From SAR324 cluster bacterium (GTDB taxonomy: Bacteria > SAR324 > NAC60-12): DNA of 62,887 nt. The notes under the pieces were generated by a model. The model was not told where the DNA came from. It was given only the letters and a program-made list of their open reading frames with translations, and did not search any database. Location of the stretch: positions 1-62,887 of the forward strand of contig JADFZZ010000029.1 in assembly GCA_015232315.1 (NCBI GenBank), written 5' to 3'. This document shows, in pieces, positions 1-62,887 of this stretch. Both the position numbers and the translations under genes were made by a program. How positions within the stretch are numbered: the stretch's first letter is position 1; every line of letters begins with the position of its first letter.

Positions 1-101
1 CAGGGAGTGTGGCCTTGGCTTCGGTGACGGCCTTAAAAAAGAATCAGGAATATCCAACCTGGTTTAAGCATCATGTCCTTGAGTTTAAACTGGTTGCGTA
101 A
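1..101 (+). CDS. 3' end of an unidentified gene cut by the window edge
   Basis: Reading frame 3 is open from the window edge to a TAA at 99-101 and encodes about 32 residues ending ...EFKLVA. The composition (aromatic, Lys and Val rich) looks like real protein rather than noise. There is not enough sequence to assign a family. The following 130 bp up to the next gene contain a short palindrome (cacctgcacaggtg, 107-120) and no other gene. Confidence 0.4.
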   Translation, partial: GSVALASVTALKKNQEYPTWFKHHVLEFKLVA

Positions 102-234
102 AATACACCTGCACAGGTGGAAACTTTGTCACTCTCATGATCAAGGATCAGCAAAGTTTGTTCTGACCTGTCATTTTGACGAGGTTCTGTTGACATTTAA
201 TTTTACCCATATCAAGTTGACGAAACGTTGAACA

Positions 235-2475
235 ATGCAAAATACTCTTCAATCATTACCCGGGAAATCTGTTGTGGACCTCTTTGATTATTCTTCTGAT
301 CAATCCATGAAACAAGCCGCACCGCTTGCCGACCGAATGCGCCCCCGGACACTGGAAGAATTCGTCGGGCAGTCACGGATTCTTGCGCCGGGACGGCTAT
401 TGAGACGAGCTATTCAGGCCGATCAAATTTCCAGCCTGATCTTTTTCGGACCTCCGGGAACAGGTAAAACCACACTCGCACGCATCATTGCCAATACCAC
501 TAAATCCCGGTTTATCGCCATCAACGCGGTGCTTGCTGGCATCAAGGAAATTCGTGACAGCATTGAACAGGCCCAGACTATCAGAAAACAATACCAGCAA
601 CGGACCATTTTATTCATTGATGAAGTACATCGGTTCAATAAGGCACAACAGGACGCGTTGTTGCCCCATGTGGAAAACGGGATCATTATTCTGATTGGCG
701 CAACCACGGAGAATCCATATTTTGAAGTGAACAAGGCCCTGGTCAGCAGATCCCGCATTTTTCAACTCGAATCCCTCACCGCTGAGGATTTGCGGGCAAT
801 TCTGATTCAGGCCATACAAGACAAGGAACGTGGCTTTGGACAAAAAAGCATTCAAATTGAAGATAACGCGCTGAATCATCTGGCAAATATCTCCAATGGT
901 GACGCACGCGTGGCCTTGAACGCCCTTGAATTGGCGGTGGTCACCACCCCACCTGTGGAGGGTGTCATCCACATTGATCTTGGTGTTGCCGAAGAATCCA
1001 TTCAGCAAAGAGCCGTGTTGTATGACAAGGATGGCGACGCCCATTTTGACACGATCTCCGCATTCATCAAATCCATGCGTGGTTCTGATCCTGATGCGTC
1101 ACTGTACTGGATGGCAAAGATGGTTTACGCCGGAGAAGATCCGCGCTTTATTTTCAGACGTATGCTTATTTTTGCCAGTGAAGATGTTGGTTTGGCCGAT
1201 CCGAAGGCGCTGTCAGTTATCGTCAGCGCCTTGCAGGCCTTTGATTGTGTAGGCATGCCCGAAGGCCGATTTCATCTGTCTCAGGCCTGTTTATATCTGG
1301 CGACCGCACCCAAAAGCAATTCCACCATGGCTTTTTTTGACGCACTGGGAGTTGTGTCTCGTGAATCGCGTCAGGAGGTTCCCAACCATCTCAAGGATGG
1401 ATCACGGGATCAGGAAGGTTTGGGGCATGGCAAAAATTATCTTTATCCACATGCTTACCAGGATCACTGGGTCGCTCAACAATACCTGCCAGGCTCCCTT
1501 CAGGGCCGGTTGTTTTATCAACCGGGAACCCTCGGCTTTGAAGCGACTCTGAGTCAGAATGTCAACCATCAGCGTGAATTGCAGATTGCCGCGTTTCTGG
1601 AAAACATGAATCAATCAGAACAGGCAACTTCACAGGATTACTGGACGGAGCGGACATTCAATCATTCTTCAGAAAGTCTGCTTGCCATTAAAAACAGACT
1701 GTTCGATTGGTTTCCGGACTTGCCACAGGCACTATGTCTCAATGTCAATGCCGGCGATGGTCTGTTTCTCAGGGAAATTTTCCAAAGGACCCATGAAGGA
1801 TCACTGTTTGCGACTGTTCAGTTTGAACAGGAAAAACAGATATTGAACACCATGTTTGAACGTCAAAAATTCTGGCATGAATTGACCTTGCTGGTCATGT
1901 CGGTTGAAGAATTTCCCGATAAAATCAAGAAATCGTTGCCGAATGTTTTATTTGACGTCATCACCGGTAAAAATTTTTTTCAGAAAATACTCAACAAAAG
2001 CCAAAGTATTGAACATTTACTTGAATTGCTGAATCCTGAGGGAAGTCTTTTGTTTGCTGAATCAGTACCATCCTTGGGGCAACGATTGTCTGAATTATTA
2101 CCTCCGGAATCCATTCCACAAAGTTTGTCATCAAGTGTCCACGAAGCAGAAGAATGGCTTTATACCAACCACCCTGATCCAAAATTTCAATGGAATCCTG
2201 ATTCAATGGGGACCCTTCTGTCAAATTTGCCGCTCAAACATTACAAACTTCATGTTGAAAAGTTCACAACTCCTTTGTATATCTCAAGCAAACGGTTAGA
2301 GCACTGGTTTGAATCCGGCAGTAATCCGGAATCGCCAACTTACAGGGACGCCCTCCTGCGAATGTTTGACTTATCAGCGGTTGAACAGTTCAGAAAGATA
2401 TTTGAAAAGCATCTCACTGGAAAAAAAGTAAACTGGCAAAGTACCATCCTCTTTTTTCAGGCAATAAAAAATTGA
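235..2475 (+). CDS. rarA: RarA/MgsA-type AAA+ ATPase fused to a methyltransferase-like C-terminal domain
   Basis: Residues ~25-440 are a RarA (MgsA) replication-associated recombination ATPase: the N-terminal PLADRMRP..EFVGQ signature, Walker A GPPGTGKTT (~72-80), Walker B LFIDEVHRF and sensor-1 GATTENP are all present. RarA-family proteins act at stalled forks and form tetrameric clamp-loader-like ATPases. The usual length is ~430-450 residues; here another ~300 follow, with a glycine motif NVNAGDG near residue 500 and the layout of an SAM-methyltransferase fold (inferred; no catalytic motif recognised). Similar RarA-plus-unknown-domain fusions are known in cyanobacteria. The ATG at 235 lacks a clear Shine-Dalgarno; an ATG at 307 is a possible alternative. 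The gene is convergent with the stress protein downstream. Confidence 0.9.
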   Translation: MQNTLQSLPGKSVVDLFDYSSDQSMKQAAPLADRMRPRTLEEFVGQSRILAPGRLLRRAIQADQISSLIFFGPPGTGKTTLARIIANTTKSRFIAINAVLAGIKEIRDSIEQAQTIRKQYQQRTILFIDEVHRFNKAQQDALLPHVENGIIILIGATTENPYFEVNKALVSRSRIFQLESLTAEDLRAILIQAIQDKERGFGQKSIQIEDNALNHLANISNGDARVALNALELAVVTTPPVEGVIHIDLGVAEESIQQRAVLYDKDGDAHFDTISAFIKSMRGSDPDASLYWMAKMVYAGEDPRFIFRRMLIFASEDVGLADPKALSVIVSALQAFDCVGMPEGRFHLSQACLYLATAPKSNSTMAFFDALGVVSRESRQEVPNHLKDGSRDQEGLGHGKNYLYPHAYQDHWVAQQYLPGSLQGRLFYQPGTLGFEATLSQNVNHQRELQIAAFLENMNQSEQATSQDYWTERTFNHSSESLLAIKNRLFDWFPDLPQALCLNVNAGDGLFLREIFQRTHEGSLFATVQFEQEKQILNTMFERQKFWHELTLLVMSVEEFPDKIKKSLPNVLFDVITGKNFFQKILNKSQSIEHLLELLNPEGSLLFAESVPSLGQRLSELLPPESIPQSLSSSVHEAEEWLYTNHPDPKFQWNPDSMGTLLSNLPLKHYKLHVEKFTTPLYISSKRLEHWFESGSNPESPTYRDALLRMFDLSAVEQFRKIFEKHLTGKKVNWQSTILFFQAIKN

Positions 2476-2504
2476 GGCATTTTCAGGTGAGGCGGAGCGG
2501 ATAA

Positions 2505-2531
2505 GAACAGCTCTGGAAGGCAGAGCTGTTC
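2505..2531. terminator. Hairpin between convergent genes
   Basis: A perfect 10-bp stem (GAACAGCTCT / AGAGCTGTTC) with a 7-nt loop lies between the stop codons of rarA (+) and the stress-protein gene (-). There is no strong T-tract on either side, so it may be a weak bidirectional terminator or a Rho-assisted hairpin. Confidence 0.55.
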
Positions 2532-2543
2532 AAGACTTAAATG

Positions 2544-3401
2544 CTAGTTTCGATAGACAATCACTGAACAGGTCGCATGATGCACCACATAATCCGTATT
2601 TCCACCCATCAACAATCTTTCAGCGAAATTTTGTGAATGCGCGGCCAACATGATCAGTTTTGCATGCATTTCTTTCTGTAACTCCAGGATTTTTAAATAT
2701 GGGGTTCCAAACTTTATTTTTGCCAGAAATGTGGATGAAATCTTTGCTTCATGCACATAGTCTTCAAGACGTTTTTGCAGAACAGCATAATTTTCTCTTC
2801 GTGTTGATTCATCTTCATCCTCCACAACGGCCTCATCGCCATTGTGATAAAAGCCTGTTTCCATGGCATAAAAATCACCCGGATATTCTGGTGATTCATC
2901 GACATGCAAAAATACCAATTCTGAACCATCCCGTTTTGCCCAGTCATTTGCCATTTCAATCACTCTCAAATTCACATGCTGGTAATCAATAGGGACAATG
3001 ATTCTATTTTCCGGAACTTTGTCAGTCTTTTTGTAAATGTAAACAGGACAGGTGTTGTGGTGCAATACATAATCCGTATTACTGCCTAACAACAGACGAC
3101 CCAGCAATGAATGCGAGTGAGCACCCATCATGACCATATCAGGTTTGGTTTCGCGGGCATGAGTAACAATTTCAGCATAGGATTTTCCAGTTTTCACAAG
3201 AGCGTGGTATGGAGCCTGGATTTTTTTTGCCGCAAGAAATTTCTCGAGCAATTCTCTACTTTTGACCACTTGTTTGCTGGATTTGGCTATATGCAGAAAG
3301 TCTATTTCGGCGTTAAGAGATTTTGCCATTTGATCAGCTACCAACACAACATCTGTGCTGATATCAGAATTATCGATTGGTACAAGAATCAATTTTTCCA
3401 T
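2544..3401 (-). CDS. Tandem-domain universal stress protein (UspA family)
   Basis: This 285-residue protein contains two UspA domains (about 1-140 and 143-285). Each ends in the family's nucleotide-binding signature, seen as GRLLLGSNTDYVLHH..CPV in the first and ERLLMGGNTDYVVHHATC in the second. Tandem Usp proteins are cytosolic, generally bind ATP and are linked to stress resistance. The gene stands alone: rarA is convergent, and the upstream neighbour on the same strand ends 168 bp away from its start region. An AAGGAGG-like site lies just upstream of the ATG (aaaggaggattt). Confidence 0.9.
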   Translation of the reverse strand: MEKLILVPIDNSDISTDVVLVADQMAKSLNAEIDFLHIAKSSKQVVKSRELLEKFLAAKKIQAPYHALVKTGKSYAEIVTHARETKPDMVMMGAHSHSLLGRLLLGSNTDYVLHHNTCPVYIYKKTDKVPENRIIVPIDYQHVNLRVIEMANDWAKRDGSELVFLHVDESPEYPGDFYAMETGFYHNGDEAVVEDEDESTRRENYAVLQKRLEDYVHEAKISSTFLAKIKFGTPYLKILELQKEMHAKLIMLAAHSQNFAERLLMGGNTDYVVHHATCSVIVYRN

Positions 3402-3569
3402 AAATCCTCCTTTATTTTGGATATAGATTATTCTGAAAATTGATCTACCTCAAAATTTAGCAATGATACCAAAAATTTGAAAGACAATATTCATGTTGAT
3501 TTGGTTTATCAGGAGGTTGTGATGATTTATTTTCTCATCGTGATTTCAGTTGTTTGATGAGGACTTTCC

Positions 3570-4568
3570 TTATGTTGCCTGAAGTGTGGATTTGATCTTG
3601 AGAATCCTGCTTATAAAAAAACCTTCCATCCTGCGGGTTGGTAAAATTCGAACCGCGTTTTCCAGCATGGGATTCAGTGGTTTGCGAGGCCAGTGTGTGA
3701 GTCCCGGACATTGGTTGGGGATATTGAGGGATACAGGTGTGATTTCCAGTGCTGTGTCAAAAACATGGAGCATTCTGTCGAGCACCAGTTCATTTTCTTC
3801 AGGAGCCAGCGAACAGGTGCTGTAAACGAGGCTTCCTCCGGGTTTCAGACATTGAATGGCAGAAAACATCAGACTTTTCTGGGTGGACATGAGTGTTTTG
3901 CTTTTTTTCAGGTTCCATTGACCGCAGGCTTCAGGATCACTGATATGCAATTGTGCTTCCGTGGAGCAGGGCGCATCCAGCAGGACATAATCAAAGGCCT
4001 CCGAGTTCTTTTTCCACCAGACTTCTCCATCACCCAGGTAACATTTCACACAGGTGGCACCCTGTTGTTCCACGTTGGATCTAAGTCGAAAAAAACGATC
4101 TTTTGATTTTTCTACAGCCCAAATTTCTCCCCTGTTTTGGATCATTCCTGCCAGTTGCAATGTTTTCCCTCCGGGAGCCGCCGTCAGATCAAGAATCCTT
4201 GAATCGGGTTCTGGTGCCAGGACGAGGGGAGGCACCATACTCGATAGATTCTGGACATAGATTTTTCCGCTGGACCAACTTTGGGATTGCAGGAGTTTTT
4301 CGCGGTCCTCCGGTTTTGCCAGAAAAGCTTCAGGGTTCCATTCCACAGGTTCAACCTGAATATCCAATTTCTGTAGTTCTCCAAGAACCTCCTGAACCTT
4401 TGTTTTCAAAGGATTGATCCTGAATCCTGTGTGCAGGGGTTGGGTGAGGGCGTTGATTGTTTCAAGCCGATGTGTTTCAGGAATAAGGCGTTCCATCCGT
4501 TCCAGAAATTGTTGAGGAAATGCGTTCTGTAACAAGGACTGTTCCTGTGAAAGAAAAGATGGATTCAT
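3570..4568 (-). CDS. RsmB/RsmF-type RNA (cytosine-5) methyltransferase
   Basis: This 332-residue protein belongs to the NOL1/NOP2/Sun family. SAM motif I (LDLTAAPGGKT) lies near residues 126-136. The two catalytic cysteines are in DAPCS (~199) and YSTCSL (~251), the PC and TC motifs of m5C RNA methyltransferases. The first ~90 residues match the short N-terminal domain with the GFRINPLK signature of this family. It lacks the NusB-like N-terminal domain of RsmB and the C-terminal PUA extension of RsmF, so it is a compact form whose rRNA or tRNA target cannot be assigned. It is monocistronic and divergent from the downstream + strand pair. Confidence 0.9.
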   Translation of the reverse strand: MNPSFLSQEQSLLQNAFPQQFLERMERLIPETHRLETINALTQPLHTGFRINPLKTKVQEVLGELQKLDIQVEPVEWNPEAFLAKPEDREKLLQSQSWSSGKIYVQNLSSMVPPLVLAPEPDSRILDLTAAPGGKTLQLAGMIQNRGEIWAVEKSKDRFFRLRSNVEQQGATCVKCYLGDGEVWWKKNSEAFDYVLLDAPCSTEAQLHISDPEACGQWNLKKSKTLMSTQKSLMFSAIQCLKPGGSLVYSTCSLAPEENELVLDRMLHVFDTALEITPVSLNIPNQCPGLTHWPRKPLNPMLENAVRILPTRRMEGFFISRILKIKSTLQAT

Positions 4569-4658
4569 AAATTTGACTTTTATTATAGAAATTGGAACAA
4601 GATTAACAACAATTCCGGTTTCACACCTCTAATCATGACAGAGGTTGGAAATTTGTAG

Positions 4659-5219
4659 ATGGTAGCAATTGAATACAGCCAGAAAGCAACTTATACACTT
4701 TCAGCAATACCTGCATCTGAGATTATCATGACTAAAGACAATGAGACTCCCGAGGATAAACAACCTTCTGAAACAGCACAAGTCCCCAACTATCCTAAAG
4801 CCTTTCCGTTAGATGTTATCGCAAACGGCAGACGCACCTCAGAGCGGCCATTCAGAAATGAAAAAACTTCAAAAAAAGCACCATCTCATGATACTGAAGT
4901 TTCGCATTTGTATACCAGAGAGCAGATGGATGCCAAGATTCATGCCTTGAAAAAAGGGTATGAGGATTTCAAAAAGGGAATTTCGTCTGTGTTCAAGCAG
5001 AATGACGATTTATACGCAGATTACAAACAGGGGTGGCAATACGCAAAACAGGAGCAGGAAAAACTCCAGAAATTTATTGAACAGAATACTCTGGGTAAAC
5101 GTTATACCATTTCAAACTGCCAGTTTGACCCCAAAGAAAAAAATGTCGATTTTCCCCAACACATTCAGGTGAGTGATGGTGAAAAAACTGTCTGGTACTC
5201 ACTGTCTGAGGATAACTGA
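4659..5219 (+). CDS. Small charged coiled-coil protein preceding the channel gene
   Basis: Hypothetical protein of 186 residues, or 163 if translation starts at the ATG at 4728 (MTKDNETPE..). The sequence is hydrophilic with a Pro/Ser/Thr-rich N-terminal third, a Lys/Glu-rich helical middle (~90-145) and a short C-terminal beta-like stretch. It has no signal peptide or membrane segment. The stop lies 18 bp before the GTG of the channel gene, so the two are probably co-transcribed and this could be a cytosolic partner of the channel (inference). I recognise no family. Confidence 0.65.
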   Translation: MVAIEYSQKATYTLSAIPASEIIMTKDNETPEDKQPSETAQVPNYPKAFPLDVIANGRRTSERPFRNEKTSKKAPSHDTEVSHLYTREQMDAKIHALKKGYEDFKKGISSVFKQNDDLYADYKQGWQYAKQEQEKLQKFIEQNTLGKRYTISNCQFDPKEKNVDFPQHIQVSDGEKTVWYSLSEDN

Positions 5220-5237
5220 TCTCATAGAGGACATCCC

Positions 5238-7199
5238 GTGAAAGAAAAACTTAAAATCAAAGAGAAATTTCAATACAAAATGGACAACTTCATGGCCAAA
5301 GGTGGTTTGTCCATTTTCATATCGCTGCTGTTCCTGTTCTGTATCATGTATTTCATGATGCTCACCATCCGCTGGTCAGCCACTTACTTTGTTCCGGATG
5401 AAGTCTTGAGTGATATCAACGAACAGATCTGGCGGGTATTTCTGATGATGACAGATCCCGGTGCCCTGGAAAATGAAGACGACTCTGTTTTGCTCCAAAA
5501 GATTCTGGGAGCGGTCACTGTGTTTGTGGGAATGGTGTTCTTTTCGAGTTTGGTGGCGTTCATCACCACAGAATTCAATGACCGGATCGCCATGTTGCGT
5601 AAAGGCAAAAGTCAGGTGTTGGAGCGAGGTCACACCATCATTCTGGGATTCAATAACCGTATTCTGGAAATCGTTAAGGAACTGACCCTTGCCAATGAGG
5701 ATGAAAAAGGACTCGCCATTGTGATTCTCGCAGAAAAAGACAAAGAAGAGATGGATGATTTTTTCAGGGACAACGTGTCTGATCTGAAATCGTCACGGAT
5801 TGTCACCCGTAACGGCAATACATCCAGTCTGCTCGCATTAAGAAAAATGGGCGTCAAGCAATGTAAATCCGTGATCGTACTGAATCAGGCAAAACCCTCA
5901 GATCCTCGTAAAAAACAGCTCATCGGGGATGCTCGTGTTTTGAAAAGTATTCTCTCCATCGCGACTGTGGTCGGCGAGGAAAAGTCACCCATGGTGGTCT
6001 GTGAATTCTTTTCTGACAAAAACCGTGATCTGGGCCTGGGAATTATTCCAGGCAAGGTCATTGCCCTGCAAGCTGACTATATCATGGCAAAAATTCTGGT
6101 ACAAACCTCGCGGAATCCCGGTTTGGCGTTTGTTTACTCTGATCTGGTAGGTTACGAAGGCGATGAACTGTATTTTATTCCTGTCCCTCCCAAAGCTCTG
6201 GGGAGGACTTATAGCGAAATCATCTGGCATTACAAACGAACCATGCCCCTGGGGGTCATGCTGGAAAATGGCCAAAACCTGTGGAATCCTCCGCTGGAAT
6301 ATGTGCTTAAGGAAAATGATCAGTTGATTGTGATCGCTGAAAGTCGCTCGGCTATCCATTATCATGACAAACCTGTGGTCACACCCCGTGAATTTGAATA
6401 TTCCGGCAGTGTGGTCCGTGAAAAAGTGGATTCTGAATTGATTGTCGGTTGGAGTCGAAAAGTTCAACGGTTGATTGATGAATACGCGACCTATGTGATT
6501 GATGGTTCCAGAATCGATGTCATTGTGTCTCATGCCACAGACTCCATGAACAGACAGATTCAACAGATCCGTAAACGTTATCCGTATCTGTCCATCACAT
6601 TGTTTGAAGATGATATCCATGAAAAAGGTGTTCTCGAAAAATATCGTCCTGAAAATTATGACAACGTTATTCTGGTGACCGAAGAAACGGATGATGACAC
6701 TGAAGAAATGGATGCGGGAACGATTGCCAGTCTGCTGGAACTAAGGAATTATTTCAGAGATTTTGAAAAACGTCTGAACACTAAAATCCATACACAGTTG
6801 ATCACGGAAGTCATGGATTCCCGAAACGCGGAATTGATCTATGGCTCCGGAGTGCGCGACTTTTTTATTCCAGATCAGTTTATTTCAAAAATTCTCACTC
6901 AGGTATCCCAGGATTATCGGATCAATCAGGCTTACAACGAGTTGTTTTCCGCAGAAGGAAATGAAATTTATATCAAGCCTATCTCACTGTACTTTAAACG
7001 CTTCCCGGTTAAGTACCGTTTTGCGGAGTGCATTGCCGCCGCTCAAAAACGCAACGAAGTATGCCTCGGTGTCAGGATCAGTGCCCATATGTTTTCCCAT
7101 GAACGTCATTTTGGCATATCCCTTGTACCTGATAAAGATCAGGAATTTTATTTTGTCCGGGATGATAAAATGATTGTGCTGGCCTTGAACACTACTTGA
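5238..7199 (+). CDS. CASTOR/POLLUX-like ion channel with NAD-binding-type (RCK-like) regulatory domains
   Basis: 653 residues. One membrane helix (~22-48), a pore-loop-like segment (VFLMMTDPGALENEDD) and a second helix (~85-110) are followed by ITTEFNDRIAMLRKG.SQVLERGHTIILGFNN, the junction typical of the CASTOR/POLLUX family. Two cytoplasmic Rossmann-like units follow (from ~130 and ~400). Plant members are nuclear-envelope channels in symbiosis signalling; bacterial members are largely uncharacterised putative cation channels. The GTG start at 5238 is supported by AGAGG 7 nt upstream. It sits in a likely two-gene operon with the coiled-coil gene. Confidence 0.85.
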   Translation: MKEKLKIKEKFQYKMDNFMAKGGLSIFISLLFLFCIMYFMMLTIRWSATYFVPDEVLSDINEQIWRVFLMMTDPGALENEDDSVLLQKILGAVTVFVGMVFFSSLVAFITTEFNDRIAMLRKGKSQVLERGHTIILGFNNRILEIVKELTLANEDEKGLAIVILAEKDKEEMDDFFRDNVSDLKSSRIVTRNGNTSSLLALRKMGVKQCKSVIVLNQAKPSDPRKKQLIGDARVLKSILSIATVVGEEKSPMVVCEFFSDKNRDLGLGIIPGKVIALQADYIMAKILVQTSRNPGLAFVYSDLVGYEGDELYFIPVPPKALGRTYSEIIWHYKRTMPLGVMLENGQNLWNPPLEYVLKENDQLIVIAESRSAIHYHDKPVVTPREFEYSGSVVREKVDSELIVGWSRKVQRLIDEYATYVIDGSRIDVIVSHATDSMNRQIQQIRKRYPYLSITLFEDDIHEKGVLEKYRPENYDNVILVTEETDDDTEEMDAGTIASLLELRNYFRDFEKRLNTKIHTQLITEVMDSRNAELIYGSGVRDFFIPDQFISKILTQVSQDYRINQAYNELFSAEGNEIYIKPISLYFKRFPVKYRFAECIAAAQKRNEVCLGVRISAHMFSHERHFGISLVPDKDQEFYFVRDDKMIVLALNTT

Positions 7200-7206
7200 T
7201 CAGACA

Positions 7207-7440
7207 CCTATAAGCACCCGATCAAAAGTTTATTAACATTAAGCTGGTACCTGACATCTCAGTCAAGGCTGTTAAGTTAAGAAATTACCTGCGAGAAAAT
7301 CCCCCTTTTCAAAGGGGGCATGGGGGATTTAAAGCTCAGAATAACATCCCCCTAACCCCCTTAAACCAAGGGGGAATTGGTGCCAGTGCCTTCACAGTGC
7401 TTAACTTAACAGATGTGGACATCTCAGTGGGAACCGTTCC
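7207..7440. repeat. Family-2 repeat, left-end copy, interrupted by a family-1 element
   Basis: The flanks match the family-2 repeat seen at 42413 and 47734: a left part (TATAAGCACCCGATCAAAAG onward, through ctggtacctgacatctcagt) and a right part resuming at gggaaccgttcc. Removing the inserted element and one target duplication restores a segment the same length as the uninterrupted copy at 42.4 kb. The right end of this copy is not recognisable. Confidence 0.7.
7264..7418 (+). mobile_element. Family-1 MITE-like element, copy A (nested)
   Basis: This ~155-bp element has terminal inverted repeats CTGTTAAGTTAAG / CTTAACTTAACAG and the family core (two G/C blocks around CCCCCTTTTCAAAGGGGG and CCCCCTAACCCCCTT). 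It is flanked by the direct repeat ACATCTCAGT at 7254-7263 and 7419-7428, a 10-bp target duplication within the family-2 repeat. It has no coding capacity. Confidence 0.85.
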
Positions 7441-7507
7441 ATATAGGGAACGTTGAAAAAATAACATAGAACCTTTCTGGCATTATTCTCTTGCCCACGG
7501 ATCAAAT

Positions 7508-7576
7508 CGGTAGCAGTGGGTTACGTCTCACTGCCCTTGCGGAGAACGTCGGGACGTAACCCGACGCTACCAGTGC
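7508..7576. repeat. Imperfect inverted repeat
   Basis: GGTAGC..GGGTTACGTC on the left pairs with GACGTAACCCGACGCTACC on the right, forming a large imperfect hairpin. It lies between the family-2 repeat and the exported-protein operon. It looks like a dispersed palindromic repeat; no second copy occurs in the window. The remaining DNA up to 7661 shows only the ribosome site AAGGAG at 7652-7657. Confidence 0.5.
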
Positions 7577-7661
7577 AGGCTTTCGCATCAGGAAGGATCA
7601 CGCATCAAAGTTTTCTAAGTTATTTTTTGATCATGCATAAGAAACATCAATAAAGGAGCTT

Positions 7662-9422
7662 ATGAAGCAGATTTTCTATTATTTCAGCCTTATGACACTC
7701 GTGATGGTGATTGGTTTTTCACAGGCACAGGCCCAACCGCCAGCAAAGATGGCACCTCCGCTGGTTCATGAAAAACAGGTCTATGTGAGCGAAAGCAACA
7801 ATCTTTTCTGGCCAATGGAAAAGAATGTCTGGATCCGTCTTGCCACATCTCCACGGGATGACGCTCCAAGTTTTTTGTTGGGCAAGATTTATAAAAAAAG
7901 CGATGAAGAGGAAAAAGATTTATTGGATAAGGGAATCAAAATGGAAATTCCCGGAAGGCAATTTGTACGCTGGGTGAATTTTCTGACGAAAGATGAAACC
8001 ATGTTCCGCTTTGTGGCAGATGGTGCCCCTCCCATTTCGAAAGCCAACTTTCTGGAGGCTCCGAGATTTTCCACAGAAACGACTACTTATTACGGCAAAG
8101 GACTGACAACCGAGGTTTTGTCCAATGACGACCTGTCAGGTGTCAGACAGACTTATACCTCAGTGGATGGCCTGGAATTTATTCCTTACCAGACCGTATT
8201 GGCTTTCAATAAGGAAAAAGAATACAATTTGCGGTTTTACGCGGTGGATAACGTTGGTTATGCGGCCGAGCCTGTCAGTATAAATTTTATTGTGGACCTC
8301 ACCCCCCCAACGTCCTCACACACTGTCAAAACCAATTTCATTGAAAACACACTCTCCACCCAGTCGGTGATCTGGCTTGCCAGTCAGGATGAGCTTGCGG
8401 GCGTGCAGAACATTTTTTTCAAATTTGAAAACCAGAAGGACTACACCCTGTATAATCCCAAGGTTGGCGTCAAGGTTTCAGGTCTTGACGATGGCACCCA
8501 CACTTTGAGTTATTATGCGGTGGATCAGGTCAGCAACGTTGAAATTGTAAAGCAGTATACCTTCTATCTTGACAGGATTCCTTCTGTGGTGGCACACACA
8601 TTCATTGGTGACTTGTATAAAAAAGACGGCAAGGAATATGTGTCACCCCGAACCAGGATTCAATTGACTGCTGAAGACAATCAGATTGGTCCCAGGCTCA
8701 TCGAATACAAACTGGATAGCGGTGATTTCAACAAATATGTCAAACCCTTCACAGCCCCCATCAGAACGGGTGAGTTCATTGTCGAGTATCAGGCTTACGA
8801 CCGGTTGAACAACCTGACACCTTCCACCACCATTAAACTGTTGATGGATTTAGTTCCGACAAAAACAAGCCACAAAATTGATGGCCCCAACCATTCTCAA
8901 GGCGGGGGCGTTCTCTGGATCACGGATCAAACAGCGATCTCATTGTTTTCTGAAGATGATCTGTCCGGTGTGCAGAAAGTGGAATACCAGATTGCCAGTG
9001 ATCCGGTTCAGCAATACAACGCTAAAATCAGGGTGGCGAATGAAGGCCAGTATCTGTTTCGCTATTGGGGAACAGATCAGGTGAACAACCGCGAAATGTT
9101 TTCACCCATTCTGCTCATTGTCGATAAAACTCCGCCGAGAATCATTGAAGTTTTCAGTATTGAACCCGTCCGTGAAGTGAAGGATGACAAAGCCGGCATG
9201 ATCCGGATTTATCCTGTTTTCACGACTTTATTCCTCAGTGCGCTGGATAACTCCGCTGGCTTGAAGCAGGTACGTTATTCACTGAACGGGGCACCCATGA
9301 AAGAATACAAGGAAACCATGTTTTTCAGTGAACCGGGACGATATACTGTTACAACAGAAGCCACTGACAACGTTGGAAATCTTTCCAGTCAAACAACTGT
9401 ATTTTTGATTGAAGAACGTTAA
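7662..9422 (+). CDS. Exported Ig-like/OmpL47-type repeat protein
   Basis: 586 residues with a clear signal peptide (1-24, ending SQAQA). The mature protein consists of ~100-residue beta-sandwich modules recognisable by repeated D(E/D)LSGV, Y.VD.VGN.E and DLTPPTSSHT motifs. This is the pattern of OmpL47-type/bacterial Ig-like domains found in surface and periplasmic proteins. About five modules are visible. A strong AAGGAG lies 4 nt before the ATG. It heads a three-gene operon with a larger paralogue and a propeller-GGDEF protein, which suggests a surface or periplasmic scaffold that feeds a membrane sensor (inference). No enzyme motif was seen. Confidence 0.85.
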   Translation: MKQIFYYFSLMTLVMVIGFSQAQAQPPAKMAPPLVHEKQVYVSESNNLFWPMEKNVWIRLATSPRDDAPSFLLGKIYKKSDEEEKDLLDKGIKMEIPGRQFVRWVNFLTKDETMFRFVADGAPPISKANFLEAPRFSTETTTYYGKGLTTEVLSNDDLSGVRQTYTSVDGLEFIPYQTVLAFNKEKEYNLRFYAVDNVGYAAEPVSINFIVDLTPPTSSHTVKTNFIENTLSTQSVIWLASQDELAGVQNIFFKFENQKDYTLYNPKVGVKVSGLDDGTHTLSYYAVDQVSNVEIVKQYTFYLDRIPSVVAHTFIGDLYKKDGKEYVSPRTRIQLTAEDNQIGPRLIEYKLDSGDFNKYVKPFTAPIRTGEFIVEYQAYDRLNNLTPSTTIKLLMDLVPTKTSHKIDGPNHSQGGGVLWITDQTAISLFSEDDLSGVQKVEYQIASDPVQQYNAKIRVANEGQYLFRYWGTDQVNNREMFSPILLIVDKTPPRIIEVFSIEPVREVKDDKAGMIRIYPVFTTLFLSALDNSAGLKQVRYSLNGAPMKEYKETMFFSEPGRYTVTTEATDNVGNLSSQTTVFLIEER

Positions 9423-9468
9423 TAAAACCGCGAACTCTTCAGATGGAACGTGTGAGTGGTTGGAAATC

Positions 9469-12400
9469 ATGAAAGATTGTCCCGGAAAAATATTTGAAAA
9501 CACCTTTAAAAAAACATTCATCCCGATTGGCTGGATGTTTCTGTGCTTGATATGGGGGATTGTTCCTGTTCATTCCGCGGAAACGGTTCCTCCTCTTCAG
9601 CATGCAAAACAAGTATATGTCAGTCCGGAAGGAAAAACATATTTCCCCCAGACCATGCCGGTTCATATGTTTCTGTCTGGTACAGAATCGTCGGCAGGTA
9701 CCCCTGAAGCAAAAGCGGAACAGCCTGCGGTAAAAGCCGCTCCAACGGTACAATTCAAAGAAGGCCTCAATGTGCTCCAGAACATGGCGACACAGACAGC
9801 CTGGCATATTTATGCCGATGGAACCCCGCCGGAAACATCACCCTCATTTCAAAACACCACGGTTTCCCGTCAACGAAAACAATTATATGCGGGCAAAGCG
9901 CTTGAATTTCAATTTGTCCCCCTGGATTCAATCTCAGGTTCCGCTGTCACCATGCTATCCCTGAATGGAAATCCGTTCAAACCCTTCAACGAGATAGCGT
10001 TGGATTTCAACGTGGAAACCTTATTTGTCATGCAATATTATTCTGTCGATCATGTGGGTAATGCTGAAGCCGTCAAATCGCTCACGTTTCAGACGGATCT
10101 CACTCCGCCCACCACCCGTCTGGAATTCCAGGGGGTGTTCAAGGACAATATCATTTCTCCCCTGGGAACGATCACCTTTGTCAGTGATGACACACTCTCC
10201 GGTGTGGCGGAAATCTGGTATCAGATTGATCAGGGAAAACTTCAAAAATACAAGGATCCTGTTTCCGTTACCGATCTGGATAAGGGCTTTCACCAATTGA
10301 TGTTTTATGCGGTGGATTACGTAAAAAATCAGGAAGTTGCTCAAAAAACACGGTTTTATTATGATGCGACTGCGCCAACGGTCGCACTCGGGGTGAATGG
10401 AGCAAAATATCTCACACCCTATGTATTTTATATTTCTTCAATCTCGGAATTGAGAGTGGATACCAGCGATGATCAGGCACAGGTGGGAGAGATCCTGCTG
10501 ACTCTGGATGACAGGGAACCCATGCTCTACAAGGAACCATTCCTGATTACGGAACCCGGGATGCATCGAATTAATTATGTCGTGAGGGATCAGGTTCAAA
10601 ATCTGGTGGAAGGACAGTGGAAAGTTTATGTGGATCAGGAACCGCCAGTGACCGAATATAATATTCATGGTCCGTCATTCTGGAATGGGGATACGGTGAT
10701 CATCACCACAGATACCGAAATTGAATTCACCTCCACGGATATGGAATCCAATGTGAAGGAAATCTGGTATTGCTTTGATCCGGCGGACTGCCAGATTTAC
10801 GAAAAACGCATAAAATTTGCCAAAGAAGGTTCCTGGAAAATATCATATTACGCGATGGATTATGTCAATAATCTGGAACCTGCCAAAACCCTCTCCATTG
10901 TGGTGGACAATCAGTCTAACCGCCGTGTTGTGGCCACCACGTCCGATCAAAGCTCCCTGTATCCCAAAAAATGGTTTTTTGATGAAAAACAGGGCTTGAT
11001 CGGAGCCGCGGATCTTGAGTTTTTTATCCGCATTTCAGATTCAGACGACCCCAAGGCTGTTTCGCATCGCATCGACACCACCGCCGGAGACAACCCCACA
11101 CCGCTGTTTTTTAAAAGCGGCGGTAAAAATAATCTGAAAATTGACATTGCCGGTCTGAAAGAAATTTTTCCGATTCAAATTGATGCAATCCCCCCGGTGA
11201 CACAATCCATTTTTGGAACAGCAAATTTCTGGAAAAACAATCAAACGGTGTTTTACGGTCCGGGACTGGTTCTCAAATTGCTGGCAAAAGATGGCGGTGA
11301 TGGCATTTATTCGGGGGTTTTCAAAACAATGTATTCCATCGATGGTTCCGATTTTATTCCCTACACGGATCCTGTCCAGAAATTCTTTAACGAAAAATCA
11401 TACCTTGTCCGCTATTTTTCTGTGGACAATGTGGGCAACATTGAAGCAGTGACCAGTCATGAGTTCACCATTGATCTGGCACCGCCAAAGACCACTCATA
11501 CCATTGGGGCACCGTTTTACGGAAGTGTATTGTCGGAACATTCCATGATCACACTGACTTCCAGTGACGGAGTTTCAGGCGTCAAAAACATTTTCTATCA
11601 GTTTGACGAAGAACCTGTAAAATCCTATCACCATCCTTTCACCGGAAAGTCCTTAAGAGAGTTGAAGGAAGGGCCTCACACGTTGGTCTATTATGCGGAA
11701 GATCCCGTGGGGAATACTGAAAAAACCAAAAAATTCAGTTTTTCGCTGGATCATACTCCTCCTGAAATCAAATTCACCGTTTCAGGAGAACAACATGAAA
11801 ATCAGGGAAAAACATATATTGCCTCAAGCACCTCGTTTCGTATTTCGGCACATGAACAAAACAATGAGTTGAAAACACTACAGTATCAGGTGAATAAGGA
11901 CCCCTTTGCGCCTTACCTCAAAGCCTTCAGATTGCCTGAAGAAGAAGGTCGTCACACCATTACTTATTTCAGCGCTGATATTGTGGACAATCAAACGCCC
12001 AATATCTCAGCCAGTTTTTACATGGATTTAACCGCACCGGAATCATCGCATCGCATCGAAGGCGATCAATACCACTACAAGGATATTGTCTATGTGAATG
12101 GAAAAACCCGTTTTCCATTAATGTCCTCAGACAAGGGCGCTGGCGTAAAACAGATCCTGTATCGTCTCAATCAGCAGCCTTATACACGTTATTCTTCCCC
12201 CATTCTGATTCCCCAGACCAACAACTACGTTCTGGAATATTATGCGATTGATCAGGTCAATAATCGGGAATCACCCCATAAAACTGAGTTTTTTGTGGAC
12301 AACACGCCGCCGGAAATAACTTTCAGTTTCAGCAGGGAACCTCAAAAAAATGCCAAGGGCGAACAAACGATTTCTTCTGACACTTTTGTTTATATTGAAG

Positions 12401-12579
12401 CAAAAGATCAACACAGTGGCATCAAGGATATTTATTATCAAATCAATGAAGACGAACAGACTCTGTATCGCCGTTCAATCTCTCATTTCCGCAAAAAAGG
12501 GAAAATCGTGCTGAAAGCCTTTACCTCCGACTGGGTGAATAACCAAAGTTTAAAAACCCTCACCTATATTGTGGAGTGA
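9469..12579 (+). CDS. Large exported Ig-like/OmpL47-type repeat protein, paralogue of the upstream gene
   Basis: A TTG-initiated frame starts at 9409 inside the previous gene, but the ATG at 9469 gives a proper signal peptide (FIPIGWMFLCLIWGIVPVHSA) and is preferred (1036 residues). The mature chain opens with the same PPLxHxKQVYVS element as the upstream protein. It continues with about nine Ig-like modules marked by LSGV..IWYQID, YAVDYV.N and DxTPPxTxHTI. The two genes arose by duplication and expansion of modules. The stop overlaps the next gene's start region (GTGGAGTGACC ATG), which implies translational coupling. Confidence 0.85.
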   Translation: MKDCPGKIFENTFKKTFIPIGWMFLCLIWGIVPVHSAETVPPLQHAKQVYVSPEGKTYFPQTMPVHMFLSGTESSAGTPEAKAEQPAVKAAPTVQFKEGLNVLQNMATQTAWHIYADGTPPETSPSFQNTTVSRQRKQLYAGKALEFQFVPLDSISGSAVTMLSLNGNPFKPFNEIALDFNVETLFVMQYYSVDHVGNAEAVKSLTFQTDLTPPTTRLEFQGVFKDNIISPLGTITFVSDDTLSGVAEIWYQIDQGKLQKYKDPVSVTDLDKGFHQLMFYAVDYVKNQEVAQKTRFYYDATAPTVALGVNGAKYLTPYVFYISSISELRVDTSDDQAQVGEILLTLDDREPMLYKEPFLITEPGMHRINYVVRDQVQNLVEGQWKVYVDQEPPVTEYNIHGPSFWNGDTVIITTDTEIEFTSTDMESNVKEIWYCFDPADCQIYEKRIKFAKEGSWKISYYAMDYVNNLEPAKTLSIVVDNQSNRRVVATTSDQSSLYPKKWFFDEKQGLIGAADLEFFIRISDSDDPKAVSHRIDTTAGDNPTPLFFKSGGKNNLKIDIAGLKEIFPIQIDAIPPVTQSIFGTANFWKNNQTVFYGPGLVLKLLAKDGGDGIYSGVFKTMYSIDGSDFIPYTDPVQKFFNEKSYLVRYFSVDNVGNIEAVTSHEFTIDLAPPKTTHTIGAPFYGSVLSEHSMITLTSSDGVSGVKNIFYQFDEEPVKSYHHPFTGKSLRELKEGPHTLVYYAEDPVGNTEKTKKFSFSLDHTPPEIKFTVSGEQHENQGKTYIASSTSFRISAHEQNNELKTLQYQVNKDPFAPYLKAFRLPEEEGRHTITYFSADIVDNQTPNISASFYMDLTAPESSHRIEGDQYHYKDIVYVNGKTRFPLMSSDKGAGVKQILYRLNQQPYTRYSSPILIPQTNNYVLEYYAIDQVNNRESPHKTEFFVDNTPPEITFSFSREPQKNAKGEQTISSDTFVYIEAKDQHSGIKDIYYQINEDEQTLYRRSISHFRKKGKIVLKAFTSDWVNNQSLKTLTYIVE

Positions 12580-12581
12580 CC

Positions 12582-14975
12582 ATGACTTATCCATTAATTT
12601 CCAGCAGTCAGAACACTGGTATCCATCGTCATTCATCGGTGTTCATTCATTATCTAATGGTAACAACCCTTAGCCTCTTTGCGGTTATCATGGCATCCTC
12701 CGTCCAGGCAAAGGAAGAACTGCCGCCGTTTGAAATACGGGTTTTCACTCAGGAGATGTATCATGCCGGACACCATAACTGGGCCGTTACCCAGGACCAT
12801 CGAGGAATGATCTATGTGGGAAACACCGAAGGACTTCTGGAATATGACAGTCTGAACTGGCGCCTCATTTCACTGCCTGAAAAAATGGGTGTGACCAGTC
12901 TGTTGACCGATAAAACCGGCAGGATTTATGTGGGCTCATATGGAGAAATCGGTTATTTGGCCCCGGATGCTGACGGGATGATGCACTATGTTTCCTTGAG
13001 GTCTAAATTCCCGGAGTCAGCCATGACGCTGGAAGATCCTGTGATTAAAATCATGGAAACTGAAAATGAGGTGCTGTTTTTGTCTGAAACCACCATTTTT
13101 ATCTGGGCCGATGAAATGTTCAGACTCATTTCCTCCGGAGATCATTTTTATGGCTCCATTTATACCGGCAAGGATTTGTATGTGATTGATAGTGAAACAG
13201 GATTTTCACGTATTGAACAGGATCAATTGATACCTGTGCCAAACGCAAACTTCTTTCGTGGTCATCAGATGCTGCCATTTAAAGAGGATAAAATTCTGAT
13301 TTTCACACTGAGCAAGGGTTTATTGATTTATGATACAAAAGTTTCCGCAGAGTCGGATAAGAATGGTCGTCAAAGGTTCAGCGAACTTCTGGACGAGAAC
13401 AAATTCTTTTCAGAGGGACATTTTTTAAGCAGTGGAATGCAGTTGAGTGAACATCGGTTTGTGTTGGGCACTATCAAGCAGGGACTTGTTGTTTTAAATG
13501 AAGAGGGACACCTCATCCAGCGAATCAATAAATCCAATGGCTTTCCCAGCAATGATATTTATGGTTTGCATAAGGACAATCTGGGGAATATCTGGATAGC
13601 TACCAGCGATGGGATTGTTCAAATTGTGCTTAAAACCAGCATTCTTCAACCTGTGGTCGTTGAAGAACCCGTTGATAGCGAAACCGAAGAAGTCGACGAT
13701 ACTTCAGCTAACGCGGAAGAAGAGGAAGCGGCAGAGGAAGAAGTCATTCCTGCAAATGAAGAAAGAGTTGCTACATCAAATCAATTTCTGTTTGCCTCAT
13801 TGATTCGAAGCGTGGAAATTATTGACGATGACTCTCGGATTTTCGGTGGAACTTTTTTTCAGGAAATCGGTGGACTACCTTCATTTCTTGAATCAGACCT
13901 GAATTTTCGTGTCCTGCCCTTTAATCAGAATGGTTTGCGGTTCAGTTTCGGTTCCAACGATTTAGTGAACTCCGCTCACATTCGGTATCAGACTTATTTG
14001 AAAGGCATGGATAATAAATGGTCCAAGCCTTCTGATCGGACCTTTCGTGAATACACCAACCTGACCTGGCGTAACTACACCTTCCATGTCAGAGCCTTGA
14101 GACCCGATGGTTCCCTCAGTCAACGGGCCTCGTTTTCTTTCGAGGTTCTTCCACCCTGGTATGAAACCTGGTGGTTTTCAGCCTCTCAGGTCGGAGTTCT
14201 GCTATTTCTATTGCTTATTGCCGGCTTGTTACGGGGGTCAGGAAAAACAGACAAAATCGCCGATGGCTTGGTGGCAATTGTGGTCATGGTGGTTTTTGGC
14301 TATTTTGATACGCAGACAGAAGTGTATATTGATGAACTGGCAGATGACATCACTTTTGTCAAAGTCCTGATCATGGTGGGCATGGGTTTGACGATTGATC
14401 CCATTCAGGAAATGTTTAAGAGTTTCTTTGCCAGAATCAGTCTGGATAAGGCCCTATTTGACAAAAAAGAAAATGACGAACTCACAGGACTCAAAAACCG
14501 GACATCTTTCACCAAGGGATTGAAAGAATTTGTGGAGATCGCAAAAAAAGAAAAATCACAGCTATGTCTGATTTTTTTCGATGTGGATTTTTTCAAAAGC
14601 ATCAATGAAACCTATAGCCTGGAGGGCGGCGATCTGGTGTTGAAGGAGGTCGGAAAAATTCTCAAAAAGAATTCAAGAGATCATGATCTCGTTGCACGAT
14701 TCTGGGGGGAAAAATTCATGTTTGCAATGCATAAAATTGATACGAAGATGGGATACAAAATCAGTGAGCGGATCCGTCAGGATATTGAATCCCATGAATT
14801 CAAACACAATGATCAGGTCATCAAAGTCACCAGCAGTTGTGGTGTAGCCTCCTATCCTGATGTATGTTCGACAAAACTGACTGCTGAGGAGTTGATCAAA
14901 TATGCTGAGCAGGCGTTAACATATTCCAAGGTTCATGGTCGTAATCAGACTTCATGCGCGCCTGTACCGGCATGA
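12582..14975 (+). CDS. Membrane-bound propeller sensor with Y_Y_Y module and degenerate GGDEF domain
   Basis: Architecture of about 797 residues: N-terminal membrane/signal segment (~20-43), two-component-regulator-type propeller repeats (~50-370, e.g. DHRGMIYVGNTEGLLEYD and DNLGNIWIATSDGI), a very acidic linker (~380-405), a Y_Y_Y-like beta domain (~455-530), three hydrophobic segments (~533-620) and a GGDEF domain (~630-795). The catalytic GG[D/E]EF loop reads WGEKF, while the inhibitory RxxD site five residues upstream is intact as RDHD. Cyclase activity is therefore doubtful and c-di-GMP binding plausible (inference). The ATG at 12582 with GGAG 5 nt upstream is preferred to the GTG at 12576. 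Confidence 0.85.
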   Translation: MTYPLISSSQNTGIHRHSSVFIHYLMVTTLSLFAVIMASSVQAKEELPPFEIRVFTQEMYHAGHHNWAVTQDHRGMIYVGNTEGLLEYDSLNWRLISLPEKMGVTSLLTDKTGRIYVGSYGEIGYLAPDADGMMHYVSLRSKFPESAMTLEDPVIKIMETENEVLFLSETTIFIWADEMFRLISSGDHFYGSIYTGKDLYVIDSETGFSRIEQDQLIPVPNANFFRGHQMLPFKEDKILIFTLSKGLLIYDTKVSAESDKNGRQRFSELLDENKFFSEGHFLSSGMQLSEHRFVLGTIKQGLVVLNEEGHLIQRINKSNGFPSNDIYGLHKDNLGNIWIATSDGIVQIVLKTSILQPVVVEEPVDSETEEVDDTSANAEEEEAAEEEVIPANEERVATSNQFLFASLIRSVEIIDDDSRIFGGTFFQEIGGLPSFLESDLNFRVLPFNQNGLRFSFGSNDLVNSAHIRYQTYLKGMDNKWSKPSDRTFREYTNLTWRNYTFHVRALRPDGSLSQRASFSFEVLPPWYETWWFSASQVGVLLFLLLIAGLLRGSGKTDKIADGLVAIVVMVVFGYFDTQTEVYIDELADDITFVKVLIMVGMGLTIDPIQEMFKSFFARISLDKALFDKKENDELTGLKNRTSFTKGLKEFVEIAKKEKSQLCLIFFDVDFFKSINETYSLEGGDLVLKEVGKILKKNSRDHDLVARFWGEKFMFAMHKIDTKMGYKISERIRQDIESHEFKHNDQVIKVTSSCGVASYPDVCSTKLTAEELIKYAEQALTYSKVHGRNQTSCAPVPA

Positions 14976-15002
14976 CCCTGTGCGAATCGGTCCCCCGAAC
15001 GC

Positions 15003-15029
15003 TAGAGACGGGTTTGAAACCCGTCTCTA
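15003..15029. terminator. Perfect palindromic hairpin between convergent genes
   Basis: A 27-bp perfect palindrome (13-bp arms TAGAGACGGGTTT around one base) lies between the GGDEF gene (+) and the phosphatase gene (-), so a bidirectional terminator is likely. The same sequence recurs inside the family-2 element near 47849-47875, so it is also a dispersed repeat unit. Confidence 0.6.
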
Positions 15030-15063
15030 TGGGATGAAAGGTGCCTCTTTTCATGAAATAAAA

Positions 15064-16314
15064 TCACAACTCCAGAGCTAACATCGTAAAATCATCCTCA
15101 TATTTTTCCTGCCTGGAATATCGCAATCCATATTGATAAAGATTGTCCATCATAACCTCGAGATTTAGCTGCGAATGCTCTTTAATGAATTGTTTCAGGC
15201 CTGCCATTCCTAATGAAATAGCGTTTTCATCCATGACATCAATGATGGCATCCGTGTACATGAGCAGTTTATCTCCGGGATAAAGCTGTATCTTCAACTC
15301 ATCAAAATCTGAACTATCGGTGAATGGCATTCCCAACGGCGTAATTGTTGCTTCAAGTGTGACAAGTTTATGGCTTTGATTTCGTATCACTATGGGCGGG
15401 GGATGACCGGCATTCAGATAAGTCAGAACACGAGTTTCTGAATCAAAAATTCCATAAAACAGCGTGGCAAATTTATTTTTCGGGAGATAGTTACGCAGAG
15501 AACGGCTGATGTTTCGCAGTACGGTTCCCGGAGATGCTGTGTTACGGACATTGTGTTTGAAAATATACGACACGATGGAAGACAACAATGCCGCGGGGAT
15601 TCCATGCCCTGTAACGTCAGCAATCATCAAGCCTGCTTTCGTGGGAGATAATCCAGTCACATCAAATAAATCGCCCCCAATCAATTCTGCCGATATATAT
15701 CTGGAGGCAATCGTCACCTTGTCGATGAGAGGTAATTCTGCTGGAAGAAAGAAATTTTGGATATCCTTGGCATCCCGGAGTTCTTCCAGAAATATTTTCT
15801 GTTGTTCCTCAATGATCGAGAGTGCTTTTCTGACTTGTTCTTCAGCGTCCGCACGCATGTCGCGTTCTTGTTGAAGTTGACGGTTTTTTTCTTTCAGCAG
15901 GACTGTCTGGGCCAGCAGTTTTTTGTTTTGCTGATCCAGGTGTATGAATACTTTTACCTTCGATTTCAGCACTTCAGAGGCAATGGGTTTGAACAGATAA
16001 TCCACCGCACCGGATTCATAGCCCTTGAACAGGTGCTCTTCCGTATGGCTGATTGCCGTCACAAAAATGATGGGCACATACCTTGTTTTTTCAATGGCTC
16101 TCAACATGGTAGCAGTCTCATAGCCATCCATTCCGGGCATTTGGACATCCAGCAGGATCAGGGCAAAATCATGGCGATAGGACTGTTTCAGTGCTTCCGG
16201 ACCTGAGGTTGCCTTGATGATCTCAATGTCAAACTCATCCAGTAGACTTTCCAGAGCCAACAGATTTTCAGTTCTGTCATCAACCATCAGAATTTTTGGA
16301 ATAGGGATATCCAT
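15064..16314 (-). CDS. Response regulator with PP2C/SpoIIE-type serine phosphatase output (RsbU/RsbP-like)
   Basis: 416 residues. The receiver domain (1-125) has the acidic pair DD, the phospho-acceptor in LILLDVQMPGMDGYE and the conserved K in LFKPI. A coiled coil spans ~130-190. The SpoIIE/PP2C phosphatase (~195-416) shows GGDLFDV, MIADVTGHGIPAAL, AGHPPPIV and a C-terminal DDFTML metal-ligand motif. Proteins of this layout usually dephosphorylate an anti-sigma-factor antagonist in partner-switching pathways; no such partner is visible here. It is followed upstream on the same strand by a hybrid kinase that may phosphorylate it (inference), separated by a small mobile repeat. Confidence 0.92.
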   Translation of the reverse strand: MDIPIPKILMVDDRTENLLALESLLDEFDIEIIKATSGPEALKQSYRHDFALILLDVQMPGMDGYETATMLRAIEKTRYVPIIFVTAISHTEEHLFKGYESGAVDYLFKPIASEVLKSKVKVFIHLDQQNKKLLAQTVLLKEKNRQLQQERDMRADAEEQVRKALSIIEEQQKIFLEELRDAKDIQNFFLPAELPLIDKVTIASRYISAELIGGDLFDVTGLSPTKAGLMIADVTGHGIPAALLSSIVSYIFKHNVRNTASPGTVLRNISRSLRNYLPKNKFATLFYGIFDSETRVLTYLNAGHPPPIVIRNQSHKLVTLEATITPLGMPFTDSSDFDELKIQLYPGDKLLMYTDAIIDVMDENAISLGMAGLKQFIKEHSQLNLEVMMDNLYQYGLRYSRQEKYEDDFTMLALEL

Positions 16315-16337
16315 TCGATTCCTGTGTAATAATAAAT

Positions 16338-16475
16338 GTAAGCGTTCAGCTTTCAGTATTCAGCTTTCAGTGTTTATGCGCTTCAGAAACATTATAACTC
16401 AATAGCAGAAAATATCGTTTGGCTTCCAGGCCTTGAGAATTTCTGAAAACTGATAACTGACGGCTGAACGCTTAC
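16338..16475. mobile_element. Family-3 MITE-like element, copy 1
   Basis: A 138-bp element bounded by GTAAGCGTTCAGC / GCTGAACGCTTAC. It is flanked by the perfect 8-bp direct repeat TAATAAAT at 16330-16337 and 16476-16483. It is a close relative of the copy at 52834-52957 and differs mainly by a 14-bp internal duplication (tattcagctttcag). The right target duplication abuts the stop codon of the hybrid kinase gene, so it inserted exactly in the intergenic gap. It has no coding capacity. Confidence 0.88.
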
Positions 16476-16483
16476 TAATAAAT

Positions 16484-19400
16484 TCAGATGAGTTTTTTAA
16501 TCAGGTTGAACAACGTCTGCGGTTGCAATGGTTTGGATAAATATTCATTGGCACCGCACTCCAGACATTTTTCACGATCACCCTGCATGGCATGCGCTGT
16601 CAACGCAATAATGGGTACCGCGTTGAATTTTTCCCGGGTTCTAATTTCCCGGATGGTGTCATAGCCATTCATTTCCGGCATCATGATATCCATCAGGATC
16701 AAATCCGGAATATCGTTTTCCAGCTTGGCCAGGGCTTCTTTTCCATCAAACGCCATGATGATTTCCATTTTTTTTTCTTCCAGCAGTTGCGACAGGGCAA
16801 AGGCTCCGGACGCATCATCATCAACCAGCAGAATCTTCAGGCCTTCAGGAATTTCTTTTTCCCATGCCCTTGAAATGAAAAGTCGTTTTGGTCCATCAAT
16901 ATCCTGGTTAACCCGCTGAAGAAATACCATGATTTCCTGCAGAAGTTCATCAACAGACCTGGCCTCCTTGATGACAATCCCGTTGAAATGATGTTCCAGT
17001 TGTTCCTCTTCAGTTTCAGAAAAATTTTCCGTTGTATGAATAATGAGCAATGGCAGATTGATCATGGAATTCAGGTTGATGTCTTTCAGGAGTTCAACCA
17101 CTGAAATATCAAGATCACTGACGTTCAGCAACATACAATCATATTCTCCGGATTCAAGCTCTGCCAGGATGTCATCCTCATGGCCCTGAACATGCGCTAT
17201 GACATCTTTCCTGCGCAACAGTACTTTCAAATAGGGGGCAAATAGAGGTTTTTTTTCAACCACCAGTACGCGTTTGATCGATTTGGCGATTAGTCCATCC
17301 AGACGTTCAAAAACCTGGAGCAGATTGTCCTCACTGATTGGTTTTGTAAACAGTCCTACCGCACCGGCGTTGACGGCCCTGACACTGTCTTCGATCACGG
17401 AGATGAAATGCACCGGAATCCGCCGGGTTTCAGGTTTGGTTTTCAATTCTTCAAGAACGGACCACCCATCCTGTTTGGGCAACATGATATCGAGAATGAT
17501 GGAGTCCGGTTGAAATTTCCGGGCCAGTTCTAAGCCGCTCTTGCCATCATAAGCACAGATGACCTTAAAATTCTGCTCATGGGCCTTATCCCTGACAATA
17601 TTCGAAAAACTGGCATCATCCTCAATCACCAACAGGATCCGATCCTGTTCGCCAATATTGTCCCGGTCATCATAACTATTGAGCGGGAGATTTTGCCATG
17701 CCGGCGAATACAGTTTGTGGTCCTGTTGTATTTCCGTAAAATCAACTCTTTTTTCGGGCAGTGGTGTAGCGTTCAATGGCATGAGTAACGCGAACATACT
17801 GCCTTTTCCTTCATTGCTGATCAGGGTGATTTCGCCACCTAGCAGATGGGCCAGTTTTCTTGCAATGGTTAGCCCAAGGCCTGTTCCTCCATATTTTCGA
17901 CTGGTACTGCCATCTGCCTGCCGAAAAGCTTCAAACACGGCTTCCTGCTTTTCCGCAGGGATTCCAATACCAGTGTCCTTCACGGCAAACACAACCGGAT
18001 TCAAAAGGCTGGTATGAATCTGTTCCGAAAAACTCTGGAGAGGCGCAATACGCAGTGTGATCTCGCCTTCTTGAGTGAACTTGATGGCATTTGACAGAAA
18101 GTTCCTCAAAATCTGTTCTATCCGCAGTTTATCAGTTTGCATTGTCCGGGGAAGTTGCTGATCCAGCTCCATGCTTAACAACAAGCCCTTATTATCCGCG
18201 ATCGACTGGAATTCGTGTTTCATGGAAGCCAATAAAGCTTCGAAACGCATGTCTTCATGGCACAATTCAAGTTTACCGGCTTCAACTTTGGAAAGATCCA
18301 GAATATCATTGATGAGATGCAACAGCCCTTTGCCGGAGTGCAAAATGGTTCGGGCAAATTCAACCTGTTTTTGTGTCAGGTTTCCCTCTTTGTTTTTGGA
18401 CAGGATTTCAGCGAGAATCAGCAGGCTGTTGAGGGGACTTCGCAGTTCATGGGACATGTTGGCCAGAAATTCAGACTTAAACTGATTGCTGAGTTCCAGC
18501 GCTTTTGCTTTTTCTTCCAGTTCCGCACTGGATTTTTTGAGCGCTTCGTTTTTTAACTGGATTTCCTTTTGACTGGTTTCCAGCACCAGGGTTTTTCTTG
18601 CCAGTTCCTCATTGATGGCCCTGAGTTGGAGCTGACGTTCATTCAACGATTGCTCTGAACGCGTGAGTGCTCTTGTCTGAGATTCCAGTTCTTCATTGGA
18701 AACCTGAAGTTCTTCCTGCTGGGCCTGCAGAACTTCCGCCTGATGTTGTGTCTCTTCCAGCAATTTCATCATCTTTGACCGGGTTTCCGCGGCAATGAAT
18801 TTTATGGCTATATGGTGACTGACCAGATCCAGCAATTTGAGTCTGTCTTCATGGGGTTGTCGGGAGAAGCAAATTTCCATTACGGCCACGGTTTGTCGTT
18901 CATAGACAAACGGAATTAAAACAATAGATCCAGGCACCATATTACCCAGTCCTGATTCAATACGGACATAATCCGCAGGAATTTCATCAATCTGAAGAGT
19001 TTTTTGGGTTTTTGCGACCTGTCCGACAAGTCCTTCACCCAACATGAAAGATTGTTTCATGATTTCACAGGGATAACCATAACTGGCGGTCAGTCGCATC
19101 ACATCCTGATGGTTGAGATAAACCGCACCGATTTGTCCTCCAATGCTTGGCACCAGAAAATCAATCATATCCTGGGCCAGTATTTCTGATGTATGACCAG
19201 CTCTCATTGCCTCATACAATTCAGCTCGTCCTTGATCGAGCCAGTGTTGTTTCTGGTTTTCTTCACTCAGGGTATGCAGATTGTTGAGCATTTTATTCAG
19301 AGCCATGCCCAGGAGATCCTTATCACTCCGGACACGAACAGAAGATTCATAGTTGCCCTGAGTCACCGCGATGGCAATATTGGTCATTTCACGCAGGCGA

Positions 19401-20230
19401 TCCACCATTTCCTGCATGGCGTTGAGCAGTTGACCGGTTTCGTCCCGGCTTTCTGATTGAATCCTGATATTGAAATCACCTTGCGCAACCTGCTGTGCTG
19501 TTTTTACCGCGGTTTCCAGATTTTCTTTAATTTTTTTAGAGAAGTTCCATGCCAGGAAGAAGCCCAGCATTCCAGAAATCCCGGTTCCCCAGAACAGAAC
19601 GTTCATCAATAAATTTTTGGCCCACCTGGAGGCTTCTCCTAAAGTGTAGGAAAATTGATTTTCCAATTCGAATAAAATGTCATCAATCTCTTCAGTTCTG
19701 GTCATAATAGAAGCATGATATTTTTTATTTGCTTCAGATTCTTCAAGGTGGTTTTCCTGAGCAAATGTGGAATGAAGTTTCTCACCAAGCTGATCCAGTT
19801 CATCAATATAAACATCGCCCTCAGTCCAGACCTGTATTGCCTTGTTGATATGATGGAAATTTCTGAAACGACGAAATAAAATCATCATATCATCCACTTC
19901 ATCCGGGTGATTGAGACCTTCCAGAAAGCCTTTCCGGGCAACTTCAAAATCAGGATTTTCCTTTTCCAGTTCAATGCGGGCTGTTTTATCTCCAAGTGGA
20001 ATCGCCAGAAAACGTCTGAAATCCTCATAATCGTGTTGCGCATGACTCATGTTGTACTTGATCAACGAATAAACCGCCGATTTCTGGGCTTTGGCCCATA
20101 AGCCCTCTCCGCCAATATAGGCTCTGATGGTGGACAAGGTGTCCATGCTGAACCATGCCAGAATAATGGTGAGGACAATATGAATCAGAAAAAAACTATA
20201 GATGAGAGATATTTTACGGGAGATGCTCAT
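16484..20230 (-). CDS. Large membrane hybrid histidine kinase: HAMP-GAF-HisKA-HATPase-REC-REC*-REC
   Basis: 1248 residues. There are two membrane helices (~10-30, ~208-228) around an extracytoplasmic helical sensor, then HAMP (~229-280), a GAF domain (~330-480) and a long coiled coil (~480-585). HisKA follows ([14 protein letters not shown], His ~594), then HATPase with N box, DTGIGIP and [10 protein letters not shown]. Three receivers follow: REC1 (~875-990, IILDIMLPKQDG), REC2 (~995-1110, acceptor Asp replaced: CMLLNVSD) and REC3 (~1130-1248, LILMDIMMPEMNG). No HPt is present, so relay needs an external partner. The neighbouring phosphatase and the receiver/coiled-coil protein on the same strand are candidates (inference). 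Confidence 0.92.
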   Translation of the reverse strand: MSISRKISLIYSFFLIHIVLTIILAWFSMDTLSTIRAYIGGEGLWAKAQKSAVYSLIKYNMSHAQHDYEDFRRFLAIPLGDKTARIELEKENPDFEVARKGFLEGLNHPDEVDDMMILFRRFRNFHHINKAIQVWTEGDVYIDELDQLGEKLHSTFAQENHLEESEANKKYHASIMTRTEEIDDILFELENQFSYTLGEASRWAKNLLMNVLFWGTGISGMLGFFLAWNFSKKIKENLETAVKTAQQVAQGDFNIRIQSESRDETGQLLNAMQEMVDRLREMTNIAIAVTQGNYESSVRVRSDKDLLGMALNKMLNNLHTLSEENQKQHWLDQGRAELYEAMRAGHTSEILAQDMIDFLVPSIGGQIGAVYLNHQDVMRLTASYGYPCEIMKQSFMLGEGLVGQVAKTQKTLQIDEIPADYVRIESGLGNMVPGSIVLIPFVYERQTVAVMEICFSRQPHEDRLKLLDLVSHHIAIKFIAAETRSKMMKLLEETQHQAEVLQAQQEELQVSNEELESQTRALTRSEQSLNERQLQLRAINEELARKTLVLETSQKEIQLKNEALKKSSAELEEKAKALELSNQFKSEFLANMSHELRSPLNSLLILAEILSKNKEGNLTQKQVEFARTILHSGKGLLHLINDILDLSKVEAGKLELCHEDMRFEALLASMKHEFQSIADNKGLLLSMELDQQLPRTMQTDKLRIEQILRNFLSNAIKFTQEGEITLRIAPLQSFSEQIHTSLLNPVVFAVKDTGIGIPAEKQEAVFEAFRQADGSTSRKYGGTGLGLTIARKLAHLLGGEITLISNEGKGSMFALLMPLNATPLPEKRVDFTEIQQDHKLYSPAWQNLPLNSYDDRDNIGEQDRILLVIEDDASFSNIVRDKAHEQNFKVICAYDGKSGLELARKFQPDSIILDIMLPKQDGWSVLEELKTKPETRRIPVHFISVIEDSVRAVNAGAVGLFTKPISEDNLLQVFERLDGLIAKSIKRVLVVEKKPLFAPYLKVLLRRKDVIAHVQGHEDDILAELESGEYDCMLLNVSDLDISVVELLKDINLNSMINLPLLIIHTTENFSETEEEQLEHHFNGIVIKEARSVDELLQEIMVFLQRVNQDIDGPKRLFISRAWEKEIPEGLKILLVDDDASGAFALSQLLEEKKMEIIMAFDGKEALAKLENDIPDLILMDIMMPEMNGYDTIREIRTREKFNAVPIIALTAHAMQGDREKCLECGANEYLSKPLQPQTLFNLIKKLI

Positions 20231-20426
20231 GGGGACTTTCAGAATATAAACAAGGTTTCTTGAGAGACATCACTGGACTGCTATGACCATGAATTCATTC
20301 AATGGAATTTGTCAGCGAGAAACGCAATGCAAAAACCGCTCTTTGCTCAAAGCCTTTAGGTGCGAAGACTGCTGGCTTGAGTTTCGTGTGTTATTAACTG
20401 TTGAGTCCTATGGAGAAACAGATGAT

Positions 20427-21302
20427 TTATGAATTTGAGGTGATTCTTTTCATCAAGAGGAACAATTGATCTTTAAGAGCACTATTTTCCAAAACCAATT
20501 CTTGCATGCGCTGGATCAAATCGAAATTTTTTGAAGATAAGTTCTCATTTCTGGATGTCATGTTGAATAATTTTGTCAGTTGCCGTTCACTTTCTACATT
20601 GATTTGGGGGGGATGCAGAATTTTCTGTTTGAATTGTTGTAGCGCTTCTTCAAGTGCCTTTTGTTGTGAAGGATTGTTCGATTGGATATTTGAGAATTCT
20701 GTAAACAACTGATCCAGTTGTTTTTTGAGAGTATCATTGTAAATCGTCCATTGCTGCTCGATCAGGTTACGTTGTTGAATCTCCAGGGTTAGTTGCTGAT
20801 TGAGTTTCGATAACTCCGACGCTTTCTCTTCAAATTGATTCTTTTGCTCCTGAAGCAATATTTTTTGTTTGAAATATTGAATAAAATTGAAAATTTTTTG
20901 TTTAAAAATAATGGGATCCAGAGGCTTCTGCAGATAATCCAGAGCCCCTGAATAGTAAGCTTGCTGTGTATGGATTGAATCAAAAGCTTTGCCTGTAACC
21001 AGGATGATCGAAGAATTCTTTGAAGAACCCAAATAGCGGATCAACTCTGTCGCCTTGATTCCTGAAATTCCAGGCATTTGAACATCCATAACGATTAAAG
21101 CATACTCCTTATGTCGAGCTTTCGACACCGCTTCTTTGCCCGATGCCGCAGTCTCAATGATTAAATGAAACTCTTCTAACAGTTTTAATAAAAGAACTTT
21201 TTGATCCTCATCATCATCAACCAATAGAATTGTTGGTATCATATCTTCACTGGAATCATGATCGCTATGGTATGAATGGGGCCTATTGAATTGTTCTTTC
21301 AC
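20427..21302 (-). CDS. Receiver-domain protein with long coiled-coil tail
   Basis: 291 residues. A CheY-like receiver (~25-145) has DDDED, acceptor Asp in LIVMDVQMPGISG and the KPL lysine. The remainder (~150-291) is a Gln/Lys/Glu-rich coiled coil with no DNA-binding or enzymatic motif. Such proteins act through protein contacts or as phosphate sinks. It lies upstream of, and on the same strand as, the giant hybrid kinase (196 bp away) and 17 bp downstream of lysS, so it may be co-transcribed with lysS. Confidence 0.85.
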   Translation of the reverse strand: MKEQFNRPHSYHSDHDSSEDMIPTILLVDDDEDQKVLLLKLLEEFHLIIETAASGKEAVSKARHKEYALIVMDVQMPGISGIKATELIRYLGSSKNSSIILVTGKAFDSIHTQQAYYSGALDYLQKPLDPIIFKQKIFNFIQYFKQKILLQEQKNQFEEKASELSKLNQQLTLEIQQRNLIEQQWTIYNDTLKKQLDQLFTEFSNIQSNNPSQQKALEEALQQFKQKILHPPQINVESERQLTKLFNMTSRNENLSSKNFDLIQRMQELVLENSALKDQLFLLMKRITSNS

Positions 21303-21319
21303 AAATCATCTCTTCGGGG

Positions 21320-22819
21320 TTATGAATGTTCAGGTCGCATGGTGGGAAACAAAATGACATCCCTGATGTTGGCTTGATTGGTCAACAGCATCACCATGCG
21401 GTCAATGCCAAAACCAATGCCTCCCATCGGTGGCATGCCATATTCCATCGACCGGACAAAATCTTCATCATAAGGATGGGTTTCCTGCTCCCCGGCTCGT
21501 CCGCGCTCCACCTGTTGTTCGAGCAGGCGACGTTGCGCGACCGGATCATTGAGTTCAGAATAGGCATTGGCAATTTCCCAACCGCACATGTAGGCTTCAA
21601 ACCGTTCAATCATACCGGGTTTGGTACGATGTTTTTTGCAGAGAGGGCTGCTTTCTTCAGGATAATCAACCACAAACACCGGTTGAATGAGTTTCGCTTC
21701 ACAGGCTTCTTCAAACACAACCTGCATCGCCATCCCGCGAGAATATTCACCATTCAGTGCCCATTGATTCTGTAACAGGAGATTTTTGATTTCATCATCA
21801 CTCATTCCGGAAAACGGAATGCCCGCAATTTGCTCAATGCCTTCCAGCATCGTAATCCGTTTCCACGGAGCCTTGACATCAATTTTATGTCCCTGAGATT
21901 CAAACTCAGTGGTTCCATGCAAAGAAAGAGCGCATTGTTCCCACAGGGTTTCACAATGGACCATCATATCCTGATAGTCGGCATAGGCCTGATAAAATTC
22001 CAGAGCGGTGAATTCAGGATTATGGGTGCGGTCGATGCCTTCATTTCGGAAATTTTTCACAAACTCAAACACGCGTTCAAAGCCGCCGACAACCAGTCGT
22101 TTCAGATAGAGTTCATTGGAGATTCGCATGAAAAAATCAATGCCGAGGGCGTTGTGGTGTGTCTTGAAGGGCGTCGCGTTGGCACCACCATAAATGGATT
22201 GCAGGGTAGGGGTTTCCACTTCCAGAAAGTCGTTTTCCAGAAGATATTGCCGGATCGTCTGAATGATCTGAGAACGCTGACGGAAGACTTTGGCTACCTC
22301 GGCGTTGAGGGTTAGATCCACATAGCGTTGTCGATAGCGAAATTCCTTGTCACGTACCTGATCAAATACGATGGTTTGTCCATCCTGTTCTTTCACTTTG
22401 GGAACAGGCAGGGGGCGTATGGCTTTGGAAAGCAGTTCCAGATGTTGAACACGCAGGGTCAGTTCTCCGGTTTTAGTCAGCATCAACGTGCCTCGAAGCC
22501 CCAAAAAGTCGCCGATGTCACAAAGATTGAACAGATCAAACATATCAGCGCCCAATTCATCCATTTTAACATAGAACTGTAATCGCTGATGAGATTCCTG
22601 AATGTTGGCAAAAATAGCTTTTCCCTTGCCTCTGACAGCCATCAACCGACCGGCAATTGCCAGGATTTCCTGCTTTTCAAGCAATTCGGTCGCATTGTGT
22701 CGAATGCTATCAATCGAATGGGTGCATTGAAATTGCCAAGGGTAGGGGTTGATACCGAGTTCTTTGATTTTTCCGAGTTTTTCCAGACGAATCTGGGTTT
22801 GATCATGCAAATCATCCAT
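21320..22819 (-). CDS. lysS: Lysyl-tRNA synthetase, class II
   Basis: 499 residues, the normal LysS length. An OB-fold anticodon-binding domain occupies ~50-150 and the class II catalytic domain follows. Motif 2 ([15 protein letters not shown]), the substrate-recognition stretch around [13 protein letters not shown] and motif 3 ([14 protein letters not shown]) are intact. It charges tRNA-Lys with lysine in the cytosol. No T-box or other leader is visible in the 137 bp upstream, where cheZ ends on the same strand. Confidence 0.97.
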
Positions 22820-22957
22820 ACGTTCTCTTCATTCAATTTCTGGAGTTCAAAAGTGTGAGGGGACAATGTGCGGAACTGTATTCAAAAACAGGGCAAGGTA
22901 CAACTTTTTAGTAGTCATGCAACGATGACACAAAAGCACAGTGACGTGACACCTGAA

Positions 22958-23725
22958 TTAAAATCCCAGCGAAGCCAGCAAATCATCCACATTGTCCTGG
23001 GATTGTCGGTTGACAGAATCTTCCTGCAAGGGCCCCTGAAGTTCTTCCTGAGAGTTCTGTCTGTTCGAATAAATCTGTCCGAATGTTTTGACCAATTCTA
23101 CCATTTCATTTTCCAGCGAATTCAGTAGTTTAACAATTTTGTTGATGACCTGCCCTGTCAGGTCCTGATAATCCTGAGCAACCAGAATGTCGGTCAATTG
23201 CTGTTGCATGGTGTCATCTTCTTCCTGAAACTGCCGCAGCATGTTCTGGAAGAATTGAAGGTGCCCGGAATCAGCGTTTTGGGAAATCAAGGCGTCTAAA
23301 TGTTCTTGTGCCGCCTGATATTGGCTGGAACGATCCGCAAGCTTGTTCATGACTTCTTCGGATAAATCCATGGTTTTGTTGGCGGCGTTTTCTGTCATGG
23401 AAACAATATGCAACAACCGTGATGTGGCATCTTCCATGTCATGATTCGCAAGTTCGCCGATTCGTTTAGGCAGATCCTTGTCGATGGTTTTCCATTGTTC
23501 ATGAAACTCTCTCAACAGTTTTCCAAGTTCCTGGAATAACGGCTCTGTGGTGTTGAAGGAATCAAAAATCATTCCGATATTCTGTGGATCAGATTCTCTC
23601 ATGATATGGAAAAAAGATTGCAACTGGTGTATGAGTTCCTGCGTGATCTGAAATGATTCACTATCAGGAGGAATGCCTTCAAGCACATTATACAGTGATT
23701 CGATAAATTGTGTTTCCTGTTCCAT
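22958..23725 (-). CDS. cheZ: CheZ chemotaxis protein phosphatase
   Basis: 255 residues, mostly a long helical hairpin. The catalytic segment AQDYQDLTGQVINKI near residues 186-200 carries the Asp and Gln that activate water for dephosphorylating CheY-P. The C terminus (QDNVDDLLASLGF) is a near match to the CheY-docking peptide of enterobacterial CheZ. It removes phosphate from CheY to reset flagellar switching. It lies away from any che operon here, upstream of lysS; a CheY-like protein is encoded at 61.6 kb. Confidence 0.93.
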   Translation of the reverse strand: MEQETQFIESLYNVLEGIPPDSESFQITQELIHQLQSFFHIMRESDPQNIGMIFDSFNTTEPLFQELGKLLREFHEQWKTIDKDLPKRIGELANHDMEDATSRLLHIVSMTENAANKTMDLSEEVMNKLADRSSQYQAAQEHLDALISQNADSGHLQFFQNMLRQFQEEDDTMQQQLTDILVAQDYQDLTGQVINKIVKLLNSLENEMVELVKTFGQIYSNRQNSQEELQGPLQEDSVNRQSQDNVDDLLASLGF

Positions 23726-23967
23726 GGCGCCTTTGAGTAGAGTTCCTGTTTTTTGCTTTTATGTAACTGTTATGAGACGACAATGTTTAGAACAAAATTG
23801 ATGATACAGGTATTGTCTTGGAAAAACAGCAAGCTTTCATTATGACGTACACTTTCAATTGGGGGGCTCCGTGATTTTATCATTGGGCCATCCGCTATGA
23901 TCATGTTGTTACTCCAAAACAATCGGGAGATCAATAGAACCACTGATAATTTTTTGAATGCCTCACT

Positions 23968-24624
23968 ATGGATGCCAGACGAACAATTTGTGTGGGTGAT
24001 GTCCACGGATGCTATCAAGAATTGATGATGCTCCTGAAAAAGGTCGGCTACAGTCAGGAACAGGATCAATTGATTTTTGTGGGGGATCTTGTCAATCGGG
24101 GACCCGAGTCGCTGAAAGTTCTTGAATTTGTACGAAAAGAAAATGCGCAGGTGGTGATGGGGAACCATGAATATGGATTTTTGCTGTTTCTGGACCAGGG
24201 AAAGTTTTCTGACTCAGGATTTGAAACACTGAGACGGGATATGGGGCCTGATCTGGAAGACTGGACCAACTGGATCAGAAAATGGCCACTCTGGCTTGAA
24301 TGGCAAAAATATCTGGTGGTTCATGCCGGTCTGGTTCCCGGACAAGCTCCTGCAGAAACAAAGCCCAACATTCTGATGAATATCCGCACCTGGGACGGCG
24401 CTGGTGACTGTCTGGATCATCCTGATCATCCCCCATGGTTCAGGCTTTACCGGGGTGTCTCCACCGTCATTTACGGGCACTGGGCCAAACGGGGGCTTGA
24501 ATTGAGGGAACGTACCATCGGTCTGGATTCAGGCTGTGTTTATGGAAACCGTCTGTCTGCCCTGATTTTGCCTGAACGTAAAATCATTCAGGTGAACGCC
24601 TTAAAAAAATATGTTCGCTACTGA
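23968..24624 (+). CDS. Calcineurin-like metallophosphatase (ApaH/PrpE-type)
   Basis: 218 residues. The metallophosphoesterase motifs GDVHGCY (~9-15), GDLVNRGPES (~37-46), GNHE (~70-73), a mid-chain VHAG and a C-terminal GHW are present. The family includes diadenosine-tetraphosphate hydrolases and Ser/Thr protein phosphatases; the substrate cannot be chosen from sequence. It precedes the PBP1A-like gene by 12 bp, so the two are probably one operon. The start ATG at 23968 has only a weak ribosome site. The 242 bp upstream (from 23726) show no further gene. Confidence 0.85.
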   Translation: MDARRTICVGDVHGCYQELMMLLKKVGYSQEQDQLIFVGDLVNRGPESLKVLEFVRKENAQVVMGNHEYGFLLFLDQGKFSDSGFETLRRDMGPDLEDWTNWIRKWPLWLEWQKYLVVHAGLVPGQAPAETKPNILMNIRTWDGAGDCLDHPDHPPWFRLYRGVSTVIYGHWAKRGLELRERTIGLDSGCVYGNRLSALILPERKIIQVNALKKYVRY

Positions 24625-24636
24625 CAGGATAACACA

Positions 24637-27600
24637 GTGAAACGCCTCTTTTTTTTTCTGCTGGCCTGCCAGTTCATGGCCCTGATCTTTTCAATCTGGC
24701 TGGTCTATATGGTTTTTGTGGCACCTGCCGAACAACTGGACCGGGAGAAAATCAGACATTCCCTGCTCACAGAAACCTCTGTGTATTTCAACGATCAGCA
24801 GACCCGAATCGGAACCTTTTTTGAAAAAGCCCATCGACAGTATCTGGTCCTGCAAAGTCCCATTGAAACCAGTTCTGATACGGGTGATTTGATTCCCCCC
24901 CTGTTTCTCAAAGCCATTGTTGCCAGTGAAGATAAGGAATTTTATGAGCATGTCGGCGTATCCTTATCCGGGATAGCCCGGGCGATGTTCAGGAATATTC
25001 TTGCCGGAAGAGTGGTTCAGGGAGCCAGCACCTTGACACAGCAGACTTCCGAGCTGTTGTTTGAACATAAATCCAGAGACCGCTGGAAACGCTGGCTGGC
25101 GAAAATCAGCGAGACGATTGACGCATTCAGACTGGAACTGCGTTATTCCAAGGACCAGATTCTCGAATTCTATACCAACCTGTTTTATGTGCATGGCACC
25201 GGCCAGGGATTATCCATTGCCGCCCGCTATTATTTTGACAAGTCCGTGCCCGAACTGAATTTGTCTGAAGTCAGCTTCATCGCCGGTTCAGTGAAAGGCC
25301 CGAACAATTACAATCCATTTCTGACCAACGACCCGGAAAAACAAAAACGGATCATTGCTAAAGCGACAGAACGGAGAAACTATGTTCTGGGAAATATGCT
25401 GGAAATGGGGTCCATCACACCTCTACAATTCAAGGAAGCGTCTGCCAACCCAGTGCCATTTCGTCAGGGAACCTTCAGGTTTCAGCAAAATCATTTATTG
25501 AGCACTGTCAAAAACCGGTTGGAAACCGAACCCTTCAAAACAATTCTTGAAGAACAGGGCATCAGTGACATCACCCGCTCTGAACTGCGGATCACCACCA
25601 CGGTTGATCCTGTATTGCAGGCGGCCGGCGAGTTTGAAATGAAACGGCATCTCTCAGGACTGGAATACCGGTTTTCTCCCTACAAAAAACCGGAATCCAA
25701 TCCGGTGGAACCCAAGACACGCTTGTTGTCCGGAGAATTTTATACGGGTACCATTCAATCGCTTGATCTCAAAAACCCACCGGAAATCCGGATCACCGCA
25801 GGTTCAGAAACAGTGGTGGTCAAAGATTCGCTCTTACGTGAATTTGTTGCGAATGTCACACACAGTGCTCCTGCTTCAGTGAATGGCTACCATTACCGAA
25901 AAGCGTTCAAGCTACTGCGTCAGGGGGATCCTGTTCTGGTTTCAGTGTTTAAGCGGGATTCTGATGGCACAAGACTGGGAGGAATAGAACAACAACCTAA
26001 ACTGGATGGGGGATTGCTGGTTCTGCAGGAAGGCAAGGTGCGGGTGATGGTTGGTGGCTTTTCCAATAAAGGCTTCAACAGAGTCCTTCAGGCCCGCAGG
26101 CAACCGGGTTCAACTTTCAAAATTCTGCTGTATCTGGTTGCCCTGGAACTGGGGTGGGATCCACTGGAACCGATTTCCAATATGCCAAGGCCCTATCAAT
26201 GGCACCGGCAATATTATTTTCCAAGACCTGACCATCAGCCTGCGTCCAATATCACCAGCATGGTCTGGGCCGGCGCAAAATCAGAAAATCTTGCCAGCAT
26301 CTATCTTCTGGAAAATCTGCTTCAATATCTCGATGAGGATCAATTTGCTCAATTGATGGATTTCACAGATATGTCGATCCGGTCTGACGAAGCAAAAAAT
26401 GATTATTATGCCCGACTTCGTGACAAACATGGCATCATCGACACCCGCAGATATCTTTCAGAACAGATGTTTTTGAATGCGTTGCAGAAGATTCTGACTG
26501 AATTTCAGCTTTCCGAAGAAGAAAATCTTCAATTGAGAAAACTGGTTTATGGCACAGGGTGGCAATCCGTTGATAAACGACTGGAACAAAAGAAAACCGA
26601 ACGCGCCCAGCAGGAACAAATTTTGTTGCGGCATAATTATCTGAGATTCAAGCCGTTGCTTGTGAATTGCCGCAAACACCTTGTGACAATCAGAACATCG
26701 TTGCGTGAAAATAATTCTGAAACATTGCCGTTGATTGCGGAGACAATGCTCGAAGGTTGGTATGTGAATCCTGAAGACGCAAGTCCGGAAGAGGTGCCCC
26801 CCCTGGCTTATGCTGAGAAGCCTGAGTCCCTTGATCACCAATGGATTCCGCTCACTGTGGATAAACTGAGACTGTACCGGCAGTTTTGGACTCATGAGCA
26901 GTTATTGCGGATGTTTGAACATTCCAACATTCGACTTGAAGGAAAAATTTCTGTCAACATTCTGCAAGTGATCAACGATCTCATGAACCAGCGCATGGAA
27001 GAAGTGTTGAAATTACCAGCGTATTCCCAAGACAGGTTATTCTGGCATCATGATTTCCGGATTGCCCTGAGTCTGCAAACCCTGATCAAGGTGGCTGAAC
27101 TGTTGGGCGTCAGCAGTGAATTGAAACCGATCCTGTCCTTTCCGCTTGGTTCCAATGAGGTGACTCTGGCAGATCTTGCGTTGTTGTTTCAGAGCTATGC
27201 GACAGGGGACATGAATCTTTTGCCAGGCCAAACCAAAAAAAATCAATGGAAAATCATTGAAAGAATTGAAGATAAATTCGGAAATGTCCTGTTTCAGGAA
27301 GAACCCGAACGGGTCAATGTCGTGGAACAACCCACCCTGAATGCCTTGCACGAAATTATGAGATCCGTGGTGGAATATGGCACTGGTCGTGGGGCAAGAA
27401 AGTTTTTGATCACTGAAATTCCTTCTGCAAATGGTCCAAAACGCTTGAGAATTCCGGCCTTTGGTAAAACCGGAACTGCCAATAATTTTACCAACTCCAC
27501 CTATGTCGGCATATTACCGGTGATACAAAATGGCAACGCTGTGCTTAAAGGCGGATATGTGATTGCGGCCTATGCCGGATTTGACCGTTTAGTGGACACA

Positions 27601-27912
27601 TTGACTTCAAATTATCGTTTGTCAGGTTCTTCCGGCGCACTCCCCATCTGGGCACGCATGGCCAGAAAAATCATACAGACGCCTGATTACCAGCAACGTC
27701 TGCTTCAGCAATTTCAGGGTTCATCAATGGAAACCCGATTGATTCCGGTGGATTATGCCCTGAAGATTCCTCAAACCGTATCCATGATCAATGGAATGCC
27801 AACAGCACCATCAGAGGGAATCCCCCAGGGGAAAGTACACTTGCCTGTCAACGATAAATCAGAACGGGTGATTCGAGGGTTGAAAGAGATGATGTGGTTG
27901 AAGGGGCAATGA
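24637..27912 (+). CDS. Bifunctional class A penicillin-binding protein with an enlarged transpeptidase domain
   Basis: 1091 residues from a GTG start. An N-terminal membrane anchor (~3-25) is followed by the GT51 glycosyltransferase (EDKEFYEHVGV, GASTLTQQ, KISE..A..LE..YSKDQILE.Y.N). The transpeptidase has SxxK in GSTFK (~489), SxN in SEN (~549) and KTGT in FGKTGTANN (~942). It polymerises and cross-links peptidoglycan in the periplasm. SxN and KTGT lie ~390 residues apart, roughly twice the usual spacing, because of a charged helical insertion (~570-850). The C terminus lacks further domains. Confidence 0.92.
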   Translation: MKRLFFFLLACQFMALIFSIWLVYMVFVAPAEQLDREKIRHSLLTETSVYFNDQQTRIGTFFEKAHRQYLVLQSPIETSSDTGDLIPPLFLKAIVASEDKEFYEHVGVSLSGIARAMFRNILAGRVVQGASTLTQQTSELLFEHKSRDRWKRWLAKISETIDAFRLELRYSKDQILEFYTNLFYVHGTGQGLSIAARYYFDKSVPELNLSEVSFIAGSVKGPNNYNPFLTNDPEKQKRIIAKATERRNYVLGNMLEMGSITPLQFKEASANPVPFRQGTFRFQQNHLLSTVKNRLETEPFKTILEEQGISDITRSELRITTTVDPVLQAAGEFEMKRHLSGLEYRFSPYKKPESNPVEPKTRLLSGEFYTGTIQSLDLKNPPEIRITAGSETVVVKDSLLREFVANVTHSAPASVNGYHYRKAFKLLRQGDPVLVSVFKRDSDGTRLGGIEQQPKLDGGLLVLQEGKVRVMVGGFSNKGFNRVLQARRQPGSTFKILLYLVALELGWDPLEPISNMPRPYQWHRQYYFPRPDHQPASNITSMVWAGAKSENLASIYLLENLLQYLDEDQFAQLMDFTDMSIRSDEAKNDYYARLRDKHGIIDTRRYLSEQMFLNALQKILTEFQLSEEENLQLRKLVYGTGWQSVDKRLEQKKTERAQQEQILLRHNYLRFKPLLVNCRKHLVTIRTSLRENNSETLPLIAETMLEGWYVNPEDASPEEVPPLAYAEKPESLDHQWIPLTVDKLRLYRQFWTHEQLLRMFEHSNIRLEGKISVNILQVINDLMNQRMEEVLKLPAYSQDRLFWHHDFRIALSLQTLIKVAELLGVSSELKPILSFPLGSNEVTLADLALLFQSYATGDMNLLPGQTKKNQWKIIERIEDKFGNVLFQEEPERVNVVEQPTLNALHEIMRSVVEYGTGRGARKFLITEIPSANGPKRLRIPAFGKTGTANNFTNSTYVGILPVIQNGNAVLKGGYVIAAYAGFDRLVDTLTSNYRLSGSSGALPIWARMARKIIQTPDYQQRLLQQFQGSSMETRLIPVDYALKIPQTVSMINGMPTAPSEGIPQGKVHLPVNDKSERVIRGLKEMMWLKGQ

Positions 27913-27955
27913 TGAGAGGGTATTTCAGCATAGCTTTTCCCTTGACATATTGTTG

Positions 27956-28297
27956 ATGGTTCTGACAAAAAACACAGCATTGAACTTTAATTTGTTTTCA
28001 ACATTGCATTTTGGTGGTGGATTATCCGCAGGATGGAGATTTGAAGTTACCATTGACAGATATGCTTCAGATGGATCCACATCCCTGTCATATTTATGCT
28101 GGCAGACAAGGGGTACTTCAACAGGAGATACTGATTTGAAATTTTCAATCAGTTGTAACGCGAGATTGTTAGCAGGACAAAAAATTGGGGTTTTCGTTCG
28201 TCAGAATTCGGGTACGAGTAAATCATTATACTTTAGCGACGGTGCTGTGGGAGAACCATCGACTTTTGGGGCCGCCTATCTGGGAAATTATCAATAA
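27956..28297 (+). CDS. Possible fragment of a beta-sandwich surface or tail protein
   Basis: A 113-residue open frame (a TTG at 27950 is also possible) without a convincing ribosome site. It is Gly/Ser/Thr/aromatic rich with alternating beta-like segments (GWRFEVTIDRYA..TSLSYLCWQTRG..LLAGQKIGVFVRQNSG). This resembles C-terminal domains of phage tail or C1q-like surface proteins, but no family is certain. There is no signal peptide, so it may be a remnant of a longer gene. Confidence 0.4.
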   Translation: MVLTKNTALNFNLFSTLHFGGGLSAGWRFEVTIDRYASDGSTSLSYLCWQTRGTSTGDTDLKFSISCNARLLAGQKIGVFVRQNSGTSKSLYFSDGAVGEPSTFGAAYLGNYQ

Positions 28298-28342
28298 AAC
28301 ATATTTTAACTGGACGTTGAACATTATCCTGTAACGTATTGA

Positions 28343-28498
28343 CTCGAGTGTTGTGTTTTCAGTATCTACTGGCCTGAAAAGCTCTGATGTGATCGGATCA
28401 ATAATCGTAAACTATTGAAATGACTGAACTCGTGATTTCAGTGTTTTGTTTAATAAAGTGCATTATTTCAATCATATATCCAAAACACAACACTCGAG
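28343..28498. repeat. Inverted-repeat element near tRNA-Leu
   Basis: Perfect 17-bp arms CTCGAGTGTTGTGTTTT and its complement enclose ~120 bp of AT-rich non-coding DNA. No target duplication was recognised and there is no second copy in the window. It is probably a MITE-like element or a long hairpin. The DNA on either side (28298-28342, 28499-28658) shows no gene. Confidence 0.6.
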
Positions 28499-28658
28499 GA
28501 CATAACTGTCTGTCATTCTTGCCATTAGTCATGGTTGATCCTGTGTTCGCCGCACGCCACATAAATGATGGTCGAATAAAAATTCATAGAGTAAGATTTT
28601 ATGTTGATTTTTTAATTTTCCTCCTATAAATGACGCTGATCATTTCAAAATAAAATGT

Positions 28659-28745
28659 GCCGAAGTGGCGGAATTGGTAGACGCGCTAGATTCAGGTTCT
28701 AGTATTCGCAAGGATGTGGAAGTTCGAGTCTTCTCTTCGGCACCA
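28659..28745 (+). tRNA. tRNA-Leu (anticodon CAG), CCA encoded
   Basis: The acceptor stem GCCGAAG / CTTCGGC, discriminator A and encoded CCA are intact. The anticodon stem CTAGA/TCTAG holds loop TTCAGGT with CAG at its centre. A class II long variable arm (tattcgcaaggatgt) and a TTCGAGT T-loop complete it. It is 87 nt including CCA and reads CUG leucine codons. No 3'-end duplication indicating an integrated element was seen nearby. Confidence 0.95.
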
Positions 28746-28926
28746 TCACAATATTCAGGGATAGCGGGCTTTATGGTGTGAATGCTTTACAGCATTAAAA
28801 CCCCAGGTGTCCATATAAGTGTCCAACCGTCTATTTCACTTCCTGACCTGAGCCTCTTTTTTTGCTTCAAAAGCAATTCACTTAAAAACCCTTTCAGGAT
28901 AACAACCGGCAAGTTTCAGTTGCTCT

Positions 28927-29075
28927 GGGTGCATTCCAATAGTGTGACATGTAGATGGAATTGTGTTCTAAAGCCATAAATTGTAGTCAAATGCAGCATA
29001 AATCTTCTTTAAATCCCTGTATATTGGGTGATTTTTTGTCGAAAAAACAGAAAATCACACTATTGGAATGCACCC
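28927..29075. repeat. 149-bp element with 21-bp perfect inverted ends
   Basis: Positions 28927-28947 and 29055-29075 are perfect inverted repeats (core GCATTCCAATAGTGTG). They enclose ~107 bp without a convincing reading frame. No clear target duplication flanks it. The stretch 28746-29266 between the tRNA and the oxidoreductase otherwise contains only AT-rich DNA and no gene I can support. Confidence 0.65.
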
Positions 29076-29266
29076 CTTTATCCGAACCCTCCGTCTTTAG
29101 ACTGTGGTTTTTCAGTTTTTTCGCCCAATGATTCAACTGGAAATATGATCCGCCAACATATACCCATATCCAAGTCATCCATTACGGTCTCGATGATGAG
29201 TTTTTGACAATGAACAAAAAATAGTATTTTAATGTGAGTGATTCATTGCGTTTTTGAAAGGAAGTT

Positions 29267-30499
29267 ATGTTGAATAGTGATTCATTGAAACAGGAACTGA
29301 GTCTGCCTTGTGGAGCAAAAGTCAGAAACCGTTTTTTGAAATCAGCCATGAGTGAGGCTCTTGGAACAACCGATTTAGGGCCTGGTCCCTTGTTGAACCG
29401 TCTGTATCAGACGTGGTCTGAGGGTGGAACGGAAATTCTGATCACAGGCAATGTGATGATTGACGCCCGGTATCTTGGTGAACCGGGCAATGTTGTGGTT
29501 GAAAACGAAAAAGATCTGGAGGCACTGAAGCAATGGGCCAAAGCCGGTACGTCAAAGGGCAATCATCTTTGGATGCAGATCAATCATCCCGGAAAACAGA
29601 TCCCGGGGTTTTTGTGCAAGGAACCCGTCGCGCCCTCGGCTGTTCCCCTGAAATTACCAATGTTCAATAAACCAAGGGCCATGACTCAGGAAGAAATTCT
29701 TGAGACCATTCAACGTTATGGCAGAACCGCTGGAATCGCCAGAAAGGCCGGTTTTACCGGTGTGCAGATTCATGGTGCGCATGGTTATCTGGTGAGCCAG
29801 TTTCTTTCTCCGCATCACAATCAGCGCACCGATGAATGGGGTGGTTCTCTGGAAAACAGAATGCGTTTTTTAAGAGAAGTTTATCTCGCCATGCGTGAGC
29901 AGGTCGGTACTGATTTTCCTGTGAGTCTTAAGGTGAATTCAGCCGATTTTCAGCGCGGGGGATTCACTGAAGAAGAATCTCTCACAGTGATTCAGACTAT
30001 TGCGGATGACGGCATTGATCTGGTTGAAATTTCAGGTGGAAATTATGAAGCTCCGGCCATGATGAATGGTGCCAGAAAAACAGCCGAAAGTACCCGTCAG
30101 CGTGAAGCCTATTTTTTGGTCTTCGCGGAAGAAGTACGGAAACGCACCAAGGTTCCTATCGCGGTTACCGGTGGATTTCGAACAGCGAAAGGCATGATTG
30201 ACGCTGTAGAATCAGGCGCAACCGATATCATTGGCACAGCGCGACCACTGGCGATTGATCCGGATTTTCCCAACCGCATTATGATGGGACATGACTTTCA
30301 GAGTCTGGTGCAGGAAAAAATCTCTACAGGGGTTAAACTGCTGGATACTGCGCTCATGCTGAATCTGACCTGGTACGAACGGCAACTGGAACTCCTGGGC
30401 AAGGGTAAAAAACCTGACCCCTACATGAATCCCTGGATGGCCGCGGCTCAGGTTCTGTTTTCTGTCAACCTGAAAAATTTGCGCAGACGCCGCGCTTGA
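29267..30499 (+). CDS. NADH:flavin oxidoreductase, Old Yellow Enzyme family
   Basis: 410 residues forming a single FMN-binding TIM barrel. Family signatures are the N-terminal VRNRFLKSAMSE, QINHPGKQ, and GVQIHGAHGYLVSQFLSP..NQRTDEWGGSLENRMRF with the active-site HGAH. A phosphate-binding segment AVTGGFRT..GATDIIGTARPLA follows. Members reduce activated C=C bonds or act in small-molecule degradation; the substrate is unknown. It lacks the C-terminal FAD/Fe-S modules of 2,4-dienoyl-CoA reductase. An AAGGAAG site lies 5-6 nt before the ATG. Monocistronic. Confidence 0.92.
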   Translation: MLNSDSLKQELSLPCGAKVRNRFLKSAMSEALGTTDLGPGPLLNRLYQTWSEGGTEILITGNVMIDARYLGEPGNVVVENEKDLEALKQWAKAGTSKGNHLWMQINHPGKQIPGFLCKEPVAPSAVPLKLPMFNKPRAMTQEEILETIQRYGRTAGIARKAGFTGVQIHGAHGYLVSQFLSPHHNQRTDEWGGSLENRMRFLREVYLAMREQVGTDFPVSLKVNSADFQRGGFTEEESLTVIQTIADDGIDLVEISGGNYEAPAMMNGARKTAESTRQREAYFLVFAEEVRKRTKVPIAVTGGFRTAKGMIDAVESGATDIIGTARPLAIDPDFPNRIMMGHDFQSLVQEKISTGVKLLDTALMLNLTWYERQLELLGKGKKPDPYMNPWMAAAQVLFSVNLKNLRRRRA

Positions 30500-30524
30500 G
30501 GTCAATACCCGTGAATGACATCAG

Positions 30525-30740
30525 GTTTGTAGTCCAGCCTTTAGGCGGAAAACCCTGCTGAAAAGCTGCTTGAAGGAGGAACTACGAACGTTTCGCCATG
30601 ATTTCAGGAAAACCTGTTTTAAGGGGTTGGTCACATTTTTGGCAAATGAACTGTATGTCATTTCGAACCGTAGGTGAGAAATCTTTGCAGACCAGCATGT
30701 TAAGATCTCTCGCATGCATTCGAGATGACAAAGTGGCCCA
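30525..30740. repeat. Dispersed-repeat DNA without genes
   Basis: This contains an imperfect inverted repeat (gtagtccagcctttaggcgg ... gaggaactac) and a segment of the type 'gagaaatctttg..gatctctcgcatgcattcgagatgacaaag', resembling widespread intergenic palindromic repeats. No reading frame is convincing between the oxidoreductase stop (30499) and the transposase remnant. Confidence 0.4.
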
Positions 30741-30917
30741 ATAGTGACTAACCCCTAAAAATCATCAAAGAGCATGACTCCATCGCTCTCTTTGGGATTC
30801 GGATAAATTGTTTGGCAGTAATTATGGGTGAACTTTTTTTATACGGTATTGCTGTATAAGCCGAGAGGATCGAATATTTTTTTCGGTGTATTTTTTCAAG
30901 ATGGACTCACGAAGTGA

Positions 30918-31409
30918 ATGAAGATATGTTCTCCCGATAACCCGAAAGACAGGAGAACTCATGAAAACCCAAACAGAATCATCTCGATAGACAAAAAGGG
31001 AAAAGAAAAAATTAATTTCCAATGCAGTTGGGTCACCGATCTTTCCGTGAATGCGGACAACATTGAAGTCCTGGTTGAAGGCGCCAGAAAACGGTGGAAG
31101 ATTGAAAATGAGTGTTTCAATACACTCAAGAATCAGGGCTATTGTCTTGAGCATAACTACGGCCACGGTAAAGCCAATCTCTGCTTCAACGTGTATCTTT
31201 TTACACTGTTGGCCTTCTATTTTCACCAGATTTTTGAGTTGACCGACCTGACCTACCAAGCCTGCCGAAAGAAGTTTGGCAGTAAGCGCCATTTGTGGGA
31301 AACCATGCGGACTGCCATCAAATGGTTCGTCTTTGAAAGTTGGGATCTGCTGTTGAATTTCATGCTAACACCGACAAGATATGCTCCAACGATAACCCTT
31401 TCGGGATAA
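30918..31409 (+). pseudogene. C-terminal remnant of a DDE-type transposase
   Basis: Only the last ~150 residues of a transposase remain. The block ARKRWKIENECFNTLKNQG, followed by EHNYGHGKANLCFN and a hydrophobic TLLAFYFHQ segment, matches the region around the catalytic Glu of IS4-like DDE transposases, as far as I can recall. The N-terminal catalytic Asp residues and a start codon are missing, and no intact terminal repeats are evident. It is inactive, and is the only transposase trace in the window. Confidence 0.75.
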
Positions 31410-31630
31410 TCCTGATTGTCGGGAGTAAACTTAACGATTCTCGTCGCTCCTGAATGGCAGAAGACGGGATGGGTGCGTTCCCAAAAAGGAGAATTTACTC
31501 CATGGATTATCGGCTTTTTGCTTTTTTAAAAAAATAGACCGCTTTTTCGATTTCTGGGGATGTGTTGTTTCGAGTTGGAAGGAAAATTCGTGTTAGATCT
31601 GCGCTGGTAATCATTTCACACATAATTGCT

Positions 31631-31668
31631 GGTGATGAAATCGTGGCGGGCCACAGGATTTCATCACC
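31631..31668. other. Hairpin-forming inverted repeat downstream of the CheB-CheR gene
   Basis: GGTGATGAAATC (31631-31642) pairs with GATTTCATCACC (31657-31668), with an additional GTGG/CCAC inside. It lies 25 bp beyond the stop of the minus-strand CheB-CheR fusion and could terminate its transcript, though it lacks a T-run on that strand. The DNA 31410-31630 contains no supportable gene. Confidence 0.4.
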
Positions 31669-31692
31669 AAATTATTTACAGCAGGATAATTT

Positions 31693-34600
31693 TCAGTCCG
31701 TGAAGGTTTGGATCGTGCCAATGATCCCCACCACTTTGGTTTTGTCATAAATGGGGCCGGTCCTGAAAAATAATTTGATGGTATGTCCGGAGTCATGGAT
31801 TCCCTCGCTTTCTCCCTCAAAATGTTGCCCATCCTGAAGTTGCAGAATTTTTTCCTGAAGCGTTGATTCGATTCCTGTCAGTTCCAGCCCGTTCAGGCCC
31901 ACAAAAGATTTCAGGGGGTCGCCGAATATTTCCGCGAAGCGTTTGTTGGTAAACACGATGGTTCCGGCAGGATCCAACTGGAAAATCCCTTCATTGGACA
32001 GGGTCGCAATTAATTTGTAGCGGTCGTCACTGATCTTCAGGGCATTTTCTACCACTTCATGCTGCTGAATGTGCCGCTGAAGTTTTTCGTTGAGTTTCTT
32101 TTGTTCCGTAATTTGACTGAACGTCATCACCACCCCCTCAATGACGTTTTCCAGGGTACGGTAGGGGATGATTTTCATGATGTACCATTGCCCATCCCGG
32201 GTTTCGATCTCAACTTTGCGTGGAATCAGATTGTCCAGAACCTGCTTTGCATCCTGAACCATATTTTCATATAAAAATTTATTGGCGATATCACTCAGCG
32301 GACGTCCCGCGTCTGTTGGAATGAGGTTGATGATCCTGGTCGCATGGGTGGTGAACCGGTTGATATTGAGATGTGTGTCCAGAAACACCGTTGGAATCTC
32401 GGTTCCGTCAAGCAGATTTTTCATGTCATTGGCCGCTTTGGAAAGTTCTTCAATTTTGCTTTGCAGTTCGGTGTTGACTGTCACCAGTTCTTCATTGAGC
32501 GAGTTTTGCTCTTCTTTGGCGGTTTCCAGTTCCTCATTGGTGCTTTGCAACTCTTCATTGGTGGATTGCATTTCTTCATTGGAGGACTTGAGTTCTTCGT
32601 TGGCTGTTTCCATCTCTTCGATGGTTGATTGCAGGGTTTCCCGGGTGTATTGTAAATCCTGTTCCAGCAAGTCGATACTTTTTATGCTTTTTTTCCTGGA
32701 ACGTGCTTTTGACCTTGGACCTTGAAGAGCGTCGGGAGAAGCGATCTGCTGAAAGGATATCAGTAGCAATCCATTGATCGAACCCGGCATTGTGAGAGGT
32801 TGGATGATTAAATTGAAAGCACTGGAACTGGTCTGTGAATCCACACCATTGTTTATCGATAATCCTGAAACAATGGTTTTGCTTTTCTGGTTGAGGGCTT
32901 TGTGAACAGCCGCGGGCAACTCCAGTTTGAGCCGGTCCCGTGCCATTTCAAAAACGTTGTTGGTTTTGGCTTCACCCGAGGGCAGTGACAGGTATCGGGC
33001 GGTATCGCCATGCACATAGACAATCATTCCTTTTTCGTTGATAACAAGGCTTGGGAGCGCATATTCATCCAGCAATATTTTTTCAATGATCCGGGCGAGA
33101 CTCTGGGGGTTGGGTTGTGCCTGTTGCGGAGCAACCGCGTCAGGCGACAAGGTCTGTAGCGGAAATTCCAGGGAGGAATGAATCCCCGGCATGATCGCGT
33201 CTTTACGCTGATGCAGTTTCCATTTTCGATCAATCGCTGAAAATAATTCAGTAAACCCCCCGATGCTTTCTGACGACCCCAGAAAGAGCAGTCCTTCAGG
33301 TTTCAGACTGTAATGAAAGACCGGCATCAATTTTTTTTGTAAGTCTGAATTGAAATAAATCAGCATATTTCTGCAACTGAGCAGATCCAGTTTGGTGAAC
33401 GGCGGATCCTTGATCACGTTTTGCGTGGCAAACACCACCATTTCCCGAATGTCTTTCTTGATGCGATAGCCATTGTCATCCCGGGTGAAAAAACGTTTCA
33501 GAATGGCCGGTGCCACATCATTTTCAATCCCCTGCGGATAAACGCCGGTTCGGGCCTGGTTGATGGCATCTTCGTCAATGTCTGTCGCGAAAATCTGCAC
33601 AGGGAAATGCCTGGAAATCTGTTCCATGCACTCACGCACCATGATGGCGATGGAATAGGCTTCTTCGCCGGTGGAACATCCGGGAACCCAGATGCGCACA
33701 CTCGCATCATCTGTTTTGGCTTGCAGGCATGAGCGTAAATTCTGTTCAAGAATTTGAAACGCTTCCGGATCTCTGAAAAAATGTGTCACCCCAATCAACA
33801 ATTCCGTGAACAGAAGCCGGATTTCAGGCGGTTTTTGCTGAAGAAAACTTACATATTGATCAATAGTATCCAGATGATGGACATGCATCCTGCGTTCGAT
33901 TCTGCGACAGATCGTATTTTCTTTATAATTGGAAAAATCGTGACCGACATGGGAACGGAGGAGACGATAAATTTTTTGCAGGGCAACCGGAACGTCCCCG
34001 GAAATTGCTTTGCCGGAGTTCAGGATTTTCCTGTAAGGTTTTTTGGTATACAGGATCAAAGTTGCGGGCATTTGTTCAGGCGGGAGCACAAAATCGATCA
34101 AATTGGTATTGATGGCACTTTGAGGCATACTGTTGCTTTGCGCTGTTGTTGGATCCTGCGCCATGGTCAATCCCAACTCGGCCTTGATGGCTTTCAACCC
34201 CAGGGTTCCATCGGTTCCCATTCCCGATAAAATGATGCCGATCGCTTTTTCTTTCTGGTCCTGTGCCAGCGAATCAAAAAAAGTGTCAATGGACATTCTT
34301 GGCCCATGCTCTGAGGTGGGCGTGTTCAACAGCAGTATTCTGTTCATGACCACAACCTCTTTATTGGCAGGTATCACATAGACACAATCGGCCTGAAGAG
34401 CCATGCCGTCTTCGATTTGAAACACTTTCAGCTTTGTGGATTTCTGAATCAATGCAGGCAGGATACTGACATGAGAGGGGTCCAGGTGTGAAACGACAAC
34501 AACCGCGACATTATTCCCCGTGGACAAATTCAGAAAAAATTGTTCCAGCGCCGCCAGTCCACCTGCCGAAGCCCCGATACCCACCACAAAAAAATCGTTC

Positions 34601-34728
34601 TCTTCAGGCGAAATTACTGGATCGGGAATGCTTGCGTCATCGACAGGGAGGGGCGACTGCTTATTTCCGGAAGCGGTTTTGCTTATTTCCGGCTCAATTT
34701 TTTGTGGTGTTGTTTTTTTCCGTGGCAT
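31693..34728 (-). CDS. CheB-CheR-PAS fusion protein without kinase module
   Basis: The ATG at 34728 (MPRKKTT.., AGGA 9 nt upstream) is preferred over the longer frame from 34809. 1011 residues. The CheB methylesterase has Ser54 in GIGASAGG, His81 in VVSHLDPSH and Asp ~173 in SGMGTDGT. CheR (~255-500) has SAM motif VWVPGCSTGEEAYS-like (IWVPGCSTGEEAYS) and FRDPE. A long coiled coil of NEEL/STNEE repeats (~690-765) is followed by PAS_10 (~766-876) and a terminal PAS. Homologues usually continue into a HisKA_2 kinase; here the protein stops. There is no receiver before CheB, so it is controlled differently from classical CheB. Confidence 0.92.
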   Translation of the reverse strand: MPRKKTTPQKIEPEISKTASGNKQSPLPVDDASIPDPVISPEENDFFVVGIGASAGGLAALEQFFLNLSTGNNVAVVVVSHLDPSHVSILPALIQKSTKLKVFQIEDGMALQADCVYVIPANKEVVVMNRILLLNTPTSEHGPRMSIDTFFDSLAQDQKEKAIGIILSGMGTDGTLGLKAIKAELGLTMAQDPTTAQSNSMPQSAINTNLIDFVLPPEQMPATLILYTKKPYRKILNSGKAISGDVPVALQKIYRLLRSHVGHDFSNYKENTICRRIERRMHVHHLDTIDQYVSFLQQKPPEIRLLFTELLIGVTHFFRDPEAFQILEQNLRSCLQAKTDDASVRIWVPGCSTGEEAYSIAIMVRECMEQISRHFPVQIFATDIDEDAINQARTGVYPQGIENDVAPAILKRFFTRDDNGYRIKKDIREMVVFATQNVIKDPPFTKLDLLSCRNMLIYFNSDLQKKLMPVFHYSLKPEGLLFLGSSESIGGFTELFSAIDRKWKLHQRKDAIMPGIHSSLEFPLQTLSPDAVAPQQAQPNPQSLARIIEKILLDEYALPSLVINEKGMIVYVHGDTARYLSLPSGEAKTNNVFEMARDRLKLELPAAVHKALNQKSKTIVSGLSINNGVDSQTSSSAFNLIIQPLTMPGSINGLLLISFQQIASPDALQGPRSKARSRKKSIKSIDLLEQDLQYTRETLQSTIEEMETANEELKSSNEEMQSTNEELQSTNEELETAKEEQNSLNEELVTVNTELQSKIEELSKAANDMKNLLDGTEIPTVFLDTHLNINRFTTHATRIINLIPTDAGRPLSDIANKFLYENMVQDAKQVLDNLIPRKVEIETRDGQWYIMKIIPYRTLENVIEGVVMTFSQITEQKKLNEKLQRHIQQHEVVENALKISDDRYKLIATLSNEGIFQLDPAGTIVFTNKRFAEIFGDPLKSFVGLNGLELTGIESTLQEKILQLQDGQHFEGESEGIHDSGHTIKLFFRTGPIYDKTKVVGIIGTIQTFTD

Positions 34729-34856
34729 ATGCGGTATCCTGGTTGTTAAAATCCACCCCTGATTTTTCTTTGTTAACCTTTTGTTTTTGCCGCAGAGGCG
34801 CAGGGACACAGAGGCGTTTATTCAATCAAAATGGGTAAAAAAATGAGCTTTTTTTC

Positions 34857-35010
34857 GGCACCTTTCAAAAGTAGTTGACACTTTGCTGTCGTTCCCGCGC
34901 AGGCGGGAATCCAGTCCATCTCCCGGGCAACGGACTGGATACCAGCCTTCGCAGGTATGACATTGAAGGGCAAACTGTAAACTAAAATTCAGTCTTTTTG
35001 AAAGGTGCCT
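34857..35010. repeat. Family-4 inverted-repeat element
   Basis: The ends GGCACCTTTCAAAA (34859 onward) and TTTTTGAAAGGTGCC (to ~35010) are inverted. The interior carries a palindromic 'cgcgcaggcgggaatccag' type repeat. A half copy occurs at 38647-38690. It appears inserted in a second dispersed repeat (gcagaggcgcagggacacagag / ctcagtgactctgtggc) spanning ~34785-35065. The remaining DNA to 35350 shows no gene. Confidence 0.6.
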
Positions 35011-35350
35011 TTTTCTCCACAAATTTTTCCATTTTTTCAAAAAGTCTCAGTGACTCTGTGGCTTGATTAACAAATATATTTTCAAAACCTTATTAAGGCG
35101 TATCCCATAACAGGTTATTGCACAATTCAATTAAAAGTGAGGAAATCTATGTGGGGAAAATGATGGCACCAGCGACAGGGGGGCTATCACTGGTGCTAAC
35201 CAGCAAACAGGGGGAGCTGTTGCTGGTGGTTTCCTGTCAATAAGAAGAAATCATCCTGATGTCTTCATGACAGGAAAGGTTCAATAGTGGGAATGAAGCC
35301 CACTCTCTCGGTTTTTCTCGACCTGTTGTGGCAGAAGCCTTGAGGCACCA

Positions 35351-35608
35351 TCATGCCGCCATAGTCATTCTTGACACAATCTTGAAATATAAATGCAAGG
35401 GATAACGATTCATGTGAAAACACCTCTCTGGCCATTGTTCATACCCTTTCACAAATTCCTGCAACCATTGTTCACCCTCCTGCTGTGGCAACAGGCAATC
35501 GTTGACCCTGGTTTTCATATACCGTTCAATGTCGTGTACAAATAATTCAAATTCATCATCTTCATCAATCAATTGACAGTTGATGGTCCAAAATTTTAGC
35601 GTTTCCAT
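35351..35608 (-). CDS. Small unknown protein, KFWT-NC family (paralogue 1)
   Basis: 85 residues from the ATG at 35608 (GGGAGA 7 nt upstream). It opens METLKFWTINC and contains an FxxFVHDIERY motif, a WLQEFVKGYEQWPERCF block and HPLHLYF-like C terminus (YPLHLYFKI). It is clearly paralogous to the protein at 47257-47505: the start, D..E.FxHDxERY, W(L)xxFVxxYExWPxRxF and PLxxYF are shared. It is cytosolic, acidic/aromatic, with no known domain. Promoter site c lies ~65-120 bp upstream in the right orientation. Confidence 0.75.
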   Translation of the reverse strand: METLKFWTINCQLIDEDDEFELFVHDIERYMKTRVNDCLLPQQEGEQWLQEFVKGYEQWPERCFHMNRYPLHLYFKIVSRMTMAA

Positions 35609-35679
35609 ACTCGTTTCTCCCAAGATGAGTAATTTCCCTGAAAAGTCAGACAGTGAGTGATAGCCTCAGACTTACACTT

Positions 35680-35727
35680 ATTATAAAAACATTCCCTGTG
35701 TCTGTCTACTCGAAGAACTACGTGTTT
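35680..35727 (-). promoter_or_regulatory. Promoter module c with 19-bp element (drives 35608 gene)
   Basis: Read on the minus strand: AAACACGTAGTTCTTCGAG (35727-35709), -35 TAGACA (35708-35703), 17-bp spacer, -10 TATAAT (35685-35680). The predicted start lies near 35673, ~65 nt before the ATG. It is the CACGTA member of a divergent pair with module g. Confidence 0.75.
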
Positions 35728-35767
35728 ATTGGGTGGAATATGTGCCCGATCATGTTGAACTCGAATA

Positions 35768-35815
35768 AAACAGGTATTTTTACTAGGTGTTTTTTAGTTC
35801 CCGTTTGTGTATGCT
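35768..35815 (+). promoter_or_regulatory. Promoter module g with 19-bp element (towards the 36045 kinase)
   Basis: AAACAGGTATTTTTACTAG (35768-35786), GTGTTT at the -35 position (35787-35792), 17-bp spacer, TATGCT (35810-35815). It is the weaker partner of module c, 40 bp away, facing the PAS kinase gene ~230 bp downstream. Confidence 0.55.
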
Positions 35816-35904
35816 CTGTTCCGTGTCTAAAATATGAGAAACACAGGCACTTTCAGAGCACTTCATGATTCGTCATTCTTTGGTCGATATTCGATAGGAA
35901 CGGT

Positions 35905-35942
35905 AAAAGAATAAGTTGTGAAAGTTTGCTCGTGCCCTACGT
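35905..35942. repeat. Short shared repeat, copy 1
   Basis: This 38-bp sequence (aaaagaataagttgt.gaaagtttgctcgtgccctacgt) recurs at 52677-52714. Both copies lie downstream of the plus-facing member of a divergent 19-bp-element pair. No function is assigned. Confidence 0.6.
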
Positions 35943-36044
35943 TCAAAACTGATAAGTTGAGCACTCTGACAGGCCCTGGCACTACTGTTACCCTGTTCTG
36001 AACCATGCCAGACTTTCACTATGAACCACACATGTTAAAAGCCT

Positions 36045-37136
36045 ATGTCTTCTGATCCACCGCCTGTCAATACTAATGACAACCTGAAGTTGCCGCATCA
36101 GCATTGGACTCAAGCCATTCCTTACAAGGAATTGCTGAACGTTGTACAAGACGCCATTGTGGTTGTGAACCAGCAGGGTTTGATTCTCTGGGCCAACCCG
36201 CAAATTGAAACATTGTTCGGGTATCCCTGTCTGGAAATAACAGGTCAACCCCTGGACTGTTTGATTCCACAGCATTTCAGAAAAAATCACCTGAAGCACG
36301 TGTCAGGCTATTTCAACAAACCTGAGGCGCGGAAAATGAGACAGGCACACCTTTGCGGTCTCCACAGGGATGGACATGAAATTCCTGTGGAAATCAATCT
36401 GTTGCCCCTGAAACTGGAAGATGAATTGCTGGTTGTCAGCCTGATCCGGGATGTCTCCCATCTGCGCCATGTTGAAGCCTTGTATCAGCAATGTGTGGTG
36501 GGACATGACGAACGGTTGAGTCAAATGCGGCACAGGGCCAAAAACAATCTGGCATTGATCATCAGCCTTCTTGATTTACAGATGTCCAACCAGTCAGAGA
36601 ATCAATTGATATCGTTGCTGACACAGACTAAAGAACGGGTGTATGCCATTGCGCTGGTTCATGAGCAACTTTCACAGAGGTCTGGAAAAACCGTCCTGCT
36701 GGCCAGTGATTTGATCCGGAAACTGACCGAACCGTTTCAGAAAACTCAGGCACGACATCTGATCAACATAACGCTGGAAATGGATGCCCGCAAGATATGG
36801 TTTTCCATGGATGAGGGAGTGCCCCTGATGCTGTTGCTCAATGAACTGATCACCAATGCGATGAATCATGCGTTTGAGCCTTATCAGGCCGGCGAAATAA
36901 GGATCGCCTTGACATCCGTTCGTGGCAAGTGCCATATGACCCTCAAAGACAATGGCCGGGGACTTCCTGAAGATGTTGAGCCATCAACCGCCGCATCGCT
37001 GGGGTTCAGGTTGATCTATGGCTTAACCCTTCAATTGCGTGGAAAGATCACTTTGGAACGTAACGCGGGAACAACGTTTCATCTGAAGTTTCCCTTGTCG
37101 GTGAAGACTTCACGTGCAGGTACGAAGAACAACTGA
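36045..37136 (+). CDS. PAS-HisKA_2 histidine kinase
   Basis: 363 residues, soluble. A PAS domain (~26-140: VVQDAIVVVNQQGLILWANPQIETLFGY) is followed by a HisKA_2-type phospho-acceptor MRHRAKNNLALIISLLDLQ (His ~163; the usual form is HHRVKNNL) and an HATPase with LLLNELITNAMNHAF and DNGRGLPED. Such kinases commonly pair with receiver proteins encoded beside them, here the REC-PAS-LuxR gene at 37656 (inference). The final codons lie inside a 233-bp tandem duplication containing a mobile element, which separates kinase and regulator. Confidence 0.88.
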   Translation: MSSDPPPVNTNDNLKLPHQHWTQAIPYKELLNVVQDAIVVVNQQGLILWANPQIETLFGYPCLEITGQPLDCLIPQHFRKNHLKHVSGYFNKPEARKMRQAHLCGLHRDGHEIPVEINLLPLKLEDELLVVSLIRDVSHLRHVEALYQQCVVGHDERLSQMRHRAKNNLALIISLLDLQMSNQSENQLISLLTQTKERVYAIALVHEQLSQRSGKTVLLASDLIRKLTEPFQKTQARHLINITLEMDARKIWFSMDEGVPLMLLLNELITNAMNHAFEPYQAGEIRIALTSVRGKCHMTLKDNGRGLPEDVEPSTAASLGFRLIYGLTLQLRGKITLERNAGTTFHLKFPLSVKTSRAGTKNN

Positions 37137-37174
37137 AATGATCATTTTGAAAATGGTAGCTCCGGGTTATGTCC

Positions 37175-37329
37175 CAATGTCGTCAACTTAAGGAATTCGT
37201 CGTCGGGAAGTCCCCCTTTTCAAAGGGGGCCAGGGGATTTAACGCTCAGAATGACATCCCCCTAACCCCCTTGAACCAAGGGGGAATGGAGACACAGGAC
37301 CATTCAAAATGCTTAAGTTGACGACATTG
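37175..37329 (+). mobile_element. Family-1 MITE-like element, copy B
   Basis: CAATGTCGTCAACTTAAG ... CTTAAGTTGACGACATTG, ~155 bp, with left target sequence GGTTATGTCC at 37165-37174. The right duplicate has been displaced by the tandem duplication and is found after copy C. Confidence 0.85.
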
Positions 37330-37407
37330 GGTAGTGAAGGCTTCACGTGCAGGTACGAAGAAGAACTGAAATGATCATTTTGAAAATGGTAGCTCCGGGT
37401 TATGTCC

Positions 37408-37563
37408 CAATGTCGTCAACTTAAGGAATTCGTCGTCGGGAAGTCCCCCTTTTCAAAGGGGGCATGAGGGATTTAACGCCCGGAATTACATCCCCCTAAC
37501 CCCCTTGAACCAAGGGGGAATGGAGACACAGGACCATTCAAAATGCTTAAGTTGACGACATTG
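37408..37563 (+). mobile_element. Family-1 MITE-like element, copy C
   Basis: Same ends and core as copy B. Flanked by the perfect 10-bp direct repeat GGTTATGTCC (37398-37407 and 37564-37573). Confidence 0.88.
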
Positions 37564-37589
37564 GGTTATGTCCGGGGCTGTTAAGTTAA

Positions 37590-37632
37590 GCTGGTTCAAG
37601 GGGGCAGACACACGGGACTGCCCCTACAGGAC
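37590..37632. repeat. Dispersed GGGCAGACACAC-type repeat, partial copy
   Basis: gggggcagacacacgggactgcccctacaggacaaaac resembles the right half of the repeat seen at 39083, 47512 and 58670. It ends just before the ribosome site of the LuxR-type regulator. Confidence 0.5.
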
Positions 37633-37655
37633 AAAACTAAACAAAGGAATATTCA

Positions 37656-38666
37656 GTGAGTGTCAAAATTCTGGTAGTAGAAGATGAATTCGCGATTGGA
37701 ACCGTCATTGCCCAGCAGATTCAGCAATTGGGGTATGTGGTTGACGAAATTGTGGCATCCGGCGAACAGGCTATCAAAAGTTGTGAGCACCATCATCCTG
37801 ATCTGGTTTTGATGGATATTCAGCTCAACGGAAAAATTGATGGTATTGAGGCCGCCAGAAAAATTGCTGAATATGAGATTCCTGTGGTTTTTTTGACGTC
37901 CCATGTGGATTCTAAAACCCTGGATCGCGCAAAAACCACCCTTCCCAATGGCTATCTGCTAAAACCTGTCTGCCTGGAGGATCTGAAAATCACGCTGGAA
38001 GTTGCGCTTTACAAGCATCAAAATGAAAAAAAATTGAAACGTCGTGAGCAATGGCTGGAGTCTATTCTTGAAAAATTTCAAGATGGCGTCATCACAACAG
38101 ATACAGCAGGTTCTATCACTTATTTCAACCCCAGTGCCGAACGATTGACAGGCTGGAGCGCAAAAAAAGCACTGGGACTTTCGTGCCAGAAAGTTCTGAA
38201 TTTCGAGGAAAATGGATTTGCTGTCGACACGTTCAATCTTATCAATGAATTACTCGGGGAAGCGCCTGAAAATGGGGTGAATCGTGATCAAATTCAGATC
38301 ATCAGCAAACAAAAAAAAATGTTTCCTATCGATCTGCATGTGACTCTTCTCAAGGATGAACAGGGGGGCATCAAGGGGAATGTGATTACGATCCGTGACC
38401 GTTCTAACCGTCACACTATTGCCTCTGACGCTGAGGATCCCCGGCAGTCCCTGATACATTCCCTGACGAAACGTCAGAAAGAGATCCTGACCTACATTGC
38501 CCGTGGCTACTCGACCAAGGAAATTGGTTCGATGCTGTTTATCAGTCCCCGGACTGTGGAATTTCATCGTCAAAATATGATGAAGACCCTTGGTGTTCAT
38601 GATGTGGTCGCCTTAGTCCAGGTGGCAATCCTCCATAAAATCCACGGCACCTTTCAAAAAAACTGA
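37656..38666 (+). CDS. REC-PAS-LuxR (NarL/FixJ-type) response regulator
   Basis: 336 residues from a GTG with AAGGAA 7-8 nt upstream. The receiver (1-120) has the acidic pair ED, acceptor Asp in LVLMDIQLNG and LLKPV. A PAS domain (~125-250) follows, then a C-terminal LuxR-type helix-turn-helix (~268-336: LTKRQKEILTYIARGYSTKEIGSMLFISPRTVEFHRQN). It is the only protein in this window with a recognisable DNA-binding output domain. It lies between promoter pairs c/g and f/a, which makes it the best local candidate for recognising the 19-bp element (inference). Confidence 0.93.
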   Translation: MSVKILVVEDEFAIGTVIAQQIQQLGYVVDEIVASGEQAIKSCEHHHPDLVLMDIQLNGKIDGIEAARKIAEYEIPVVFLTSHVDSKTLDRAKTTLPNGYLLKPVCLEDLKITLEVALYKHQNEKKLKRREQWLESILEKFQDGVITTDTAGSITYFNPSAERLTGWSAKKALGLSCQKVLNFEENGFAVDTFNLINELLGEAPENGVNRDQIQIISKQKKMFPIDLHVTLLKDEQGGIKGNVITIRDRSNRHTIASDAEDPRQSLIHSLTKRQKEILTYIARGYSTKEIGSMLFISPRTVEFHRQNMMKTLGVHDVVALVQVAILHKIHGTFQKN

Positions 38667-38690
38667 ATTTTAGTTTACAGTTACAATTCA
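38647..38690. repeat. Half copy of family-4 repeat
   Basis: ggcacctttcaaaaaaactgaattttagtttacagtt matches the complement of the right end of the element at 34857-35010. It overlaps the last codons and stop of the LuxR-type regulator (HGTFQKN), so the protein's C terminus is repeat-derived. Confidence 0.6.
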
Positions 38691-38705
38691 TTCTTTTGCC
38701 GTTCC

Positions 38706-39020
38706 TTACCCAATCGTTGTTCGAAGACTGATTTTTTTAATACACTCGATCAATGTTTCTGTATCACATCTTCCCATAAAAGGTTCATCTCCGGACTCTA
38801 ACATCCCTTTCACCAGTCTTCCATTGTCATCATGCACCGCGATGGTGAACAATTTTCTTGGTGATTCCTGAATCTGACGACCAAGCACAAAGATATTCAG
38901 TCCATTGTTGAAGTGGATTCTGAGTCGGGTCACATCAGGACTGGAGATGTCATCCATACTTTTAATGACTTTTCGGGTTTCATGATCAAGTTGCGAATCA
39001 AGCTGGCTGATTATGTCCAT
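38706..39020 (-). CDS. Small unknown acidic protein
   Basis: 104 residues from the ATG at 39020 (MDIISQLDSQL.., preceded by GAGGG); the longer frame from a TTG at 39044 is less likely. The sequence is helical at the N terminus, then a beta-rich middle (VTRLRIHFNNGLNIFVLGRQI), with RCDTETLIECIKKI at the end. It has no signal or membrane segment and no recognised family. Its upstream DNA carries promoter module f in the correct orientation, ~195 nt from the predicted start site. Confidence 0.7.
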   Translation of the reverse strand: MDIISQLDSQLDHETRKVIKSMDDISSPDVTRLRIHFNNGLNIFVLGRQIQESPRKLFTIAVHDDNGRLVKGMLESGDEPFMGRCDTETLIECIKKISLRTTIG

Positions 39021-39082
39021 ACTCCCTCTGTTGTTGAAATTCAAATATGGTGTTGATTCTGTTTTCAGTCACAAATTGTTGG

Positions 39083-39160
39083 ATCGAACCTGTGTGTTCG
39101 CCCTGAAGCCGTGCAGACACACAGGTCTCCCCCTACGGGACAAAACCCGAATTGCGCGTC
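39083..39160. repeat. Dispersed GAACCTGTGTGTTCGCCC-type repeat
   Basis: cgaacctgtgtgttcgccctg ... cagacacacaggtctccccctacgggacaaaaccc matches the repeat at 47512 and 58670, here without an inserted mobile element. It lies in the predicted 5' leader of the 39020 gene. Confidence 0.6.
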
Positions 39161-39221
39161 TCTACAGATCTGCGAAGTGGCAATGTGTCAGTGTAAACAA
39201 CCGTAAGGCATGACGTGAGTT

Positions 39222-39270
39222 ATTATACAAAAAAACCAGCAGATAAAACACCTCGTAAAACTACCGGTTT
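39222..39270 (-). promoter_or_regulatory. Promoter module f with 19-bp element (drives 39020 gene)
   Basis: Minus strand: AAACCGGTAGTTTTACGAG (39270-39252), GTGTTT at -35 (39251-39246), 18-bp spacer, TATAAT (39227-39222). It is the CxGGT member of the pair with module a, 40 bp away. Confidence 0.7.
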
Positions 39271-39310
39271 ATTCCCCTTTTTTTAGCAGGAAGCATGAAT
39301 TTTCCAGTTT

Positions 39311-39358
39311 AAACACGTAGTTTTCCGAGTAGATAAAAACTCATAAATCACTTAATTG
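39311..39358 (+). promoter_or_regulatory. Promoter module a with 19-bp element (drives 39472 gene)
   Basis: AAACACGTAGTTTTCCGAG (39311-39329), -35-like TAGATA (39330-39335), 17-bp spacer, weak -10 TAATTG (39353-39358). The leader contains a possible hairpin, aaaaactcat (39336-39345) with atgagttttt, upstream of the PAS gene. Confidence 0.65.
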
Positions 39359-39471
39359 TTAATCACACCGAACATGAGTTTTTACTCATGATGGTTTAAT
39401 CCATTGAACGTACCTGAACATGTGATGGGGAAGGTGATGTATTTTATTAATTTCTGAGAAAAAGGGGGATT

Positions 39472-39978
39472 ATGCTACTTGAAAATATTCGTGAAAATGT
39501 GGTGAGAAACATGAATTTAATGGAGGATGTCCACAAGAACAAACGGTCCAATGTTTCACGATTGACCAGTCTTTCCGTATTTCCACCCATGGGGGATTCG
39601 AATAATCAACTGTTTCCCTGGCTCGCAACAATTCTGGATCACATACAAGACGCGATCATTACCGTGGATATTCTGGAAAAGGTGACGTTCATGAGTCCGT
39701 CCGCGGAAAAACTGTTTGCCTGCAGAAGAGAAAAAGCTTTGTGCCGGAATATCAGGGAAATATTCACCATGGTGGACAAACAGGCAGGATCCCTGATTCC
39801 GCTTCCGGTAACAGAATCAATCAGGCAGAACAAGGTGATTCCCCTGAAACCCTCTGTGCTGATATTGAATCATGCCCACGTCCGGCATAATGTGGAAGGC
39901 TGGGTTATGCCCATGACCAATGAATATGGACAAATCGTTGGCGCCACCCTGATTGTCCATTCTGTCATCATCAACTGA
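39472..39978 (+). CDS. Stand-alone PAS-domain protein
   Basis: 168 residues, start supported by AGGGGG 4 nt upstream. The single PAS domain spans ~45-165 (ATILDHIQDAIITVDILEKVTFMSPSAEKLFACRREKALCRNI). There is no kinase, receiver or DNA-binding part, so it would act by binding a ligand or partner. The first ~40 residues are charged and probably flexible. It is preceded by promoter module a and followed by the short-repeat tract. Confidence 0.82.
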   Translation: MLLENIRENVVRNMNLMEDVHKNKRSNVSRLTSLSVFPPMGDSNNQLFPWLATILDHIQDAIITVDILEKVTFMSPSAEKLFACRREKALCRNIREIFTMVDKQAGSLIPLPVTESIRQNKVIPLKPSVLILNHAHVRHNVEGWVMPMTNEYGQIVGATLIVHSVIIN

Positions 39979-39984
39979 TTTTTA

Positions 39985-40343
39985 AGGACAAAGGTTAAAG
40001 GGGAAAGGGGAAAGGGAAAAGGGAAAAGGGAAAAGGGAAAAGGGAAAAGGGGAAAGGGAAAAGGGGAAAGGTCAAAGGTCAAAGGTCAAAGGTCAAAGGG
40101 AAAAGGGAAAAGGACAAAGGGGAAAGTACAGCCCTTAATCTTTTTCAACCTTTAACCTTTAACCTTTAACCTTTGTCAACCTTTAACCTTTGTCAACCTT
40201 TAACCTTTGTCAACCTTTAACCTTTGTCAACCTTTAACCTTTAACCTTTAACCTTTAACCTTTAACCTTTGTCAACCTTTAACCTTTAACCTTTAACCTT
40301 TAACCTTTGTCAACCTTTAACCTTTAACCTTTAACCTTTTTTT
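39985..40343. repeat. Polypurine/polypyrimidine short-tandem-repeat tract with complementary halves
   Basis: The left half (39985-40126) consists of A/G-rich units (AAAGGGG, GGGAAAA, AAAGGTC). The right half (40146-40343) consists of AACCTTT heptamers interspersed with AACCTTTGTC decamers. The units are complementary (GACAAAGGTTAAAGG vs CCTTTAACCTTTGTC), so the tract can form a long imperfect hairpin. It runs into the 3' end of the receiver gene and supplies its last codons and stop. Confidence 0.9.
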
Positions 40344-40710
40344 CCCTATTGGAAAAAATCTCTTCAATGGTCTGGCCTAACAGTCCCCGTCGCAAGGGTT
40401 TGAATAAACAGCCATCCGCAATGTTTTTGCCGCATTTGTTGTTAATATATTCCCGGGTGTGAGCGGTTAAAAACAAAATGGGAAGATCCGAGAATTTCCG
40501 GATTTGTTTCATGAGTTCGATTCCATCCATGCCGGTCGACAAGGAAATATCTGACAACAGCAAATCAGGCGGATTTTTTTTGATGTTTTTTAGAGCCTCC
40601 TCGCCGGAACTCATCACCGGTTCAACCTTATAACCCAATTGCCGCAACTGATTTTTCAGATCCATGGCGATGAGTGCCTCATCTTCCACAATCATAATGC
40701 GAACAGCCAT
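40324..40710 (-). CDS. Single-domain response regulator
   Basis: 128 residues from the ATG at 40710, preceded by AGGAG 7 nt upstream and one base after the stop of the kinase gene, so translation is coupled. Only a receiver is present: VEDE, acceptor Asp in LLLSDISLSTGMDG, T in LFLTAHT and K in CLFKPL. It is the likely phosphate acceptor of the adjacent HisKA_2 kinase, passing the signal by protein contact. The last residues (KKVKG) and the stop are encoded by the AACCTTT repeat tract. Confidence 0.9.
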   Translation of the reverse strand: MAVRIMIVEDEALIAMDLKNQLRQLGYKVEPVMSSGEEALKNIKKNPPDLLLSDISLSTGMDGIELMKQIRKFSDLPILFLTAHTREYINNKCGKNIADGCLFKPLRRGLLGQTIEEIFSNREKKVKG

Positions 40711-40711
40711 G

Positions 40712-42379
40712 TCAAACTCCTGATTCGTGATGTGGATTGAAGGTGATTTTCGCGGTAACGCCCTCGTCCAGATTCCATTCAAGCCTGCCTTTGAGTTGGC
40801 CCGACAAGGCCCCAACGATCTGCAGACCCAGTGTCTCCAGAGTGCTTATATCCAGAATGTCAGGAAACCCCACCCCATTGTCAGCCACAAGAAGGACATA
40901 CGTATCATTTTTTTGTGGAGTGAGAGTGATCTTGATCCTGCAATTTGTTTGTTCTGGGGGCGGAAACGCGTATTTCAACGAATTGGTCACAAGCTCATTG
41001 ACAATCAATCCGCAAAGAATGGCCTGACTCATCTCCAGCGAAATACCATAGACCTCCACCTTGAGTGCCACCGAAATTTCATAGGACTGGATTAAATGCG
41101 ACACCAGATTTTCTACATACTGACCAAAATCGATTCGTGTCAGGTCACTCGATTGATAGAGCTTTTCATGGATCAGCGCGATGGAATTGACCCGGTCCTG
41201 ACTTTCCCTGAACATCTGGCGATATTTTTCATCGAGGATAAATCCGGATTGCAAGTTGAGCATTGAGGAAATGATCTGCAGATTGTTTTTTACCCGATGA
41301 TGGATTTCCTGCAACAGCACCTCTTTTTCCTGTAAACTTTCCTGGATCTGCATTTCCGATCGTTTGCGCCCGGTTATATCGCGGATGATTAAAAAATATT
41401 CACCATCAATTCCCGGAGCGATTCGTGATTCACGATAGAAGGTCTTGTTATTCAACTTGATCTGATATTCCAGAACTTGAATTTCTCCGGTGCTTAAGGC
41501 GATTTGCGCGGCCTCATGACTCTGTTTAAGAATCTCACGGGAAAGATCGGCCGCAAGATCAGACCATGTTCCCCAATCGCTCATGATTTGTCCGGTGTGT
41601 ATCTTTCTTACAGTCTTCATTCTGGACTTAAAATCCTGAAGGGCACCATTGGCACCAATGCGGCATATCAGATCAGGAATAGCGTTCAGCAGAGCGGCTT
41701 GGCGGTTCTCACTCTTTTGCAGTGCGATTTCGGTTTCCTTGACTTGAGTTATATCCACAAAGGTCAACACCAGTCCATCAGAGACACCAGCATAATTTCG
41801 GTAGGGGATGATCCTCAGGAGATGCTGGACCCCCTCAAGGAGTGAGATCTCTTGTTCCAGTGTTTTACCTGTACTCAAAACATGCATGGTATCTTTAACC
41901 AATGAATCGGGTATGAGCTGGTTGGAAAAATCATGGAGGGGACGGCCCACATCGCCCGGCATGAGATGCATGATGCGGGTTAAGGTGGGGGTGAAGCGCC
42001 GGATGCGTAATTGGGAATCCAGAAAGAGGGTTCCGATGTTGGTACTGCTCAGTTGATTGTCGAGATCGTTGTTGGCCTGATTCAGTTTGGCAATCTGCTC
42101 TTGAAGGGTCGTGTTGACCGAGTTGATTAAATCCTGTGATAGCGACAGTTCCTGAGTGCGCATGATCAATTCCTCATTGGTTGTCCTGAGTTCGTCGTTG
42201 TGGAGCGCAAGTTCCTCAATGGTCTCCTGCAGGGACTGCCGGGTGATTTTTAATTCTTTTTCCAGCTCAAGCACACGCAATTCGGCGACGGAACCCTTTT
42301 TGCTCCGGGGCGTTGTGCTTTTTTTGCGGGATCCGGACTTATCGCCGGGTGGGATCGGTATTTTTTTATTTGGCGGCAT
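40712..42379 (-). CDS. Coiled-coil-PAS-PAS-HisKA_2 histidine kinase resembling the tail of CheB-CheR kinases
   Basis: 555 residues, soluble. A basic N terminus precedes a coiled coil with NEEL repeats (~30-110), then a PAS_10-like domain (~115-225, ending LVLTFVDITQVKE), a second PAS (~235-345), HisKA_2 (EIHHRVKNNLQIISSMLNLQ, His ~361) and HATPase (GLIVNELVTNSLKYAF, DNGVGFPD). The coiled coil plus PAS_10 is homologous to residues ~690-890 of the CheB-CheR protein at 31.7 kb. Gene order (kinase, 1-bp gap, receiver) gives a compact two-component pair. Confidence 0.92.
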   Translation of the reverse strand: MPPNKKIPIPPGDKSGSRKKSTTPRSKKGSVAELRVLELEKELKITRQSLQETIEELALHNDELRTTNEELIMRTQELSLSQDLINSVNTTLQEQIAKLNQANNDLDNQLSSTNIGTLFLDSQLRIRRFTPTLTRIMHLMPGDVGRPLHDFSNQLIPDSLVKDTMHVLSTGKTLEQEISLLEGVQHLLRIIPYRNYAGVSDGLVLTFVDITQVKETEIALQKSENRQAALLNAIPDLICRIGANGALQDFKSRMKTVRKIHTGQIMSDWGTWSDLAADLSREILKQSHEAAQIALSTGEIQVLEYQIKLNNKTFYRESRIAPGIDGEYFLIIRDITGRKRSEMQIQESLQEKEVLLQEIHHRVKNNLQIISSMLNLQSGFILDEKYRQMFRESQDRVNSIALIHEKLYQSSDLTRIDFGQYVENLVSHLIQSYEISVALKVEVYGISLEMSQAILCGLIVNELVTNSLKYAFPPPEQTNCRIKITLTPQKNDTYVLLVADNGVGFPDILDISTLETLGLQIVGALSGQLKGRLEWNLDEGVTAKITFNPHHESGV

Positions 42380-42412
42380 AGACCTTAACGTTGAGTGATC
42401 AAATTACATTTC

Positions 42413-42540
42413 TATAAGCACTCAATCAAAAGTTTTTTAACATTAATCTGGTTCCTGACGTCTCGTCGGGAACCGTTCCATAATGCACCTCTGGTGCCCT
42501 TCCACTGCGCCTTGGCAAGCCACCGGAGGTGGAGGTACTA
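42413..42540. repeat. Family-2 repeat, left-end copy
   Basis: TATAAGCACTCAATCAAAAG..aacattaatctggttcctgacgtctcgtcgggaaccgttcc, followed by an interior matching the complement of the full element at 47734-47939 (ggtgcccttccactgcgcc..ggcaagcc.ccggagg). The other terminus is missing. It lies between the kinase gene start and the nuclease gene. Confidence 0.7.
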
Positions 42541-42544
42541 TTCC

Positions 42545-43423
42545 TTATTGTGCGGGATCAATGCCTGCCTTTTTGAGAAGTTCCATGAGGCGTTCTTCTC
42601 TTTTTTGAGCGTCTTCTTTTTGTTGAAGTGCCTGCTCTAAGGCCACGGACAGTTGATTTCTTTCCTGTTCCATACGGAGTTGATCCTGTTCCATACGGAC
42701 TTTTTCCTGTTCCATACGTTTCATTTCCGACTCCCTGTAGCGTTGCAGGCGCAAACCTTCGAGTCGGGCTTCATACAGCCAGTAATCAGCGTCTTTTTCA
42801 GCGAACCGTTTCAAAACATTCATAGCTTCCTCTAATGCGTTTATTGTTTGTAGTTCTTCTGGAAGTTCTTTCCAATGCTGGGCTTCCTCAAAAAAATAGA
42901 GCCAGGCGTTTTCAGGATCAAGGGGACGGTCTTCCGGTTTTTTCCATTTGGGTAACTCCAGCACATGAATGGAACAATGCTCACTCAGTTTGAATCGGTG
43001 TTCAGCGTCATACACCTGAAAATGATGATGCACGGCAGGGGACTCAGAAAAAAATATTCCATCCAGTAACCAGATGGCGATCACCGGACAAAGTTGATTG
43101 TAATTTTCCCCTTCGTCAATCTGTTTTTTATAAAGGACGCTCCAGTTATAGAGCATTCTCTCACCCAGACAACGATCCAGTGTCAATTGGACTTCAATCT
43201 GATAGAGACGGCCCTGCGAATCCTGAGCCTTGACATCCACCACCGTGAGTTTATCGCTGAGAAATTCTTTGGCGTTGTAGGGATTCAGTATTTCAACCTC
43301 GAGGATGGGATTCTCCAGTTTCAGGATGCTGTTGAGAAAATGCAGAAGAATTCCCTTGTGTTCCGGATCTCCCAGAATAGCCTTAAACACACAATCGATC
43401 AACGGGTTGATAAAGTGCTTCAT
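42545..43423 (-). CDS. Rpn-family recombination-promoting nuclease (PD-(D/E)XK)
   Basis: 292 residues. The N-terminal two thirds follow the Rpn/PD-(D/E)XK 'transposase-like' family: start MKHFINPLIDCVFKAILGD, then the catalytic D..(E/Q)xQ layout in LTVVDVKAQDSQGRLYQIEVQL, and WLLDGIFF. The C terminus is a Glu/Gln/Arg-rich coiled coil (~215-285). Rpn proteins are DNA endonucleases that stimulate RecA-independent recombination and often occur in multiple copies. Whether it relates to the many small mobile repeats here is unknown; a family-1 element lies just upstream. Confidence 0.88.
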   Translation of the reverse strand: MKHFINPLIDCVFKAILGDPEHKGILLHFLNSILKLENPILEVEILNPYNAKEFLSDKLTVVDVKAQDSQGRLYQIEVQLTLDRCLGERMLYNWSVLYKKQIDEGENYNQLCPVIAIWLLDGIFFSESPAVHHHFQVYDAEHRFKLSEHCSIHVLELPKWKKPEDRPLDPENAWLYFFEEAQHWKELPEELQTINALEEAMNVLKRFAEKDADYWLYEARLEGLRLQRYRESEMKRMEQEKVRMEQDQLRMEQERNQLSVALEQALQQKEDAQKREERLMELLKKAGIDPAQ

Positions 43424-43549
43424 AACAGGAACCTGTCTCAGGTGAACTCAACGAAAAATGTCCTTCACTGTCTCAATTTTTCAGGGACAAAACAAGCTCT
43501 TAATGACGCTGGAACTTCAAGAAAAACATGCTCGATCGGGGCTTCAGGA

Positions 43550-43704
43550 CAATGTCGTAAACTTAAGGAATTACCTGTGAGAAAATCCCCCTTTTCAAAG
43601 GGGGTTGGGGGATTTAACCCTCAGAATTACATCCCCCTAACCCCCTTAAACCAAGGGGGAATTGGTTCACCGTACCATTCTGGATGCTTAAGTTGATGAC
43701 ATTG
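43550..43704 (+). mobile_element. Family-1 MITE-like element, copy D
   Basis: 155 bp, CAATGTCGT..CTTAAGTTGATGACATTG, with a perfect 10-bp duplication GGCTTCAGGA (43540-43549 and 43705-43714). It lies between the nuclease start and the hybrid kinase stop. Confidence 0.9.
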
Positions 43705-43718
43705 GGCTTCAGGAGGGA

Positions 43719-46592
43719 TCAGGCAACAGCATTCATTGTTGCCTCAAATTCTTCTAAGGCGTGCAGTGTCCTGTCATAACATTGTCGCAACTCAAGCAAC
43801 AGTTCAGGCAAGGGGTCAGGGTTGGCAGAATCAGGCAGGTATTGCAACTGCTGAAACAGATCGCTCAATTGAAGGGTTCCTATGCAAAGTGTTGAGCCTT
43901 TGAGTTTATGCGCAAGAGTCCTGAGTTCCTCACGGTTTTCGCTGTTTATAAAACCTGAAAACTCATGGATGGCGTCTGTCATCTGTTGTTTAAATAAAAT
44001 CAGCATCTTTTGAAAAGCCTGTTGTCCGGCATTGTTCAGGAGTTCTTTCAATAAAACAATATCCAGCAAATTTTGTTGAATCTGCGTTGTGTCTGGCTCT
44101 GAACAGGGAATAATTTTTTCCACGGGGTTTGGTGATTCCGCATGTCGGTTTATGTGATATCGATTCATGGCGGTCACAAAATTATGGAGGGTGACAGGTT
44201 TGCTGAGGTAATCGTTCATGCCGGCGAGCAGGCATTTTTCTTTATCTCCGTTGAGGGCATTGGCCGTCATGGCAATGATCCAGGGGCGTTCATCAGGCGC
44301 ATAGGCAGCAGTAATCCTGCGTGTGGCCTCCAGGCCATCCATTTCCGGCATCTGTATATCCATCAAAATGAGGTCATAGTTTTTTTGTTTGAGACATTTG
44401 AGGACTTCCCGTCCGTTGATGGCGGAATCAGCCTCGTACCCCAGTTTTTGCAGCATCACCAGGGTCAATTTATGATTCACGGGATTATCTTCTGCCAGCA
44501 GGATTTTCAGGGGGCCTGTTTCTGCTTTCAGGACATCTTTCACAAGCTTGCTGGATTTGGGGGTGAACATGTGAATTGAGGCAGAGGTCAATGCGAGCAA
44601 ACAGACGGTAAAACTGAAGGTGGAACCTTCTCCCGGCACACTGTCTACCCAGATTTTTCCCTGCATCATTTCCACCAGTTTTTTGGAAATGGTCAGGCCC
44701 AGTCCTGTGCCACCATATTTGCGGGTGGTGGTTGTGTCAGCCTGTGAAAAGGCCTGGAAAATCTGTGTGGTTTTATCCGGATCTATTCCAATTCCTGTAT
44801 CCTTGACGTTGAACAGGAGTTTTGCCTGGGCTTGCCCTGGAGTTTCAAGCGGGGATAACTCGTTCAATTCCACAGAAACAGTGATTTCGCCCTGTTTGGT
44901 GAATTTAAGGGCATTGCTCAGAAGATTGACCAGAATTTGTCTCAGGCGTGTCATATCCCCTGACAAAATATTAGGCACCAACGGAGAAATATGACTACGC
45001 AGTTCAATACGTTTTTCTTCCGTCTTTTTTCCGTTCAGTCTTAAAGTGTTGTATAAAAGATTGTCCAGAAACTGTTTCATTCGGGGCACCTCTTCTTTCA
45101 GAACCAGTTGCGTCTCGGGTAAAAATTTACCCTGTGGTCCCAGTCGTTTTGACTCTCTGGAGTTCAATAACAGAAAGGAACTTTCTATCAATTCCTGAAT
45201 CTGGAACGGTGCGTTTTCCAAAACCATGTTGCCCGATTCAATTTTTGAAAAATCAAGGATGTTATTGATCAGCGTCAACAGATGTTCGCCGCTGAGTTGT
45301 ATGATCTGGGCAAATTCCTGCTGTTCCTCACTCATCGCGGTTTCCATCAGCAAACTGGTCGTGCCAATCACACCATTCATCGGTGTGCGAATTTCATGGC
45401 TCATGTTTGCCAGAAACTCCGCTTTGGCCCTCAAGGCCTGCTCTGCGATTTCTTTTTCCCGCTGGAGTTCTTCAGTTCGGAGTTTTACCAGTGCTTCCAG
45501 GTGTTCCTGAAAATTGTTCAACTCCTGTTCCGCCTGTTTTCGTTGTGTGATGTCATGAATCACAAAAAACAGCAGTTTTTGTTCACTGGCCATGATCGGG
45601 GAGGAATGCACCTCAACGGTCCGGATGTCACCACCAGCCAGTCTGTGCGAAAAAACGAACGGATCTTGTTCCTCAAACAGTGACTTCAATTGTTCGGAGT
45701 GATCGGTTTCAGCAGACATCACATTGATATCCTTAATATTCATGGCGCGTAACATCGTGATCGTGTAACCATAGAATTTTTCTGCGGACAAATTGGCGTC
45801 AATAATCCGGCCGCTTTCCGGTTCAATGAGCAGCATGATGGATTGATGGGAATTGAACATGGTCCGGAATATTTTTTCAGATTCCAGCAGGGCCTCACTC
45901 TCAAACAAGGCTGTTTTATACCGTTTATGTTCGGTGACATCCTGCGCCACCACATAAAAAAAATCATTTTTCCGCTCAAGGTCCCAGGAACACTGAATGG
46001 TTATGAGCGCATGGATGATTTGACCCTCTTTGTGCAGGAACAATTTTTCACGGGAGAAGCCCTCGCTTTCTTTGGCCAGAATTCGGTTGAATTGTTGAAG
46101 CTCCACTTCCAGATCCTCGGAATAGCTCAGTTCAGCCCATGTTTTTTGCAGGAGTTCTTCACGGGAATAGCCCAACAGATCACAAAGTTTGTCATTGACC
46201 ATCAGCCAGCCGTTTCCGGGAATGAGGACTCCCATCCCCACCAACGGTTGCTCAAAAAAATGGTGGCATCTCTGCTCACTCTTTTTCAGGTTTTGATGTG
46301 TCCGCAGGTGTTGCTCACGTTCTCCGGTCAGTGCCCGCGTTCGTTGCTTCAATCTGTAGCGAAGAACCATGACCCAGGCCAGCAAGCCGACCAGCAACAC
46401 CACAAAGGCAAATTGGGACAACGGTACCCAATCCAGCGTTTCCGTTGCATAATTGCCAAACTTATTTGCGAAAAACAAGGACTCAGCGCCCACCATGTCC
46501 TGAGGCGGGTATTCAGCCGCGGATGACACGGGGATGTGCCCCGACCACAGAATTGTCATCAGCAGAAATTTGATATCCCGGAGTTGTGACAT
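43719..46592 (-). CDS. PAS-PAS hybrid histidine kinase with REC and HPt
   Basis: 957 residues. A signal-like N terminus, a short (~30 residue) external segment and one membrane helix (~58-80) are followed by two PAS domains (~105-225, ~240-360), HisKA ([15 protein letters not shown], His ~402), HATPase ([24 protein letters not shown]), REC (~695-815, [13 protein letters not shown]) and HPt (~870-957, AHKLKGS). All relay domains are in one chain. An extra N-box-like segment ([15 protein letters not shown]) precedes the true N box. It is a paralogue of the kinase at 48.3 kb but lacks its solute-binding sensor. A Cys-rich gene 60 bp upstream probably shares its transcript. Confidence 0.92.
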
Positions 46593-46652
46593 AAGTTCCT
46601 TGTTATGGTTTTTTTGAGTAATTCATGGGCCATCGTCTTTGTTTTGCCAGAT

Positions 46653-46934
46653 TCAGACGGTGGCCGATAAAGAAAATTCGGGAATCACAGAAAGCACATC
46701 CTCTGCCTGGCCACCATCCCGGGGAAAACCCTCACTGATCACAAAATCCTGCACACAGCCTGCACGCCAGCAACATCCTGATTGCTGACAACTGCCTGCG
46801 ATTTTAGTGGCGTAGCAGGGAAAATTTCCTTCCTGGCGTTGAATCGCATGAATCATTTTCTGCTTATGTTTGATGGCCTGGAAAATATTGCACTGTTTAT
46901 CAATTACAAAGCTTCGAAATTCAGCGGATGTCAT
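46653..46934 (-). CDS. Small cysteine-rich unknown protein
   Basis: 93 residues from the ATG at 46934, chosen because AGGAGG lies 5 nt upstream; a frame from 46952 adds six residues. Six cysteines include a CQQSGCCWRAGC cluster (~48-60) that could bind metal or form disulfides. No signal peptide is present. It is placed 60 bp before the hybrid kinase start and ~54 nt after the predicted start site of promoter e, so it likely leads an operon with that kinase. Family unknown. Confidence 0.72.
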   Translation of the reverse strand: MTSAEFRSFVIDKQCNIFQAIKHKQKMIHAIQRQEGNFPCYATKIAGSCQQSGCCWRAGCVQDFVISEGFPRDGGQAEDVLSVIPEFSLSATV

Positions 46935-46994
46935 AAAAACCTCCTGTATCATGCATCATTAGACATTGAGGGGAACCAACCCGACTCATCATGA

Positions 46995-47042
46995 ATAATA
47001 AATCTTTTTCTGATCTGTGTATACTCGATAAACTACCTGATT
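46995..47042 (-). promoter_or_regulatory. Promoter module e with 19-bp element (drives Cys-rich gene and hybrid kinase)
   Basis: Minus strand: AATCAGGTAGTTTATCGAG (47042-47024), -35 TATACA (47023-47018), 17-bp spacer, -10 TATTAT (47000-46995). Paired with module b; 108 bp separate the two elements here, including a hairpin. Confidence 0.7.
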
Positions 47043-47077
47043 ATTGAATTAAATTGTTCGTATAAATGTGAGAATGG

Positions 47078-47104
47078 AAAACCCCGTAGTCTTACGGGGT
47101 TTTT
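47078..47104 (+). terminator. Rho-independent-type hairpin between two divergent promoters
   Basis: An 11-bp stem (AAAACCCCGTA / TACGGGGTTTT) with GTCT loop followed by Ts. Its position between divergent modules e and b, upstream of both, is odd. It may insulate the promoters, end an unrecognised short RNA, or be a repeat remnant. Confidence 0.6.
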
Positions 47105-47150
47105 GGAACCTCTATTCCATTGCAATAATCATTGAACGATTATGTGTGAA

Positions 47151-47198
47151 AAACACGTAATTTTACGAGTAGATTTTAAAAATTGAAATCATTATAAC
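47151..47198 (+). promoter_or_regulatory. Promoter module b with 19-bp element (drives 47257 gene)
   Basis: AAACACGTAATTTTACGAG (47151-47169), -35 TAGATT (47170-47175), 17-bp spacer, -10 TATAAC (47193-47198). The predicted start is near 47205, ~52 nt before the ATG. Confidence 0.75.
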
Positions 47199-47256
47199 TC
47201 AAACTGTGGCGCGACACCTTTCATTGTTATTTTTTGAACGTTTTTTAGGAGGATTC

Positions 47257-47505
47257 ATGAAGGAAGTAAAATTTTGGACCGTGAATTGTGAGATATTCAG
47301 GAGTGATGATGAATTAGAAACTTTTATTCATGATCTGGAACGGTATGTCACTGTGATGTTTCATAAGTGCAATATGCCGCAGAATAATAGCGAAGGATGG
47401 TTGGAAAGTTTTGTCAGAGACTATGAACACTGGCCTAAAAGAATATTTCGGAACAACCAGCATCCATTGAAGTCCTATTTCTCAATTGAGACAAGGCTCA
47501 TTTAG
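47257..47505 (+). CDS. Small unknown protein, KFWT-NC family (paralogue 2)
   Basis: 82 residues from the ATG at 47257 with a perfect AGGAGG 4 nt upstream (an ATG-less extension from 47206 is unlikely). It shares MxxxKFWTxNC, DDExExFxHDxERY, WLxxFVxxYExWPxRxF and PLxxYF with the 85-residue protein at 35.4 kb. There are no membrane segments. The paralogues lie 12 kb apart, on opposite strands, each directly behind a 19-bp-element promoter, so they are likely expressed together. Confidence 0.78.
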   Translation: MKEVKFWTVNCEIFRSDDELETFIHDLERYVTVMFHKCNMPQNNSEGWLESFVRDYEHWPKRIFRNNQHPLKSYFSIETRLI

Positions 47506-47538
47506 TTCAGGGCCGAACCTGTGTGTTTGCCATGCTCC

Positions 47539-47692
47539 CAATGTCGTCAACTTAAGCATCCAGAATGGGACGTGAACCAATTCCCCCTTGGTTTAAGGGG
47601 GTTAGGGGGATGTAATTCTGAGGGTTAAATCCCCCAATCCCCTTTGAAAAGGGGGATTTTCTTACAGGTAAGTCATGAAGTTGACGACATTG
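47539..47692 (-). mobile_element. Family-1 MITE-like element, copy E (opposite orientation)
   Basis: 154 bp, same ends, with the core reversed relative to the other copies. The flanks gccatgctcc (47529-47538) and gccctgctcc (47693-47702) match at 9 of 10 positions. The insertion point is the same target sequence as copy F at 58.7 kb. Confidence 0.85.
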
Positions 47693-47733
47693 GCCCTGCT
47701 CCCGGGCAGACACATGGGGCTACCCCTACAGTA

Positions 47734-47939
47734 AGTACCCGATCATAAATCTTTAACCATTTTTTCTGGTTCCCTACCTCTGGTGGGGAATCCTCCCGAT
47801 CCCCCCTCCGGAGGCTTGCCGTGGCGCATTGGAAGGGCACCATCGGTAGAGACGGGTTTGAAACCCGTCTCTACCGGGAACCGTTCCCGACGAGACGTCA
47901 GGAACCAGATTAATGTTAAAAAACTTTTGATCGGGTACT
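47734..47939. mobile_element. Family-2 element, full copy with TA flanks
   Basis: 206 bp with ends AGTACCCGATC / GATCGGGTACT and longer imperfect inverted arms (..aacattaatctggttcctgacg..). It is flanked by TA on both sides. Comparison with the uninterrupted sequence at 58.88 kb (ctacagtacaaaac) shows insertion at TA, as in IS630/mariner-type elements. It contains the TAGAGACGGGTTT palindrome. Non-coding. Confidence 0.75.
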
Positions 47940-48071
47940 TACAAAACCAAAATCGGGAAACACCTCAACGCACCGGTTGTGTACCATGTCCGAAAAAATG
48001 ATCGACCCTGAAAATCACAGAACACTGAATGAGGGTATCATATTTATAAAACATTTTAGCTATATTGAAAT

Positions 48072-48266
48072 ATGTCAATATGTTCAGTCTGTAAATCAAT
48101 AAAAGGAAAGAAACAATGTCTACTTGAAAAGGATTCAATATGTAGCATTTGTTGTGATAAAATAATGAACGCAGACACGTGTGGCAAATGCCATTACTAT
48201 AAAATATACCGTATGAGTTTATTTATAATGGAAGTTCCAACTCCTTCCATCGCCGAAGAGCGTTAG
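48072..48266 (+). CDS. Small zinc-ribbon-like cysteine protein
   Basis: 64 residues with CSVC, CSICC and CGKC motifs (MSICSVCKSIKGKKQC..SICSICCDK..ADTCGKCHYYK), a layout that suggests two metal-binding knuckles. The ribosome site is weak. The C-terminal ~18 residues look unlike the rest, so it may be a truncated version of a longer protein. The 3' end overlaps the stop of the convergent hybrid kinase by 4 bp. Confidence 0.5.
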   Translation: MSICSVCKSIKGKKQCLLEKDSICSICCDKIMNADTCGKCHYYKIYRMSLFIMEVPTPSIAEER

Positions 48267-51200
48267 CCTGCGTCAGGAAACGTCGCACCGAATTCTCTCA
48301 AGGCCTGCATGGTGTTGATTCGGCTTTGTTCGAGTTGTGCCAACAGAGCGGGCAGTGGATCGGGTGTCACAGAATCTTCCAGATATTGCAACTGGTTCAG
48401 GAGATCAGACATTTGAACAGCACCCATGACAAGGGTCGTGCTTTTGAGTTTATGGGCGGTTTCCCTGAGTTTTTTACGACGTTTGAGTTTGATGAATCTT
48501 TTAAATTCAGGGAGAGTCTCCGCCAGTTGTTTCTCAAACATTGCCAGCATCTCCTGAAACAACGCGGTATCTGGAGTTTCCCAGCGTTCTTCCAGAAAAG
48601 GGATATCCAGCACCGCATCGAGGGCGATGGTTTCACTGGCGTCTGAAACCGGAGGATCTAAAACGGCGGACTCCGTTTTTTCACCGTGTCTGATTTCAAG
48701 AAAGTGATTCAGGACACGGACGAATTTGTTGAGATTGAGAGGCTTGCTTATGTAATCATTCATCCCGGCTTCCATGAAAATTTCCCGGTCTCCCGGCAGG
48801 GCACTGGCAGTTATGGCAATGATCCAGGGACGTTCTTCAGGGGAATACAGCGCGTGAATCCGGCGTGTGGCTTCCATACCATCCATTTCAGGCATCTGCA
48901 CATCCATCAAAATGAGATCATAAGTGCGCTGTTTGAGCAACTCCAGAACTTCCAGGCCATTGGTCACAGCATCAGCCTTATACCCCAGTTTTTTCAACAT
49001 TGTCAGAGTCAGTCTCATGTTGACCGGATTATCCTCGGCCAGCATGATTCTCAAGGGGAACTTTTTCCCAAGATGCTTGTCAGGAGCCGTCTTGGTTTCC
49101 GGTTTAAACTTATCACTGGTGGCCTGAGTCAAGGCGGTCAGACATACCGTGAAATAAAAAGTGGAGCCTTCCCCGGGAACACTTTCCACGCAGATTTCCC
49201 CTCCCATCCTTTTCACCAGTTTTTGAGCGATCGTGAGTCCCAGTCCTGAGCCACCATATTTGCGGGATGTGGAGGTATCTTCCTGTGAAAAGGCCTGGAA
49301 GATATGTGAGATTTTTTCTGGCACGATTCCAATCCCTGTGTCCTTGACACTGAACAGCAGTGTGGCCTGGGCATGCCCCTGTGCGTCAATCTCTGACAAT
49401 TCATTCAATTCCACAGAAACCACGACTTCGCCCTGTTCAGTGAATTTAAGGGCATTGCCCAGCAGATTGATCATAATCTGTTTCAGGCGCATCTCGTCCC
49501 CGGTCAATATCAGGGGAACCCGGGGGGAAAGTTCATAGTACAAATCAACAGTCTCTTCTTTTTTTTCCGGAAGTTTCAGGGTATTTCCCAGAAAATTACC
49601 CAGAATCTGTTTCCAGCGCGACACATCGCCTGACAGAAATGGTATCCATTCCGAGATTTCGGGCTCAATAGAATCCGGATTTTTTACCTGTTTGCCAGAC
49701 TTGAACAACAATATGGTACTTTCTAACAACTCCTTAATCTGAAACGGAGCGTTTTCCAGAATCATGGTGCCCGATTCGATTTTGGAAAAATCGAGAATAT
49801 TATTGATGAGAGATAACAGATGTTCAGCACTGTGGTGTATGATCTCGGCAAATTCCTGTTGCTCCTGATTCATGCGGGTATCCATCAGCAAACTGATCAT
49901 ACCGATCACCCCATTCAATGGTGTGCGTATCTCATGGCTCATGTTGGCCAGAAACTCAGTTTTGGTGTTCAGTGCCTTTTCTGCTGCTTCTTTTTCTCGC
50001 ATAAGTTCAGTGGTTCTGGCGGTGACAAGTGCGTCCAGTTCATCATGATGATTTTTTAATGTTACTTCAGCTTGCCTGCGTTCGGTGATGTCATGGATCA
50101 CTGAAAACAATAATTGTTTACCATTCGCAATGATTGGTGAGGCATGCACCTCGACTATTCTGATTTCACCATTAGACAGTCGGTGACTAATAATGAAATG
50201 ATTCTGTTCTCCAGTCAGAGCTTTGCTACGGTTAGACTGAAGTTCATCATCAGAAGTGATGATGATGTCCTGAATTTTCATGGTATGTAATTCATCAAGG
50301 GTATAACCATAGAATTTTTGCGCAGACAAATTGGCATCTACAAAGACGTCATTTTCCGGGTCGGTCAGCACCATGATGGCATCGTGGGACTGAAACAGTT
50401 CCCGGAATTTTTTTTCGGACTCCAGCTTAGACTGACTTTCTAACAATGCCGATTCATATTGTTTGCGTTCGTTGATGTCTTCCACCAATACAAAAAAATA
50501 ATCGATGTTCCCCTGGCTATCGCGGGCACACTGGGCCGAGATTTGAACATGGATGATTTTTTCATCTTTAACCAAAAAACGGTTTTCCAGGGAAAAGCCG
50601 TCAATTTCTCTGGCCTGAACGCGGTTGAATTGTTGTAGGTCGGCATACATGTCATCAAGATATGTCAATTGGGGCAATGACAGTTTCAGAAGTTCTTCAC
50701 GGGAATAGCCTGTGATGTCACACAGTTTGTCATTGACCGTCAACCATCTGGTGTCCGCGGAGGTGATCCCCATTCCAATGAGGGGTTGCTCAAAAAAATG
50801 GTTGATTCGCTGTTCACTTTTACGCAGGTTTTCCTGCGACAACAGGCGTTGCTTCATTTCCTCAGCCAACGCCTGTGTCTGACGTTTCACCTGATGTTGA
50901 AGTGTTCGATTCCACAACAAGATTCCGCTAAACAACGCAACAATGATTGACACGACACCGGTACCAAGCGGGATCCATTTCTTCAAATCGACACTATATT
51001 GGGGATCGCCAAACCATTTGTCATGAATGTCATCATATTTACCTGAGGCATGGAGATCATGAATGCCCTCATTAAACAGGTTCAGCAACTGGATTTTGCA
51101 GCATGCGACCACGACGCTGAAAGATTTATGGTATGCGGTGATGTGAGGACTCGTGATAGTAAGATTACTCAATTGATATTTGTTCAGTGCGATCAATCCG

Positions 51201-51760
51201 GCCCATCGCGGCACCAAGGCACAATCCCCTTCACCCCTGGAGAGTCGTTGCAACGATTCATCAATGCTGTTGGTAAACAGTATATTCTTTATTAAATCTT
51301 TGTTGATCAATTTCAGGTGGTGCGAATCTGTTGTCTGGATCAGGATCTGTTTATCTTTTAAATCGTTCAACGAACTGCACTCGGGATGGCCTTCCCGAAT
51401 GAAAAAAACCTCAAAAATCACTGTATGGGATATTGAAAATGGAAAATGAAGGCTACTTTTAAGAGAATCGTCAACAAATGGAATAGCATCAATTTTATTT
51501 TCATTGAGGGCCACATGCAACTCCTCCCAGGTGCCCTCCTGAAACTCCACGGTCAAATTCATGATCTGGGCTATAGCATTCACCAGATCCTTTGAAAAAT
51601 CATCGGCAAGGTTTTCCATGGTTATACTGGAGGCTTGGCTATCTTTCTGGATTCCCACCACAATGCGTTTCGGAAGATTATCCTGGGCCAAGGCCGCAGT
51701 TGTCATCACCCATGACAAAAAAGTACACAGAAGTAGTGGCAAAAGCAGGAATTTTGACAT
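48263..51760 (-). CDS. Hybrid histidine kinase with periplasmic solute-binding sensor, PAS-PAS, REC and HPt
   Basis: 1165 residues. The signal peptide (1-25, ending ALA) is followed by a bacterial extracellular solute-binding family 3 domain (~30-265), a membrane helix (~271-292), PAS (~315-435), PAS (~450-560), HisKA ([15 protein letters not shown], ~598-610), HATPase, REC (~900-1015, LILMDVQMPEMDG) and HPt (~1070-1165, AHKLKST). An N-box-like copy (WKQILGNFLGNTLKL) precedes the real one (LKQIMINLLGNALKF). It probably senses a small organic ligand such as an amino acid in the periplasm (family inference). Two small genes upstream on the same strand lead back to promoter d. Confidence 0.93.
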   Translation of the reverse strand: MSKFLLLPLLLCTFLSWVMTTAALAQDNLPKRIVVGIQKDSQASSITMENLADDFSKDLVNAIAQIMNLTVEFQEGTWEELHVALNENKIDAIPFVDDSLKSSLHFPFSISHTVIFEVFFIREGHPECSSLNDLKDKQILIQTTDSHHLKLINKDLIKNILFTNSIDESLQRLSRGEGDCALVPRWAGLIALNKYQLSNLTITSPHITAYHKSFSVVVACCKIQLLNLFNEGIHDLHASGKYDDIHDKWFGDPQYSVDLKKWIPLGTGVVSIIVALFSGILLWNRTLQHQVKRQTQALAEEMKQRLLSQENLRKSEQRINHFFEQPLIGMGITSADTRWLTVNDKLCDITGYSREELLKLSLPQLTYLDDMYADLQQFNRVQAREIDGFSLENRFLVKDEKIIHVQISAQCARDSQGNIDYFFVLVEDINERKQYESALLESQSKLESEKKFRELFQSHDAIMVLTDPENDVFVDANLSAQKFYGYTLDELHTMKIQDIIITSDDELQSNRSKALTGEQNHFIISHRLSNGEIRIVEVHASPIIANGKQLLFSVIHDITERRQAEVTLKNHHDELDALVTARTTELMREKEAAEKALNTKTEFLANMSHEIRTPLNGVIGMISLLMDTRMNQEQQEFAEIIHHSAEHLLSLINNILDFSKIESGTMILENAPFQIKELLESTILLFKSGKQVKNPDSIEPEISEWIPFLSGDVSRWKQILGNFLGNTLKLPEKKEETVDLYYELSPRVPLILTGDEMRLKQIMINLLGNALKFTEQGEVVVSVELNELSEIDAQGHAQATLLFSVKDTGIGIVPEKISHIFQAFSQEDTSTSRKYGGSGLGLTIAQKLVKRMGGEICVESVPGEGSTFYFTVCLTALTQATSDKFKPETKTAPDKHLGKKFPLRIMLAEDNPVNMRLTLTMLKKLGYKADAVTNGLEVLELLKQRTYDLILMDVQMPEMDGMEATRRIHALYSPEERPWIIAITASALPGDREIFMEAGMNDYISKPLNLNKFVRVLNHFLEIRHGEKTESAVLDPPVSDASETIALDAVLDIPFLEERWETPDTALFQEMLAMFEKQLAETLPEFKRFIKLKRRKKLRETAHKLKSTTLVMGAVQMSDLLNQLQYLEDSVTPDPLPALLAQLEQSRINTMQALREFGATFPDAG

Positions 51761-51935
51761 GGAAATCTCACGAAAACATGAGTGTTTGCACAGCAGGATG
51801 CTCTTGACTTATGTAAATGGGGATTAGTGGGCAATCCTGATGCATACTGCTTTATCAGATAATTATTTAATACAATATGCATCTCATGTATCGCAAGATG
51901 AATTTTTGTATTTCGTTATTGATTCAATACAATAA

Positions 51936-52142
51936 TCATAAAGTCTGTTTTATGAATCTGGGTTTGAGGACAACAATCAAATCCAGAAATTCAAATAAAT
52001 CATCCTCCAGATCCCACATGGGTGGTCGGCCTTGTGGTTGATGAATTTGAATAGAACCGCCATTTTCCAGATATCTGACAATTTCCCGTTGCAGTAATTC
52101 TCGGGAAACAATGTTTTTGAAGCAATTGCCTGATGTTTTCAT
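51936..52142 (-). CDS. Small unknown protein upstream of the solute-binding kinase
   Basis: 68 residues from the ATG at 52142, selected by AAGGAG 5 nt upstream; a longer frame reaches 52178. It contains RELLQREIVRYLENGGSIQIHQPQGRPPMWDLEDDLFEFLDLIVVLKP. There is no signal peptide or known domain. It lies 60 bp after the 54-residue gene and 175 bp before the kinase on the same strand, consistent with one transcript from promoter d. Confidence 0.68.
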   Translation of the reverse strand: MKTSGNCFKNIVSRELLQREIVRYLENGGSIQIHQPQGRPPMWDLEDDLFEFLDLIVVLKPRFIKQTL

Positions 52143-52201
52143 AGGTCTCCTTGTTTTATGTGGTGAATAAATGCTCATGCATAATCGCGTCTCTCATGGC
52201 A

Positions 52202-52366
52202 TCAGGAATGGGATGACAGGGACCGTGTTGTTCTCAAAATATAATGGGCATCGTAATTTTTTTTATAATTTCTGTCGGGAGCCAAATAAAATTTACCGTT
52301 GAAGAGCATTACCGCCTCATTTTTATGTTTTTTCCTTCTGAATGATCTGATGAGCTTATTGATCAT
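52202..52366 (-). CDS. 54-residue basic small protein
   Basis: A short frame begins at an ATG at 52366 with AGGGGA 8 nt upstream and ends TGA at 52202. It encodes MINKLIRSFRRKKHKNEAV..NGKFYLAPDRNYKKNYDAHYILRTTRS.... It is strongly basic and Tyr rich, with no homologue recognised. The predicted start site of promoter d lies ~79 nt upstream, similar to the other small genes with this promoter. Coding status is inferred from ribosome site, position and promoter. Confidence 0.6.
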   Translation of the reverse strand: MINKLIRSFRRKKHKNEAVMLFNGKFYLAPDRNYKKNYDAHYILRTTRSLSSHS

Positions 52367-52451
52367 AATGTTTCCCCTGATTCATTGCTGGTTTGTTGCG
52401 AACAAGAGCCATCTTTTCAGTGGGCTCAAGTGGAGTGACGGACATGTTTGA

Positions 52452-52500
52452 ATTATAGAAAAAATGGACGACGAATGTCTACTCGCAAAAATACGTGATT
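52452..52500 (-). promoter_or_regulatory. Promoter module d with 19-bp element (drives 52366 gene and onward to the kinase)
   Basis: Minus strand: AATCACGTATTTTTGCGAG (52500-52482), -35 TAGACA (52481-52476), 18-bp spacer, -10 TATAAT (52457-52452). It is the CACGTA member of the pair with h. Confidence 0.75.
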
Positions 52501-52538
52501 TTTCAGGGGTATTTGGGGGGGATTTTTTTTCGGGGGAA

Positions 52539-52557
52539 AAACAGGTGATTCCACGAG
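52539..52557 (+). promoter_or_regulatory. 19-bp element h without a clear promoter
   Basis: AAACAGGTGATTCCACGAG lies 38 bp from element d, in the opposite orientation. The following TCCTGT and the hexamer 17 bp on (TTTCGG) are poor. It may be a pure binding site or a decayed promoter. The nearest plus-strand gene is the lanthipeptide synthetase, 640 bp away. Confidence 0.5.
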
Positions 52558-52597
52558 TCCTGTCTGCAGGGCTGTTTAATTTTCGGTTTGGCATGGT

Positions 52598-52750
52598 GGG
52601 TCGGTTGGGTAGAACGAAGTGAAATCCAACAAAACACGCTGGGTTTTGCTCACGCTCTACCCAGCCTAGGAACTGCAAAAGAATAAGTTGTCGAAGTTTG
52701 CTCGTGCCCTACGTCCCGTGGGGCACGTTATCCACCAGGCGAAGCTCTGC
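52598..52750. repeat. Dispersed palindromic repeats upstream of the lanthipeptide synthetase
   Basis: An inverted repeat of GGGTAGA..CGAAG..TCTACCC type (52608-52670) is followed by the 38-bp repeat shared with 35905 (52677-52714) and a hairpin CGTGCCC..GGGCACG (52702-52729). The stretch 52558-53194 has no supportable gene. Confidence 0.55.
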
Positions 52751-52833
52751 TTCGCACCCACCGGAGGTGGGTCAATGAAACGCCAAATGATGTCATTCCT
52801 ACCCTCAGTGCTTCAATCCTTCTCAATTTCTCC

Positions 52834-52957
52834 GTAAGCGTTCAGCTTTCAGTGTTTATGCGCCTCAGAAGCCTTATGACTCAATAGCAGAAAATATCGT
52901 TTGGCTTCCAGGCCTTGAGAATTCCTGAAAACTGATAGCTGACGGCTGAACGCTTAC
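52834..52957. mobile_element. Family-3 MITE-like element, copy 2
   Basis: 124 bp, GTAAGCGTTCAGC..GCTGAACGCTTAC, flanked by the perfect 8-bp direct repeat ATTTCTCC (52826-52833 and 52958-52965). Over 90% identical by eye to the copy at 16338 apart from a 14-bp indel. Confidence 0.88.
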
Positions 52958-53194
52958 ATTTCTCCTTGCTTTCCAAACCTCCACATTTTATACAATACCC
53001 ATAGGTCTTAGAACCACGGGTTACGCTCCATACACGGCTCAGATTCAACAACATTTTATCCGTAATGGCTTTTCCGTTTGTTCTTATCTTGTCTGATTGT
53101 GCCCTGAGCCACTACAGATAAAATGCTATACATTTTGGGGCGACCCGCCGGTCGCTCTCTGCCTCGTTAAAATTATAAAGAAAACAGGGTATCC

Positions 53195-56100
53195 ATGCAT
53201 CAAGACAAAATCTGGCTTCAGCAAATCTATCAACGCACCCTCTCGACCACTGAATGGGCAGACCTTCCGGACTCCTGCAAAACGGAACCTGTGATTGATC
53301 AGGATGCCCAGGCGCTGCTGGAACGCTGGCAAAAACTGGTCATGCTCGGTGAAGCGCCTCAGGGTGCGTTTGACGCTCGGCTTGAACAGCTTGGCTTGAC
53401 TCATGAAACCGCCTTGAAGCGACTCGGTATACGCACACTGTCCCCTGAGGTTCCGCTGGCAGAATGGCTTGAATTACTGGGAGATGTGTTAGATCAGGAC
53501 AACTTTGACAAAAGTTTGTTTGATGTCGGACGCCTGAATCAGTACTCAGAAGAAGAAATCAAAGTGCTTGGCACTGACAAACGGCCTGTTTTTGCGGAGT
53601 GCTTCTTTCCATGGCTCCAGGTTGCCGGGAACCGGATTGCTGTGAAACATCCTGACTGGGATCAATGGCTCTCGGAGGAAGCACGATACCAGATCATGCG
53701 CTATCTTTTGTTCCGTTTGTCCGGTCTGGCATCACGCACGTTTTCCTACGAAATCAAACGACAGCAGTCTCAACTCAAAGTCGGGGGCGAAACCGCGGAA
53801 GCACGCTATGAGTACTACATGACTCAGGTTCTGGGAAAACTGGAGGGGCAAAAAAAACTTTTTGAACAATATCCTGTGCTGGCCCGTCTGCTTGCCACCA
53901 GTACGCTGTTGTTTCTGAATCATTTTGAGGAATTGCTCACACGCTGGAAAGCGGATTATTCAGCAGTGCTTAAACATTTTAAATTTTCAGCGAAAACACC
54001 TTGCATCAAACACATCATCATGGGGCTTTCTGATCCTCATAATGGTGGAAAAACTGTTTGTTTTATTGATTTCGGCACACACAACCGAATCGTGTACAAG
54101 CCCCGCTCCATGAAAACCGATGAGGCGTTTTATCAACTGGAGGAGTGGATCAACAAAGCCAATCAACTTCCGGCGTTGAAAACACTGAAATTGCTGGCAC
54201 GAAAAAATTATGGCTGGTGTGAATTTGTGAAATCTCAGGAATGCGTTTCAGAAACTCAGGTCGCCAATTATTATGCCCGACAGGGAATCCATCTGGCCTT
54301 GTTTTATTTCTTGTGCGGGATTGATTTTCATCATCAGAACTTTATCGCTCACGGTGAGTTTCCTGTACCCATTGACCTCGAAGGGCTTTGTGCTCCGGGG
54401 ATGCATGTCATGCCGCCTCATTCCTCCTGGATGCCTTCCAGCTATCAGTTGCTGGATTTTTCCCTGGTCGCGACTACCATGCTTCCGCGCTGGCGTGCCG
54501 GCGATTATGACCGTGCCCTGTATCTGGATTCTGGCATTGATGGTTCCGGAAGCCGATTGGCTCCACTCAAACGTCCCAAATGGTATGATCTGCGTAAGGA
54601 CACTCTGCGTCTTGGCTGGGATTATTCTCCGGGATCAGGCAATGAATCCCGTCCGTCATTCAATGGGAAATCACATTCTGTTCAGGAGCATATTCCTGAA
54701 TTATTAAATGGTTTTGAGCAGGCATACCGGTTTATTTTAGAGCATAAACAATTTCTGCTGAAATCTGGCAGTCCACTTTCCAAATTTAAAAATGTGACCA
54801 GCCGCTGGTTGAACCGTGATACCCAGATTTATTATGACCTGCTGTTCTGGGCCAGTGCGCCCGATCAACTGGTATCAGGACTCAAATATGACATTGCCCT
54901 GGAAATGATGGCTCATACCGCGCCAGTTCTCGGGAATCGGGTTTCGTTAATGGATGACGAGAAACAAAGCTTATGGAAACAGGACATCCCGGTTTATTAT
55001 GCGGTGGCATCTCAACGGCGCTTGATTTCAGGTTCAGGCCGTCAGTTTCCCGGTGCCTTGACCCGCGGGTGTTTTTCTCAAATCTGTCAGCGCCTGAAAC
55101 AGGCCGGCGAAGAAGACATGAACTGGCAGAAACAACTCGTGAAAGGATCGTTTGCCCTTGCGTTGCAGGCTGAAACGCCTCCCCCCGCGGTGATGACCGG
55201 ACCCGGTGCCGAAAACAAAGCCCTTGAATCCAGATTTCTGGATTATGCCGTCCGCATTGGCAAGGCGCTGGAAGCACAGGCGCTGGAAAGTCGGGGCGGC
55301 CATTGCTGGCTGGGCTTACAACGACTTTCGCAGGCAACAGGATATGTGGAATATGTACGGCTGGTTCCCTGGCTGTATTCAGGAACCTCGGGCATTGCGG
55401 TGTTTCTCATGAATCTGTATCGTGCCACCAATGAAAACCGCTTCAGGGATTTGGCGGTTTCCGCACTGAATTACGGAAATCATGCCCTGCAATGGACGAT
55501 TGATCATGGCGGTACCTCACAAATTCCGCTTTCCGGTTTCAATGGACTTGGGTCTGTCATATACACCCTGACCGAGGCTGGAAGATTATCGGGGCAACAG
55601 GATTTTACCCGGCAGGCATTCCGGTTGAGTGAATTGATCAATGAAGCCATGATTGAGAAAACGCAGGATCCGGATGTTTTGAATGGTTCGTCAGGGACCT
55701 TGCTGGCTTTGATACACCTCTATCACCATCATCCAGCCCCTTCTTTGCGGATGTTGATGGCGTCCCTTGTCAAAAACATCCTTGCCCGACAAACCGGGGA
55801 TGGCGACACGGCAGGATGGATTGTTCCCATCAACACAAGACCTCTGCTGGGAATGGCGCATGGGGCTTCAGGCATCGCCTATGCCTTGTCCAGATATTAC
55901 GCGTTGACCCATGAAGAAACTGTAAAAAATTCCATCATGCGTGGCTTGGCCTATGAACAACAACATTTTTCAGAGTCTTATCAGGACTGGCCAAATCTTC
56001 AGGCGCCTCCGGGACAATTACATTTCATGACAGGCTGGTGTGCCGGTGCTCCCGGAGCCGGTCTGGCACGCTTGGGGATGCTTGAGGCCTTTCCAGCTCA

Positions 56101-56434
56101 TGAGGGCCTTCAAAACCAGCTACGGTCAGCGGTCACAACCACCATTCGTTATTTGCGCCAACCTTGCGATCACCTTTGCTGTGGCGATACCTCCAGAATC
56201 ATTTTATTGATGGAAGCCGGAAAAATGTTGGCGAATGATTCCTGGAAAAATCAGGGCGAACAGACGCTTGCCAGCATGATGGCATTCTATGAAAAAGAGG
56301 GCTATCTGCGGCTTCAGAATTTTTTTGACAAATGGATCATTCCAGATTTGATGATAGGCATTTCAGGAGTCGGCATGGCTTTGCTTCAGGCCTGTATGCC
56401 TGAAAATATTTCAAGAGTTCTAATGCTGAAGTAA
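53195..56434 (+). CDS. Class II lanthipeptide synthetase LanM, CCG type
   Basis: 1079 residues. The N-terminal dehydratase domain (DUF4135, ~190-560) shows LSDPHNGGK, YKPRSM (~300) and DFHHQN..PIDLE (~376-395), residues used to phosphorylate and eliminate Ser/Thr. The C-terminal LanC-like cyclase (~690-1075) has MAHGASGIAY, GWCAGAPG (~947) and CCGD (~993). The zinc site is thus of the Cys-Cys-Cys (CCG) kind known from substrate-tolerant ProcM-like enzymes. No precursor peptide or LanT transporter/protease is recognisable nearby. An unknown 705-residue gene follows after 73 bp. Confidence 0.93.
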   Translation: MHQDKIWLQQIYQRTLSTTEWADLPDSCKTEPVIDQDAQALLERWQKLVMLGEAPQGAFDARLEQLGLTHETALKRLGIRTLSPEVPLAEWLELLGDVLDQDNFDKSLFDVGRLNQYSEEEIKVLGTDKRPVFAECFFPWLQVAGNRIAVKHPDWDQWLSEEARYQIMRYLLFRLSGLASRTFSYEIKRQQSQLKVGGETAEARYEYYMTQVLGKLEGQKKLFEQYPVLARLLATSTLLFLNHFEELLTRWKADYSAVLKHFKFSAKTPCIKHIIMGLSDPHNGGKTVCFIDFGTHNRIVYKPRSMKTDEAFYQLEEWINKANQLPALKTLKLLARKNYGWCEFVKSQECVSETQVANYYARQGIHLALFYFLCGIDFHHQNFIAHGEFPVPIDLEGLCAPGMHVMPPHSSWMPSSYQLLDFSLVATTMLPRWRAGDYDRALYLDSGIDGSGSRLAPLKRPKWYDLRKDTLRLGWDYSPGSGNESRPSFNGKSHSVQEHIPELLNGFEQAYRFILEHKQFLLKSGSPLSKFKNVTSRWLNRDTQIYYDLLFWASAPDQLVSGLKYDIALEMMAHTAPVLGNRVSLMDDEKQSLWKQDIPVYYAVASQRRLISGSGRQFPGALTRGCFSQICQRLKQAGEEDMNWQKQLVKGSFALALQAETPPPAVMTGPGAENKALESRFLDYAVRIGKALEAQALESRGGHCWLGLQRLSQATGYVEYVRLVPWLYSGTSGIAVFLMNLYRATNENRFRDLAVSALNYGNHALQWTIDHGGTSQIPLSGFNGLGSVIYTLTEAGRLSGQQDFTRQAFRLSELINEAMIEKTQDPDVLNGSSGTLLALIHLYHHHPAPSLRMLMASLVKNILARQTGDGDTAGWIVPINTRPLLGMAHGASGIAYALSRYYALTHEETVKNSIMRGLAYEQQHFSESYQDWPNLQAPPGQLHFMTGWCAGAPGAGLARLGMLEAFPAHEGLQNQLRSAVTTTIRYLRQPCDHLCCGDTSRIILLMEAGKMLANDSWKNQGEQTLASMMAFYEKEGYLRLQNFFDKWIIPDLMIGISGVGMALLQACMPENISRVLMLK

Positions 56435-56507
56435 CACGGGGAAGGGCATGATAATTGCTCACCCATGAACTTCGATTCATAAATCTTGATCCTCTTGATA
56501 CGGGAAT

Positions 56508-58625
56508 ATGTCCTTTAAAAACGCGTTGTCAGAAAAATTACAGAATAATTCTGTTTATCAACAGAATCTGGAGGCGATTGAGCTTGAAGCCAAAATTTTT
56601 CTAAAACTTCCCAGTGATTTGCTGAAAGTGTTTCAGACGCCCCTCAAGGAAAGATTTCAGAAACTCCAACTCAGCCCGAAAATCGAATTGCAAACTTCAG
56701 AACCTGAAACTGTTTCCTCCAGCACCCTGGAATACCATGTTCAGTTCGACCTGGCTCATTCCGATAAAAATCCACAACAGACTGATCTCAACATCAAGGG
56801 ACTGCCGGAACCTGCCAGAAGAAATCCGTTCAAACGGGATCAAAACGTGCTGACCGATCTGGAAAAACGTGTCATCGAACTCTCCAGAATCCTGACAGCC
56901 AGCTATAAAAATCCAAGGATGAAAACCCTGATCCATCAGTTCCAGAATTTGAGAGAGATTCATTGGAAAATTGATCATCTCAATGAGCAGATTCTCTCTC
57001 TGGACAAGAAAATTCACGCGATCGACAGGCCTTATCACCATGCGCTGAGTTACATCCTGATTGAAAGCATTGAGCGTTTGACCGGGGTACTTTCCCTGGA
57101 AGATATCATGAAACGCCTGATGAAAATTCTCATCATTGACGATCAGGGAAACCGCACCCTTGAGGGACTGGATACGTTGGGCTTCAATAAAAAATATCTG
57201 ACCGCCATCAGAATCAACGATTTGAATACCCATTATCAGGAATATTTCAGGGAAAACCTTGCCAAGGGAATTTCCTATGAAAAATTAAACATGAACCGGT
57301 TTTTAATGGAGGGAGAGTTTTTTAATCAGTTTGATATTGTGCTGATCAATCTATGGCACCCCAAAAAAGACATGTTACCGATCCATGTCCGACTCCGTAA
57401 AAAAACCACTTTGAGCAAGAAAGAAGAAACCGTTCTGGGAAAAAATCCTGAGAAACAGGCAAAGGAAATATACTTGAAGGAGCAGAAATGTCTGCAACTC
57501 AAAAAACAGTTGGCAGATGTTCTTCAGCAACTGAAACAATTTGAAAACGGCAAGGTTACGGCCAATGAAAACGAATACCAAAGTTTGGAAAATAAACGGA
57601 AGCGGCTCCATATTGCCCTGCAAAATGAGAAAAACAAATTGAAACAGATTCATCCTCAAACAAAAACACGGGACAAGGTCATTCTCTATGTGAGGGGGTT
57701 GTTCAAAACCTTTCAGAATCGTCAGACCTGGAAAGACAATCTTGAAGATCAGATTTATAAGTTATCCGGCTTCAAAGCGCTGAAACGGTTTTTTGTTTCA
57801 GACCAGCATCTCAGTTTTTATGACCTCCAGCAAATGGCAAAACTTGCCGTTCACAGACATCCGCTCGAAAATAATAAAGCGCATCTGGAAGAAACCCGAA
57901 AACAACTTGAAGAACGGATGGCTCAATACGCCAAAACCAATAATCTGGTTGATGAAAATTCAAAGCATTCTCCCGTGGAGCAATTTCTGGCGGATTATCT
58001 GGAATATAATCTGCTGGGATGTTGTGTGGCCCACCTGCATCAGTTTGTGTATTCGTATCCCGGAGGATATTTTACGGCGAGGGGGATCACCCCTGAAGAC
58101 TGGAATCCCTTGTTTTTGAATGGAATCAATATCTGTATTGTCACCAAAGAAAAAAACCTGCCTTTAGGAATTTTGAGAAATTTTTTCAGCATTGACGCCA
58201 AAAAACAGGAACGAATTCTTTTTCGGGAAGAACTTCCAGACCTTGACGCGTTTCTGAAACAGGAATTTCAGTTTCTCATTGTGGATTGCAATGCGTTCAC
58301 CTTCAATCAGTTGGTAGAATGTCTGCTGGCTCGGAAAAAAATCATAAACACACACATTCCAGTGCTTCTTTTCAATCTGGACACCCGGACCCTGCAACTC
58401 AAAGAAATGCTCAAACTCCAGCTTTTGATCGGTGTCACCCAAACTTCCAGTGGCATACAAACCATGAAAACACCCCCGTTTGAAATCCGCACGTTACTGG
58501 ATGAACGTCAAATGGATGAAGTATTGCCCGTGTTGCTTGGTATTCCCACACAAGCCGGCGAGAATGTCGCCGATAAAAAAGATTCATCATCCGGTAAAAA
58601 AGACACAACGATCATAATGGTTTAG
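56508..58625 (+). CDS. Unknown 705-residue protein downstream of LanM
   Basis: No family recognised. There is no signal peptide or membrane helix. It has a Lys/Gln/Glu-rich central coiled coil (~300-400), a receiver-like start MKILIIDDQGNRTLEGLDTLGF (~205-225) followed by FDIVLINLW, and a second alpha/beta-looking part (~520-680: INICIVTKEK, FLIVDCNAF, IPVLLFNLD). These could be two degenerate receiver-type folds (inference). The C-terminal tail is Ser/Lys/Asp rich. Close spacing behind LanM (73 bp) suggests co-transcription. It could be a signalling adaptor unrelated to lanthipeptides. Confidence 0.75.
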   Translation: MSFKNALSEKLQNNSVYQQNLEAIELEAKIFLKLPSDLLKVFQTPLKERFQKLQLSPKIELQTSEPETVSSSTLEYHVQFDLAHSDKNPQQTDLNIKGLPEPARRNPFKRDQNVLTDLEKRVIELSRILTASYKNPRMKTLIHQFQNLREIHWKIDHLNEQILSLDKKIHAIDRPYHHALSYILIESIERLTGVLSLEDIMKRLMKILIIDDQGNRTLEGLDTLGFNKKYLTAIRINDLNTHYQEYFRENLAKGISYEKLNMNRFLMEGEFFNQFDIVLINLWHPKKDMLPIHVRLRKKTTLSKKEETVLGKNPEKQAKEIYLKEQKCLQLKKQLADVLQQLKQFENGKVTANENEYQSLENKRKRLHIALQNEKNKLKQIHPQTKTRDKVILYVRGLFKTFQNRQTWKDNLEDQIYKLSGFKALKRFFVSDQHLSFYDLQQMAKLAVHRHPLENNKAHLEETRKQLEERMAQYAKTNNLVDENSKHSPVEQFLADYLEYNLLGCCVAHLHQFVYSYPGGYFTARGITPEDWNPLFLNGINICIVTKEKNLPLGILRNFFSIDAKKQERILFREELPDLDAFLKQEFQFLIVDCNAFTFNQLVECLLARKKIINTHIPVLLFNLDTRTLQLKEMLKLQLLIGVTQTSSGIQTMKTPPFEIRTLLDERQMDEVLPVLLGIPTQAGENVADKKDSSSGKKDTTIIMV

Positions 58626-58669
58626 GGATTATTTTTCGGGGTTGATCAAAATTTTGGCCAGAACACGTA

Positions 58670-58950
58670 GGGGCGAACCTGTGTGTTCGCCCTGCTCCCA
58701 ATGTCGTCAACTTTAGGACGTCCCTGCGAGAAAATCCCCCTTTTCAAAGGGGGCATGGGGGATTTAACGATCAGAATCACATCCCCCTAACCCCCTTAAA
58801 CCAAGGGGGAATTGGTACACAGCATCATTCAGAATGCTTAAGTTGATGACATTGGCCCTGCTCCAGGGCAGACCACAGGTCTGCCCCTACAGTACAAAAC
58901 CCAAATCGGGAAACGCATCAAATATTCGATTTTGATACATGGCCGAAAAT
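58670..58950. repeat. Dispersed repeat interrupted by a family-1 element
   Basis: gggcgaacctgtgtgttcgccctgctcc | agggcagaccacaggtctgcccctacagtacaaaacccaaatcggg... matches 47512-48000 and, in part, 39083. It fills the gap between the 705-residue gene and the pentapeptide gene. Confidence 0.7.
58698..58854 (+). mobile_element. Family-1 MITE-like element, copy F
   Basis: 157 bp with a perfect 10-bp target duplication GCCCTGCTCC (58688-58697 and 58855-58864), in the same target as copy E but with the opposite core orientation. Confidence 0.9.
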
Positions 58951-59000
58951 ATGATCAAGCACTATGTTTTCTTTTTAACGATCCTTCAGCAGGTGAAACT

Positions 59001-59921
59001 ATGTATGCATTCAGAATCATGATTTTGTGGACATGTGGCATGTTGGTGGCATCAGCGCTCTGGGGCTATGATGTGCAACATTGGGCCAAACTGGCCAAAG
59101 AAGGGAATTGTGAAAAATGTGATCTGGTCAAGGCCAATTTTTTTGACGCAAAACTCAGGGGTTCCGTGTTGAACGGCTCAAAAATGAGTCAATCCAATTT
59201 TCAAAAAGCCAATCTGGAAAACAGTAAGTTTTTGAAAACAGATCTGCGGGGTGCGGATTTGAGCCAAACCAATTTGCGTGGGGCTGATTTTTCCGGAGCT
59301 GATCTGGGCAATGCCAATCTAACCCATGCTGATTTGAGCGGAGCTAAATTCACGGGGGCCAATCTTTCCGGAGCCAATCTTAAGGAAACACAATTGATGG
59401 AAGCCGATTTTTCACAGGCTAATCTTGTTGATGCGGATCTGTCAGGTTCTCTCGTCATCAGAACCAATTTTTATAAATCAGTCATGACCAATGCCCGTTT
59501 AACAGGAAGTGATGCCTATCGGGCCAATTTCACCGAGGCTGTCCTTGATCATTTTCAGGGACGCTCGAGTGTGTTCTATCGAGCTAATTTCACTCGGACA
59601 AGACTGCTTGAGGCTCAACTGGAAGGCGCGGAACTGGGAAAAGCCGATTTTGAAGAGGCCGATCTGTCTCAAGCAAATCTCTCTGGTGCGGATCTCTCAG
59701 GAACTCAATTCATTCGGGCAAGACTATACCGAACCCGATTGGAAAAAGCCCAACTGGTTCATACAAATTTTTCAGAAGCGAATCTGGAAGGGGCTGATCT
59801 GTTTGGATCCCAGATACAATCCATTATTACGGAAAAGACGAAATTAGATCGGGTTATCTGGGAAAATGGACAGGTGTGCGTTGAAGGGTCTGTTGGAAAA
59901 TGTGTTCCCGTTCTACGTTGA
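59001..59921 (+). CDS. Exported pentapeptide-repeat protein
   Basis: 306 residues from the ATG at 59001 (AGGTG 6 nt upstream; a longer frame from 58932 is poor). The signal peptide (1-~20, FRIMILWTCGMLVASALWG) is followed by a short EGNCEKCDL segment and about forty pentapeptide units of A(D/N)LxG/xF type (~40-290). These form a right-handed quadrilateral beta-helix. Exported members are structural or binding proteins; the function here is unknown. The CEKC motif before the repeats might be a disulfide cap. Confidence 0.88.
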   Translation: MYAFRIMILWTCGMLVASALWGYDVQHWAKLAKEGNCEKCDLVKANFFDAKLRGSVLNGSKMSQSNFQKANLENSKFLKTDLRGADLSQTNLRGADFSGADLGNANLTHADLSGAKFTGANLSGANLKETQLMEADFSQANLVDADLSGSLVIRTNFYKSVMTNARLTGSDAYRANFTEAVLDHFQGRSSVFYRANFTRTRLLEAQLEGAELGKADFEEADLSQANLSGADLSGTQFIRARLYRTRLEKAQLVHTNFSEANLEGADLFGSQIQSIITEKTKLDRVIWENGQVCVEGSVGKCVPVLR

Positions 59922-60050
59922 ATGACAGGAACACAGCAGAATACAATTCAGGAGCAGAGTGAATGTCAGTGTCTCACCCCTGCTGAAACAGACTTCCAGA
60001 AAGTTTTTGACCGATCACGTTTTCAGCCCTTCATCAAAAAACGGGGAGGC

Positions 60051-61415
60051 TTACCGCAAGATCCATACAGAAAATTTGCGGCCTTTGATTTTTCCATTCT
60101 TGAGACTGGAACAGGCGTGATCAATCATATTGCGGTCAATCGCCACATAACTTTGACGATCATAGATGTCGATTTTACCGATATGTCTGGCCTCAATTCC
60201 GGCCTCGCCTGTCAATGCGCCAAGAATATCTCCCGGGCGCACCTTGTCTTTTTTCCCGCCTTCAATAACCAGCGTGAGGTTCGGGGCTTTCATGCGGAAA
60301 TTTTCAGTTTCTTCAAGGATCTCAGCAGTTTCAAAAATGCGCGTTTCATTACGGTATTCCTCCGCGTCACTACCTGAGAACAGGGTGACTGCCAGACCTT
60401 CTTTTCCGGCACGACCTGTTCGACCGATCCGATGGGTATAGGTTGAAAGATCTTGAGGCATATCGTAGTTAAGCACCATGCCAAGTTCTTCGATGTGCAG
60501 TCCCCTTGCCGCAACATCCGTCGCAACCAGCACCGGGCAACTCCGATTGGCAAACTGCATCAGCACATCGTTGCGGTCATACTGTTCCAAATCACCATGA
60601 ATGGCCAAGGCGTCAATACCCTTTTTATACAGATTATCGGCAATCTCTTGTGATCCCAGTTTGGTCATGCTGAACACAAGCACATTTTCAGGTTGGTGAT
60701 GGGCCAATATTTTGATGAGTGTCGCAAGCTTCTCCTCCGGATCCACCTCATAGAAATATTCAGTAATTTTATTGGCACTTTCCTCAGCGATCGTCTGAAT
60801 CGGGACAGCGTTTTTTTGAATGGAAGCGCTTAATTCCAAAATGTCCTCGGTATATGTGGCCGAGAAAAGCAGGGTTTGACGATTGGTTGGCGCATAAGTA
60901 ATGATTTTATTGATCTCTTCAATAAATCCCAGATCGAGCATACGGTGTGCTTCATCAATGACGAGGACATCCAAAACCGCTAATGAGAGCGAGCCTTTAT
61001 CGAGGTGTTTCAGGATTCGTCCGGGTGTGCCTACAACGATATGGGCTTCGTGGCGTAAGGATTCACATTGCTTGCCAAAAGAGGCACCACCGCATATTGT
61101 TAAAATTTTGATATTGCTGGTGAACCTTGCCAGCCGGCGTAACTCTTTGGATACCTGTTCCGCCAACTCACGGGTCGGACATAATATCAGGGATTGAACC
61201 GCCCATTTTTTTACATCCAGCCTTTCCAGGGCGCCAATTCCAAACGCTGCCGTTTTGCCGCTTCCTGTCTTTGCCTGTGCGATAACATCGCGTTTTTGTA
61301 AAATATGCGGCAGGCTTTGAGCCTGCACAGGTGTCATGGTCTGAAACCCGAGTTCATTGATGTTGCGCAGCATGGGTTTTGATAGGGGTAAGTTTGAAAA
61401 ATTGTAAAGGTTCAT
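60051..61415 (-). CDS. dbpA: DbpA-like ATP-dependent RNA helicase
   Basis: 454 residues. Q motif (GFQTMTPVQAQSLP), Walker A AKTGSGKT (~47-54), PTRELAEQV, GTPGR, motif II, SAT, and motif VI HRIGRTGRAG are intact. The C-terminal ~75 residues (KVRPGDILGALTGEAGIEARHIGKIDI) are the DbpA RNA-binding domain that targets 23S rRNA helix 92 in known members. Motif II reads DEAH rather than DEAD. It is a ribosome-assembly helicase of the cytosol. Monocistronic and convergent with the pentapeptide gene. Confidence 0.92.
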   Translation of the reverse strand: MNLYNFSNLPLSKPMLRNINELGFQTMTPVQAQSLPHILQKRDVIAQAKTGSGKTAAFGIGALERLDVKKWAVQSLILCPTRELAEQVSKELRRLARFTSNIKILTICGGASFGKQCESLRHEAHIVVGTPGRILKHLDKGSLSLAVLDVLVIDEAHRMLDLGFIEEINKIITYAPTNRQTLLFSATYTEDILELSASIQKNAVPIQTIAEESANKITEYFYEVDPEEKLATLIKILAHHQPENVLVFSMTKLGSQEIADNLYKKGIDALAIHGDLEQYDRNDVLMQFANRSCPVLVATDVAARGLHIEELGMVLNYDMPQDLSTYTHRIGRTGRAGKEGLAVTLFSGSDAEEYRNETRIFETAEILEETENFRMKAPNLTLVIEGGKKDKVRPGDILGALTGEAGIEARHIGKIDIYDRQSYVAIDRNMIDHACSSLKNGKIKGRKFSVWILR

Positions 61416-61631
61416 CTTTTATATTCAACAAGGGGTTGTAGCTTTATAGTGATTAAGCCGGAAATTATGAGGGGACTGATGCTTTCAAAATGAGGTTTTG
61501 AAGGGCTTGTACTGCTTGTTTTTTCACATCATGGATGGATTCCCTTCAATTGAACGAATTTCTTTCAAGAAGTAGGTCTTTCAATTGAGTGTCTCAAACT
61601 CATTTGTTGGAATGATGGTTTTTTCTTGGGA

Positions 61632-62024
61632 TCATGGAAATAGTTCAGTGATTTTTGCCAGAAGTTGTTCCTCTGTAAATGGTTTAACCAGAAACTTGCT
61701 GACACCAACCCTTGCAGCTTCTTTAATATTTTCAAGTTTTGCTTCCGCGGTCACCATCAATATGGGAATATCTTTTAACTTTGAGCTGGCTTTCATCGCC
61801 TGTACAACCTCGATTCCGCTCATTTTGGGCATATTCCAATCCATAATGACTAAACCGAATTTGTCATTTTCGCTATGCAGTTTCAGTTTAGTGATGGCGG
61901 CGATCCCATTTTCAGCTTCGGTGAATCTTTTGAAGCCTATTTTTCGTAAGAGATTCATCATGATTCGTCGCATTTGGGGGAAGTCATCAACAACCAAGAC
62001 GGAAATATTGAAATCAATTGGCAT
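61632..62024 (-). CDS. cheY: CheY-type single-domain response regulator
   Basis: 130 residues, receiver only. The acidic pair VDDF, acceptor Asp in LVIMDWNMPKMSG, T in MVTAEA and the terminal FLVKPF lysine are present, with the MDWNMP sequence characteristic of flagellar CheY. It would bind the flagellar switch when phosphorylated and be reset by the CheZ encoded at 23 kb. No cheA, cheW or receptor gene lies alongside. Confidence 0.9.
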   Translation of the reverse strand: MPIDFNISVLVVDDFPQMRRIMMNLLRKIGFKRFTEAENGIAAITKLKLHSENDKFGLVIMDWNMPKMSGIEVVQAMKASSKLKDIPILMVTAEAKLENIKEAARVGVSKFLVKPFTEEQLLAKITELFP

Positions 62025-62246
62025 AATTCATATCCAGGTTTAAAGTTTTATTTCAGATCTGGAATGAAGGATATTGGCTGTTTGTTCAAGCTTCGGATGA
62101 TTTTATCTTCTTGAACAAACTGAATATCCTCATTTCATCAGTGTGAGTATCTTCTTCTGGATATAATAAAAAATTCGTATTGGTAAGCGTTTTTTGCGAG
62201 AAGATTTTGCTCGCAGTCAAATGGTGCAACCAGACCGGGGAAGGTT

Positions 62247-62756
62247 TTATTTCCATTGAAACAGAGGATCCTTGGCAATAATCCGGAACCAGGGAGTGAA
62301 ATGCGATGGTCTGTCACGCAGATCATTATGGAGATCAGACTCTGAATACCATAAAAAATCGGATACTTCGTTCAGATTGATCACGGGTTCGCCATCCCAC
62401 AAACCCACCAGCAGATGATCCAGTTCATGTTCTATCAGGCCATCTTCAAGGTCTACCTTATAAATCAAGGACCCCACATCCTGCAACGGACAGGAAAAAC
62501 CCATCTCCTCCAGCAATCGTTGTTGGGCCTGAGGCAACAATTCTGACCCGGTCACAGGATGACTGCAACAGGTGTTTGACCACAAACCCCGGGCATGGTA
62601 TTTATCTTCGGCTCGACGCTGTAACAACAATTGATGATTCGAATTGAATACAAAAATTGAATATGCCCGATGCAGATCGCCATCCTGATGCGCCTGCAAC
62701 TTTTCTTTACGTCCGATCACACGATCGTGTCTATCTACCAGAATCACATCCGTCAT
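62247..62756 (-). CDS. idi: Isopentenyl-diphosphate delta-isomerase, type 1
   Basis: 169 residues, Nudix-like fold. Active-site motifs are NTCCSHP (catalytic Cys, ~62-68) and the EEMGF/EHELDH segment with metal ligands and catalytic Glu. It interconverts IPP and DMAPP in isoprenoid synthesis. It stands alone; about 130 bp remain to the window edge, with a short repeat gagccgctaagaacgctaag but no gene. Confidence 0.94.
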   Translation of the reverse strand: MTDVILVDRHDRVIGRKEKLQAHQDGDLHRAYSIFVFNSNHQLLLQRRAEDKYHARGLWSNTCCSHPVTGSELLPQAQQRLLEEMGFSCPLQDVGSLIYKVDLEDGLIEHELDHLLVGLWDGEPVINLNEVSDFLWYSESDLHNDLRDRPSHFTPWFRIIAKDPLFQWK

Positions 62757-62887
62757 AAGTCTGATCTCAAAAAATTCTCAAAAAAAATTCACCTGTGCAG
62801 GTGGTTTGAAAATGAGCCGCTAAGAACGCTAAGAACACGAATAAAAAGGTTTTTTTATATAAATGAAGTCCTCCGTGAACCCCTTAT

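Follow-up and report, generated by a model that had tools for sequence, protein, structure and literature searches.

The window analysed here is a stretch of 62,887 nucleotides from a SAR324 cluster bacterium. It contains eight copies of the element CASGTAnTTTTnCGAG, arranged as four head-to-head pairs around the genes of a histidine kinase and a response regulator (Table 1). Copies with CACGTA are designated a1 to a4, and those with C[AC]GGT (GGT copies) g1 to g4. All eight elements were recovered independently, and their arrangement as four divergent pairs, as proposed in a preliminary description of this DNA, was confirmed. The inner gaps between the 16-mers of pairs 1 to 4 are 46, 46, 114 and 44 bp, in agreement with the 40, 40, 108 and 38 bp given earlier, where three more bases per side were counted as part of the element. 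Only 0.74 element matches are expected in a dinucleotide-shuffled window, whereas six were observed. When the 62.9-kb window was scanned with the refined matrix, PWM scores above 9 were obtained only for the eight copies, the palindromic read-backs of two of them and a hairpin within pair 3. The paired elements in the window are real and exceed chance.

Table 1. Predicted operators with their promoters, and the associated regulatory genes, in the window.
Feature	Position	Whole feature	Strand	Sequence	Remarks
Pair 1, operator a1	35709-35724	35680-35724	-	CACGTAGTTCTTCGAG	-35 TAGACA, -10 TATAAT, 17-bp spacer
Pair 1, operator g1	35771-35786	35771-35815	+	CAGGTATTTTTACTAG	GTGTTT and TATGCT; 46 bp from a1
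Histidine kinase gene, PAS-HisKA_2-HATPase	36045-37136		+		Putative sensor partner; downstream of g1
Response regulator gene, REC-PAS-GerE, NarL/FixJ type	37656-38666		+		Putative binder of all operators
Pair 2, operator g2	39252-39267	39222-39267	-	CCGGTAGTTTTACGAG	GTGTTT and TATAAT, 18-bp spacer
Pair 2, operator a2	39314-39329	39314-39358	+	CACGTAGTTTTCCGAG	TAGATA, weak -10; gap 46 bp
Pair 3, operator g3	47024-47039	46995-47039	-	CAGGTAGTTTATCGAG	TATACA and TATTAT
Pair 3, 'extra hairpin', read as a third, symmetric operator copy	47082-47099		none	CCCCGTAGTCTTACGGGG	Core CGTA-GTCT-TACG; 43 bp from g3, 55 bp from a3
Pair 3, operator a3	47154-47169	47154-47198	+	CACGTAATTTTACGAG	TAGATT and TATAAC
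Pair 4, operator a4	52482-52497	52452-52497	-	CACGTATTTTTGCGAG	TAGACA and TATAAT, 18-bp spacer
Pair 4, operator g4	52542-52557	52542-52563	+	CAGGTGATTCCACGAG	Distal site only, no recognisable promoter; gap 44 bp

Other repeats are also present in the window. Interspersed repeats of 118-182 nt occur in both orientations at 7264-7381, 37150-37565, 43525-43706, 47537-47695 and 58675-58856, one of them beside a PD-(D/E)XK transposase-like gene (42545-43423). At 39984-40350, heptamer arrays of AAGGGGA/AAGGTCA are followed on the same strand by ACCTTTA arrays, which together form a large imperfect inverted repeat.

A sigma-70 promoter is plausible after every copy in the window except that at 52542, with only a weak -10 box at 39314. 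The -35 hexamer (TAGACA, TAGATA, TAGATT, TATACA or GTGTTT) directly abuts the element, and the -10 box is positioned 16-18 bp further. At this distance at least five of six matches to TATAAT were found for 22 of the 55 sites scored in all genomes, compared to 25 of 1638 control positions. Sites that abut or overlap the -35 region, with a -10 box at 16-18 bp, have the arrangement of class-II sigma-70 promoters, for which activation is predicted. The poorer -35 sequences previously noted for the GGT copies are indeed found as GTGTTT at g1 and g2, but g1 to g3 possess good -10 boxes (TATGCT, TATAAT and TATTAT). Toward the outside, a1 faces a gene of the small protein family X (35354-35608), g1 the histidine kinase gene, a2 a PAS protein gene (39472-39978), g3 a small Cys-rich ORF (up to 46934), a3 a second family X gene (ending at 47505) and a4 the small ORFs 52202-52366 and 51936-52178. 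The Cys-rich ORF (46653-46934, minus strand; CYATKIAGSCQQSGCCWRAGC) has no Pfam match. A LanM-type lanthipeptide synthetase (DUF4135 and LANC_like) is encoded at 53195-56434, about 650 bp from g4, the copy that has no recognisable promoter.

With R1, a model of the eight elements, four further elements were detected in the same genome at E<0.05, located on C2, C36, C24 and C9. The element at C2:305225 has a partner at a gap of 47 bp and C36:46402/46449 is a pair with a gap of 46 bp, whereas no partner was found in a partner scan for the strong sites C24:18768 and C9:106900. As counted from model searches and single stretches, the 5.25-Mb genome harbors about 14 sites, eight of which lie within 17 kb of window sequence; six pairs stand against two singles and 10 of 12 strong sites are paired, so that singles are not as common as pairs genome-wide. 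The module recurs in genus g5 (G004 and G010) and in G002, where the element is a near-perfect dyad, CACGTA-GATC-TACGAG (CGTA-N4-TACG), with an A-tract on its inner side. Over six genomes 45 of 63 strong sites were paired according to a single-site model, and several strong single sites occur in relatives as well. Outside the family, one site match was obtained in 21 genomes (E 0.0099), and the system seems to be confined to one family.

The spacing of the pairs is narrowly distributed. Among 28 pairs the gap is 46 bp in 16, 47 bp in five, 45 bp in four, 48 bp in two and 44 bp in one, although the pair model R2, with its bias towards gaps of about 46 bp, was used to fetch most loci of relatives; the pairs on C2 and C36 (single-site searches) and at G010:C416 (plain pattern search) were found without it. 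Gaps of 44-48 bp correspond to 60-64 bp centre to centre, and the mode of 46 bp to 62 bp or about six helical turns. In the partner scan, which covered gaps of 20-140 bp, sites fell into two groups, those with a strong partner, located 45-47 bp away, and those with no partner clearly above background; a candidate at 43 bp, with a score of 9.1, was the one weak exception. The spacer contains another A-tract about 10 bp from the first (A at position 12 in 19 of 28), and A-tracts spaced in this way would fit intrinsic bending. No exact IHF consensus was found among the 28 spacers.

Seven promoter pairs were matched between G004 and G010; identity is 81-100% in the proximal operators and 75-100% in the distal ones, compared to 57-77% in the spacers. 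Both operators seem to be under selection, because they are kept in orthologous promoters while the spacers diverge. The dominance of pairs and the kept spacing of 44-48 bp are consistent with cooperative binding, and since this spacing is retained at orthologous promoters of another genus, the earlier suggestion of a conserved module held by cooperative binding gains support. Alternatively, each promoter might depend on its proximal site only, with the distal copy present incidentally, for example as the second promoter's own site; single-site promoters do exist in the family. The higher identity of distal sites than of spacers, and their retention where no gene starts on that side, make this improbable. 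A variant element, TACGTAnnnTTACGGATAGACA, is mostly unpartnered and precedes respiratory and other genes of relatives (L140:4011, L141:4097, L147:2312, L147:6476, L152:10292 and L139:4002). These variants could represent promoters at which the same regulator uses one site, or they could belong to a paralogue.

Each pair in the window combines one CACGTA and one GGT copy, as the preliminary description stated, but the chance probability of this is 16/70 (23%) and the rule fails elsewhere. The pairs on C36 and at G010:C416 are CACGTA/CACGTA, and 7 of 23 pairs in relatives are mixed, with 10.7 expected. Outside the window, subtype pairing is random. Polarity describes the pairs better: usually one element, with TAGACA or TAGATT and a -10 box, points at a gene, and the other often points at the 3' end of the adjacent one. 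In the GGT form the outer C-G of the dyad is disrupted, and this form is most readily interpreted as a weaker operator.

These data also bear on the proposal that the pairs are a bidirectional module copied as a unit. Divergent use is plausible for window pairs 1-3; all four window pairs are situated between divergent ORFs, and -10-like boxes with at least 4/6 matches are present on both sides of pairs 1 and 3, with pair 2 weaker on one side. However, divergent use is not obligatory, as several pairs in relatives have a promoter and gene start on one side only, their distal element pointing at the 3' end of the adjacent gene. The spacers in the own genome are no more alike than shuffled sequences, and because they are unrelated to each other a recent block copying of pairs is not indicated. 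Together with the random pairing of subtypes in relatives, which in the window is not significant either, this renders an obligatorily bidirectional promoter module with two defined subtypes, copied through the genome as a unit, very doubtful. The inverted arrangement and fixed length also recall a miniature transposable element with its terminal inverted repeats, or the recombination sites of an invertible promoter. Such an origin is hardly credible, as the inner sequence is not common to the copies, the promoters are located at a constant distance outside the repeats and the pairs are conserved at orthologous promoters across species; MITEs and invertible elements were discarded on the basis of the unshared spacers and the kept positions.

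Pair 3 differs from the other pairs in the window by its long gap, and the extra hairpin described for it is present. The hairpin is itself read as an operator copy, because its dyad matches that of the operator. Its PWM score is in the range of the elements (20.6/24.7), it matches the R3 model at E 0.116, and A-tracts flank the core CGTA-N4-TACG on both sides. Relatives carry sites of the same form (CCCGTAAATCTACGGG and CCCGTAAAACTACGGG). We read pair 3 as a set of three putative operators, the centres of neighbouring ones being 59 and 71 bp apart. The hairpin may also serve as a terminator. A known RNA family was rejected for it, as Rfam gave no gathering-level match in window positions 30000-56000.

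The response regulator contains a REC domain (Response_reg, 1.4e-21) and a C-terminal GerE HTH (8.3e-20), which places it in the NarL/FixJ class, and its HTH resembles those of VraR, EvgA, FixJ and SsrB in PDB matches. Pairs 1 and 2 lie on either side of the regulator gene, which follows the kinase gene at a distance of 520 bp; in the window no site was found directly upstream of it. Orthologues in G004 and G010 share 52-53% identity, and each is encoded beside a kinase that combines REC with HisKA_2-like parts. The G002 orthologue shares 46%, and its gene is preceded, at about 180 bp, by the strongest pair of this genome. Sites adjoin the regulator gene in G000 and occur within a few kb of it in G004 and G010; in G003 the gene order is usp-kinase-regulator. 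The orthologue is present in 10 of the 31 family genomes, and all five genomes with sites at E<=0.05 (G000, G002, G003, G004 and G010) harbor it, a co-occurrence with P=0.0015 (uncorrected for kinship and with G008 left out). G008 holds the orthologue and has one marginal site match (0.049), which is within expectation for 31 genomes.

The regulator is thus the likely binder of the elements, and the HisKA_2 kinase its likely partner. A different transcription factor could bind the paired operators, with the response regulator gene nearby by coincidence. The window is crowded with signalling genes, such as those of hybrid kinases and a REC protein (40324-40815), and five regulator-positive genomes (G005, G006, G009, G039 and G041), whose orthologues are 38-44% identical, have no confident sites. 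Nevertheless, a different binder appears unlikely, as the regulator HTH has only itself as a match in its own genome (E<=0.001) and is the only LuxR-type HTH found there, sites are located near the regulator gene in four genomes of three genera in addition to the co-occurrence in five of five, and a dyad with GTA/TAC half-sites is usual for NarL/FixJ-type regulators.

We therefore consider it probable that the elements are palindromic operators (CGTA-N4-TACG) of this regulator, with the kinase as its partner, and that they act by two-operator class-II activation. One regulator dimer would occupy the operator that abuts the -35 hexamer (roughly positions -51 to -36) and, as a class-II activator, recruit RNA polymerase with sigma-70. 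The inverted operator, centred 62 bp further upstream on the same face of the DNA, would be bound by another dimer, which would strengthen or stabilise the proximal one, probably via a short bend or loop. At pairs flanked by genes on either side, such as pairs 1-3 of the window, the proximal operator of one promoter could be the distal operator of the opposite promoter, and in relatives many pairs would serve one gene. Operators, spacing, promoters, conservation and the association with the regulator gene are read here from the sequence; binding by the regulator, the sign of its effect, DNA looping and the nature of the signal we infer.

Genes at the sites of relatives encode Usp, Hsp20, cbb3 oxidase (COX1-FixO; CcoN/FixO), GlgC, ADP-forming acyl-CoA synthetase, acetyl-CoA hydrolase, a molybdopterin oxidoreductase and a multihaem cytochrome, and, by sequence reading, NapD-NapA and fumarate reductase or succinate dehydrogenase. 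In the own genome, the targets are WS/DGAT (C2), REC-GcvH (C36), the kinase, the PAS protein and small proteins mostly without assigned function. The predicted targets point to respiration and survival at low oxygen, a reading that rests on the relatives, as the downstream genes of the window genome mostly encode small unknown proteins. From the target genes of relatives, the signal would be low oxygen or another redox cue. An 824-aa gene in L116 was dropped as a phosphoketolase candidate, as Pfam finds nothing. The family X proteins (about 85 aa, no Pfam match) are encoded downstream of a1 (minus strand) and a3 (about 47254-47505, plus strand), with a third own copy at C4:141129 and relatives in the genera g5 and g2. 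Family X was rejected as a general target, as no paired sites were found at the relatives' loci or the third own copy (L049-L053, L055-L057, L077, L080-L082).

DevR binds a proximal site overlapping the -35 region and cooperatively a second site, the divergent tgs1-Rv3131 promoters rely on one high-affinity and one low-affinity site, and a usp gene is located beside the two-component genes (PMC3029386). The system described here resembles DevR/DosR (including narK2-Rv1738) in its NarL-type regulator, the proximal site at -35, the second site and the divergent genes. In G003 a usp gene stands beside the two-component genes, and in G004 and G010 one is located close to the regulator gene; none was seen in the window. 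DosR targets include Hsp20, WS/DGAT (tgs1) and nitrate metabolism, and the targets predicted here are similar (Usp, Hsp20, WS/DGAT, nitrate metabolism). However, the DevR/DosR operator is TTSGGGACTWWAGTCCCSAA, whereas the consensus here is CACGTAnATnTACGAG. DevR has two domains (REC-HTH), closely packed sites and a GAF-haem HisKA_3 kinase, whereas here a PAS domain is inserted between REC and GerE, the operators are 62 bp apart and the kinase is of the PAS-HisKA_2 type. The regulator system is not DevR.

As in rhizobial FixLJ-FixK, a LuxR-type response regulator is predicted to lead to cbb3 oxidase genes under low oxygen. FixJ, with its haem-PAS kinase, acts mostly through the CRP/FNR protein FixK, whereas here an operator is located directly at ccoN and the kinase is PAS-HisKA_2. 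GacA/UvrY operators (TGTAAG-N4-CTTACA), bound by a NarL-type regulator, share the dyad with GTA/TAC half-sites with the operators predicted to be bound here, but differ in half-site spacing and lack a fixed second site 62 bp away. We tentatively suggest that the system might be a lineage-specific low-oxygen regulon, with an origin separate from those of DosR and FixJ. Its REC-PAS-LuxR regulator would use a rigid inverted 62-bp pair (six helical turns), with phased A-tracts between the operators, as a standard uni- or bidirectional promoter part.

The elements are best read as an ordinary kind of site, NarL/FixJ-type operators, whose geometry is unusual and strictly conserved and whose predicted regulon can now be recognised. 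An unassigned two-component system is hereby tied to an operator and a predicted regulon by sequence alone, in a family known here from draft genomes. The fixed inverted operator pair departs from the close-packed sites described for DevR, and the likeness of the targets to those of DosR (Usp, Hsp20, WS/DGAT and respiratory enzymes) suggests a recurrent solution for survival at low oxygen.
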